A stretch of DNA of 38,548 nt from assembly GCA_945890755.1 (NCBI GenBank), contig CAMDDA010000009.1:1-38548 (forward strand). Reading direction: 5' to 3'. The notes under the pieces are model-generated. The model had not been told where the DNA came from. It ran no database searches and saw nothing but the letters and a program-made list of their open reading frames with translations. Shown here one piece after another: positions 1 through 38,548 of the stretch; position 1 is the stretch's first letter; each line of letters opens with the position of its first letter. Origin of the DNA: Candidatus Kuenenia stuttgartensis. Lineage in GTDB: Bacteria > Planctomycetota > Planctomycetia > Pirellulales > UBA1268. A program made the translations under genes and the position numbers.

Positions 1-17
1 CCCCCACGGGAGCGGCG

Positions 18-800
18 TCAGGGAATCCGGCGGCGGAGCACGACGAGTGGGTCGGCTTCGTCGCGGGCGGCCTGGAGGCTCATCGGCTTGGCGAGGATCA
101 TGCCGGCCACGAAGCCGGCCACGTGGGCGGAGTAGGCCACGCCACCACCACCGCCGTTGCCCGCGTCGAACAGGCCGCTGGCGATCTGGAATAAAAACCA
201 AATGCCCACGGCCACGTAGCCCGGAACGTCCACCATCATCCGCATCAAGAGCACGCTCACCCGCCGCTTCGGATGCAGCACCAGATAGCCGCCAAGCACC
301 CCCGAAATCGCCCCCGATGCGCCGAGGCAGGGCGTGAGCGCCGCCTCACCGGAGCTGTTGAGCGCCACGAAGGCCAGCGACGCGATCACGCCCGTGGCCA
401 GATAGAAGAGCAGATACTTCAGGTGTCCCATGTCGTCTTCGATGTTGTCGCCGAAGATCCACAAAAACCACATGTTGCCGGCGAGGTGCATGATGCTGCC
501 GTGCATGAAGATCGCCGTGAACAGGGTGAGCCACGGCGGAATCGGCGTGGGCCGCAGGCCGGGGTCGGGCACCTGGAAGTCCCCCTGCGGCGTGTGCATC
601 GTCCGCACCGACGGCTCGGTGACGATGTCCCGGCCCGAGATGATCTCGGCCGGCACCTGCACGTAGGCCATCGTGAACGCGTCGTTGCTCCCCATGCCCT
701 GGAGCACCACGAACACGAACACGTTCGCGATCAACAGTGCGATCGTCACGAACGGAAAGGTGCGCCGATCGGTGTTGTCGTCGCCGACGGGAAAAACCAT
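18..800 (-). CDS. Rhomboid family intramembrane serine protease
   Basis: This 260-residue polytopic membrane protein carries the rhomboid signature in the expected order. A first membrane segment spans about residues 15-35. The HGSIMHLAGNMWFLW block follows at 100-114, with N109 the likely oxyanion residue. The catalytic serine is in GASGAISG (S162) and the partner histidine in AHVAGF (H226). Rhomboids cut single-pass membrane proteins inside the bilayer. The stretch between TM1 and the HG motif (about residues 40-90) is a long extracytoplasmic loop. The ATG at 800 is preceded by AGAGGA at a good distance, which supports this start. It lies downstream of and codirectional with the DoxX-like gene. 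The substrate cannot be inferred from context. Confidence 0.93.
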   Translation of the reverse strand: MVFPVGDDNTDRRTFPFVTIALLIANVFVFVVLQGMGSNDAFTMAYVQVPAEIISGRDIVTEPSVRTMHTPQGDFQVPDPGLRPTPIPPWLTLFTAIFMHGSIMHLAGNMWFLWIFGDNIEDDMGHLKYLLFYLATGVIASLAFVALNSSGEAALTPCLGASGAISGVLGGYLVLHPKRRVSVLLMRMMVDVPGYVAVGIWFLFQIASGLFDAGNGGGGGVAYSAHVAGFVAGMILAKPMSLQAARDEADPLVVLRRRIP

Positions 801-859
801 GATGCCGTTTCCTCTTCTGTCTGCCGGACTGTCTGCCGGAATTGGGATCGTCTCGAGCG

Positions 860-1348
860 TCAGCCCTGCGGCACCTTCGCCGTCACCCGCGGCTTGGCCG
901 GGGCCGACTCCGCCTCTTCACGGCGAGAGTCGATCCAGCCATCGACGCTCCAAGGCCCACCGCCGAAGGCGACGAGCGAGAGCAGGCCGCCGCCGATGGC
1001 GAGATTCTTCATGAACTGGATCGTCTGCAACTGCCGCTGGCCGGCGTCGGCGAACTTCCAGAAGTCGTGGAAGTAGAATGTGGCCAGTGCCAGGAACACG
1101 AGCAGGAAGATGGCGCCAAACCGCGTCCAGGCGCCGAGGATCACCGACACGCCACCGATGAGCAACAGGCCGATCGCGCCGAACAGTGCGAACTTGGGAT
1201 TGGGCACCCCCTCCGACGCCATGTAGGCGGCGGTCTCCGCAAACTGCGGAATCTTGTTGCCGATGGCGCTGGCGAGAAAGATCGCGGCCATCATCAGTCT
1301 AGCGAGCAGTGACACGAACCCCTGCACGATGTCGGCGAGTTGCGCCAT
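860..1348 (-). CDS. DoxX family membrane protein
   Basis: This 162-residue protein has four predicted membrane segments (about residues 10-28, 52-72, 76-94 and 112-130), the size and layout of DoxX/SURF4-like proteins. The N-terminal block LLARLMMAAIFLASAIGNKI matches the conserved first helix of that family. DoxX proteins are often linked to redox or quinone-related functions, but many remain uncharacterised and nothing here identifies a substrate. An AAAGGAGA Shine-Dalgarno precedes the ATG at 1348. The C-terminal 25 residues are a charged cytoplasmic-type tail. The gene lies 59 bp upstream of the rhomboid gene on the same strand, so the two may be cotranscribed. Confidence 0.85.
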   Translation of the reverse strand: MAQLADIVQGFVSLLARLMMAAIFLASAIGNKIPQFAETAAYMASEGVPNPKFALFGAIGLLLIGGVSVILGAWTRFGAIFLLVFLALATFYFHDFWKFADAGQRQLQTIQFMKNLAIGGGLLSLVAFGGGPWSVDGWIDSRREEAESAPAKPRVTAKVPQG

Positions 1349-1422
1349 GGTGGTCTCCTTTCTGGAGGCGGTGTGAATGCCGAATCGTCACCGACCGCCC
1401 CCCGCCCGGGCAAGGGCAATCG

Positions 1423-2463
1423 TCATGCCGGTTCGTCCCGCGTGATGCAATGCAGGGCCCCACGGCCGCGGACGAGTTCGCGACAGTCCAGCGGAGCGAT
1501 CTGCCGCCCCGGAAACAGGCCCTCGAACCGCCGCAGGGCCGGCTCGTCGGTCGGCCCGCCGAACACGGGCACGGCCACCACGCCATTGGCCACGAGGTAG
1601 TTCATGTGGCTGGCCGGCAACTGCGTGCCCTCGAAGGCGAACCGGGCCGGGATGTCGATCGGGATCACCTCCAGCCGGCGGCCGGCCGCATCGCGGAGCG
1701 ACCGCAGCCGGTCGAGGTTGTCCGCGAGCGGGCCGTGGTTGGGGTCGAGCGGATCGGGCTGGCGTGCGGCGACCACGCGGCCGGGGGCCACGAACCGGGC
1801 GAGTTGGTCGATATGGCCGTCGGTGTCGTCGCCGGCGAGTTCGCCCCCCACCCAGAGCACCTCGTCGACGCCGAGAAAATCGCGAAGCACCTTCTCGATC
1901 GCCGCGCGGTCGAGGCCCGGGTTGCGCCGCTCGTCCACCACGCACCGTTCGTTGACGAGCAGCGTGCCGGCACCGTCGGTTTCGATCGCGCCCCCCTCGA
2001 GCACCATGCCGGGACGGAACAGCGGCATGCCGAGGCGGGCGGCGATCGTGCGGGCCACCCGCGCATCGTCATCCCAGGGCGGATACTTGCCCCCCCAGGC
2101 GTTCCAGTTCCAGCACACGGCCGCGCGGCGGGCGGCCTCGCCCCGCGCCTCGGCATCCCGCACGACGAACACCGGCCCCGTGTCGCGCAGCCACGAGTCG
2201 TTGGTGGCGATCTCCTCGAAGGCGACGTTCGGCGTGCCGTCGAGATGCCGCCGGGCTTCGGCGAGCGGCTCACCTGCCGCCACGATCCGCACCGGCTCAT
2301 GCAGCGAGAGGAGCCGCGCGACGGCCGCGAACACCCGCGGGATCGCCGCAAAGTCGCCGAGCCATGTGGCGCGGCGGTGCGGCCAGGCCAGCCAGGTGGC
2401 TGCGTGCGGCTCCCACTCCGCTGGCAGCCGGTAGCCGAGTTCGGCGGGCGTGGCGACAGGCAT
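1423..2463 (-). CDS. aguA: Agmatine deiminase (peptidylarginine deiminase-like family)
   Basis: This 346-residue enzyme is expected to hydrolyse agmatine to N-carbamoylputrescine and ammonia. It shows the family landmarks: N-terminal LPAEWEPHAATWLAWPH, the LEGGAIETDGAGTLL block, GDDTDGHIDQLARFV carrying the catalytic His/Asp region, and the nucleophilic cysteine near the C-terminus in HCITRDEP (C339). The usual LEGGSIH is LEGGAIE here, a moderate departure at the substrate pocket. An in-frame ATG exists at 2499, but the start at 2463 is preferred: it gives the family-typical N-terminus, has AGGTGA just upstream, and leaves a 4-bp gap to the stop of aguB. Its pairing with the N-carbamoylputrescine amidase gene gives a complete agmatine-to-putrescine route. 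Confidence 0.88.
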   Translation of the reverse strand: MPVATPAELGYRLPAEWEPHAATWLAWPHRRATWLGDFAAIPRVFAAVARLLSLHEPVRIVAAGEPLAEARRHLDGTPNVAFEEIATNDSWLRDTGPVFVVRDAEARGEAARRAAVCWNWNAWGGKYPPWDDDARVARTIAARLGMPLFRPGMVLEGGAIETDGAGTLLVNERCVVDERRNPGLDRAAIEKVLRDFLGVDEVLWVGGELAGDDTDGHIDQLARFVAPGRVVAARQPDPLDPNHGPLADNLDRLRSLRDAAGRRLEVIPIDIPARFAFEGTQLPASHMNYLVANGVVAVPVFGGPTDEPALRRFEGLFPGRQIAPLDCRELVRGRGALHCITRDEPA

Positions 2464-2467
2464 CGCG

Positions 2468-3358
2468 TCACCTGCCCCAACGCGAGCTGAGATTCCCATC
2501 GGCGTCGATCCGCCGGTCGCGAAAGAACGGCCAGCGGGTCCGCGACCATTCGATCCGTGCCAGGTCGCACTCGCACACGATCGTCTCGGCAGTGTCGTGG
2601 CCAGCCTTCACGAGGCAGTCGCCGTTGGGCGCATACACGACGCTCGCTCCCCAGAAGCGGAGCGGCCCCTCGTGGCCCGTGCGGTTCACCGCCACGACGA
2701 ACACACCATTGGCGATCGCGTGGCTGCGGAGCATCGTGTCCCACGACTCATACTGCTCGCGGTGCAACGACTCCTCGCCGTCGAGCCAACCGATCGCGGT
2801 GGGATAAAAGATCGCCTCGGCCCCAGCCAACGCCGTGAGCCGGGCCGCCTCGGGATACCACTGGTCCCAGCAGACCAGCGGCCCCACGGCCAGCCGGCTC
2901 GTGGGCACGCTCATGAAGCCCGTGTCGCCCGGTGCGAAGTAGAACTTCTCGTAGTAGTGCGGGTCGTCGGGAATATGCATCTTGCGGTAGACGCCGGCCG
3001 TCGAGCCGTCGGCGTCGAAGATCACCGCCGTGTTGTGAAAGAGCCCGTGAGCCCGCCGCTCGAACACGCTCCCCACGAGCACCACGCCGTGCTCCCGCGC
3101 GGCCGCCGCCAGCCGCTCGGTGAGCGGGCCCGGCACCGCCTCGGCCTCCACGAATCTCCGATGGTCCTCGGCTTGGCAGGGATACTCGCCGGCAAACAGT
3201 TCCTGGAGGCAGACGACCTCCGCGCCCCCTGCCGCCGCCTCCGCGATGCCAGCCAAGGCCTGCGCGATGTTGTGCTCCCGAGACGGCGTGCAGGCCGACT
3301 GCACGAGCCCGATTCGCACGACGCCCGCCGCGCCGTGCGACTCGCGGCGGCCGCTCAT
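2468..3358 (-). CDS. aguB: N-carbamoylputrescine amidase (nitrilase superfamily)
   Basis: This 296-residue carbon-nitrogen hydrolase carries the Glu-Lys-Cys triad: E53 in LQELF, K126 in YRKMHIPDD and C163 in VCWDQWYPE. The segments [18 protein letters not shown] and [12 protein letters not shown] are typical of plant/bacterial N-carbamoylputrescine amidases, which release putrescine, CO2 and ammonia. Its start overlaps the end of glyA by 4 bp (ATGA), and aguA follows 4 bp after its stop, so translation of the three genes is probably coupled. Family membership is very secure; substrate assignment rests on motif similarity and the aguA neighbour. Confidence 0.92.
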
Positions 3359-4641
3359 CCCGCCACCGCCTCGGCCGTCCCCTGCTCCAGCCGCGCCGCC
3401 GGCACGGGGAACTGCTCGGCGAGTTCCGCCACCTCGCGGCGGGTCGTCTCCACCACGACGGCGTCGCCGGGACTTCTGAGCACGCGCAGGATCCAGGCTG
3501 CGATCCGCTGCATCTCGTCGGTGCCCATGCCGCGGGTCGTGAGGGCGGGCGTGCCCAGCCGGATGCCGGAGGGATCCATCGGCTTCCGCTCGTCGTAGGG
3601 GATCATGTTCTTGTTGCAGGTGATGCCGCAGCGATCGAGCGTCTCCTCAGCGAGCTTGCCGCCGATGCCCAGCGGCGTCACGTCGACGAGCATGAGGTGA
3701 TTGTCGGTGCCGCCACTCACGAGTTTCACGCCGCCGGCGGCGAGCGCCTCGGCAAGCGCCCGCGCATTGGCCACCACCTGCTTCGCATAGGCCTTGAACT
3801 CCGGCCTGAGCGCCTCGGCGAAGGCGATGGCCTTGCCGGCGATCACGTGCATGAGCGGGCCCCCCTGCTGGCCGGGAAACACGGAACGATCGAGGCTCTT
3901 GGCGTCGGCGGCCCGGCACATGGCGATGCCGCCCCGCGGGCCGCGGAGCGTCTTGTGGGTGGTGCTCGTCACGAAGTCGGCGACGGGCACCGGGTTGTCG
4001 TGGATGCCGGCAGCCACGAGGCCCGCGTAGTGGGCCATGTCCACCATCAGCTTGGCCCCGACCTCGCGGGCGATGTCGGCGAACGTGCCGTGCGGGATCT
4101 CCCGCGGGTAGGCGCTGGCGCCGGCGATGATCAGCTTGGGCTTGTGTTCGCGGGCGAGCCGGGCGACCTGATCGAAGTCGAGCCGGTGGTCGTCGCGGCG
4201 GACGCCGTAGTGGACGAATCGGTAGAGCACGCCCGACGCGTTGAGCTTCATGCCGTGCGTGAGGTGGCCGCCATGAGCCAGGTCGAAGGCGAGCACGGTG
4301 TCGCCCGGCGCGATCGCCGTCATGTAGACGGCCGCATTGGCCTGGCTGCCCGAATGCGGCTGCACGTTGACATGCTCGGCGCCGAACACGGCCTTGAGCC
4401 GCTCGCGGGCGAGATCTTCGACCTTGTCGACGAACTCGCAGCCGCCGTAGTAGCGATGGCCGGGATAGCCCTCGGCGTACTTATTGGTGAGCACGCCACC
4501 CACGGCCTGCATCACGGCCGGGCTCGTGAAGTTCTCGCTGGCGATCATCTCCAGGCCCTCCTGCTGCCGCACCTGTTCGGCGGCAATCGCGGACCAGACC
4601 TCGGGATCTTCGCTCTCGATGAAGTTCGGCTGGGTGCTCAC
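3355..4641 (-). CDS. glyA: Serine hydroxymethyltransferase
   Basis: This PLP enzyme of 428 residues interconverts serine plus tetrahydrofolate with glycine plus 5,10-methylene-tetrahydrofolate in the cytoplasm. The PLP lysine is K230 in [21 protein letters not shown] near the N-terminus, the [15 protein letters not shown] block at 53-67 and [12 protein letters not shown] at 91-102 are all intact and the length is normal. The start codon is GTG, chosen because a strong AAGGAGG lies at the right distance upstream. The gene heads an operon with aguB and aguA. The link to putrescine synthesis is not an obvious pathway connection and may simply reflect shared one-carbon/amino-acid demand. Confidence 0.98.
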
Positions 4642-4691
4642 CTGGGATCCTCCTTGCTGGGCGGCTGCTGTGGGCCTCGAAAAGCTCTCCG

Positions 4692-4720
4692 ATTGTGGAT
4701 CGGTCGCAGGCCAGCGTCAA
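4692..4720 (-). promoter_or_regulatory. Probable sigma70 promoter of glyA-aguB-aguA
   Basis: On the minus strand a TTGACG -35 box (4720-4715) is followed after 17 bp by a CACAAT -10 box (4697-4692). It lies about 50 bp upstream of the glyA GTG, leaving a short leader that contains the Shine-Dalgarno. No riboswitch-like fold was seen in the leader. Confidence 0.6.
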
Positions 4721-4806
4721 CGAACGCGGCTGCCACACGCGAATTGAAGGCGGGCGTTCGCCGCGCGGCAAGGCAGTCACATCCCGCACATCGAGAAACC
4801 GACGTC

Positions 4807-5551
4807 ATGCCCCACGGTCGCCCCATTCATCTCCTGGCATCGATCGCCTGTGCCCTGGTGGCGCTCGAAGCCCGGGGCCAGATCCGCGTCGTGAAGGAGG
4901 TCTCGATCACCGGCACCGTCGGATCGGTGGGCGGGGGGCGTGTCGTCGTTCGCGACGAGGCGGGGGGGGCGGCACGAGGTGCTCGTGCAGCGGACCGGCG
5001 AGCGGGGCGTCACGCTCGACACGGGCGACCTCGTCGCCAAGGCCCTCGTGATTGAGAACCAGGGTACGGTTGCTGTGCGGGATCGTGGCGACGCCGCCCT
5101 GGAGAACACCTACCGCAGCCTCTCGGCCGTTCTTCAACGCCACGCTCGGCCCGCAGCGGCGGGCGACGCTCTATTCCTGCGACTCACACGGCGTGATCCA
5201 GCACGAGTGCGTACATGGCTTCTGCCATCTCACCTTCGGCTCGACCGGGCCGACGTGGCTCGCCGAAGGCGTCGCCGAGCTGGGCAATTACTGGCGCGAC
5301 GGCGACACGTCCGTCGAGATCGATCCGGGAGTGATGGGCTACATCCGCGCCGCAACGCCGAAGCGGCGGCTCCCCGAGATCGCCGTGCCCGGCCGCGAGC
5401 CTGCCGGCACCTGGCAGAACTACGCCTGGCGGTGGGCCCTGTGCCATCTGCTCGCCACCAATCCAAACTACGCCGATCGCTTTCGGCCACTCGCCATCGC
5501 GCTGATGGAGGAGAAGCCAGGGAGATCGCCGTCACGGTCCAGATGCCATGA
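4807..5551 (+). pseudogene. Broken secreted zinc peptidase-like gene (HExxH, frameshifted)
   Basis: Three reading frames join into one recognisable protein. Frame 1 from the ATG at 4807 gives a signal peptide ending at EARGQ and a beta-rich start. At a run of eight G (4962-4969) the sense continues in another frame (RHEVLVQRTGERGVTLDTGD...). Around 5119-5137 it moves to the third frame (FFNATLGPQRRATLYSCDS...), which holds HECVH (5202-5216) and then GPTWLAEGVAELG. That is the HExxH plus downstream Glu arrangement of gluzincin (peptidase MA-like) metallopeptidases. The C-terminus is short, and the sense may shift again near 5520 to reach the stop at 5551. Loss of function is inferred; the G run is also a typical place for a sequencing error, which could explain the first shift but not the second. 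The 200 bp after it, before the BBP7 gene, hold nothing recognisable except a weak CCCCGA/TCGGGG hairpin (5653-5677). Confidence 0.7.
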
Positions 5552-5752
5552 GCGACCGGTCTCGCCCCAGTTCGCCCCGCTTGCCACGCCGCCCCGCCCC
5601 TCTGCACGCAGGGTTTGCGCGGCTTGCGCCGCCTCGATCCCCCGCGGGCAGTCCCCGAGAAACCTCATCAGTCGGGGCATCTCTGCCGAAAGAAACCAGC
5701 ATGACGGTCGTGCCTGCCGTGACGACGGCGGAGCCGCGCAGGGGGATATGCC

Positions 5753-6799
5753 ATGGGGATGCGTTCGCACGGAACGGCGTTGGTGATCGCGGCAGCGGTG
5801 GGCGTCGCGCTCGCGGCCTCGGCCGCGCAGGCCCAGTGGCCCGACACGCGGGCGGCGGTCGGCGGCGGTAGCGAGACCTATGCGACGGTCGATGCGCTCG
5901 CGATCCAGCGCGATAACGCCACCGTCGATCGCGACTTCGTGATCGACGGCGACACGCTCGCGCCGGCCCTCACCAATCAGAGCCTCCAATTCGTCACCGC
6001 GCCGGGCGTGCGGGTCACGTTCGGCCGACACGGCTGCGACCGGATCGGCTGGGAGTTCGGCTACGTGGGCGTCTATGGCATGTGGGCCGACCGGCTTGCG
6101 ACCGGCCCCGACAATCTCGAGGTCGCAGGGCTGCTCTCGTCGGCCGTCACGAGCTTTCGTAACGGCGCCGTCGCCGAGGCCACCTATGGCTCGACGCTCA
6201 ACATGGCCGAGGCGAACCTGCTCTTCACGGAGCAGTTCCACTCGTATCCGCGGATGTCGGCCTATCAACTCGAGCAGATCAAGGCGGTGGGCACGGTCGA
6301 TTGGATCGCGGGCTTCCGCTGGGCCGACCTCTCGGAGACGGCGGCGATCGACATGCTCTCGCCCTCCGCAGGCGGCAGCAGCACCTACACGGCGCGGGCC
6401 AACTCGGGACTCTTCGGCGGCCAGATCGGTGCTCGTGGCCGGCTGGCCTGGGAGGCCTGGGCATTCGAGGGCTGGGTGAAGGCGGCGTGCGCCTATGCGA
6501 ACCTCAGCCAGTCGCAGGACGGCATCGTCGATGCGCTCGGCCCCGCGGTCTACCGCGAGCCGGGCGGTGGCAGCGACGGCGGCGTGGCGGGCATCTTCGA
6601 CACCGGCATCGGCCTGGTGCGGCGACTGGATGACACGTGGTCGCTGCGGCTGGGCTACAACTCATTCTGGCTCACGGGCGTGGCCCTGGCCCCCGACCAG
6701 TTCGACTTCTCCGACGCCACCGAGGCGCCGACGGACGTGCAGGCGGGCCGCACGCTCTGGCTCGGCGGCGCGAGTGTCGGCCTCGAAGCCACCTGGTAG
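5753..6799 (+). CDS. BBP7-type outer-membrane beta-barrel protein
   Basis: This 348-residue exported protein has a signal peptide (residues 1-27, ending AAQAQ). The body alternates hydrophobic and polar residues and is rich in Gly, Tyr and Trp. It ends in aromatic Trp, as outer-membrane barrels do. The organisation (GVRVTFGRHGCDRIGWEFGYVG early, TGIGLVRRLDDTWSLRLGYNSFWLTGVALAPDQF near the end) matches the BBP7 family, which is typical of planctomycetes and predicted to sit in the outer membrane. A second in-frame ATG six bases downstream is equally plausible. The function of BBP7 proteins is not established. The gene is convergent with the small gene at 6833. Confidence 0.8.
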   Translation: MGMRSHGTALVIAAAVGVALAASAAQAQWPDTRAAVGGGSETYATVDALAIQRDNATVDRDFVIDGDTLAPALTNQSLQFVTAPGVRVTFGRHGCDRIGWEFGYVGVYGMWADRLATGPDNLEVAGLLSSAVTSFRNGAVAEATYGSTLNMAEANLLFTEQFHSYPRMSAYQLEQIKAVGTVDWIAGFRWADLSETAAIDMLSPSAGGSSTYTARANSGLFGGQIGARGRLAWEAWAFEGWVKAACAYANLSQSQDGIVDALGPAVYREPGGGSDGGVAGIFDTGIGLVRRLDDTWSLRLGYNSFWLTGVALAPDQFDFSDATEAPTDVQAGRTLWLGGASVGLEATW

Positions 6800-6804
6800 A
6801 GCAG

Positions 6805-6820
6805 GCCTGATGAGTCGGGC
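6805..6820 (+). terminator. Possible short hairpin between convergent genes
   Basis: GCCTGA and TCGGGC can pair (one G-U) around a TGAG loop, followed by TTCTT. It lies in the 33-bp gap between the BBP7 gene and the convergent small gene. The stem is only 6 bp and the T tract is poor, so this is a weak call. Confidence 0.3.
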
Positions 6821-6832
6821 TTCTTCCGGCGA

Positions 6833-7060
6833 CTACCGCTGAATCCGCGGTAGACCGACCACCTCGCTCACGCTCTCGTGATCGAAGAGCGTCGGAGCCC
6901 CCTCGGGGCTGATGTAGACACCGACGCCGGCCCGGACGACGACCGCCTCCGGGTGATCGACCTTGATTTCGTCTCCGCTCACGAACCGCAGCGAATACTG
7001 CCGGAAGGGCCGCTGCCGCTGATAGGCCTGAAGCGTTTTCTCAAACGTCGCCGACTCCAT
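6833..7060 (-). CDS. Small conserved protein of unknown function (75 aa)
   Basis: The product is a 75-residue soluble protein with the pattern FEKTLQAYQRQRPFRQYSLRF..GDEIKVDHPEAVVVRAG.GVYISPEG. I associate this pattern with a family of very small planctomycete proteins lacking known function. It looks like an alpha helix followed by a small beta sheet. The ATG at 7060 is preferred over the upstream one at 7099 because a strong AGGAGAG lies 5-6 bp before it. The gene has its own near-consensus promoter (7103-7130), unusual for so small an isolated gene, which suggests it is well expressed. Confidence 0.75.
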   Translation of the reverse strand: MESATFEKTLQAYQRQRPFRQYSLRFVSGDEIKVDHPEAVVVRAGVGVYISPEGAPTLFDHESVSEVVGLPRIQR

Positions 7061-7102
7061 GACTCTCCTCTCCGCGCACATGGTGCCCGCACACTGCACT
7101 CT

Positions 7103-7130
7103 AGTGTACGCACGTGCATTCCCGTGTCAA
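7103..7130 (-). promoter_or_regulatory. Near-consensus sigma70 promoter of the 75-aa gene
   Basis: On the minus strand a perfect TTGACA -35 (7130-7125) is followed after 16 bp by TACACT (7108-7103) as -10. The ATG at 7060 lies about 36 bp downstream of the expected transcription start, with a strong Shine-Dalgarno between. Confidence 0.65.
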
Positions 7131-7153
7131 GCGCCGCCCCCATCGGCGGCTGG

Positions 7154-8563
7154 TCATCGCACCCCGAGCAGCTCGACTTCGAAGATCAGGTCGCCGGCAG
7201 GACTGCCGGGCGCACCGTCATAGGCAATCCGGCTGGGGATGAAGAGGATGCGGCGTCCGCCCACCCGCATCGTCGAGAGACCTTCACCGAATCCGGGGAT
7301 CACGCCCCCGAGCGTGAACACGGCCGGGGTGTTGGGGCCGTCTCGCGACGTGTCGAACACCTCGCCATTCGGATACCGGCCGGTGTAGTGCACCGTGAGC
7401 TGCGAGGTTTCAGTCGGCACCGCCCCGGCGCCGACCGTCACGTCGAAGTAGCTCAGGCCGCTCGACGTGAACTGCGTCTTGAACCCGATCCGCTCGGCCG
7501 CGATCCGCAGCGGCCCGACGAGCCCCGACACAGCCCCCTGCCGCACGCCCGCCAGCGACACGTTCGAGATGCCCGATGTGCCGCCGGCATCCCCTTGCGA
7601 TTGCAAGAACCGGTCGGCGACGCCGTCGCCGTTGGTGTCGACGGCGGCCGTGAAGAGGGGGGCGTTGGGCCGTGCGGTTCCGCCGAGGGCCGAGAAGAAG
7701 GCGAGTCGCGCGTTGTCCTGAGCAGACACGGTGCCGTCGTAGATCTGTGTGAACGACCTGCCGCCGCGCCCCGCCGAGACGACGACGTCGTCGATGATGT
7801 CGCCATTGGCCCGCATCGACGTCACCGAAAGGCCGGCCTGATTCTTGTAGGCACCCGGAGTGATCGTGTCGGCCACCCGCGGCGACGCCTGATTCGACAC
7901 GTCGTAGACGAGCACCCGCGCCGGCATGCCGGCACCACTGGCCACCACGATCTCCATCTTGTTGTCGGGCATGGTGGTGCTCACCACCTCGCCATTTGCG
8001 AACGTGCCCACGTCGGCGACCGCCACGCTCGCGCCGCCGCGATACTTCCGCGACACCGTCGGCTGGATCGTGATCGCCGCCGGGCCGTCCATCGGCGCGG
8101 CCGCCGCCGTCGCACCGAGAAATACCTTCACTGCGCCGTTGCCGCTCGCCATCGCCGCGACGATGTCGTCGATCCCGTCGCCGTCGACGTCACCGCAGGC
8201 CAGTTCGACGCCGCCGGTGTATGTGGAGCCAAACGGCTGCACGCGAAAGTCGGTGAGTTCCGTGAGCACGCTCCCGACGCGGGCGAACACCCGGATCTCG
8301 CCGACACGTCCCCTGCCCGACGCGGCGATCACCTCGGCCACGCCGTCGCCGGTCACGTCTCCCATGGCCAGCCGCACGCCCCCTTTGAAACCGGCCTCGA
8401 ATGCGGGCGTTTCAGTCGCAGCCACCTGGGCGCCGGTCTCGGCGTCGAGGAGCCGGATGTGCGACGTCGCCGCGGCCCCGGCGTCGCTGGCCACGGCGAC
8501 GAGGCCGGCCATCACCCGGCGGGATTCCAGGCCTTCGAGGGCCAGACGGCGATCATGGGCCAT
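7154..8563 (-). CDS. Secreted FG-GAP/VCBS repeat protein with C-terminal FKBP-type prolyl isomerase domain
   Basis: This 469-residue protein has two parts. The first about 360 residues contain FG-GAP/VCBS-like repeats with calcium-loop motifs (DVTGDGVAEVI, DVDGDGIDDIV, DTNGDGVADRF), as in secreted beta-propeller proteins. The last about 100 residues are an FKBP domain. Its active-site pattern is HYTG, FDTSRD, VIPGFGEGL and IPSRIAYD, with Phe in place of the usual Trp floor residue. FKBPs catalyse cis-trans isomerisation of prolyl bonds. The N-terminus MAHDRRLALEGLESRRVMAG is the planctomycete LExLExR-type export segment, not a classical signal peptide. The ATG at 8563 is chosen because GGAG lies 8 bp upstream; an ATG at 8605 is possible but lacks a good site. 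Both domain calls are secure; the fusion is unusual. Confidence 0.88.
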   Translation of the reverse strand: MAHDRRLALEGLESRRVMAGLVAVASDAGAAATSHIRLLDAETGAQVAATETPAFEAGFKGGVRLAMGDVTGDGVAEVIAASGRGRVGEIRVFARVGSVLTELTDFRVQPFGSTYTGGVELACGDVDGDGIDDIVAAMASGNGAVKVFLGATAAAAPMDGPAAITIQPTVSRKYRGGASVAVADVGTFANGEVVSTTMPDNKMEIVVASGAGMPARVLVYDVSNQASPRVADTITPGAYKNQAGLSVTSMRANGDIIDDVVVSAGRGGRSFTQIYDGTVSAQDNARLAFFSALGGTARPNAPLFTAAVDTNGDGVADRFLQSQGDAGGTSGISNVSLAGVRQGAVSGLVGPLRIAAERIGFKTQFTSSGLSYFDVTVGAGAVPTETSQLTVHYTGRYPNGEVFDTSRDGPNTPAVFTLGGVIPGFGEGLSTMRVGGRRILFIPSRIAYDGAPGSPAGDLIFEVELLGVR

Positions 8564-8676
8564 GAAGGCATCTCCGATGCGGCTGGTGGATCTACGATCC
8601 TCCATACCCCGGTGTTCGCCCAAACGCAATTTTCCCGGCGCCGCAACGCTTTTTCCGGCCGCAGGAAGCCGCTCTT

Positions 8677-9573
8677 TCAGCCGAGCGCGAGCGGCTCGGG
8701 CATGAACGTGACGACCGGGATCAGGAACGACAGGATGCCGAGCACCGTGCGGAGCGGACCGAGCGGCCGGCCGTCGTCGCGGATCGGCGGGTGATCGACG
8801 CCGATCAGCGCCACGACCACGACCATCACCACCCAGTTGTAGGCGCCGAGAACCACGATCGCGGCGATCGCCGCCAGGAGCACGCCTCGCGCCACCCAGT
8901 TGCCCCGCCGGCCGAACAGGGCCGCCGAGATATGGCCGCCGTCCAACTGGCTCACCGGCAACATATTCAGGCCGGTGACGAGCAGGCCCACCCAGCCTGC
9001 CATGAAGGCGGCATTGGGCACCACCGTACCGGTGGCCGCGATGTCGGGCCGCAGAGCGGCGAGGATCCAGCGGGCCAGCGGGGGCAGCGCGAACGGGCTC
9101 GCTGCGGCTGCATCCCCCGTGCGCATGCCGATGGCCAACAGCGGCAACGCCACCACGAGGCCCGCGAGCGGGCCGGCGATCGCGATGTCGAAGAGCTGAC
9201 GGCGACTCGCCCGCGAGCCCTCCATGCCGATCACGGCCCCCATCGTGCCGGTGAGCAGGATGGGCACCGGAATAAAGAAGGGGAGCGTGGCCGGAATACC
9301 GTGGATCCGCGCCGCGATGAAATGCCCGGCCTCGTGGGCCGCAAGCACCGCCATCACGGCGACTGCATAGGCGAGCCCGCGCGGCCAGTACATGGCGATC
9401 CGCTCGGCGATCCCGGGGTCGACGCCCAGCAAAAGCGGCTCCCAACCCACGGCACCAGCCGCAAACGTCGTGAGGCAGGTGACGACGAACAGGAGCGACT
9501 GCATCCGCAGGCGGGCCGGAGGCTGCCGCGGGCTGCGGCTCACGGTCTCGAAAGGCGGCAACGGTTCGTGCAT
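8677..9573 (-). CDS. Site-2 protease family (M50) membrane metalloprotease
   Basis: This 298-residue polytopic protein has the zinc motif HEAGH (H80-H84) inside the second membrane segment and the third-ligand motif LPVSQLDGGH (D211) in a later segment, as in site-2 proteases. S2P enzymes cleave transmembrane helices, often to release anti-sigma factors or regulators. No PDZ domain is present, so it belongs to the short subgroup. The ATG at 9573 is used; a GTG at 9636 is an alternative, and neither has a convincing Shine-Dalgarno. The stop lies 113 bp before the start of the FKBP gene on the same strand, so the two could be cotranscribed. An ECF sigma factor is encoded 2 kb away, but no anti-sigma factor is visible. 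Confidence 0.9.
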   Translation of the reverse strand: MHEPLPPFETVSRSPRQPPARLRMQSLLFVVTCLTTFAAGAVGWEPLLLGVDPGIAERIAMYWPRGLAYAVAVMAVLAAHEAGHFIAARIHGIPATLPFFIPVPILLTGTMGAVIGMEGSRASRRQLFDIAIAGPLAGLVVALPLLAIGMRTGDAAAASPFALPPLARWILAALRPDIAATGTVVPNAAFMAGWVGLLVTGLNMLPVSQLDGGHISAALFGRRGNWVARGVLLAAIAAIVVLGAYNWVVMVVVVALIGVDHPPIRDDGRPLGPLRTVLGILSFLIPVVTFMPEPLALG

Positions 9574-9706
9574 GGTGGAGGGACCGAGGATAACGGTTTG
9601 CCACCGGGACTGATAAACTGCGGATCGCGCGGTCACGCCGGCCGCGGCTTCCCAGAATGCAGCTCCCCACCTTCAGCCCCTCACCTCCAGCCCCCGAGGC
9701 CAGGCC

Positions 9707-11431
9707 ATGTTCGCGCTCCGCGCTGTCGTCATCAGCTCTACGTTCATCGCCCTGGGCTCTTCGTTCACCGCCCTGCTCGCGGCGGGCATCCTCGCCCCGG
9801 CCCCGGCCGCGGCCGCCGAGCCCGAGGTGATCGCAGTCGTGGCCGTGGATGGCTACGCCGACCTCAAGAAGCAGGTTCGCTGGATCGGCACGCTCGTGGG
9901 GAATCCCGCGCTCGACGGCTTCGCCGAGTCGTTCATCATGATGGCCACGCAGTTCAAGGGCCTCGCGGGCCTCGATGTCGATCGCCCCGCCGGCATCGTC
10001 GTGACCACCACCGACGGGGCCCCGGCCGTGAACGGCTTCGTGCCCGTCAAGGATCTCTCCAAATTGCTCGCGGCCCTCGTGGGTGTCGTGGGCCCGGCAG
10101 AGAAGGCCGACGGCGGCTGGCGACTGGCGCCGCCGGGCGGGATGCCGCTCCAGGTCGTCGAGAAGAATGGGTGGGCGATCTTCTCGGCCGTTGGTGGCGG
10201 GAGTCCGCTGGCCGACCCATCGGCCGCGCTCGACCCACTCGTGAAGTCGTTCACACTCGGTGCCCAGGTCTTTCCGAGCCGGATGCCGGAGAACCTGCGC
10301 AACCTTTTGAAGCGGGGACTCGAACAGGCGGCCGACCAGGCCGCCGCCCAGGGGCAGCCGGTCGATCGCGGGATGCTGATCGCGGCGCTCGACAACCTGA
10401 AGACCACTGAATCGCTCTCGCTGGGCGTGAACGTGGACATGGACGACAAGCAGGTCTCTGTCGAAAGCCGCACGACCATGGTGCCGGGGTCCATCGCCGC
10501 CGACCTCTGGACCGATGTCGGCAAGGCCGAGGCCACGGTCGGTGGCGCGAAGGCCGACGACGGCAAGCCGCTGGCCGTGCAGGCGCACCATGCCCAAGCT
10601 GTGCCCGATGCCGCGCGGGCCGCACTGGAACTCGGGCTCGCGCAGGCCATGCCCGACGCCGATGCCGACCCCCTGTCGCGGGCGGCATTTGGCGTCGTGC
10701 GGGACGTGCTGACCGCGATGCTCGACGCCGGCGGCATCGACGCCGGCATCGCGCTGGACACGAGCATTACGACCGCCGACCGCCTGCTGCCGGCCTTCAC
10801 GGCCGGGATGCGGATCAAGGACGGCCCGGCGCTCGAAGAGGCGGTCAAGGCGCGGCTCGGCAAGGGGGACGCCCTGCCCCCCAATGTGAAGGTGGCCTTC
10901 GACGCCGGAAAAGAAGCCGGGGCCAACCTCCACCGGATCACCGTCGATCTGGCCGGGCTTCCCAACGCCGACAAGTTTGGCAACGCTGTCGAGCTCACGC
11001 TTGCCGTGACGCCGACCTATGCGTTCTTGATGACTGGCGACGAGATCCCCGCCCGGCTCGCGGCCGCGATCGCCGCGAGTGGCAAGCCGAACGGCACGGC
11101 CAAGCCGCTCACGGGCATCGATCTCTCGCTGCCGGCCCTCTTGGGCTACGCGGCGAAGATCGGTCGGGTCTTCAACCCCGGAATGGCGCAGACGGAGCAG
11201 CTCGACGCCGTGGCGGAGAAGGCGGCCGACAAGTCCGATGCACTCGTGCAGCTGCTCGTGCGGCCGATCGAGCGGGGCGTGGCGATCCGGCTCTCGGCCG
11301 ATGCCGGCGTGATCGAGACGATCGCCACGAGCGTGGCACCGGAGCCCGGCCCCGCGGGCCTTCCCGGGGCGGGCGGACTGCCCGGTGCTGGACGCGTTCC
11401 CGGCGTGCCGCTCCCCGGCCTCGCGCCGTAG
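9707..11431 (+). CDS. Exported protein of unknown function (574 aa)
   Basis: The start encodes a long signal peptide (about residues 1-37, ending PAAAAEPE). The mature part is Ala/Gly-rich with several segments of the form LxxxGLxxDxPxGIxxTTDG (about 85-110) and repeated motifs on amphipathic helices. I do not recognise a catalytic motif. The pattern of two similar halves (about 40-250 and 260-530), each with a DxxxDKQV/AVTPTY-like beta segment, resembles other planctomycete exported proteins annotated only as hypothetical. The C-terminal 40 residues are Gly/Pro-rich (GLPGAGGLPGAGRVPGVPLPG), collagen-like in composition. It converges on the ECF sigma gene across a double hairpin. Confidence 0.75.
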   Translation: MFALRAVVISSTFIALGSSFTALLAAGILAPAPAAAAEPEVIAVVAVDGYADLKKQVRWIGTLVGNPALDGFAESFIMMATQFKGLAGLDVDRPAGIVVTTTDGAPAVNGFVPVKDLSKLLAALVGVVGPAEKADGGWRLAPPGGMPLQVVEKNGWAIFSAVGGGSPLADPSAALDPLVKSFTLGAQVFPSRMPENLRNLLKRGLEQAADQAAAQGQPVDRGMLIAALDNLKTTESLSLGVNVDMDDKQVSVESRTTMVPGSIAADLWTDVGKAEATVGGAKADDGKPLAVQAHHAQAVPDAARAALELGLAQAMPDADADPLSRAAFGVVRDVLTAMLDAGGIDAGIALDTSITTADRLLPAFTAGMRIKDGPALEEAVKARLGKGDALPPNVKVAFDAGKEAGANLHRITVDLAGLPNADKFGNAVELTLAVTPTYAFLMTGDEIPARLAAAIAASGKPNGTAKPLTGIDLSLPALLGYAAKIGRVFNPGMAQTEQLDAVAEKAADKSDALVQLLVRPIERGVAIRLSADAGVIETIATSVAPEPGPAGLPGAGGLPGAGRVPGVPLPGLAP

Positions 11432-11432
11432 G

Positions 11433-11473
11433 CCCGTCACTCCGTGACGGGCAGCCCGTTGCGGAGCAACGGG
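11433..11473 (+). repeat. Double-hairpin REP-like element, copy 1
   Basis: Two perfect 8-bp stems with 3-base loops lie back to back. CCCGTCAC-TCC-GTGACGGG is at 11433-11451, then CAG, then CCCGTTGC-GGA-GCAACGGG at 11455-11473. The element fills essentially all of the 43-bp gap between two convergent stop codons, so it may act as a bidirectional terminator or mRNA 3' stabiliser. Related copies are at 18661-18726 and, inverted, at 32507-32549. Confidence 0.85.
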
Positions 11474-11474
11474 A

Positions 11475-12116
11475 CTACACGCGACGCGGGACGGCCACCG
11501 GCACCGGCCGCAGCGGCAGCAGTGCTCCAGCGGCCTGCAGTCGCGCGACTGCGGAGTGCAGCCGGCTCTTCACCGTGCCCACCGGCACGCCGAGGATGCC
11601 GGCCGCATCGCGATACTTCAGCCCGCGCTGATAGACGAGCTCGAGCGGCTTCCGCAGGAGCTCCGGCAATTGATCCACGGCGGCCCGAATCGTCGCCCGG
11701 GTCTCCTCCCGCTCGATCGCCGCGTCGGCAGCCGACTCACGGCCAACCACCGTGTCGGCGAGCGATCCGCCGTCGCGCCCCGCCACCGTGGCTCCGTCGA
11801 GGCTCACGCGGCGATGCCGGGCATCCTTGCGGTGGGCGTCGATCGCCTGCCGCACCGCGATGGCATACAGCCAGGGCCGAAACGGGCGGCCCGCCTCGAA
11901 TCGGCTGCGGTGCCGGTGCACCTGGAGGAACGTCGCCTGAAACACGTCCTCGGCCAGTTCGCGGCGGTGGAGGTAGCGATGGAGGAAGGCGAAGAGATCT
12001 CGCTCGTAGCGCCGCACGAGCAGCGCGAAGGCTGCCGAATCGTCGTCGTGGCAGACCTGCGCCATGAGCTGGTCGTCGGTCGGGTCGAGGTCGGCTGTCG
12101 GCGTGGTGGCTGTCAT
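11475..12116 (-). CDS. ECF-type RNA polymerase sigma factor
   Basis: The 213-residue protein has sigma region 2 (FALLVRRYERDLFAFLHRYLHRRELAEDVFQATFLQVHRHRSRF) followed by FRPWLYAIAVRQAID, a linker, and region 4 with the helix-turn-helix segment LKYRDAAGILGVPVGTVKSRLHSAV. It recruits core RNA polymerase to a specific promoter set. The ATG at 12116 is chosen over a GTG at 12149 because AGGAGGG lies just upstream. The C-terminal tail after region 4 is short and Pro/Val-rich. No anti-sigma gene is adjacent, so its control is not visible here. It is divergent from lysA. Confidence 0.95.
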   Translation of the reverse strand: MTATTPTADLDPTDDQLMAQVCHDDDSAAFALLVRRYERDLFAFLHRYLHRRELAEDVFQATFLQVHRHRSRFEAGRPFRPWLYAIAVRQAIDAHRKDARHRRVSLDGATVAGRDGGSLADTVVGRESAADAAIEREETRATIRAAVDQLPELLRKPLELVYQRGLKYRDAAGILGVPVGTVKSRLHSAVARLQAAGALLPLRPVPVAVPRRV

Positions 12117-12237
12117 GATGCGGCCCTCCTGCCCCGATGCGAAAAGCACACCTCGTGCCGAAGCCTCGGAAAATCGCCGACCCGCGTTTTGCTGGGCATT
12201 TACCCTGACGAGGCTCTCGCTCTCCGCAGCCGGCGTG

Positions 12238-12273
12238 TTGCAATTCGCTCCACCCGCGTTGCAGATTGCAAAT
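12238..12273 (+). promoter_or_regulatory. TTGCA repeat/dyad in the sigma factor-lysA intergenic region
   Basis: TTGCAAT (12238-12244) and ATTGCAA (12265-12271) form an inverted repeat, and TTGCA occurs three times in direct orientation (12238, 12259, 12266). This AT-richer island lies between two divergent genes and looks like an operator. The bound protein is unknown. Confidence 0.35.
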
Positions 12274-12307
12274 CCTGCACGCCTCTCGACCGTCCGCGGG
12301 CCTCTGC

Positions 12308-12313
12308 TATCGT
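12308..12313 (+). promoter_or_regulatory. -10-like box immediately before lysA (possible leaderless start)
   Basis: TATCGT ends 6 bp before the lysA ATG, placing the expected transcription start at or next to the A of the start codon. No clear -35 or Shine-Dalgarno is present. Confidence 0.35.
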
Positions 12314-12319
12314 GATTCC

Positions 12320-13621
12320 ATGAGCACAGCCGCCCCCCCCTCCCGTCCCGTCGTCCGCCGCGACATCGCCGGCGTGTCCATCTCCGAACTGGCCCAGGAT
12401 CACGGCACGCCGCTGTATGTGTATGAAGCTGAAACGATCCGCCGCCGCTGCCGCGATCTGGCCGCCTGGGATACCATCCGCTTTGCCCAAAAGGCCTGCT
12501 CCAACCTCGCCATCCTCGACCTCGTCCGCCGCGAAGGGGTGATGGTCGATGCCGTGAGCACCGGGGAGATCCACCGGGCGCTTGCCGCGGGCTATCAGCC
12601 CCATGCGGCGTCCGGCGCGGCCTCGGCCTCCGAACTGCCCCCGGTTCACCCGATCGTCTACACGGCCGACATCTTCGACCGCGACAGCCTCGACGCCGTC
12701 GCGAAACTCGGCATCCACGTCAACTGTGGCTCGGCCGACATGCTCGAGCAACTAGCGGAGCGGGTGCCCGGGGCGAGCGTGACGCTTCGCGTGAATCCAG
12801 GCTTCGGTCACGGCCACAGCCAGAAGACCAACACCGGCGGCGAGGGCTCGAAGCACGGCATCTGGCATGCCGACATCCCCGAGGTGCTCAGGCGGGCAGA
12901 GTGGGCCGGCCTCTCGGTGACTGGCCTTCACATGCACATTGGCAGCGGCACCGACCTCGCCCATCTCGCCGAGGTAGCCGGGGCGCTCGAGCGCGTCGCC
13001 CTGGAGATTGGCCGGTCGCTCACCACGATCAGCGCCGGCGGCGGCCTCCCCGTGCCCTACAAGCCGGGCGAAGTGCATGCCGATCTCGGCGGCTACTTCA
13101 CGCTCTGGGACGCCACGCGGAAGAAACTGGAGCAGCAGTTCGGGCACCGCATCCGCCTGGAGATCGAGCCCGGCCGCTACCTGACGGCCGAATCGGGCTA
13201 CCTGATCACGGAGGTGCGGGCCGTGAAGCACCAGGGCAGCCGCAAATACGTGCTCGTCGATGCGGGCTTCAACACGCTGGCCCGGCCCGTGCTCTACGGC
13301 TCCTACCATCCGATGAGCATCTGCCCCCGGGATCCGGCTGACGCCGCCGCCACCGAGGAGGTTGCCATCGGCGGCCCGCTCTGCGAGTCGGGTGACATCT
13401 TCACGCAGACCGACGGCGGCTTCGTGGCCACCCGCAGCCTGCCCGCCGCCGAGGTGGGCGACCTGCTCGTGATCGAGATCGCCGGTGCCTACGGCTTCGT
13501 GATGGCGAGCAACTACAACTCCAAACCGCTGCCCGCCGAGGTGCTCATCGACGGCGGCAAGGCCCGGCTCGTCCGCGCCCGCCAGACCCCCGGCGACCTG
13601 ATCCGCGGCGAAACGGTGTAG
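12320..13621 (+). CDS. lysA: Diaminopimelate decarboxylase
   Basis: This 433-residue fold-III PLP enzyme decarboxylates meso-diaminopimelate to lysine, the last step of lysine synthesis. The PLP lysine is K58 in FAQKACSN. RVNPGFGHGHSQKTNTGGEGSKHGIW, the HMHIGSG block, SAGGGLPVPY, EPGRY and GPLCESGD are all present. RFAQKACSN and the TNTGG block resemble the E. coli-type LysA more than the usual YAVKANSN form. An Ala/Ser-rich insert (about residues 96-108) follows ALAAGYQP. The ATG at 12320 is preferred; upstream there is no Shine-Dalgarno but a TATCGT box 6 bp away, which suggests a leaderless transcript. Confidence 0.95.
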   Translation: MSTAAPPSRPVVRRDIAGVSISELAQDHGTPLYVYEAETIRRRCRDLAAWDTIRFAQKACSNLAILDLVRREGVMVDAVSTGEIHRALAAGYQPHAASGAASASELPPVHPIVYTADIFDRDSLDAVAKLGIHVNCGSADMLEQLAERVPGASVTLRVNPGFGHGHSQKTNTGGEGSKHGIWHADIPEVLRRAEWAGLSVTGLHMHIGSGTDLAHLAEVAGALERVALEIGRSLTTISAGGGLPVPYKPGEVHADLGGYFTLWDATRKKLEQQFGHRIRLEIEPGRYLTAESGYLITEVRAVKHQGSRKYVLVDAGFNTLARPVLYGSYHPMSICPRDPADAAATEEVAIGGPLCESGDIFTQTDGGFVATRSLPAAEVGDLLVIEIAGAYGFVMASNYNSKPLPAEVLIDGGKARLVRARQTPGDLIRGETV

Positions 13622-13646
13622 GTTTTTCGGTGGTCGGGCCGGGGTT

Positions 13647-13674
13647 TTGCCGGAGGGGGCGGGACGGCTACGAT
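13647..13674 (+). promoter_or_regulatory. Probable promoter of the ferredoxin gene
   Basis: TTGCCG (13647-13652), a 16-bp spacer and TACGAT (13669-13674) fit a sigma70 promoter, four matches in each box. The leader to the ATG at 13730 is about 48 nt. Confidence 0.4.
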
Positions 13675-13729
13675 ATTTCGGATTCCAACGCGCTTCATTT
13701 TTCGTCCCCTCACCGCCGATCTCACCACC

Positions 13730-14125
13730 ATGGCAAAAGCCGGCCCCCGCAAAAAGCTGCCGAAGGAACTGGCGGTCATCAATGCCGACAACTGCACCGG
13801 TTGCGAGTCATGCCTGGAGGTCTGCCCCGTCGACTGCATCGTGAAGGTGCAGCAGTACGACCAGTTCCACAATCTCCAGAGCTGGTGCGAGATCGACATC
13901 GAGCGGTGCGTGGGCTGCGAGGTCTGCGTGCACATTCCCGGCAAGAAGTCGAATCCCTACGACCTGAAGGTCTGCCCCTGGGATGCGATCGAAATGGTGC
14001 CCACGGAGGAGGTCGCCCAGGTGGTGGCCCAGATCGGCGGGCCGCCGGAATACGTCGAGAAAAACTGGGATCGGCTGGTCGGCGCCGCCCAGCGGCTCGT
14101 CGAGATGAAGGTCGCCGCCGGCTGA
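13730..14125 (+). CDS. Ferredoxin with two 4Fe-4S cluster motifs
   Basis: The 131-residue soluble protein carries a classic C22-x2-C25-x2-C28-x3-C32-P motif. A second set, C60-x2-C63-x2-C66, has its fourth cysteine in CP only at C82, so 15 residues separate the third and fourth ligands instead of three. The extra segment (VHIPGKKSNPYDLK) lies between them. Electron transfer is the likely role. The C-terminal 45 residues form a helical extension (EEVAQVVAQIGG...EKNWDRLVGAAQRL) not found in minimal ferredoxins. The redox partner is not evident from the neighbours, lysA and dprA. Confidence 0.9.
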   Translation: MAKAGPRKKLPKELAVINADNCTGCESCLEVCPVDCIVKVQQYDQFHNLQSWCEIDIERCVGCEVCVHIPGKKSNPYDLKVCPWDAIEMVPTEEVAQVVAQIGGPPEYVEKNWDRLVGAAQRLVEMKVAAG

Positions 14126-14132
14126 CGGTGGT

Positions 14133-14182
14133 TTGACGGCTGGCCCGGGAAGGCGTACAACGCGTGGACGATACGCTTGTAC
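14133..14182 (+). promoter_or_regulatory. Promoter and overlapping dyad upstream of dprA
   Basis: TTGACG (14133-14138), 17 bp, TACAAC (14156-14161) is a good sigma70 candidate. GTACAA (14155-14160) and TTGTAC (14177-14182) form an inverted repeat whose half-sites start 22 bp apart, about two helical turns, and the left half covers the -10 box. That arrangement fits a repressor operator. Confidence 0.45.
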
Positions 14183-14206
14183 ACCGACCCATCGTGAGCG
14201 ACGCGC

Positions 14207-15358
14207 ATGACATTCCTCGCGGCCGATCCAGCCTCGGCTGATGTCGATCTTTTGTCCGCCGTGCGTCTGGCGTGCGTGCCCGGCGTGGGCGCCCGGATGC
14301 GGCAGATCCTGCTCGAACGCTTCGGCTCGGCCGAGGCGGTGTTCGCCGCCACGCCCGACGAGATCGCCTCGATCCCGGGGATTGGCCGCAAGCTGCCGAA
14401 GCTGATTCCCACGCTGGCCACCGACCCGACGGCCGAGCGGATGCTCGAGCTCTGCCGTAGCCGCGGCGTCGGCATCATCCGCGCCGACAGCGACACCTAT
14501 CCCGGCCTGCTCGCCCGGATCGACGATCCGCCACCGCTGCTCTTCGTCCGCGGCTCGCTGCAACCGTGCGACGCCTTGGCCGTGGCGATCGTCGGCTCGC
14601 GACATGCCACGGCCTATGGCCGACAGGTTGCCTGGCAGCTGGCCGGCAGTCTGGCGCGGGCCGGCTACACGGTGGTGAGCGGCCTCGCCCGCGGCATCGA
14701 TGCCGCAGCCCACCGGGGCGCGCTCGACGCCGGGGGCCGCACGATCGCCGTCCTGGGCACCGGCGTACTCCACGTCTATCCGCCAGAGCATGCGGATCTC
14801 GCGGTCGAGGTGATCGGCCGCGGCGCCCTCGTGAGCGAGGCGCCACCGCTCTCGGAGCCGTTTCGCGGGGCGTTTCCCCAGCGCAATCGAATCGTATCAG
14901 GGCTCTCCCTGGGCACGATCGTCGTCGAGGCGGCCGACCGCTCCGGCGCCCTGATCACGGCCCGGCTCGCCGGGGAGCAGGGCCGCGAGGTGTTCGCCGT
15001 ACCGGGGCCGATCGACAGCCGGATGTCGCGCGGCTGCAACCAGCTCATCCGCGACGGCGCGACGCTCGTGCAGAGCATCGACGACGTGCTGGAGGAACTC
15101 GGGCCGCTCTTCGAGGCGACGACGACGCCCGACGGTCGCACGGTGCAGACGCCGGCCGAACTCCAGCTCGCCGACGTGGAGCAGCAGGTGCTCGCCGCCG
15201 TCGATGCCTGCGGCGGCTCGAAGACCACGGCCGCCGATATCGACAGCCTCGTCGACGCGACCGGCCTCACGGCCTCGCAGGTGCTCTCCACCATTGGCGT
15301 CCTCGAAATGCGCCGGATCATCCGCCGCCTTCCCGGCAATCGCGTCACCCGGGCCTGA
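14207..15358 (+). CDS. dprA: DNA-processing protein DprA
   Basis: The 383-residue protein has an N-terminal helix-hairpin-helix region (about 15-75, GVGARMRQILLERFGSAE and IPGIGRKLP). A DprA Rossmann core follows with VAIVGSRHATAYGR, VVSGLARGIDAAAHRGAL, FPQRNRIVSGLS and SGALITARLAGEQGREVFAVPG. A winged-helix DML1-like domain closes the protein (about 320-383). DprA binds incoming single-stranded DNA and loads RecA during natural transformation, and is also widespread in non-competent bacteria. Length and domains are normal. The start has only a weak ribosome site. The next gene begins 6 bp after its stop, so the two are probably cotranscribed. Confidence 0.96.
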   Translation: MTFLAADPASADVDLLSAVRLACVPGVGARMRQILLERFGSAEAVFAATPDEIASIPGIGRKLPKLIPTLATDPTAERMLELCRSRGVGIIRADSDTYPGLLARIDDPPPLLFVRGSLQPCDALAVAIVGSRHATAYGRQVAWQLAGSLARAGYTVVSGLARGIDAAAHRGALDAGGRTIAVLGTGVLHVYPPEHADLAVEVIGRGALVSEAPPLSEPFRGAFPQRNRIVSGLSLGTIVVEAADRSGALITARLAGEQGREVFAVPGPIDSRMSRGCNQLIRDGATLVQSIDDVLEELGPLFEATTTPDGRTVQTPAELQLADVEQQVLAAVDACGGSKTTAADIDSLVDATGLTASQVLSTIGVLEMRRIIRRLPGNRVTRA

Positions 15359-15364
15359 GCCCCC

Positions 15365-17143
15365 GTGGACCCATCTATTCCGCGGCAGGTCAACCTCCTG
15401 TGGCGTGGGTCGGGGCTGCCCACGCCCCGTCGCCGGACGCTCGCCTTCGAAGTCTTTGAACACCGCCAGTTGTTCGCAGCCGACACGGGCCGCATGGCCG
15501 TCGGCATGAACCTCGAGAACGTGGTCGATTGGTCGCCGGCGTGGACGTTCACCGACGCCTTCAAGGCCTCGCGGCCCTGGATCTCCCATGCGTTCAACAC
15601 GCAGACGTGGGGCACGACCTGGGACGCCGCCGCCGCGCCGACGCTCGACCTCGACGCCAATGGCAACGTCCGGTCGCTGAAGACGTGGACGCAGAACGGC
15701 GTGCCGATGAAACAGTTCGCTGGCACGCTGATGTTCAATTCGCTCGACGGCGGCTATGCCGGCGGTACCTACCGGGCCGAGTGGGACGGCACGGGCGTCG
15801 TGACGTTCGGCTTCGATTCGATCGTGACGGCGAGCGGCCGCACTGCGGCGGGACGGAATTTCGCCGACCTCCGCGTGACACCCACCGACTCCGGCATCTA
15901 CCTGCGGATCGAGGAGACGAGCCCGGCGGATCCAGTGCGAAACTTCAACGTCTGGATGCCCGACTGGAACGGCCGCAGCTTCGTCGGCGAACGGTGGCAG
16001 CCCGGCGCGACGTTCTCTCCGTTTCACCCGCTGTTCCTCGAGCGGCTCGCCCCGTTCACGACGCTCCGGTTCATGGGAATGCAGGAGACGAACACGTCGG
16101 ACATCGTCACCTGGTCGCAGGTCTTCGCCGGCCAGACCGACCGAATCGTCCGCGTGGCGGCCGGCCAAGCGGCGAACTCATGGATCGTCGAGCAGATCGT
16201 GGCGAACATGGCCGGCTCGTACGACGCGATCGCCCTGGCCCCCTCCATCACGTTCACCGACGAGCAGCGGGAAGGTTACACGGCTGCGACGACGTTGGAC
16301 CATATCCTCGCCGACGCGCGGACGAACCTCGTGACGTCGCTGCAGTGGACTCGGGACCATGCTGAACTCGCCGCCAGGCTGGCGACGCAGCTCGGCCGCC
16401 CGATCCGGCTCGTGGCCTACGAGGGGGGTCCACATCTCGACGGCCGCAACGAGCCCTACCAGGCCGCCTTCTACGCGGCGACGAACGATCCACGCATGGG
16501 CGAGATCTACCGCGACTATCTGCAGGGCCTCGACGCCGCCGGTCTCGACCTCTACGTCGACTTCCAGTTCACGGGCCAGGCCGGCGCCGCGCCATGGGGC
16601 GACTTCGCCAAGCTCCATCGCATGCACGAGCCGCTCGCGGCGGCCGGGAACTACAACGCCGTCGTCGCCGCCGCCAACGGATCCCTGTGGGGCGTCGCGC
16701 CGCCACCACCTCCGACTCCGCCGCCCGCGCCCGCTCTGGCCGACATGTCGATCGCCTCGGCAGCGATCATCGAAGGCCATGCGGGCGGCAAGTGGCTCAC
16801 GTTCGTGGCCTCGCTCTCCGCCGCGCCGACCACACCGGTCACCGTCTCCTGGGCGACGGCGAACGGCACGGCCAGGGCGGGCAGCGACTACGTTCGCGGC
16901 AGCGGCACGATGACCTTTGCAGCCGGGCAGACGGAGGCCACACTGCGGGTGCGAGTGAAGGGCGATCGTGCCCGCGAGGCCGACGAGACGTTTCGCGTCG
17001 AGCTGTCGAATCCGATCAACGCCCGGCTGTCCGCCACGGCGGCGACAGCAACCGGTACGATCGTCAACGACGATGGTCGGCTGCGGTCGGCACTCTTTGC
17101 CGCCCTCGCAGGGCCAACGACGACGAAACAACGCCGCCGGTAG
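15365..17143 (+). CDS. Secreted protein with glycoside-hydrolase-like region and C-terminal Calx-beta domain
   Basis: This 592-residue protein starts at GTG directly after dprA. Residues 22-40 (RRRTLAFEVFEHRQLFAADT) form a planctomycete LExLExR-type export segment, which supports this upstream start. The main region begins VGMNLENVVDWSPAWTFTDAFKASRPWI and includes SPFHPLFLERLAPFTTLRFMG and LVAYEGGPHLDGRNE. From memory this resembles a family of TIM-barrel, cellulase-like secreted proteins, but the assignment is not secure. A proline-rich linker (about 450-462) leads to a Calx-beta domain (about 466-570; VSWATANGTARAGSDY, VRVKGDRAREADETFRVELSNP). The SNEVWN-type catalytic stretch I would expect in the barrel is not seen. 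Confidence 0.72.
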   Translation: MDPSIPRQVNLLWRGSGLPTPRRRTLAFEVFEHRQLFAADTGRMAVGMNLENVVDWSPAWTFTDAFKASRPWISHAFNTQTWGTTWDAAAAPTLDLDANGNVRSLKTWTQNGVPMKQFAGTLMFNSLDGGYAGGTYRAEWDGTGVVTFGFDSIVTASGRTAAGRNFADLRVTPTDSGIYLRIEETSPADPVRNFNVWMPDWNGRSFVGERWQPGATFSPFHPLFLERLAPFTTLRFMGMQETNTSDIVTWSQVFAGQTDRIVRVAAGQAANSWIVEQIVANMAGSYDAIALAPSITFTDEQREGYTAATTLDHILADARTNLVTSLQWTRDHAELAARLATQLGRPIRLVAYEGGPHLDGRNEPYQAAFYAATNDPRMGEIYRDYLQGLDAAGLDLYVDFQFTGQAGAAPWGDFAKLHRMHEPLAAAGNYNAVVAAANGSLWGVAPPPPPTPPPAPALADMSIASAAIIEGHAGGKWLTFVASLSAAPTTPVTVSWATANGTARAGSDYVRGSGTMTFAAGQTEATLRVRVKGDRAREADETFRVELSNPINARLSATAATATGTIVNDDGRLRSALFAALAGPTTTKQRRR

Positions 17144-17196
17144 CCGGAAACATCGCGTGGCAGAGCGGTCGGCTTCTCGGCTGCGGCAGGCCCGCG

Positions 17197-17202
17197 TAGA
17201 AT
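17197..17202 (+). promoter_or_regulatory. -10 box of prfB (possible leaderless start)
   Basis: TAGAAT matches five of six consensus positions and ends 7 bp before the prfB ATG at 17210, so transcription would begin at the start codon. There is no Shine-Dalgarno upstream of the ATG. A weak TTCTCG lies 17 bp upstream of the box. Confidence 0.5.
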
Positions 17203-17209
17203 CCGCGAT

Positions 17210-18338
17210 ATGGATACAGCTCTTTTCCACCGCGCCGAAGCGATCCGGGCCCGCCTGCTGCAGCTGCGGGACTCTCTTTGACTGGGACGGACGCAAGCAA
17301 TCCGCCGCCCGCCTCGAAGGGGTGATGAGCGAGGCCGATTTCTGGGGCAACGCCGCCAAGGCGCAGGCCACGGTCGCCGAGCTGAAAAGTGTCAACTCGG
17401 TGCTCAAGCCGCTCGAGGAGGCGCTCGGCGTCAGCCAGGATCTCGAGGCGCTCGAGGAACTCGCCCGCGAGGACGAATCACTCGAACCGGAACTGTCCAC
17501 GGAGGCCGACCGGTTGGAGAAGCTGGTCGACGCCCTCGAGCTGGCCTCGCTCCTCTCCGGACCGCACGACTCCTCCGACGCGCTGGTCTCGATCCACGCC
17601 CGCGACGGTGGCACCGACGCCAACGACTGGGCCGAGATGATGCTCCGCATGTATTCCGCGTGGGCGTCGAAGCACGACTTCGCCGTCGAGTTGCTCGACC
17701 GGCAGGACGATGCCGTCGCCGGCATTCAGAGCGCGACCGTCGCCATCCGTGGCCCCTGGGCCTATGGCTATCTCAAGGGGGAAACGGGCATCCACCGGCT
17801 CGTGCGGATCAGCCCGTTCAACTCCGAAGGCAAGCGGCAGACGAGCTTCTCGGCCGTCGACGTCTCGCCGGAGATCGCCGACGACGACACGGAGATCGAG
17901 ATCCGCGACGAAGACATCCGCGAGGACGTGTTCCGGGCCAGCGGCGCCGGCGGCCAGCATGTCAACAAGACGTCGAGCGCCATCCGGCTTACCCACTTCC
18001 CCTCGGGCATCGTGGTGCAATGCCAGAGCGAGCGGAGCCAGCACAAAAACCGGGCCACCGCGATCAAGATGCTCCGGGCCCGGCTCGCCCGACTCGAGGA
18101 GGAGAAGCGGGAGGCGGAGCAACTCGCCCGCTACAAGCAGCAGCCGAAGACCGGCTTCGGATCGCAGATCCGCAACTACTTCCTCCACCCCGACCAGCGG
18201 GTGAAGGACCAGCGGACGGGCCACTACGTGGGTAATTTCCAGAGCGTGCTCGACGGCAATCTGGATGGCTTCTTCGATGCCTATCTCCGCTGGAAGGCGT
18301 CGGGGGAGGCCCCCACCACCGGCGGCGACGACGCCTGA
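17210..18338 (+). CDS. prfB: Peptide chain release factor 2 (programmed +1 frameshift)
   Basis: The gene starts in one frame ([23 protein letters not shown], 23 codons) and meets an in-frame TGA at 17279-17281. It continues in the +1 frame (GAC TGG GAC, from 17280) to the stop at 18338, giving 375 residues. RF2 recognises UGA and UAA. The SPF codon-recognition tripeptide is at 201-203 and the GGQ peptidyl-hydrolysis motif at 247-249, within a few residues of their positions in E. coli RF2. The upstream 23 codons match the conserved RF2 N-terminus in kind and length. Low RF2 lets the ribosome slip past the UGA, so the protein regulates its own synthesis. It precedes infA in the same direction. 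Confidence 0.96.
17276..17282 (+). promoter_or_regulatory. prfB recoding site CTTTGAC
   Basis: CTT at 17276-17278 is the slippery codon, TGA at 17279-17281 the in-frame stop and C the context base, identical to the widely conserved RF2 recoding heptamer. The upstream stimulatory Shine-Dalgarno-like element is weak here (GCGGGAC, with only TCT between it and CTT). Confidence 0.92.
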
Positions 18339-18364
18339 ACGGGAAAGCGCGGCTGAGCCGTGGC

Positions 18365-18393
18365 TGGACTGGGTGGCCACGGCGGGCTACATT
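18365..18393 (+). promoter_or_regulatory. Probable infA promoter
   Basis: TGGACT (18365-18370), a 17-bp spacer and TACATT (18388-18393) fit a sigma70 promoter. The leader contains AAGGA five bases before the infA ATG. Confidence 0.45.
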
Positions 18394-18426
18394 CCTCGGG
18401 TCATCCCGAATGTTTCAAGGATACCC

Positions 18427-18648
18427 ATGGCGGAAAAAGAACAGGCTCTCGAGGTGGAAGGCGTTGTCACGCAGGCGCTCGCCAACACGCGATTTCGCGT
18501 GCAGATCACCGGAGGCCACATCGTCAACGCCCACGTGGCGGGCCGGATGCGGAAGAACTTCATCCGCATCGTGCCGGGTGACAAGGTGAAGGTCGAACTC
18601 TCTCCCTACGACCTCACCAAGGGCCGGATCACGTTTCGCGAACGGTAA
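18427..18648 (+). CDS. infA: Translation initiation factor IF-1
   Basis: This 73-residue OB-fold protein runs from [14 protein letters not shown] to GRITFRER. The body reads [49 protein letters not shown], the standard IF-1 sequence at full length. IF-1 binds the 30S A site and helps select initiator tRNA. The ATG at 18427 is chosen by family length and the AAGGA site just upstream; a longer frame open from 18265 overlaps prfB and is spurious. It has its own candidate promoter between prfB and infA and is followed by a double-hairpin element. Confidence 0.98.
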
Positions 18649-18660
18649 AAGCCGTTCGGC

Positions 18661-18726
18661 GCGACGGGCAGCCCGTTGCGGAGCAACGGGCCTCCACCGC
18701 GAATCGCCGGCCGTCACGGCGTGACA
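18661..18726 (+). repeat. Double-hairpin REP-like element, copy 2
   Basis: The perfect stem CCCGTTGC-GGA-GCAACGGG (18672-18690) is preceded by GACGGGCAG, the right arm of the missing first hairpin. A second hairpin, GTCAC-GGC-GTGAC (18713-18725), overlaps the tex stop codon. It fills the gap between convergent infA and tex. Confidence 0.8.
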
Positions 18727-21323
18727 GGGCCACTTGCGTCCGGCTGATTGCCCGTCTCACCTGACTCGTCGCCCCGCGACTCGAGGAACTGCTTCAGGTC
18801 GCCGAACGTGCGGAGCGGCTCGCGGCCCTCCTTCATCGCCTTCGAAATCGGGGCGGCCGGCTTCTTCGGCCCCTTCGCGACATACACCTTCGGCTGGTGC
18901 TCCCGAGGCGGACGGTTCCTGTCTCCACCGCGGGCCTGCCGCGGCGGCCTCACCTGCTGCTGCGATCCGACCTGCTGCTGCTGCTGGGATTTCTGCTGCC
19001 GCTGCCCGACCGCTGGCGTGCCCTCGGCCGCTCGCTGACCATTGCCGCCCCGCTCCCCCCTCCGCGGCCGCCGCTCGCCCCGGCCGCCGCCGGACTGCTC
19101 GGCTGCCCGCTGCTCCCGCTCGGCAGGCGGAATCATCGTGAGGGCCACCCGCCGCCGGGTCTTGTCGAGCTCCAGAACCCACACCTTTACGATCTGCCCG
19201 ACGCTCACCACGTCGTGCGGGTCACGAACATACCGGCTGGAGAGCTGGCTGATGTGCACGAGTCCGCTGTCGTGCATGCCGATGTCGACGAAGGCGCCGA
19301 AATCGACCACGTTCAGCACGGCACCCTGCAGCTCCATGCCCACTTCGAGATCATCGAGCTTGAGCACGCCCTTTTTGAAGAATGGCCGCGGGAGGTCGTC
19401 GCGCGGGTCACGACCGGGCCGGGCCAGTTGCTCGAGGATATCGGCCAGGAGGAGCCGGCCGACGCCGAGCTCCCGCGACAGGGCGTCGAGATCGACCGCG
19501 GCCGCACGCTCGGCGATCGCCTCCGCCTGCTGGCGGTTGGCCAGGTCAGCAGGCGAGCCGCCAAGTCGCTCCAGCACCTGCTCGGCGACCGAATAACTCT
19601 CCGGATGAATCCACGTGGAGTCGAGCGGATTGGAGCCGCCGACGATCTTGAGGAAGCCGACGGCCTGCACGAACGCCCCCTCGCCGAACCCCGGCACTTC
19701 CAGAAACTGCTGCCGCGATACGAACGCGCCGTTCTTGGTTCGCCATTCATACAGGTTGCGGGCCGTCGCCTGGTTGAGCCCCGACACGTACCGCAGCAGG
19801 GCCGGGCTCGCGGTGTTGACGTCCACACCGACGTAATTCACGCAGCTGGCCACCACGCTGTCGAGCGATGTGTGCAGGTGCCGCGCCTTCACGTCGTGCT
19901 GGTAAAGCCCGACACCGATGTTCGCCGGCTCGATCTTCACCATTTCCGACAGCGGATCCTGGAGCCGGCGGCCGATCGAAATGGCGCCCCGGACGGCCGC
20001 CTCGTACTGCGGCAGCTCCTCGCGGCCGTACGCGCTCGTCGAATAGACACTTGCACCGGCCTCGTTGACGATCACGTAGCCGATGTCAAGCGCAGCGAGC
20101 TCTCCGCCCATCAGTTCGGCCACCAGCGACTCGGTCTCGCGACCAGCCGTGCCGTTGCCGATCGCGATCACGCTGCAGGCATGCTTCGTGACCAGCTCGA
20201 CCACTTTCTTGGCGGCTGACTCCCGCTTTTCCTTCTGGCCGATGATGTGGAGCACCGCGTGCTCGAGCGGCGTGCCGCACTCGTCGATCACCGCCGCCTT
20301 GCAGCCGCTCTTGAAGCCGGGGTCGAGCGCGAGCACCCGCCGGCCGGCCACTGGGGGCTGGAGCAGGAGGTTGCGAAGATTGCGGGCGAAGACCGCGACG
20401 GCGTGCGCTTCGCAGAAGTCGGTCATCTCGCGGCGGATCTCCCGCTCGAGACTCGGCATGATGAGCCGGGCGAGCGAGTCGCGGACGCAGCCCTTGAGGA
20501 AGTCGGCGTGCGGATGCCCGTCCGGCACGAGCACCTCCTCGGCGGCGGCCTGGAGTTCCTCGGCCGGCCCCTCGATCCGCACCTTGAGCAGCTTGGCCCG
20601 TTCGCCGCGGTTGATGGCGAGCACGCGATGCGGCGGCACCCGCTGAATGTGCTCCGAAAACACGAAATAGTCGCGGAAGTGTCGCTCGTCCTTGGAGAGC
20701 GCCTTGCCCTCGCTCTCGACCCGCTGGCTGGTGAGCCTCGCCGACTTGTGCAGCATGGACCGCAGCCGCTGCCGGGCATCTGCCTGTTCACTGAACTCGT
20801 GGGCGATGATGTGCCCCACGCCGAGGAGCACGTCGGCGACCGTCGCCACCTGCGCCGTCTCATCGATGAAGTCGACGGCCCGGGCGTCGATATCCGCGGC
20901 CGCAGGATCACCCGCCAGGATCTCCCGGGCCAGCGGCTCGAGCCGCCGTTGCTTCGCGATCTCCGCCAGCGAAAGCTTGCGGGGCTTGAACGGGAGATAC
21001 AGATCTTCCAACTGCTTCGGGCTCTCGGCCGCGACGACGCGTGACTCGAGAGCGGGCGTCAGCTTGCCCTGACCTTGAATCGTCCGCAGGATCGTCTGCT
21101 TGCGATCGACGAGCTGCCGGGCACGGGCCAGGGCCTCCGCGATCCGCCGCACGTCCTCCTCGTCGAGCCCCCCCGTCTGGTCGCGGCGATACCGCGTGAT
21201 GAAGGGGACGGTGTTCCCGGCGTCCAGTAGCTGCGCCGTCGCCTCGACACCGGCCAGAGGAAGGCCGAGGCGGTGGGAGATGTGCCCCAGATCGATGACG
21301 GCAGTGATCGCAGTGGATCCCAT
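18714..21323 (-). CDS. tex: Tex-like RNA-binding transcriptional accessory protein
   Basis: The 869-residue product contains the whole Tex architecture. An N-terminal helical Tex domain (ISHRLGLPLAGVEATAQLLDAGNTVPFITRYRRD and EDLYLPFKPRKLS) is followed by a YqgF/RNase H-like domain (LALDPGFKSGCKAAVIDECG, VIAIGNGTAGRETE). Then come helix-hairpin-helix repeats (YVGVDVNTASPALLRYVSGL) and an S1 RNA-binding domain (GAVLNVVDFGAFVDIGMHDSGLVHISQLS). A C-terminal tail of about 130 residues is unusual: basic, Gly/Arg/Gln-rich (QQKSQQQQQ) and probably disordered. Tex-type proteins bind nucleic acid and affect transcription, but their exact role is unsettled. The ATG at 21323 is used; a TTG at 21368 in the same frame has a much better AAGGAGG and would add 15 residues. 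Confidence 0.95.
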   Translation of the reverse strand: MGSTAITAVIDLGHISHRLGLPLAGVEATAQLLDAGNTVPFITRYRRDQTGGLDEEDVRRIAEALARARQLVDRKQTILRTIQGQGKLTPALESRVVAAESPKQLEDLYLPFKPRKLSLAEIAKQRRLEPLAREILAGDPAAADIDARAVDFIDETAQVATVADVLLGVGHIIAHEFSEQADARQRLRSMLHKSARLTSQRVESEGKALSKDERHFRDYFVFSEHIQRVPPHRVLAINRGERAKLLKVRIEGPAEELQAAAEEVLVPDGHPHADFLKGCVRDSLARLIMPSLEREIRREMTDFCEAHAVAVFARNLRNLLLQPPVAGRRVLALDPGFKSGCKAAVIDECGTPLEHAVLHIIGQKEKRESAAKKVVELVTKHACSVIAIGNGTAGRETESLVAELMGGELAALDIGYVIVNEAGASVYSTSAYGREELPQYEAAVRGAISIGRRLQDPLSEMVKIEPANIGVGLYQHDVKARHLHTSLDSVVASCVNYVGVDVNTASPALLRYVSGLNQATARNLYEWRTKNGAFVSRQQFLEVPGFGEGAFVQAVGFLKIVGGSNPLDSTWIHPESYSVAEQVLERLGGSPADLANRQQAEAIAERAAAVDLDALSRELGVGRLLLADILEQLARPGRDPRDDLPRPFFKKGVLKLDDLEVGMELQGAVLNVVDFGAFVDIGMHDSGLVHISQLSSRYVRDPHDVVSVGQIVKVWVLELDKTRRRVALTMIPPAEREQRAAEQSGGGRGERRPRRGERGGNGQRAAEGTPAVGQRQQKSQQQQQVGSQQQVRPPRQARGGDRNRPPREHQPKVYVAKGPKKPAAPISKAMKEGREPLRTFGDLKQFLESRGDESGETGNQPDASGPVTP

Positions 21324-21442
21324 CCGACTCGCGTCGCCGGCGGACAAGCCTTCGGCAGAACCGCGCAACTCTCCTCCTTGTTCCAGATTCCCGATCGACT
21401 GACGCGAAAATGTGGGGCCGTGCGGGGGAGCGGAACCACAGG

Positions 21443-21472
21443 AATCTAGGGTTCCCGGCCGACCGCTGTCAA
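21443..21472 (-). promoter_or_regulatory. tex promoter with consensus -35
   Basis: On the minus strand a perfect TTGACA (21472-21467) is followed after 18 bp by TAGATT (21448-21443). It rules out any tex start upstream of about 21436. The rest of the 411-bp divergent gap between tex and the aminotransferase gene (21324-21734) shows no gene and no clear promoter for the aminotransferase. Confidence 0.6.
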
Positions 21473-21734
21473 ACCGCGGAAAATGGCCAGGTTCCCCCGG
21501 CAGGGCTCGGTATGCGGGGGCGTCGCTGCCCTTGACGCCTGCCGGCGAATTCACCTATTCCCCGCCACCTGCCGCAGCGGCATGTCCGCCCGGTTCGACG
21601 CATGCGTTTCGGCCACCGCGGTCGATTCGAGTGGAGCGACCCGCACGATCGTGACGATCACGATCTTCGCGGGTACGTCTGCCATCGGCGGGATGCGGCG
21701 ACCGTCCGCAGGATTCCAGGAGTTGCAGACGAGC

Positions 21735-23078
21735 ATGTCCACGACGCACCGCCCGACAGCCACCGCGATCCCCTCGTCCCCGGCCGGCAGCCGGCCTGCA
21801 GAGGGTGACCTCCTGCCGTCGGTTCCCCTCCTCGCGCTCGACCGCCAATACGCGGTGCTCCGCGGAGAGATCCAGACGGCGATCACCCGCGTGTGTGACT
21901 CCGGGAAGTTCGTGCTCGGCCCGGACGTGACCGACCTCGAAGCGGAACTGGCCCGGATGCTCGACGTGCCGCACGCGATCTCCTGCGCGTCGGGCAGTGA
22001 CGCCCTGCTCCTGGCGCTCATGGCCTTCGACGTCGGCCCCGGAGACGAAGTGATCCTGCCGAGCTACACGTTCTTCGCCACGGCAAGCGCGGTCACTCGC
22101 GTCGGCGCGACGCCGATCTTCGCCGACATCGACCCGCACACGTATCTGATCGACCCGCAGGACGTGGCCAAGAAGATCAGCAAGCGGACGAAGGCCCTGG
22201 TGCCCGTTCATCTCTTCGGCCGCACGGCCGACATGGACGCCCTGCTGCCGATCGCCCGGTCGGCCGGCCTGCCGATCGTCGAAGATACCGCCCAGTCGAT
22301 CCTCTCCACGTGGCACGGCCGCTGCACGGGTGCGATCGGCGACGTGGGCTGCTTCAGTTTCTATCCGACGAAGAACCTCGGCGGCATGGGAGACGGCGGC
22401 TTCCTCACCACCACCCGCGACGACATCGCGCAGAAGCTCAAACTGCTCCGCGTGCACGGCATGGAGCCCCGCTACTACCACCAGGTGATCGGCATCAACA
22501 GCCGCCTCGACTCGATCCAGGCCGCCGTGCTGCGGGTCAAGCTGCCGCACCTCGATGCCTGGACCACTGCGCGGCAGGTCAACGCCGCCCGGTATGGCGA
22601 GATCTTCGCCGCCGCGGGCCTCGCGGGCCGCGTGACGGTGCCATCCGACGAGCCGCGCGGGCGGCACGTCTGGAACCAATACATCGTGCGGGTCGCCGGC
22701 GGTCACCGCGACGCCCTGCGGGCGCACCTGCAGAAGTGCGGCGTCGGCACCGAGATCTACTATCCCGTGCCCCTCCACATGCAAAAGTGCTTCGAGTACC
22801 TCGGCTGGCGGAAGGGCGACCTGCCCCACACCGAGCAGGCCGCCGAAGAGACGCTCGCCCTGCCGATCTTCCCCGAACTTTCGGCCGCCGAGCAGCGGAC
22901 CGTGGTCGGCCGGATCGCCGAATTCTTCCAGGCCACGCCCGCCGCAGCACCTGCTCCGGCTCAGACGCCGGCCCGGCGCACCGACGAGAGTGTCCGGACC
23001 GATGCCGCGGAGCAGCCGGCCCAGTCGCCGCACGTCGTCCGCCGCTTCATCGGCCGGGCCGACGACGTCCGCTGCTGA
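21735..23078 (+). CDS. DegT/DnrJ/EryC1/StrS family PLP aminotransferase
   Basis: The 447-residue protein is a sugar aminotransferase-type fold-I PLP enzyme. Landmarks are the LDRQY start, CASGSDALLLAL, LPSYTFFATASA, VHLFGRTADMD, D184 in IVEDTAQS and the PLP lysine K213 in SFYPTKNLGGMGDGG. HVWNQYIVR and EIYYPVPLHMQKCF near the C-terminus match the family closely. Such enzymes transfer an amino group to nucleotide-linked keto sugars for cell-surface glycans. About 45 residues of Ala/Pro-rich tail follow the catalytic domain. The ATG at 21735 is preceded by AGGAGT at a rather long distance. No other sugar-pathway genes are nearby, so the exact sugar is unknown. Confidence 0.93.
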   Translation: MSTTHRPTATAIPSSPAGSRPAEGDLLPSVPLLALDRQYAVLRGEIQTAITRVCDSGKFVLGPDVTDLEAELARMLDVPHAISCASGSDALLLALMAFDVGPGDEVILPSYTFFATASAVTRVGATPIFADIDPHTYLIDPQDVAKKISKRTKALVPVHLFGRTADMDALLPIARSAGLPIVEDTAQSILSTWHGRCTGAIGDVGCFSFYPTKNLGGMGDGGFLTTTRDDIAQKLKLLRVHGMEPRYYHQVIGINSRLDSIQAAVLRVKLPHLDAWTTARQVNAARYGEIFAAAGLAGRVTVPSDEPRGRHVWNQYIVRVAGGHRDALRAHLQKCGVGTEIYYPVPLHMQKCFEYLGWRKGDLPHTEQAAEETLALPIFPELSAAEQRTVVGRIAEFFQATPAAAPAPAQTPARRTDESVRTDAAEQPAQSPHVVRRFIGRADDVRC

Positions 23079-23117
23079 CCACACGCAGAACACCGGCATC
23101 GTACCGGTTCCCGCCGC

Positions 23118-23239
23118 GGGATCCCCTCCCATAGAAGCCCCCAGGCGCCAGCCGGGGGATCGGCTCCCATAGAAGCCCCCAGGCGCAAGCCGGGGGATCG
23201 GCCGCGCTGGATCCCCTCGCTCGCGCTCGAGGCTTGTAT
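23118..23239 (+). repeat. GC-rich hairpin repeat cluster 1 (before top6A)
   Basis: Two 38-bp units (from 23134 and 23172) contain a CCCCC-A-GGC...GCC-GGGGG stem with a 4-base loop, GCCA in one and GCAA (a GNRA-type tetraloop) in the other. A truncated unit precedes them. They are followed by an inverted relative with CCCCTCGCTCGCGCTCGAGG. The cluster lies between the aminotransferase gene and top6A. The remainder of this 263-bp gap holds nothing else recognisable. Confidence 0.8.
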
Positions 23240-23341
23240 GTGCCGTGGAAGCCCTGAACGCAGCCATTGCGTGCGGGGACTTCGACCGGGAGGTAGGCTT
23301 TCGGCTCGTTCCCAGCCGGCTTCCCCCTCCTGACGCTCCTT

Positions 23342-24484
23342 ATGGCCACGAAGACGAAGAAGACCCCGAAGGTCGCCACCTCCAAGCTCCCGGCCGTCGA
23401 CCAGAAAACCCGCCGACTCATCATCGGTCTCGCCGATGAAGTCGCCGCCGCCGCCGAGAAGAAGAGGGATCCCTGGCTCGACATCCCGACCCGCAGCCTC
23501 TCGAACGTCCGCTTCAACAAGTCGCGGAAGATCATCGAGATGGGGGGCCAGACCAACCGGCGGCAGCTCTTCAACCTCGCACAGGCCAAGAGTTACATGC
23601 AGACCCTGCTCGTCGCCAGCGGCTGCAAGCAGCTCGTCGAGCAGCAGAAGACCACGAGTATCCGAGGTCTCTACTACCTCCTCAAGCACACGATCGAAGG
23701 CACCCGCGAAGAGACCTTCGCCACGCAGGAGGAGTGCGACCCGATCATCGAGGACCTGGAGGTCACGCTCGAGAGCCTCCGCGAAGAACTCCACGTCTAC
23801 GCCAGCAACCGCGGCGGCATGGTGGGGCCGATCACGCTCATCGACTCCGGCGACGAGATCGACTGCTCGCGGATGGGCTCCGGCGGCTACTCGATCCCGT
23901 CGATCGTCGAGGCCGACATCATCAAGTTCAAGTCGTGCGACGCGAAGTTCATCCTCCACGTCGAGAAAGACACCGTCTGGCGACGGTTCAACGAGGACAA
24001 ATTCTGGCGGAAGCACTCGTGCCTGCTCACCCACGGTGGCGGCCAGCCCCCGCGTGGCGTCCGCCGGATGCTGTACCGGCTCCACCATGAACTCAAGCTC
24101 CCCGTCTACTGCCTGCTCGACAACGACCCGTGGGGCTACTACATCTCCTCCGTGCTCAAGCAGGGCTCGATCAACCTCGCCTACGAGTCGAAGCGGATGG
24201 CGATCCCCGAGGCCCGCTTCCTCGGCCTCAGGTCCCGCGACTACGACCGCTGCAAGCTGTCGCAGAGCGTGCAGATCCAACTCAACGACACCGACATCAA
24301 GCGGGCCAAGCAGATCGCCGCCTACCCGTGGTTCACGGGCAAGAAGGCCTGGCAGAAAGAGATCGAGACGATGCTGAAGAACGGCTTCAAGCTCGAAGTC
24401 GAGTCGCTCATCTCGAAGGACATCAGCTACGTCACCGAAACCTACACGCCGGAACGGCTCGCGGAAGGCGACTGGCTGGATTAG
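23342..24484 (+). CDS. top6A: DNA topoisomerase VI subunit A (Spo11-like)
   Basis: The 380-residue protein has the two parts of Top6A/Spo11. A winged-helix 5Y-CAP domain carries the catalytic tyrosine in IRGLYYLL (Y112 by analogy to R-x-x-F/Y-Y in Spo11). A Toprim domain follows with E208 in HVEKDTVWRRF and D260/D262 in CLLDNDPWGYYI. TopoVI A subunits make a double-strand break with a 5'-linked tyrosine and normally work with the GHKL ATPase subunit B. All expected metal and catalytic residues are present, so the protein looks active. The partner subunit B is not in this window. The gene is bracketed by hairpin-repeat clusters on both sides. An extra basic N-terminus (KTKKTPK) precedes the domain. 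Confidence 0.93.
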   Translation: MATKTKKTPKVATSKLPAVDQKTRRLIIGLADEVAAAAEKKRDPWLDIPTRSLSNVRFNKSRKIIEMGGQTNRRQLFNLAQAKSYMQTLLVASGCKQLVEQQKTTSIRGLYYLLKHTIEGTREETFATQEECDPIIEDLEVTLESLREELHVYASNRGGMVGPITLIDSGDEIDCSRMGSGGYSIPSIVEADIIKFKSCDAKFILHVEKDTVWRRFNEDKFWRKHSCLLTHGGGQPPRGVRRMLYRLHHELKLPVYCLLDNDPWGYYISSVLKQGSINLAYESKRMAIPEARFLGLRSRDYDRCKLSQSVQIQLNDTDIKRAKQIAAYPWFTGKKAWQKEIETMLKNGFKLEVESLISKDISYVTETYTPERLAEGDWLD

Positions 24485-24513
24485 CCACGCGCCCGCCGGG
24501 GATGGCCCGCCGC

Positions 24514-24704
24514 GGGATCCCCTCGCTCGCGCTCAGGGCTTCTATGTTCACCCATGCAAGCCCCCAGGCGCAAGCCGGGGGATCGCCTCCCATACAAGCC
24601 CCAGGCGCAAGCCGGGGGATCGCCCTCCCATACAAGCCCCCAGGCGCAAGCCGGGGGATCGCCTCCCATACAAGCCCCAGGCGCAAGCCGGGGGATCGCC
24701 CTCC
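24514..24704 (+). repeat. GC-rich hairpin repeat cluster 2 (38-bp tandem array)
   Basis: An inverted relative with CCCCTCGCTCGCGCTC (24516-24544) is followed by four head-to-tail 38-bp units at 24557, 24595, 24633 and 24671. Units alternate between two forms (five C with a shorter tail, four C with a longer tail), so the true period is a 76-bp dimer. Each unit folds as CCCC(C)-A-GGC-GCAA-GCC-GGGGG. The array lies between convergent top6A and the last gene of the PspA operon and fills most of the 299-bp gap. Confidence 0.85.
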
Positions 24705-24783
24705 GCAGGTTGTTCGTATCGAGCGTCCGGCGACGGGGCGTGGGCAACCCCGAACACCCGCCACAGGAGGCTGACCGGGCCGG

Positions 24784-25614
24784 TCACGCCTCCTCGCGGA
24801 GCATCGGCGGGGCCTCTTCCAGCTCCTCGAGCTCCGGCGGGAGCTGGAGCTGCCGCATCGTCTCGTCGGTCCGCCGCATCCCCTCGGCCACCTCGTCCAC
24901 CCGCCGCGCGAGGTCGCCCATGTCGCGCTTGGCCACGGAGCCCTCGGCGAGCGCGGCGATCTTCGCCTCCAGCCGCTCGATCTCGGCAGCCACCACGTCG
25001 AGTTTCCGCCGCGCCTCGTCGATGTTCGACAGCCGCTCGCGGCTCGTGCGGAGATGATCCTCGAGCGTCGCCCGGAGCTGGGCGGCGTCGGCATCGCCAC
25101 CGGAGGGCAGCTTCGCCAGCCGGCGCTCCAGTTCGGCGATCCGCGTGCGGATCGCACCGTCGTCGGTGTGGTCCAGAAACTCCGAGAGCGTGGCCGCGCC
25201 CCGGATCATCCGCAGGTAGCCCCAGAGCAGCCGGTCGAGTGATTCGAGCGTGCCGTGCTCCGGCCCCTCGGCCCCCGGGCCGCGCATGCTGCCCGCGAGC
25301 TCCACGAGCTTGAGGCAATGATCGCGGAGCTGGTCGAAGCGGCGCAGGAGCGGGCCGGGCAGTTGCTTCCGGATCCGCTCGTAGGCCTCACGCGCCCCAG
25401 CCGCCTCGGCCAGCCGGCGGGCCTTCGCATCCTGCGCGTCGACGGCCGAACGAAACCGGCCGTTGCCCACCATGCTCGCCAGATAGTAGATCTCCGCGGC
25501 CGCAATGAGCGGCAGCACGACGCTTGGAAAGCCGCTGATCAGCGCCGCCGCTACGCCGCCGCCGGTGAGCAGTAGATTCCACCGGTTCGTGAATGCCGAC
25601 CAGAGATACTTCAT
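24784..25614 (-). CDS. Membrane-hairpin coiled-coil protein of unknown function
   Basis: The 276-residue product starts MKYLWSAFTNRWN. A hydrophobic stretch at about residues 13-48 can form a re-entrant or double membrane helix around GFPS. A long, mostly helical cytoplasmic domain follows, with strong coiled-coil character at about 165-260 (IRTRIAELERRL, RERLSNIDEARRKLDVVAAEIERLEAKIAAL) and an acidic Pro/Glu-rich tail. I do not recognise the family. The start at 25614 overlaps the stop of the ABC ATPase gene by 4 bp (ATGA), so it belongs to the operon as its last gene. By position and shape it may be a membrane-bound partner of the PspA-like coiled-coil protein; that is an inference. Confidence 0.82.
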   Translation of the reverse strand: MKYLWSAFTNRWNLLLTGGGVAAALISGFPSVVLPLIAAAEIYYLASMVGNGRFRSAVDAQDAKARRLAEAAGAREAYERIRKQLPGPLLRRFDQLRDHCLKLVELAGSMRGPGAEGPEHGTLESLDRLLWGYLRMIRGAATLSEFLDHTDDGAIRTRIAELERRLAKLPSGGDADAAQLRATLEDHLRTSRERLSNIDEARRKLDVVAAEIERLEAKIAALAEGSVAKRDMGDLARRVDEVAEGMRRTDETMRQLQLPPELEELEEAPPMLREEA

Positions 25615-26468
25615 GACGGTGCCCGGGATGACGACGGGAGCGCCGCAGCCTCGATCTCCTCGATCCGCGTGTGCAGCCGCTGCACCTGGTCGTGGAACCA
25701 CGGCTGCGACTGGGCCTCACGGGCCGGAGCCGACGCGGCTGGCAGCCGCACCTCCTCGACGATCCGCCCCGGTGTGGTGCCCATCAGGAAGAGGCGGTCA
25801 CCGAGATAGACGGCCTCCTCCACCGAATGCGTGACGAAGAGCACTGTGGCCTGCACCTCCCGCCACAGCGCCACGAGCAAGTCCTGCATGTCGAGCCGCG
25901 TCGCGGGATCGAGCGCGCCGAAAGGCTCGTCCATGAGGATGATCCGCGGCCGCAGCACGAGCGTGCGGGCGATGGCCACCCGCTGCCGCATGCCGCCCGA
26001 CAGTTCGTGGGGATACTTGGTGGCGTCGCGGGTCGGGTCGAGCCCGACCTTCGCAATCCAGTCGCGGGCCTCCGCCTCCCGCTCCGGCCGCCCCACGCCC
26101 CGGCACTCGAGCCCGAACGCCACGTTATCGAGCACCGTCCGGTTGTCGAAGCTCGTGTAATCCTGGAACACCATGCCGCGGTCGGCGGCGGGCCCGCGGA
26201 TCTGCTCGCCGAGGACGGTCACACTCCCGCTCGTCGGCGGGTGCTGGGGCGCGAGCCCCGCCACGAGCCTGAGCACGGTGCTCTTGCCACAGCCGCTCGG
26301 GCCGAGAAACGACGAAATCTCCCCGTGGTCGGCCACGTCTGGAATCGTGAAGCTCACATCCGAGATCGCCACGTATTCGCGGGGCGTGCCCACCCCGTAG
26401 ATCTTCGTCACGTTGCGAAACGCGACCGCCGCCGGCCGATCGGTCGCGGGCGCTTCCGGAAGGCTCAT
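25611..26468 (-). CDS. ABC transporter ATP-binding protein (nitrate/sulfonate/taurine type)
   Basis: This 285-residue ATPase has all expected motifs: Walker A GPSGCGKST (56-64), Q-loop FQDY (Q102), signature LSGGMRQR (156-163), Walker B IILMDEPFGALD (176-187) and the H-loop in VTHS (H214). The sequence around LSGGM and ALDPATRLDMQ is that of the TauB/SsuB/NrtD importer group. About 55 residues at the C-terminus end in a short amphipathic helix. The ATG at 26468 overlaps the stop of the permease gene by 4 bp. It powers the permease encoded immediately upstream. Confidence 0.95.
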   Translation of the reverse strand: MSLPEAPATDRPAAVAFRNVTKIYGVGTPREYVAISDVSFTIPDVADHGEISSFLGPSGCGKSTVLRLVAGLAPQHPPTSGSVTVLGEQIRGPAADRGMVFQDYTSFDNRTVLDNVAFGLECRGVGRPEREAEARDWIAKVGLDPTRDATKYPHELSGGMRQRVAIARTLVLRPRIILMDEPFGALDPATRLDMQDLLVALWREVQATVLFVTHSVEEAVYLGDRLFLMGTTPGRIVEEVRLPAASAPAREAQSQPWFHDQVQRLHTRIEEIEAAALPSSSRAPS

Positions 26469-27397
26469 GGCGCGGCCTCCCGGCCCGAGCCGAACCCGTG
26501 CAGGAGGCCGTGCATGAACCGCGGCACGAGCCCACGTCCGCCGTAGCGGTGCGGAAAGAGGTCGCACTGCAGCCACCACAGCGCCCGGTCGATCGCATAG
26601 GCCACCAGCGGGATCACCACGAGCACGATCAGGATCGGCTCCCGCTCGCCACGCCGCTGTGACACGTTGATCAGGTCGCCGAGCCCCCCCGAATCACCGC
26701 CGAACTTCACGAGTTCGGCGAGCATCACGTAGCCGAAGGCGAGTCCGAAGAGAAGCCGCAGCGAATTGAAGATCGTCGGAGCCGCGAGTGGCACGAGCAC
26801 CTTCGTGATGATCTGCCACCGCGAGGCGCCGAGCGTGAGCGCCGTGTCGACATACCGCTGCGGCACCTCGAGCACGGCCGTCGTGGCATCGCCGATCACG
26901 AAGGCCACGCTGGCGATGAACAAAAACATCACCTTCTGGAACTCGCCGATCCCGAACAGGAAGAACGTGAGCGGGATGAGCGCCGCCACCGGAATGTTGC
27001 GGCCGAAGACGTTGAGCGGCACGAGGAACGCCCGCACGGCCGGAAAGCAGGCTGCAGCCACGCCGAGCGGCACGCCCACGGCGGCGCTGAGCCCGAAGCC
27101 GAGGCAGACCCGGCCGAGCGTCACGAGCGTGTTCGCCACGAGCTTCCGCTGCCCGAACACCTGGGGGATCGCCGTCACCGTCTCGGCAGGGCTCGGCAGC
27201 ATCGTCGGGCTCACGAGCCGGGCCTCTGCCTCGCCCGCGGTGGCAATGAACCAGGCCGCCAGCACCACGGCCACGCCCGTGATCGCCCAGAGGCCGGCCG
27301 TAACCGGCGGAATGTCACCACGAAGCGGAGTCTGCGGCCGCGCGGGGGGCACCTCCGGCGACGTGGCGGACGACGAAGGCACCTCGGGCGCGGTCAT
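26465..27397 (-). CDS. ABC transporter permease (nitrate/sulfonate/taurine type)
   Basis: The 310-residue protein has about six membrane helices and the coupling-loop motif DTALTLGASRWQIITKVLVPLAAPTIFNSLRL, with the EAA-type loop that contacts the ATPase. A Pro/Ser-rich cytoplasmic N-terminus of about 35 residues precedes the first helix. The segment TPLTFFLFGIGEFQKV-like (LIPLTFFLFGIGEFQK) is typical of SsuC/TauC-type permeases. The C-terminal 40 residues after the last helix (FPHRYGGRGLVPRFMHGLLHG) are longer than usual. Its start overlaps the stop of the binding protein-OmpA gene by 4 bp. Confidence 0.94.
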   Translation of the reverse strand: MTAPEVPSSSATSPEVPPARPQTPLRGDIPPVTAGLWAITGVAVVLAAWFIATAGEAEARLVSPTMLPSPAETVTAIPQVFGQRKLVANTLVTLGRVCLGFGLSAAVGVPLGVAAACFPAVRAFLVPLNVFGRNIPVAALIPLTFFLFGIGEFQKVMFLFIASVAFVIGDATTAVLEVPQRYVDTALTLGASRWQIITKVLVPLAAPTIFNSLRLLFGLAFGYVMLAELVKFGGDSGGLGDLINVSQRRGEREPILIVLVVIPLVAYAIDRALWWLQCDLFPHRYGGRGLVPRFMHGLLHGFGSGREAAP

Positions 27398-29199
27398 TCC
27401 TGTTCCGCGGAGTAGACCTTGATCTCCACGCGACGATTGAGGGCGTGGTTGTCGGGCTGATCGGGATCGGCGGGCCGATCCCAGCCGATGCCATCGACGG
27501 CGAACCGGTTCTCGTCGAAATCATATTTGCCCACGAGCGCCTCCTTCACGGAGCCGGCCCGCTGCCGGGAGAGCTCCTTCACCATCGCGGGGGGCACCTG
27601 CCCCTTCATCGACGAGTCGGTATGCCCCTCGATCACGATCCGCGAATTGCCGAACTGCTTCGCGAGCACCCCCACCTCGTCGAGCACGAGGTCGATGCTC
27701 GGATCGTAGGGCTCCTCCACGTCCTTGCCGTCGATCCGGCGCACGATCTTCTTCCGCAGATCCCAGCTGTTGGGAAAGAAGTGGATCACCACCGTGTTGG
27801 TGAGGATCTCCTCGTTCTCGGCCCGGATCTGCGAGAGCGTCTTCGGCGGCAGGGCCTTGGTGTATTCGTCCTTCGTTTCCGCATACTTCTTCTCCCCGCC
27901 CAGCTTTTGGATCACGGAGAAGTCCATCACCTGGTCGAACGGCACCGGCGGATTGGAGATGGCGCCGATGCGGCGGTAGAGGTAGTAGGCCTGCTTCCAG
28001 ATCCGCTCGAAATTGGCGGGATTGTTGCGGTTGATGAAGAACTGGTAGTTCTCCGCCCAGTTGGTCGAGTGGGCGTCGCCGAGCATGGCCAGCGTATCGG
28101 TAGCGGGGATGTTGTAGCCCGCCGCCATCAACTCCGCGGCCTTCGCCTTCGCCCCTTCCGTCTTCAGGTCCGCCATCGCGTCGAAAATACCCCGGACGAT
28201 CGCCTCGATCTTGTCGGGGTGGTCCTTGGCGAAGTCGGCCCGAGCGAACCAGACGTCGGCGATCAGCCGATTGGCCGTCTGCGTGGTCACGAGCATCCGG
28301 TTGCCCTTGGCCTTCTCGAGGTTGTAGATGTCGGGCGCCCACGATACGCAGCCGGCCAGATCCTTCTGGGCGTTGAAGGCCGCCGCGGCCTGGAACGCGT
28401 CGTCGGTGTAGACCATGTCCACGTCACCCGGCTGCAGCCCCCCCGCCACGAGCATGTTGAGGGCGAAGAACTGGCTCGGTGAGTTCTGTGCGAGCACGAG
28501 CTTCTTGCCCGCGAGGTCCTTCACCGTTTTGATCGACTCCCGCACGACGATGCCGTCGCCGCCGTTGGAGAAGTCGACCTGCTGAAAGATCCGGGGCATC
28601 ACGCGGGAGTCCTTCGGGGCGCCGGTGCGATCCACGAGCCCCTCGAGGAACAGCGGCACCATGTCGAGCGTGCCCCAGCCGATGTGCACCTCGCCGGCGG
28701 CGTAGGCGTCGCGCATCGTGACCGGGTTGTCGATCAGCACGAGTTCCAGCTTGAACGGCTTGCCACCGGGCGCCTGCCAGACCTTGCCCGGCTTGAAGCC
28801 GTCATTCGCGTAGATGATCGGGGCCCAGCCGGCCCACACGTTGAGCGCGAACCGCACCGTCTCGTTCTCGAGCGGCTTGTAGGCACTCGTGCCCTTCACG
28901 GGCGGAAGCTTCTCCGCCGGCTTGAACGTGTATTCCTTGACGGTCGTGGGCACGGCCGCGTCAGACGCCTCGAAGAACACGCCCTCGCCCCCTTCGCCGG
29001 CCGGGCCAACGCCTTCGCCGCCAAGACCGCCCCCGGCCGGGCCGCCTCCCGGCCCACCGGCCCCGCGCTGCGCCACCGCTCCCGGACGGCCGAGGCCCAG
29101 CGGTTCGAGCATGCCGGCCCGCCAGGCCGCCAGACCCACGAGGCTCAGGATCACCGCCCACACCGCCAGCCAAAATGGAGCCTTGGGTTCACTCGCCAT
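27394..29199 (-). CDS. Membrane-anchored substrate-binding protein fused to an OmpA peptidoglycan-binding domain
   Basis: This 601-residue protein has three parts. Residues 8-27 are a hydrophobic membrane anchor, followed by a Gly-rich flexible linker (about 40-72). Residues about 112-430 form an NMT1/SsuA-like periplasmic binding fold (VRFALNVWAGWAPIIYANDG; IHIGWGTLDM-like AYAAGEVHIGWGTLDMVP; TVKDLAGKKLVLAQNSPSQFFALNML). Residues about 466-596 are an OmpA C-terminal domain with VVIHFFPNSWDL, GHTDSS (525-530) and the closing NRRVEIKV. OmpA domains bind diaminopimelate in peptidoglycan, so the protein could bridge inner membrane and cell wall while presenting a ligand-binding site to the permease. 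Each domain call is secure; the combined role is inferred. The start overlaps nothing; the next gene begins within its stop. Confidence 0.92.
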   Translation of the reverse strand: MASEPKAPFWLAVWAVILSLVGLAAWRAGMLEPLGLGRPGAVAQRGAGGPGGGPAGGGLGGEGVGPAGEGGEGVFFEASDAAVPTTVKEYTFKPAEKLPPVKGTSAYKPLENETVRFALNVWAGWAPIIYANDGFKPGKVWQAPGGKPFKLELVLIDNPVTMRDAYAAGEVHIGWGTLDMVPLFLEGLVDRTGAPKDSRVMPRIFQQVDFSNGGDGIVVRESIKTVKDLAGKKLVLAQNSPSQFFALNMLVAGGLQPGDVDMVYTDDAFQAAAAFNAQKDLAGCVSWAPDIYNLEKAKGNRMLVTTQTANRLIADVWFARADFAKDHPDKIEAIVRGIFDAMADLKTEGAKAKAAELMAAGYNIPATDTLAMLGDAHSTNWAENYQFFINRNNPANFERIWKQAYYLYRRIGAISNPPVPFDQVMDFSVIQKLGGEKKYAETKDEYTKALPPKTLSQIRAENEEILTNTVVIHFFPNSWDLRKKIVRRIDGKDVEEPYDPSIDLVLDEVGVLAKQFGNSRIVIEGHTDSSMKGQVPPAMVKELSRQRAGSVKEALVGKYDFDENRFAVDGIGWDRPADPDQPDNHALNRRVEIKVYSAEQE

Positions 29200-29238
29200 G
29201 GATCACTGCCTCGCCTCGGGGATGATGGGGATACGGGA

Positions 29239-29544
29239 TCAGCCGCGGAACTTCGTCGCCGGCCGTGCCTTGCCCGCCATGTGCATGGCGTTCATGAGGT
29301 CGTAGGCCGTCACCTCGCACAGGAGCTGCGTCACGAGCTCATGCGCCTCGGGCGAGAGCAGCGGATCGACCTGCTTCATGAGGTCCACCACCCGCTTCTC
29401 CTGGGCGGCGAGTTCCTGCGATTCGATCCGCCCGTCGGCGACTGCGTCGAGAAACGAGTCGAGCTTACGGGCATATTCCGCGAGCATGGGCGCGTCGCTC
29501 GAGTCGTCGAACCAGGGGGTCTTGCCGGCTGCTGCCTTGGCCAT
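29239..29544 (-). CDS. Small helical protein of unknown function (101 aa)
   Basis: The 101-residue protein is predicted almost wholly alpha-helical and acidic, with no signal peptide or membrane segment (PMLAEYARKLDSFLDAVADGRIESQELAAQEKRVVDLMKQVDPLLSPEAHELVTQLLCEVTAYDLMNAMH). I do not recognise it. The ATG at 29544 has a strong AAGGAGA upstream. It lies 24 bp after the AAA ATPase stop and 39 bp before the binding protein start. Its place in a conserved-looking operon suggests an adaptor or regulator of the AAA ATPase or PspA-like protein, which is a guess from context. Confidence 0.85.
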   Translation of the reverse strand: MAKAAAGKTPWFDDSSDAPMLAEYARKLDSFLDAVADGRIESQELAAQEKRVVDLMKQVDPLLSPEAHELVTQLLCEVTAYDLMNAMHMAGKARPATKFRG

Positions 29545-29568
29545 GGGGTGTCTCCTTCGGGGGTGTCG

Positions 29569-31452
29569 TCACGAACCGATCACGTCGCGAATCGCCGCGA
29601 GCCGTTCCTGCAGGCGAGACCGCCCGCCCGGCTCGTTCACTTTGTCCTTCCAGCGGTCCGGCAGGAATCGCTTCTCGGTGCATTCGAGCACCGCCGCGAT
29701 TTCCTGCATCTCCTTCTCGAGACCCTGCGCGCTGGGCATGAAATCGTCGAGGGCCGCCTTCAGGTCCTCCGCCGAGATCGTATCCGGCGGCGACTGCCCC
29801 GCGTCGGCCGCCCGCTCGAGCCCCTTCCGTCGCGCCGCGAGCACCACGCTCTCGATGTCGGCGCCGGAGAGGCCGAGCGACAGATCGACGGGGCCGGGCA
29901 GGCCCGGCGCGAGCTTCACTCGACACTTGCGGGCCATCGCCGTGAACATCGCGTCCATCTCGGCCTGGTCGTGCGGATAGAAGAGCGGGATGTGCACCTC
30001 GGCCCGCCCCTGTCGCTTGAGGTCGATCGGCAGAAGGTCGGGGCGGCTGGTGAGCAGCATCCATACGATCTTGCCGCGGTAGCGGGTGTCACCCATCTGG
30101 CGGGCGATCATCGAGAACACGCGGGCGCTCGTGCCGGAATCGCCCCCCTGATCGCGATTGCCGAGGGCCGCGTCGGCCTCGTCGATGATCACGACCACGG
30201 GGCCGAGGCTGCGAAGCACGTCCAGGGCATGCTCGAGGTTGCCTTCGGTCTCGCCGACGTACTTGCTGCGGAAGTTCTTGAGCACGGCGCATGGAATGCC
30301 CACGCTGCCGGAGTAACACTCGGCGATGAAGCTCTTGCCGGTGCCCACGGGTCCACAGATGAGGTAGCCCATCGGGGCGCTCTCGAGCTGGCCCCGCTGG
30401 ATCGCCCGGGCGTCGGCCTGCAGTCGAGCCTTCGCCGCCTCATGGCCGGCGACGGCGTCGAGCGTGAGTCGCGGCTGGATGAACTCCACGAGCCCCTGGC
30501 ACGACCGCTCGATCATGTCCTTCTTGCGGGCGGCAAACTCCGGCCCATCCGGCGGCGTGCCCTCGCGAGCCGAGAGGGCGATCACCGCGCGAAGACTCTC
30601 GAGCGTGAGGCCGCCGGAGAGGGCGGCCACCCGCTTCACGCCATCCAGGCGGTCGGCAGGCATGCCGGCTGCAGCCGCCGTGGCCAGGGCGAACCGCTCC
30701 CGCTCGGCCGCATCAGGGAGCGGCAGGTCGATGGCGGTCACGGCTGGATTCGTGGCCAGCCGGGGATGCACCTCGGCGAGCGTGTCGGCAAGCATCACGA
30801 CGGCCACGTTCACCCTCCGCAGGAGCGGATTGGAAGCCCAGCCCAGGATCCGCACCAGCCGCCCCGCCCCGGCCCGCGACCCAGCCGAGGCCTCACCTGC
30901 GGGAGCGAGATACTGGGCGTAGTCGAGCACGATCGCGATCCGCTTCCGCTGCTCGGGCGGGTCGATGAGATTTCGTTCGAAGATGGCGTCGATCGCAGCG
31001 ATCGCCTGGTCTGGATCCCGCGGCCAGTTGGCCGCATTGCCCAGCCGTTCCGTGAGCCATTGAGCCATCGCCCGCAGGCGGGCGGGATCAGAGCCGGCCA
31101 GCGGCCGCAGCCCCTTGCCGACGTCGTAGGCCAGCACGATATCCCAGCGGCCGAACATCTCACGGGCCAGGAAATCGGGCACGGTGCCCCAGGCGGCCAC
31201 GTCGTCGCGGCTACCAGACGCCGCCGGTGCGGCCACCGGCACGAGATCCCGCACGTTGCCGTGGAGCATGAACACACAACTCGTGCCGGAGAGGTAGGCG
31301 TCGCCCAGCCGCTCGGCCCAGGTCGGACACCACTCCGGAAGTGCAGCCGAGCCAGCCGTTCGCCCCGCCACCGTGCCGAGCGAACCGGCTGCTGCATCAG
31401 TGGCACCGGGGCGCGGGCCTGCGGCGTCTGCATTGGCGGCGGAGATCGTCAT
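29569..31452 (-). CDS. Classic AAA ATPase with degenerate N-terminal AAA-like domain (Ycf46/Cdc48-like)
   Basis: The 627-residue protein has an active C-terminal AAA domain: Walker A CGPVGTGKSF (366-375), pore loop FRSKYVGETEGN (394-405), Walker B VVIIDEAD (420-427), sensor region LLTSRPD (466-472), arginine region KRQGRAEVHIPL and GLSGADIESVV. This is the pore-loop and second-region-of-homology pattern of the classic AAA clade (Vps4, Cdc48, FtsH). The first about 310 residues resemble a degenerate AAA module, with a Walker-B-like IAIVLDYAQYL (172-182) but no Walker A. This two-part layout recalls Ycf46-type ATPases. Such enzymes thread or disassemble protein polymers. Immediately downstream of the PspA-like gene, it could remodel that polymer, an inference by analogy to Vps4 and ESCRT-III. 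Confidence 0.93.
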   Translation of the reverse strand: MTISAANADAAGPRPGATDAAAGSLGTVAGRTAGSAALPEWCPTWAERLGDAYLSGTSCVFMLHGNVRDLVPVAAPAASGSRDDVAAWGTVPDFLAREMFGRWDIVLAYDVGKGLRPLAGSDPARLRAMAQWLTERLGNAANWPRDPDQAIAAIDAIFERNLIDPPEQRKRIAIVLDYAQYLAPAGEASAGSRAGAGRLVRILGWASNPLLRRVNVAVVMLADTLAEVHPRLATNPAVTAIDLPLPDAAERERFALATAAAAGMPADRLDGVKRVAALSGGLTLESLRAVIALSAREGTPPDGPEFAARKKDMIERSCQGLVEFIQPRLTLDAVAGHEAAKARLQADARAIQRGQLESAPMGYLICGPVGTGKSFIAECYSGSVGIPCAVLKNFRSKYVGETEGNLEHALDVLRSLGPVVVIIDEADAALGNRDQGGDSGTSARVFSMIARQMGDTRYRGKIVWMLLTSRPDLLPIDLKRQGRAEVHIPLFYPHDQAEMDAMFTAMARKCRVKLAPGLPGPVDLSLGLSGADIESVVLAARRKGLERAADAGQSPPDTISAEDLKAALDDFMPSAQGLEKEMQEIAAVLECTEKRFLPDRWKDKVNEPGGRSRLQERLAAIRDVIGS

Positions 31453-31479
31453 AGGGGCTCTTCGAGGAAGCGTGAGCGT

Positions 31480-32229
31480 TTAGCCCTGGGTCTGCCGGGC
31501 CCGTTCGGTGCCCAGCTCCTTGTCGTCCGCCGACACACCGGCAGTCTCGGGCGTCACCATCCCCATCTCGATCTCGAACTCGCGGAGCGCCTTGTCGGCC
31601 ATCGCCTTCTCGACCGCCTCTTCCTGCTTGATCGCCTCGAGGCCTTCGCCAGAGAGGTCGGCTGCCACCCGGACCTTCGCGCGATTGAGGCCGATCTTGT
31701 CTTGGATCACGTCCTCGATCTGGCCGAAGTCGGTCGTGACGTCGAAGTTGAACGTGTGCGCGAGTTTGGCCAGCTCGGCCTCGGCCCGCGAGAGCTTCAG
31801 TTCGGCGTCGTATTTCTGGATCTTCTGCTTGAGGTCGGCGAGCTTCTTCGTGGCGTGCTTGATCTTGGTGACGTTGTTGTTGTAGGCCGTCTCATGCAGC
31901 TTGAGCTGGGCCTCGTTCTCGGCCAGTTCCTTCTTGGCCTTCTGCAGTTCGAGCGCGAACTTCGAAGCCGTCTCCCGCTCGCCCGCCTGGAGGTAGGCCT
32001 TCACCCGGGCCTCGAGCGACTCGACATGCTGCCGGTCGCCGTTCACCTGCCTCGTGACCCGCTCCACGAGCGCCCGATACTGCTCGAGCCCCTCGCGGCC
32101 GTCCTTCATCTGGTCGACTGCCTTGTCATACTCGTACTGGAGCTGGGCGATTGGATCGGCCGTCCAGAAGAAGTTGGCGACCTTGTTCATCTGGGCCGCA
32201 AGGGCCTTCCACAGCTTCCCCAGGATCAT
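31480..32229 (-). CDS. PspA/IM30 family (ESCRT-III superfamily) coiled-coil protein
   Basis: This 249-residue protein is almost wholly helical and coiled-coil, as PspA/IM30 proteins are. The N-terminal amphipathic helix (MILGKLWKALAAQMNKVANFF) is followed by DPIAQLQYEYDKAVDQMKDGREGLEQYRALVERVT, which matches the PspA helix 1-2 region. Long heptad segments follow (ELQKAKKELAENEAQLKLHETAYNNNVTKIKHATKKLADLKQKIQKY). PspA-type proteins polymerise on inner-membrane surfaces and protect them under stress. The ATG at 32229 is chosen by the family N-terminus and GGAG upstream; a longer frame open to 32328 runs into the promoter. It is the first gene of the operon. Confidence 0.9.
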   Translation of the reverse strand: MILGKLWKALAAQMNKVANFFWTADPIAQLQYEYDKAVDQMKDGREGLEQYRALVERVTRQVNGDRQHVESLEARVKAYLQAGERETASKFALELQKAKKELAENEAQLKLHETAYNNNVTKIKHATKKLADLKQKIQKYDAELKLSRAEAELAKLAHTFNFDVTTDFGQIEDVIQDKIGLNRAKVRVAADLSGEGLEAIKQEEAVEKAMADKALREFEIEMGMVTPETAGVSADDKELGTERARQTQG

Positions 32230-32299
32230 GGCACGGTATCTCCGCAGGACGGGCAGGTCGTTGGAAATCGAGGCCGGCACCGCTGCCGCCCGACGCGTC

Positions 32300-32328
32300 G
32301 TGATACCGCTGCCGTGGGGCTGCGTCAA
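32300..32328 (-). promoter_or_regulatory. sigma70-type promoter of the PspA-AAA-ABC operon
   Basis: On the minus strand TTGACG (32328-32323), 17 bp and TATCAC (32305-32300) fit a sigma70 promoter, with a leader of about 65 nt containing GGAG before the PspA-like start. No sigma54 (GG-N10-GC) signature was found, so a PspF-type control as in E. coli is not supported. Of the 328-bp gap up to 32557, the part at about 32330-32506 shows nothing recognisable. Confidence 0.6.
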
Positions 32329-32506
32329 TCAGCCCGCAGAATCCGCACCGCCCCCCTTGTCCACCCGCTTGTCTCGAGGCGCCGGCGAGCGGGCGGTACA
32401 AGTCGCCGCTGCGCGGTCTTTCAGATCGTCGCGGGACCTCGAAGACTCGGTCCAAATGCTCCTCGAGCTTGCACCGACCCTCTCGCCTCGTCCTAGTGGC
32501 CGTAGG

Positions 32507-32549
32507 CCCGTTGCTCCGCAACGGGCTCTGCCCGTCACGGAGTGGAGGG
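32507..32549 (-). repeat. Double-hairpin REP-like element, copy 3 (inverted)
   Basis: CCCGTTGC-TCC-GCAACGGG (32507-32525) is perfect, then CTCTG, then CCCGTCAC-GGA-GTGGAGGG (32531-32549), whose right arm has drifted. Relative to copies 1 and 2 the element is inverted. It lies just downstream of the LRR gene stop (32558) and may end its transcript. Confidence 0.8.
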
Positions 32550-32557
32550 CCTGCGCG

Positions 32558-33862
32558 TTACCGGGTGACGGTGAGCTGCGGTCGGGCCTGGGAGAGCCGG
32601 GCGACGCCGGCATCGGAGACCGCGGTGAAGGCGAGGGCCAGCGCGCGGAGGGCTGGTAGCTTCGCAAGCGCGTCGAGGGCGGCATCGGTGATCTTCGTAC
32701 CGGTAAGCGTGAGGTTCGAGAGCTTGGCAAGCCGGGCGAGCCGCGCGACGCCGGCGTCGGTCACCGCCGTGTTCTGCAGATTGAGCGTGCCGAGGGCCGC
32801 AAGCCCGCCAACCGCCTCCATGCCCGCGTCGCCGACCTTCGTGTCCCAAAGGTCGAGCGTCGCCAGCTTCTGCAGGCCGGCGAGTTGGGCCACGCCCGCG
32901 TCGCCGACGCTCGTCTCGGCCAGATCGAGCAGCACGAGGTTCGGCAGTTTTCCGACATGTGCAAGGCCGGCGTCGCCGACGAGCGTGCCGCGCAGTTCCA
33001 GCCGCTTGAGCTTCGTGAGCTTCGCGAGATGGATCAGGCCGTCGTCGCCGACGAATGTCCGCATGACATTGATTTCGTCGATGTCGGTCTTCTCGGCGAA
33101 CGGCGCGAGGCCGGCGTCGGTCACCTGGCCGTCCTCGGCCGCGAAGCCGCGGAGCTTCGGCAGCGCGGCGACATGCGCGAGGCCCGCGTCGGTGACGCTC
33201 GGGCAGCGGAGCTTCACCCGCTCGAGGCTGGCCAGCTTCGCGACATGCTCGAGGCCGGAGTCGGTCACGAGGGCGCAGCCTCGCAGGTCGAGCACGCGGA
33301 GCTTTGCAAGCGGCGCGAGATGGGCGAGCCCGGCGTCGGTGAAGTTGTTGTAGAGCAGGATCAGCTGCTCGAGCCCGCGGATGCCCGCCACCGCCTCGAG
33401 TGCGGCGTCGGTCAGGTTCGACGACCGGCGGAGATTCAGCACTCTCAGCTTCTCGAGCTTCGCGAGCTGAGCGGCGCCGGAATCGGTCACATCGGTGTTC
33501 TCGAGCACGAGTTGCTCGAGATTCTTCATCTTCGCGATCGCGGCCAGCCCCCGATCCGAGATCTCCGCGCCCCAGACCTCGAGCTTCGTCAGGCCCTCGA
33601 GACTGGCGAGCTGTTCGAGATCGGCGTCGGTCGCCGGCCGCTCGGCCAGATCGACAGCCACGACGTGGCCGGCAGCGTCGAGGTCCACGCTGCCGCCGCG
33701 GGCCTTCACAAGGGCCACGGCCTCGGTGTCGGCGGCCGCTGGGGTCACGCCCCAGGCCTCAGCCGGCAGCCAGACGGCCGTCAGCGCGAGCACGAGGGCC
33801 ACCCTATGACGACGGACCACGCCCACCGCGCGCAGTCCGAGTCTGCCTGCTGTCATCGTCAT
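32558..33862 (-). CDS. Secreted leucine-rich-repeat protein
   Basis: This 434-residue protein has a signal peptide or anchor (about residues 1-35, RRHRVALVLALTAVWLPAEAWG). About fifteen repeats of roughly 24 residues follow in the form T/VTDAGLAHLAxLxxLxxLDLxGTxV. This is the cysteine-free DAGL-type LRR common in planctomycetes. LRRs form a curved beta scaffold for protein binding. The ATG at 33862 is preceded by AAGGAGG at a good distance; a further ATG two codons on is possible. It lies 14 bp downstream of the oxidoreductase gene stop, so both belong to one transcript. The partner is unknown. Confidence 0.9.
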   Translation of the reverse strand: MTMTAGRLGLRAVGVVRRHRVALVLALTAVWLPAEAWGVTPAAADTEAVALVKARGGSVDLDAAGHVVAVDLAERPATDADLEQLASLEGLTKLEVWGAEISDRGLAAIAKMKNLEQLVLENTDVTDSGAAQLAKLEKLRVLNLRRSSNLTDAALEAVAGIRGLEQLILLYNNFTDAGLAHLAPLAKLRVLDLRGCALVTDSGLEHVAKLASLERVKLRCPSVTDAGLAHVAALPKLRGFAAEDGQVTDAGLAPFAEKTDIDEINVMRTFVGDDGLIHLAKLTKLKRLELRGTLVGDAGLAHVGKLPNLVLLDLAETSVGDAGVAQLAGLQKLATLDLWDTKVGDAGMEAVGGLAALGTLNLQNTAVTDAGVARLARLAKLSNLTLTGTKITDAALDALAKLPALRALALAFTAVSDAGVARLSQARPQLTVTR

Positions 33863-33876
33863 CGCAACCTCCTTGC

Positions 33877-35286
33877 TCACGCCTTCCAGCCGTCGCGAGG
33901 CGTCGGCCGGATGATCGATTCCACCTCGGGCGCATTGGTGGCCACGAGCTTCGCCGGGTCCCACTCGATCTTCTTGCCGGCCACGTCGGCCGTGTCGGCC
34001 GCCCAGACGGCGAGGTTGCCGAGCAGGATCGTCTCGGTCAGCGGGGCGGCATAGTCGGGGAAGTTGCTCACCGCCGCCGGGCCGCCCTTGATCGCGTTGA
34101 CGAATTCGACGAAGTGCCCCGGCGACTTGGTGAAGGCGACGTCGGCCGGCTTGCTCCCGCTCTTGAGGCTCATGTCGCCGCAGTAATCGCCAGGCGCGTA
34201 GAGCACGTCCTTTTCGCCGATCACGAGCACGCCGCTGGCGGCCGTCTTGAAGGGCTGCTCCTCCTCCTTGCCTTCGGCATTCTTCTTGACCTCGCCGCGG
34301 AAGCCGGCGAAGAGCGCTGCGTCCGGCAGCTTGCCGCCGTCATACCACTTCACCTTCACGGCCGGCCGGTCGCCGAGCGTCGGGAACTCGAAATCGATGA
34401 TCGACCACTTGGGGAAGGTCTCCTTGTTGTGGCCACTGGTGACGGCCTGCACGCTGGCGGGGTCGCGGAGCGTGAGCGCCATGAAGGGCATGTTGAACGT
34501 GTGGCAGGCCATGTCGCCGAGCGCGCCGGAGCCGAAGTCCCAGAAGCCGCGCCAGGCGAACGGGTGATAGCCCGCCGCATACGGGCGGAGCGGAGCCGGT
34601 CCGAGCCAGCAGTCCCAGTCGAGGTTCGCCGGCACCGGCTTTTCCTCGGGCCGCCCACCCCCCTGCGGCCACACCGGGCGATTGGTCCAGACGTGAACCT
34701 CCTTCACGGCACCGAGGGCTCCTGACTTGATGAACGCCGCGGCCCGTCGTAGCGAATCACCGGCCGTGCCCTGGTTGCCCATCTGCGTGGCCACCTTCTG
34801 CGACCGGGCAAGTTCGCCCAAGAAGCGGGCCTCGGAGATCGCCCGCGTGAGCGGCTTCTGGCAGAAGCAGTGCTTGCCCATCTGCATCGCCATCGCGGCG
34901 GCCGTGATGTGGGTGTGGTCGGGCGTGCTGACGGTGACGGCGTCGAACTCCTTGCCCATCTCGTCAAGCATCGTGCGGAAGTCGGCGTATTGCTTTGCAC
35001 CCTCGAGTGTCTTCTCCGCCCGCTTCAGCTGGTTGGCATCCACGTCGGCGACGGCCACGACCTTGCCACTGCGGGCCGCATCGGCTGAATCGCTCGATCC
35101 CTTGCCGCCGATGCCGATGCAGGCGAACCGAATCTCCTCGTTCGCGCTCGTGGCCGGCTTCGCCTCGTCGGCCCGTAGCCCTGGGGCGATCCAGTAGCCA
35201 CCTGCGACGGCAGCCGAAGCGGTGATGAAATCGCGACGCGAGGCGCGGGCAACGGGGCGGGAGGACGAACGGCGAACACGCGACAT
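33877..35286 (-). CDS. Gfo/Idh/MocA family oxidoreductase with Tat signal
   Basis: This 469-residue protein starts with a twin-arginine signal (ASRRDFITASAAVAGG, RR within residues 16-20). A Rossmann NAD(P)-binding half follows (FACIGIGGKGSSDS, VVAVADVDANQL, AVTVSTPDHTHITAA), then the catalytic CQKPLTRAISEA where many homologues have EKP. The C-terminal half (WDCWLGPAPLRPYAAGYHPFAWRGFWDFGSGALGDMACHTFNMP) is the GFO/IDH C-terminal domain as expanded in planctomycetes. Such enzymes oxidise or reduce sugars, often with tightly bound cofactor when exported. It lies between a sulfatase and an LRR protein gene, which fits a role in breakdown of sulfated polysaccharides. Confidence 0.94.
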   Translation of the reverse strand: MSRVRRSSSRPVARASRRDFITASAAVAGGYWIAPGLRADEAKPATSANEEIRFACIGIGGKGSSDSADAARSGKVVAVADVDANQLKRAEKTLEGAKQYADFRTMLDEMGKEFDAVTVSTPDHTHITAAAMAMQMGKHCFCQKPLTRAISEARFLGELARSQKVATQMGNQGTAGDSLRRAAAFIKSGALGAVKEVHVWTNRPVWPQGGGRPEEKPVPANLDWDCWLGPAPLRPYAAGYHPFAWRGFWDFGSGALGDMACHTFNMPFMALTLRDPASVQAVTSGHNKETFPKWSIIDFEFPTLGDRPAVKVKWYDGGKLPDAALFAGFRGEVKKNAEGKEEEQPFKTAASGVLVIGEKDVLYAPGDYCGDMSLKSGSKPADVAFTKSPGHFVEFVNAIKGGPAAVSNFPDYAAPLTETILLGNLAVWAADTADVAGKKIEWDPAKLVATNAPEVESIIRPTPRDGWKA

Positions 35287-35430
35287 GGCGGGATGCTCCG
35301 AGGCGGGAACGGCTACGGCGAAGCATGACGAGTTTCAATCGCCTGCCTGCCGGATACCGCGTGAGCCTAGCCCCGGTCCGCGCGGCCTACAAGTCGCCAT
35401 TTTGTGGACATCAACCCGTACCCATCGGGG

Positions 35431-36789
35431 TCAGTGGGGCAGGCCCTTGAGGTCGGCGGGAAGGGCCGGGTCGTCCTTGGCCAACTCCGCGTCGAGCAGG
35501 CCGAGCATCTCCCGGAGCTTCTCGGGCCGCGCGGACGCCAGGTTCTCCTGCTCATAGGGATCGTTGACGATGTCGAAAAGCTGGGGGGGAGCATCCTTGC
35601 TGCGGATGATCTTCCAGTCGCCGCGCAGCAGTGCCTGCCCCTGCGTGTGCGCGATGTAGATCGTCCGGGGAGCGGGCGTCGCGTCCTCGCCGCTGATGAC
35701 CTTCCAGCGGTCGAGGCCATCCCACCTGGGATCGCCCTCCGGCTCGAGCCCCACGAGCCCGGCCACCGTGGGCAGCCAGTCGCCGACATAGAGGGGCGCG
35801 GTCACCTTTCCGGGGATGAGCCGGCCGGGCCAATTGGCGAAGGCGCACACCCGAATCCCACCTTCGTAGAGCATGTTCTTTTCGCCGCGCAGGGGGGCAT
35901 TCTCGCTGTTGAACGGTGAGTCAGGGACTGAGCCGACGTAGGCGTTCTTGCGGCTTTCGATGCCGCCGTTGTCGGACGTGAAAAGGATGAGGGTCCGTTC
36001 CCGCTGCCCGGACCGTTCGAGCGCGGCCACGAACTCGCCGATCTTGGCGTCGAGCTGCGACACCATGGCGGCCATGCGGAGTCGCGACTCGTGCTTCACC
36101 GGATCGTCGTGAAACCTCACGCCATCGTAGATCCTCTTGTACGGCTCGGGAGCATCGACCGGGGTATGCACGGCGTGAAAGGGGACATAGATGAACCACG
36201 GCTGGTCGCCACCCTGGGTGATGCGATTCAGGGCCTCGGCGGCGATGAGCTCGGTGGCGTTGCCCTCTTCGCTGAAGATATTTCCGTCGCGGTGCCAGGT
36301 GTCCTCGTACGGGTTGCCCGCACGGTACTTGTGCGTCCATGGGTCGGCGGCGCCGGTGAGGGTGCCGTAGCTGGTGTCGAAGCCATACCGGTTGGGAATC
36401 CATTCCGGGCGGGCGCCGAGGTGCCACTTTCCCGCGATGTGGGTGCGGTAGCCGACCGACTTGAGCGCTGAGGCGAACGTGAGCGTGCCGAGGGGCATGG
36501 CCCGCAGATTGCTCGGCAGCAGCGCCTGGCGGCCGAACCTTCCGGGGCATCGTCCGCTCATCAGCGCCGTCCGCGTGGGCGTGCAGACGGGCTGCACGTA
36601 GTGTCGGTCGAACTCGCGTCCCTCACGGACGAGGCGGTCCATGTTCGGCGTCAGGCCGAAGCCCCCGTGCCAGCCGACGTCCGACCAGCCGAGGTCGTCC
36701 GCGACGATCAGGAGGACGTTGGGCCGCTCGGCGGCGAAGAGGGGCGAGGTGACGAGGGCGCAGAGCGTCGCGAGGAGCAGTCGCTTCAT
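35431..36789 (-). CDS. Secreted formylglycine-dependent sulfatase
   Basis: The 452-residue protein has a signal peptide (residues 1-20) followed directly by RPNVLLIVADDLGWSDVGWHG with metal-binding D31/D32. The maturation motif C69-T-P-T-R73 sits in VCTPTRTALMSGR, where the cysteine is turned into formylglycine. TSDNGG (about 298-303) and GKWHLGARPEWIP complete the active site. It hydrolyses sulfate esters outside the cytoplasm, probably on algal or host polysaccharides. The ATG at 36789 fixes a normal signal peptide; a frame open further upstream runs into the tRNA gene and is spurious. The gene is complete. Confidence 0.96.
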   Translation of the reverse strand: MKRLLLATLCALVTSPLFAAERPNVLLIVADDLGWSDVGWHGGFGLTPNMDRLVREGREFDRHYVQPVCTPTRTALMSGRCPGRFGRQALLPSNLRAMPLGTLTFASALKSVGYRTHIAGKWHLGARPEWIPNRYGFDTSYGTLTGAADPWTHKYRAGNPYEDTWHRDGNIFSEEGNATELIAAEALNRITQGGDQPWFIYVPFHAVHTPVDAPEPYKRIYDGVRFHDDPVKHESRLRMAAMVSQLDAKIGEFVAALERSGQRERTLILFTSDNGGIESRKNAYVGSVPDSPFNSENAPLRGEKNMLYEGGIRVCAFANWPGRLIPGKVTAPLYVGDWLPTVAGLVGLEPEGDPRWDGLDRWKVISGEDATPAPRTIYIAHTQGQALLRGDWKIIRSKDAPPQLFDIVNDPYEQENLASARPEKLREMLGLLDAELAKDDPALPADLKGLPH

Positions 36790-36837
36790 TGGATCGACCG
36801 AGCGGTGCTCGCTCACGGTTGTCCAAAAGACAGACAG

Positions 36838-36912
36838 GGTGGCTAACGGGACTCGAACCCGCGACCCTCGGTACCACAAACCGATGCTCTAACCAACTGA
36901 GCTATAGCCACC
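36838..36912 (-). tRNA. tRNA-His (anticodon GTG)
   Basis: The minus strand folds into a cloverleaf: acceptor GTGGCTA/TAGCCAC, D arm GCTC...GAGC, anticodon stem TCGGT/ACCGA with loop TTGTGGT (anticodon GTG) and T arm GCGGG-TTCGAGT-CCCGT. The extra 5' G at position -1, paired with the discriminator C, is the hallmark of tRNA-His. The 3' CCA is not encoded. It lies just upstream of the sulfatase gene on the same strand. Confidence 0.96.
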
Positions 36913-36961
36913 GCGATGGGGCGGATTCTACCAGAACGTGCGGCTGGTTTCAGGCCCCCGA

Positions 36962-37414
36962 TCATTCGCGTCGCCGGGAGTCGATCACGATCGTCACGGG
37001 GCCGTCGTTCACGAGACTCACTCGCATGTCGGCGGCAAACACGCCCGTCGCCAGCGACCGGCCCACCAGCGGCTCGAGCACGGCCAAAAACCGCTCGTAG
37101 AGCGGCACGGCCTCCTCCGATCGGGCCGCCCGGACGAAGCTTGGCCGGTTGCCTCGGGCCGTGTCGGCCAGCAGCGTGAACTGGCTGACGACGAGGGCTT
37201 CACCCCCCACATCTGCCACGCTCTGGTTCATCTTGCCGGCTTCGTCGGAAAAGATCCGCAGCCCCGCGACCTTGGCCGCCAGCCAGTCGGCTTCGGCCAC
37301 TGTATCCCCCTGCTCCACGCCCACGAGAACCACGAGCCCCCGGCCGATTCGGCCGACGACCTCACCACCGATTTCGACGGTGGCGTCCGTCACGCGTTGC
37401 ACGACGACTTTCAT
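36962..37414 (-). CDS. dtd: D-aminoacyl-tRNA deacylase
   Basis: This 150-residue enzyme removes D-amino acids, and glycine from mischarged tRNA-Ala, and is a proofreading hydrolase of the cytoplasm. The SQFTL motif (77-81) and the cis-proline motif NDGPVT (136-141) that form its chiral filter are intact and the length is typical. The start at 37414 gives [21 protein letters not shown], the family N-terminus. There is no Shine-Dalgarno, but a TACTCT box 5 bp upstream raises the possibility of a leaderless transcript. The tRNA-His gene is nearby but not functionally linked in any obvious way. Confidence 0.96.
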
Positions 37415-37419
37415 ACGGA

Positions 37420-37425
37420 AGAGTA
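37420..37425 (-). promoter_or_regulatory. -10-like box immediately before dtd
   Basis: TACTCT on the minus strand ends 5 bp before the dtd ATG. No -35 was found. Together with the same arrangement at prfB and lysA it hints at leaderless transcription. Confidence 0.3.
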
Positions 37426-37468
37426 TCGGTTGCGGGCCTCGAGGAGTCGCGGCCCGATTCCCAGCCCC

Positions 37469-37653
37469 GATCCCCCGGCTGGCGCCTGGGGGCTTCTATT
37501 GGCCGATACAAGCCCCGAGCGCGAGCGAGGGGATGACGCCACGTGCGACGCGATCCCCCGGCTGGCGCCTGGGGGCTTTTATTGGCGAGGGATGACGCCA
37601 CGTGCGACGCGATCCCCCGGCTGGCGCCTGGGGGCTTCTATTGGCCGAGGGGA
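37469..37653 (-). repeat. GC-rich hairpin repeat cluster 3
   Basis: Three copies of the hairpin unit, inverted relative to clusters 1 and 2, start near 37469, 37552 and 37611. One relative of the GAGCGCGAGCG type (about 37508-37534) is in opposite orientation. The segment TGACGCCACGTGCGACGC plus the hairpin and TATTGG is tandemly duplicated with a 59-bp period (37534 and 37593). The cluster lies in the divergent gap between dtd and the acyltransferase-like gene; the rest of the 328-bp gap holds only the box before dtd and the GGAGG site of the next gene. Confidence 0.8.
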
Positions 37654-37742
37654 TCCAGCCTGTGGCCACGCCCCCCATTTTGACATTTCGCGGACCGGCC
37701 GAAATCGCTTCAATCCCGCTCCCCGTTCCGGAGGCCCCACAG

Positions 37743-38528
37743 ATGCCCCCCATCATCACCACGAGCCGCTTCACCGGCGCCCGCGGCTGTGTCAGCGATA
37801 TCGCGACCCTCGCCTTGCGTGTGCCGCTCTTTCCGGTCGATCGCGTGATGCAGCTGACAGACCTCGCCAACGCCCGCGCGGCCTGCCCGGAACGGATCGG
37901 CTGGGCGGCGATCTTCCTCAAGGCCTACGCCCTCGTGGCCCGGGAAATGCCCGTGCTTCGCACCTGGTTCTCGCGCGGCCTCTTTCCCAGGCTCGTCACC
38001 GTGCCCCACACCGTGGCCACGCTCGCGGTCAACCGCACCGACGCCGCCGGCGACCGGCTGCTCTTCGCCCGCCTGCGGAAGCCCGAGACCGAGAGCCTCG
38101 TCGAGATCCAGCGATTCATCCGCGACTGCACGACCGAGCCGCTCGATCGGATGTTCAAGCGGCAGCTCCAACTCGAGATGGTGCCCGGCCCGCTGCGGCG
38201 GGCGATCCTGCGCTGGAATATGAACGGCCGCTCCGCGAAGCGGGCGAGCCGGATCGGTACGTTCAGCCTGTCGACGCTCGCGGGACTCGGGGCGTCGAAC
38301 CGCTTCCACCCCACGCTCTGCACGACGAGCCTCTCCTACACCCCGGTCGAAGCCGATGGCCGTTGCACGGTGACGCTCATCGCCGATCACCGGGTGCTCG
38401 ACGGCGCCGTCGTTGCCCGGGCGCTGCAGTGGCTCGAACAGGCGTTGCAGACCGACATCGCCGCGGAGCTCAGTGCCCTGCGGTCCGCTCCTCCGGCGGC
38501 TGTCGCCCCGCAGCGAGCCGCCGCCTGA
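37743..38528 (+). CDS. Stand-alone 2-oxoacid dehydrogenase acyltransferase (E2)-like catalytic domain
   Basis: This 261-residue protein resembles the catalytic domain of dihydrolipoamide acyltransferases and chloramphenicol acetyltransferase. The end holds LIADHRVLDGAVVA, the HRxxDG active-site motif with His and Asp retained. The middle has KAYALVAREMPVLRTWF and a THVATLAVNR-like beta segment (HTVATLAVNRTD). No lipoyl or subunit-binding domain is present, so it is not an ordinary E2. It probably transfers an acyl group from CoA to an unknown acceptor, or is a non-catalytic relative. The start at 37743 is set by GGAGG about 8 bp upstream and the MPPIITTSRF opening; a frame open from 37602 runs through the repeat cluster and is not credible. 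Confidence 0.82.
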   Translation: MPPIITTSRFTGARGCVSDIATLALRVPLFPVDRVMQLTDLANARAACPERIGWAAIFLKAYALVAREMPVLRTWFSRGLFPRLVTVPHTVATLAVNRTDAAGDRLLFARLRKPETESLVEIQRFIRDCTTEPLDRMFKRQLQLEMVPGPLRRAILRWNMNGRSAKRASRIGTFSLSTLAGLGASNRFHPTLCTTSLSYTPVEADGRCTVTLIADHRVLDGAVVARALQWLEQALQTDIAAELSALRSAPPAAVAPQRAAA

Positions 38529-38548
38529 TCTCCGCGAGCCGCTCGCCG

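Follow-up and report, generated by a model that had tools for sequence, protein, structure and literature searches.

A conserved seven-gene operon of Planctomycetota combining PspA, an AAA ATPase and an OmpA-fused ABC module: a possible ESCRT-III/Vps4-like pair with an envelope sensor

The closest described relative of the locus analysed here is an operon class outlined in the main text of Ravi et al. 2024 (PMC11237479), in which PspA, a two-domain AAA ATPase, an ABC ATPase, a permease and a binding protein fused to OmpA (PBPB-OmpA) are joined in one operon, exemplified by OGG56892.1; the description given there is by comparative genomics only, and proposes a membrane-remodelling role tied to solute transport. 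All five components lie in one operon here as well, and the novelty that the initial annotation had implied for the full set does not hold, the gene set being already present in that text. Relative to the published set as that main text gives it, the new elements are a 101-residue protein that tracks the AAA ATPase across genomes, a membrane-hairpin coiled-coil protein that tracks the binding protein, two genomes that keep the binding protein without a permease (G046 and G066), and a C-terminal motif of PspA; the main text names neither the 101-residue partner nor the PspA motif, and its 'Snf7 homologs with a TM segment' may or may not correspond to the coil of this locus.

Other known systems resemble parts of the operon. 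With ESCRT-III/Vps4 of archaea and eukaryotes, it shares a polymer of the superfamily adjoining a classic-clade AAA ATPase and a conserved tail on the polymer subunit; unlike that system, its AAA ATPase lacks a recognised MIT domain and carries a degenerate-looking second AAA-like half, and there is no winged-helix ESCRT-II partner. The likeness to the proteobacterial pspFABC system resides in PspA as the inner-membrane effector, but no match to PspC (PF04024) occurs in the source genome, which is 88% complete, and the AAA ATPase is not of the sigma-54 activator (PspF) type. The binding protein, permease and ATPase belong to the families of the TauABC, SsuABC and urea-guanidine importers, with the difference that a hydrophobic N-terminal helix anchors the binding protein, which is also an OmpA fusion. 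Regarding the recycling of the polymer, a 2024 structural study of PspA (PMC11746142) names chaperones or PspF as possible agents of re-assembly, 'in analogy to Vps4'.

In the window, the whole stretch of 38,548 nucleotides that was analysed, the operon comprises seven minus-strand genes in 7.5 kb, in the order pspA, AAA, 101-residue protein, binding protein/OmpA, permease, ABC ATPase and coil (Table 1). The seven open reading frames of the initial annotation all lie where it had placed them and match the families it had named (Pfam), and the three 4-bp ATGA overlaps that it had described for the four-gene end (binding protein/permease, permease/ABC ATPase and ABC ATPase/coil) can be read directly from the sequence; the remaining intergenic gaps measure 27, 24 and 39 bp. 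The start of PspA is most likely the ATG at 32229 rather than an upstream TTG, and Rfam finds no structured RNA in the operon region.

Table 1. Features of the operon, in window positions.
Feature	Positions	Strand	Basis
Promoter pattern TTGACG-N17-TATCAC, preceding pspA	32300..32328	-	Conserved in relatives
PspA/IM30 protein, 249 aa, bacterial ESCRT-III superfamily	31480..32229	-	PF04012, 54.2 bits
PspA C-terminal tail motif FEIEMGMVTPETA...KELG, residues 218-240, candidate AAA docking tail	31510..31578	-	Motif survey
AAA ATPase, 627 aa; degenerate-looking N-terminal half and one canonical AAA domain	29569..31452	-	PF00004
101-aa helical protein, partner of the AAA ATPase	29239..29544	-	Invariant residues, predicted fold, co-occurrence with AAA
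Membrane-anchored taurine/NMT1-type binding protein fused to OmpA, 601 aa	27394..29199	-	PF09084, PF13379, PF00691
OmpA peptidoglycan-binding domain, residues 505-585 of the binding protein	27445..27687	-	PF00691, conserved residues
ABC permease, TauC/SaoP type, 310 aa	26465..27397	-	PF00528, 64 bits
ABC ATPase, TauB type, 285 aa counted from the ATG of the ATGA overlap	25611..26468	-	PF00005, 100 bits
Membrane-hairpin coiled-coil protein, 276 aa	24784..25614	-	42-sequence family, structure model

A strict sigma-70 scan returned no sites, as the -10 box ends in C, and taken alone would have dismissed the promoter; the comparison of relatives overturned this outcome. A relaxed pattern (TTGAC-N18-TANNA, sought within 150 bp of pspA at 68 loci) precedes pspA at 26 of these loci, against 0.04 expected from shuffles, and was found in the same comparison upstream of none of the other six genes; in diverged relatives it lies at about -78 to -113, and the promoter initially proposed is thus upheld. 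The gene order, whose conservation in relatives had been set as a test, holds at dozens of loci in Planctomycetota, far beyond chance; the cassette recurs in rearranged orders in Acidobacteriota and deep planctomycetes, and in the complete genome G073 the parts are dispersed, all of them being retained. The AAA ATPase is found in 24/26 genomes with the binding protein vs 21/268 without it (p 1e-20, a value not corrected for relatedness). Conserved order, a single conserved promoter and co-occurrence even upon dispersal strongly support the earlier proposal that the seven genes form one operon and one functional unit.

These distribution patterns also bear on a rather unlikely alternative, in which two machines would share one promoter, a repair triad of PspA, the AAA ATPase and the 101-residue protein, and an ordinary co-regulated importer for a small solute, taurine-like or otherwise, such as an osmolyte imported during envelope stress. 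Such an arrangement would be consistent with the situation in Planctomycetia, where 27 genomes carry the AAA ATPase and 10 a close binding protein, the triad occurring without the transporter in most AAA-bearing genomes, and with G099, G115 and G044, where the two halves of the operon are located at separate loci; G197, in which the binding protein, permease and ABC ATPase are present and no AAA ATPase was found, indicates that the transporter can stand alone. Nevertheless, the binding protein is hardly ever present without the AAA ATPase in the same genome, as the counts above indicate, and where the operon is split the transporter half, like the other, carries its own PspA.

The PspA protein is of the usual length, exceeds the PF04012 cut-off of 33.9 bits, and is the only match to this family in the source genome. 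Its tail carries a motif, F-x(3-5)-G-[LMIV]-x-P, that is present in 88/90 PspAs of AAA operons vs 0/4 PspAs without a linked AAA ATPase, the latter being only four sequences from two lineages; the contrast also holds in three genomes carrying both kinds of PspA. To our knowledge, this motif is unlike known MIMs. The adjoining AAA ATPase (PF00004, 73 bits, residues 364-489) belongs to the classic pore-loop clade, with Cdc48 and AFG2 as the nearest PDB relatives, and its Walker A and B motifs, the GR of the second region of homology and the pore-loop region are conserved in 89 sequences; the sensor-1 position is occupied by Ser, vs Asn in Cdc48. Pfam recognises the C-terminal AAA domain only and none in the N-terminal half; in a profile comparison of the two halves, Walker B and the following strands fall in register, at negligible probability. 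MIT and Vps4_C domains are absent among the Pfam matches up to E 0.01. A Vps4-like action of this ATPase on PspA would be by analogy, because no MIT domain is recognised and sensor-1 is Ser; the PspA tail motif lends it indirect support. The 101-residue protein occurs in 25/27 genomes with the AAA ATPase vs 2/121 other genomes, and W11, D37, E44, Q48, E49, H68, T72 and L75 are invariant across its 53 sequences; it is modelled as four helices (pLDDT 81), with no Pfam family, no sequence-profile match of weight and no PDB fold below E 2. Anti-phage defence was considered and rejected, since the PADLOC matches are all of the generic AAA, ABC or coiled-coil kind, and the IetA match covers the AAA domain alone.

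In the other half of the operon, all the parts of a type I ABC importer are present. The binding protein (NMT1 38 bits and OmpA 35 bits in Pfam), whose solved relatives include a taurine-binding protein and Acinetobacter baumannii Omp38, has a single N-terminal hydrophobic segment at residues 7-25, and its presumed binding pocket ranks among its most conserved parts. In the OmpA domain, the motifs eGHtD and LSxxRA are conserved in 73 sequences, their Asp and Arg being the diaminopimelate-binding residues of known OmpA domains. The permease (BPD_transp_1) has TauC and SaoP as best NCBIfam models, below cut-off, and in the ATPase (ABC_tran) GPSGCGKST, LSGGMRQR and ILMDEP are conserved. Ligands drawn from curated transporter models were rejected, the operon proteins scoring far below the cut-offs of all curated NCBIfam equivalogs, including the taurine, sulfonate, nitrate and urea models. 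That the Walker and signature motifs are intact speaks for transport by the ABC module, as an independent importer would also have it; conversely, G046 and G066, where the binding-protein/OmpA fusion is kept and no permease of this kind occurs anywhere in the genome, favour sensing and argue against the separate importer.

The last genomes lend some weight to another reading, judged improbable, in which the ABC complex would be a non-transporting sensor with FtsEX-like mechanotransmission, the tethered binding protein reporting how far away the wall is or that a wall fragment has been released, and the coil being driven to change conformation by ATP hydrolysis. The OmpA fusion, in which the residues that bind the wall are conserved, would suit this role, as would the VWA lipoprotein located in G046 between binding protein and coil, and a divergent operon of other planctomycetes likewise pairs an AAA ATPase with two binding-protein/OmpA fusions, VWA and a membrane coil; the permease, however, is by family a normal type I importer subunit, and the conservation of the presumed pocket also speaks against a pure sensor. 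In the divergent operon (L157, L161), the coil and the proteins of PspA size were rejected as homologues of those described here, profile comparisons not being significant, and are called only analogous. A GbcA-like Rieske protein in that operon, far below its own cut-off, hints at quaternary amines.

The coil of the present operon belongs to a 42-sequence family with a conserved AF...WNLL start and an LDRLLW core, and is modelled as two short hydrophobic helices followed by long helices (pLDDT 82). No Pfam family was matched, and when the coil was considered as a second ESCRT-III/Snf7 protein, neither profile nor fold comparison gave a significant match to PspA or to a known structure: the comparison with the PspA profile gave 0.1%, and the fold search placed a CdvB2 filament at E 0.65 amid generic coiled coils.

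The reading proposed here, given an even chance, is that the operon specifies a PspA-based repair machine, coupled to the envelope, whose polymer is recycled in the manner of Vps4. PspA would polymerise on the inner membrane and repair or remodel it, and the AAA ATPase, aided by the 101-residue protein, would grip the PspA C-terminal tail and thread the subunit through its pore, recycling the polymer as Vps4 does with ESCRT-III. The binding protein would be held in the inner membrane and, via OmpA, in peptidoglycan, taking one conserved ligand and docking on the permease/ATPase pair, and the coiled-coil hairpin beside the transporter may signal to the PspA polymer what state the transporter is in, linking membrane repair to a periplasmic signal or an imported solute. 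The sequences themselves show the conserved promoter and gene set, intact catalytic motifs in both ATPases and intact peptidoglycan-binding residues; a role in envelope stress or membrane repair, with the AAA ATPase as a possible remodeller, is plausible on the strength of the family assignments and of the co-distribution of the PspA tail motif with that ATPase. More specifically, and tentatively, with somewhat less than an even chance, the tail F-x-G-[LMI]-x-T-P-E-T may be recognised by the AAA ATPase to recycle the PspA polymer, where or when being signalled by the peptidoglycan-tethered ABC complex with its membrane coil. PspA and the AAA ATPase would then form an ESCRT-III/Vps4-like pair in bacteria, served by an envelope sensor of its own.

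The operon offers a concrete, conserved candidate pair for a dedicated ATPase dismantling bacterial ESCRT-III polymers, together with a candidate docking tail and a natural experiment in the genomes with two PspAs, one tailed and one not. If the specific proposal is true, the PspA tail and the 101-residue partner would be new parts of an ESCRT-III/Vps4-like pair, and the machine as a whole would be one of few examples in which an ABC complex is linked to a polymer that repairs membranes.

Seven consecutive minus-strand genes, lying in the window between 32328 and 24784, almost certainly form a real unit, in which three 4-bp ATGA overlaps link the last four genes, from the binding protein to the coiled-coil protein, and the remaining intergenic gaps measure 27, 24 and 39 bp. 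The operon proposed in the initial annotation, together with its overlaps and family assignments, is confirmed by the gene coordinates, the family scans, the conserved order and the promoter. Its PspA is the sole PF04012 protein found in the source genome (88% complete), where no PspC was found. A clear gene for a bacterial DNA topoisomerase VI subunit A (23342-24484; NCBIfam PRK04342.1-2, 550 bits, over cut-off) adjoins the operon, as it does in close relatives, and is flanked here on either side by GC-rich repeats of 38-bp units (e.g. CCCATACAAGCCCCCAGGCGCAAGCCGGGGGATCG; 23113-23241 and 24511-24702) that give rise to spurious ORFs.

Genes of the operon in the window, and cassette parts or replacement proteins in relatives
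Feature	Position	Strand	Family scans
PspA	31480-32229	-	PspA_IM30
AAA ATPase	29569-31452	-	AAA
101-aa protein	29239-29544	-	outside all curated families
Binding protein fused to OmpA	27394-29199	-	NMT1 + OmpA
Permease	26465-27397	-	BPD_transp_1
ABC ATPase	25611-26468	-	ABC_tran
Coiled-coil protein	24784-25614	-	outside all curated families
PspA, AAA, 101-aa protein (G073)	near 0.57 Mb
Binding protein, permease (G073)	near 8.50 Mb
ABC ATPase, coil (G073)	near 0.34 Mb
200-250-aa protein in place of 101-aa protein	L174:11408-12019
200-250-aa protein in place of 101-aa protein	L176:9353-10015
200-250-aa protein in place of 101-aa protein	L181:9559-10302

The binding protein, searched against 84,980 species genomes, pointed to 80 loci, on which all seven proteins were mapped by tblastn, and most of those long enough to judge keep the order PspA-AAA-101-aa protein-binding protein-permease-ABC ATPase-coil. 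The AAA gene, sometimes with that of the 101-aa protein, follows the coil in L105, L110 and L111 (MAGs labelled Acidobacteria and one Gemmatimonadetes), where PspA, binding protein, permease and ABC ATPase precede the coil in that order; among more distant planctomycetes, L174, L177 and L178 read PspA-binding protein-permease-ABC-coil-AAA, and L176 and L181 permease-ABC-coil-AAA, with PspA and the binding protein close by. In deep planctomycete lineages where the 101-aa protein is missing, a different protein of 200-250 aa stands beside AAA or PspA. Since the flanking LRR, GFO/IDH/MocA, Top6A and DegT genes are common to closer relatives only, it is the cassette that is conserved and not its neighbourhood. 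The order, on whose conservation the initial annotation had staked its proposal, is therefore kept, but the two halves can separate: the complete genome G073 retains all parts at three places, and G099, G115 and G044 carry the cassette in two halves, each with its own PspA. Among 148 sampled genomes from the class, the PspA clade occurs in 29, the close form of AAA in 27, the 101-aa protein in 27, the coil in 11 and the close form of the binding protein in 10, plus three at about 30% identity. The 101-aa protein tracks AAA (25/27 genomes with it vs 2/121 others), the coil tracks the binding protein (all 10 genomes, plus one with a divergent form), and phylum-wide (294 genomes) AAA is present in 24/26 genomes with the binding protein vs 21/268 without, the statistics of both samples ignoring kinship.

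The C-terminal domain of AAA is intact and of the classic clade, its nearest solved chains being Cdc48, AFG2 and p97; across 89 sequences Walker A, Walker B, the GR of the second region of homology and the pore-loop region are conserved, and sensor-1 reads TSRPD, not TNRPD. The N-terminal half resembles a degenerate AAA, with Walker B and the next strands in register, although the profile test was not significant; Ravi et al. (2024; PMC11237479) describe it as an inactive AAA. At the C-terminal end of 88/90 PspAs of AAA operons, including deep lineages with an otherwise poorly conserved PspA, stands F-x(3-5)-G-[LMIV]-x-P, usually as FE-x-x-x-GLVTPETA...K-x-LG. The motif is absent from all four PspAs without a linked AAA, a small sample from two lineages only (second copies in L081, L095 and L160, and that of G102, whose genome gave no AAA match), and the AAA-linked copies of the first three genomes carry the G-L-x-T-P core. 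In G102 (L146:3772-7869), PspA follows two genes resembling those of band-7/flotillin-type membrane proteins. Vps4 grips the tails of ESCRT-III, and the PspA tail, distributed as expected of an AAA-gripped tail, is by analogy a candidate docking site for AAA. The best guess, which we hold at about even odds, is that a Vps4-like AAA would recycle the PspA polymer and that this recycling would be coupled to a wall-anchored ABC complex.

The OmpA domain retains the Asp and Arg through which its A. baumannii counterpart binds diaminopimelate. The tryptophan-rich pocket region (VWAGW, IGWGTLDM, SNGGDGI, VSWAPDIY, ADVWFARADF) is the best-conserved part of the binding protein, which implies a single predicted ligand throughout the family. 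A four-helix structure is predicted for the 101-aa protein (pLDDT 81), with no relative found among solved structures, and two hydrophobic helices followed by long ones for the coil (pLDDT 82). Compared with ESCRT-III proteins, the coil gave no significant match by profile or by fold.

Regarding expression, a strict sigma-70 scan gave no site; nevertheless, TTGACG-N17-TATCAC lies 99 bases upstream of the ATG, and relatives with otherwise diverged upstream DNA have the same boxes and spacing (TTGAC[G/T/A]-N17-TATCA[C/A] or TAAGAC). Within 150 bases, TTGAC-N18-TANNA occurs in 26/68 pspA upstreams, which include close relatives and are not independent, vs 0.04 expected by mononucleotide shuffling, and in no upstream of the remaining six genes (59 to 71 sequences per gene). 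The promoter initially annotated before pspA is thus upheld despite the strict-scan miss, and the simplest reading is that one main promoter would serve the whole operon. In L052, L053, L055 and L003 a tRNA-like sequence, apparently tRNA-His in three as read from sequence, directly precedes pspA and replaces the promoter region of relatives. One main rival to coupled recycling is co-regulated import, in which the transporter would merely be expressed with the PspA machinery.

The other is pure sensing by the ABC complex, on which the variant operons bear. G046 and G066 combine PspA, AAA and the 101-aa protein with a divergent binding-protein/OmpA fusion (about 29%), and no permease of the operon's kind is recognisable anywhere in either genome (the G066 contig ends after the fusion); in G046 a VWA lipoprotein and the coil occupy the expected permease/ABC ATPase position. 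L143:2966-10813 reads PspA-AAA-101-aa protein-(oxidase-like)-binding protein/OmpA-VWA lipoprotein-coil and lacks ABC genes altogether. In other planctomycetes (L157:1835-12982, L161:4134-15290), a divergent operon holds an AAA at 28-29% identity, two binding-protein/OmpA fusions, a VWA protein, a membrane coil, a PspA-sized coiled-coil protein, a lipoprotein binding protein, a permease, a GbcA-like Rieske oxygenase and, on the opposite strand, a divergent ABC ATPase; it appears to be another version of the same concept, as yet unstudied. Homology of its coil and PspA-sized protein to those of the operon was not demonstrable. The recurrence of fusion and membrane coil with the transporter lost or rebuilt suggests that the operon's job includes sensing, at least in part. 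G197 is the opposite case: it carries the binding protein, the permease and the ABC ATPase, but no AAA was found.

In summary, the full set, which the initial annotation did not know as a machine studied as one, had been described from genomes by Ravi et al. (PMC11237479), but literature searches found no experimental study; the operon is a new, well-preserved case of that kind. To the accessible part of that description it adds one promoter conserved before pspA, the 101-aa protein as a partner, the pairing of coil and transporter, modular splitting, transporter loss with the binding protein retained, and the PspA tail motif.
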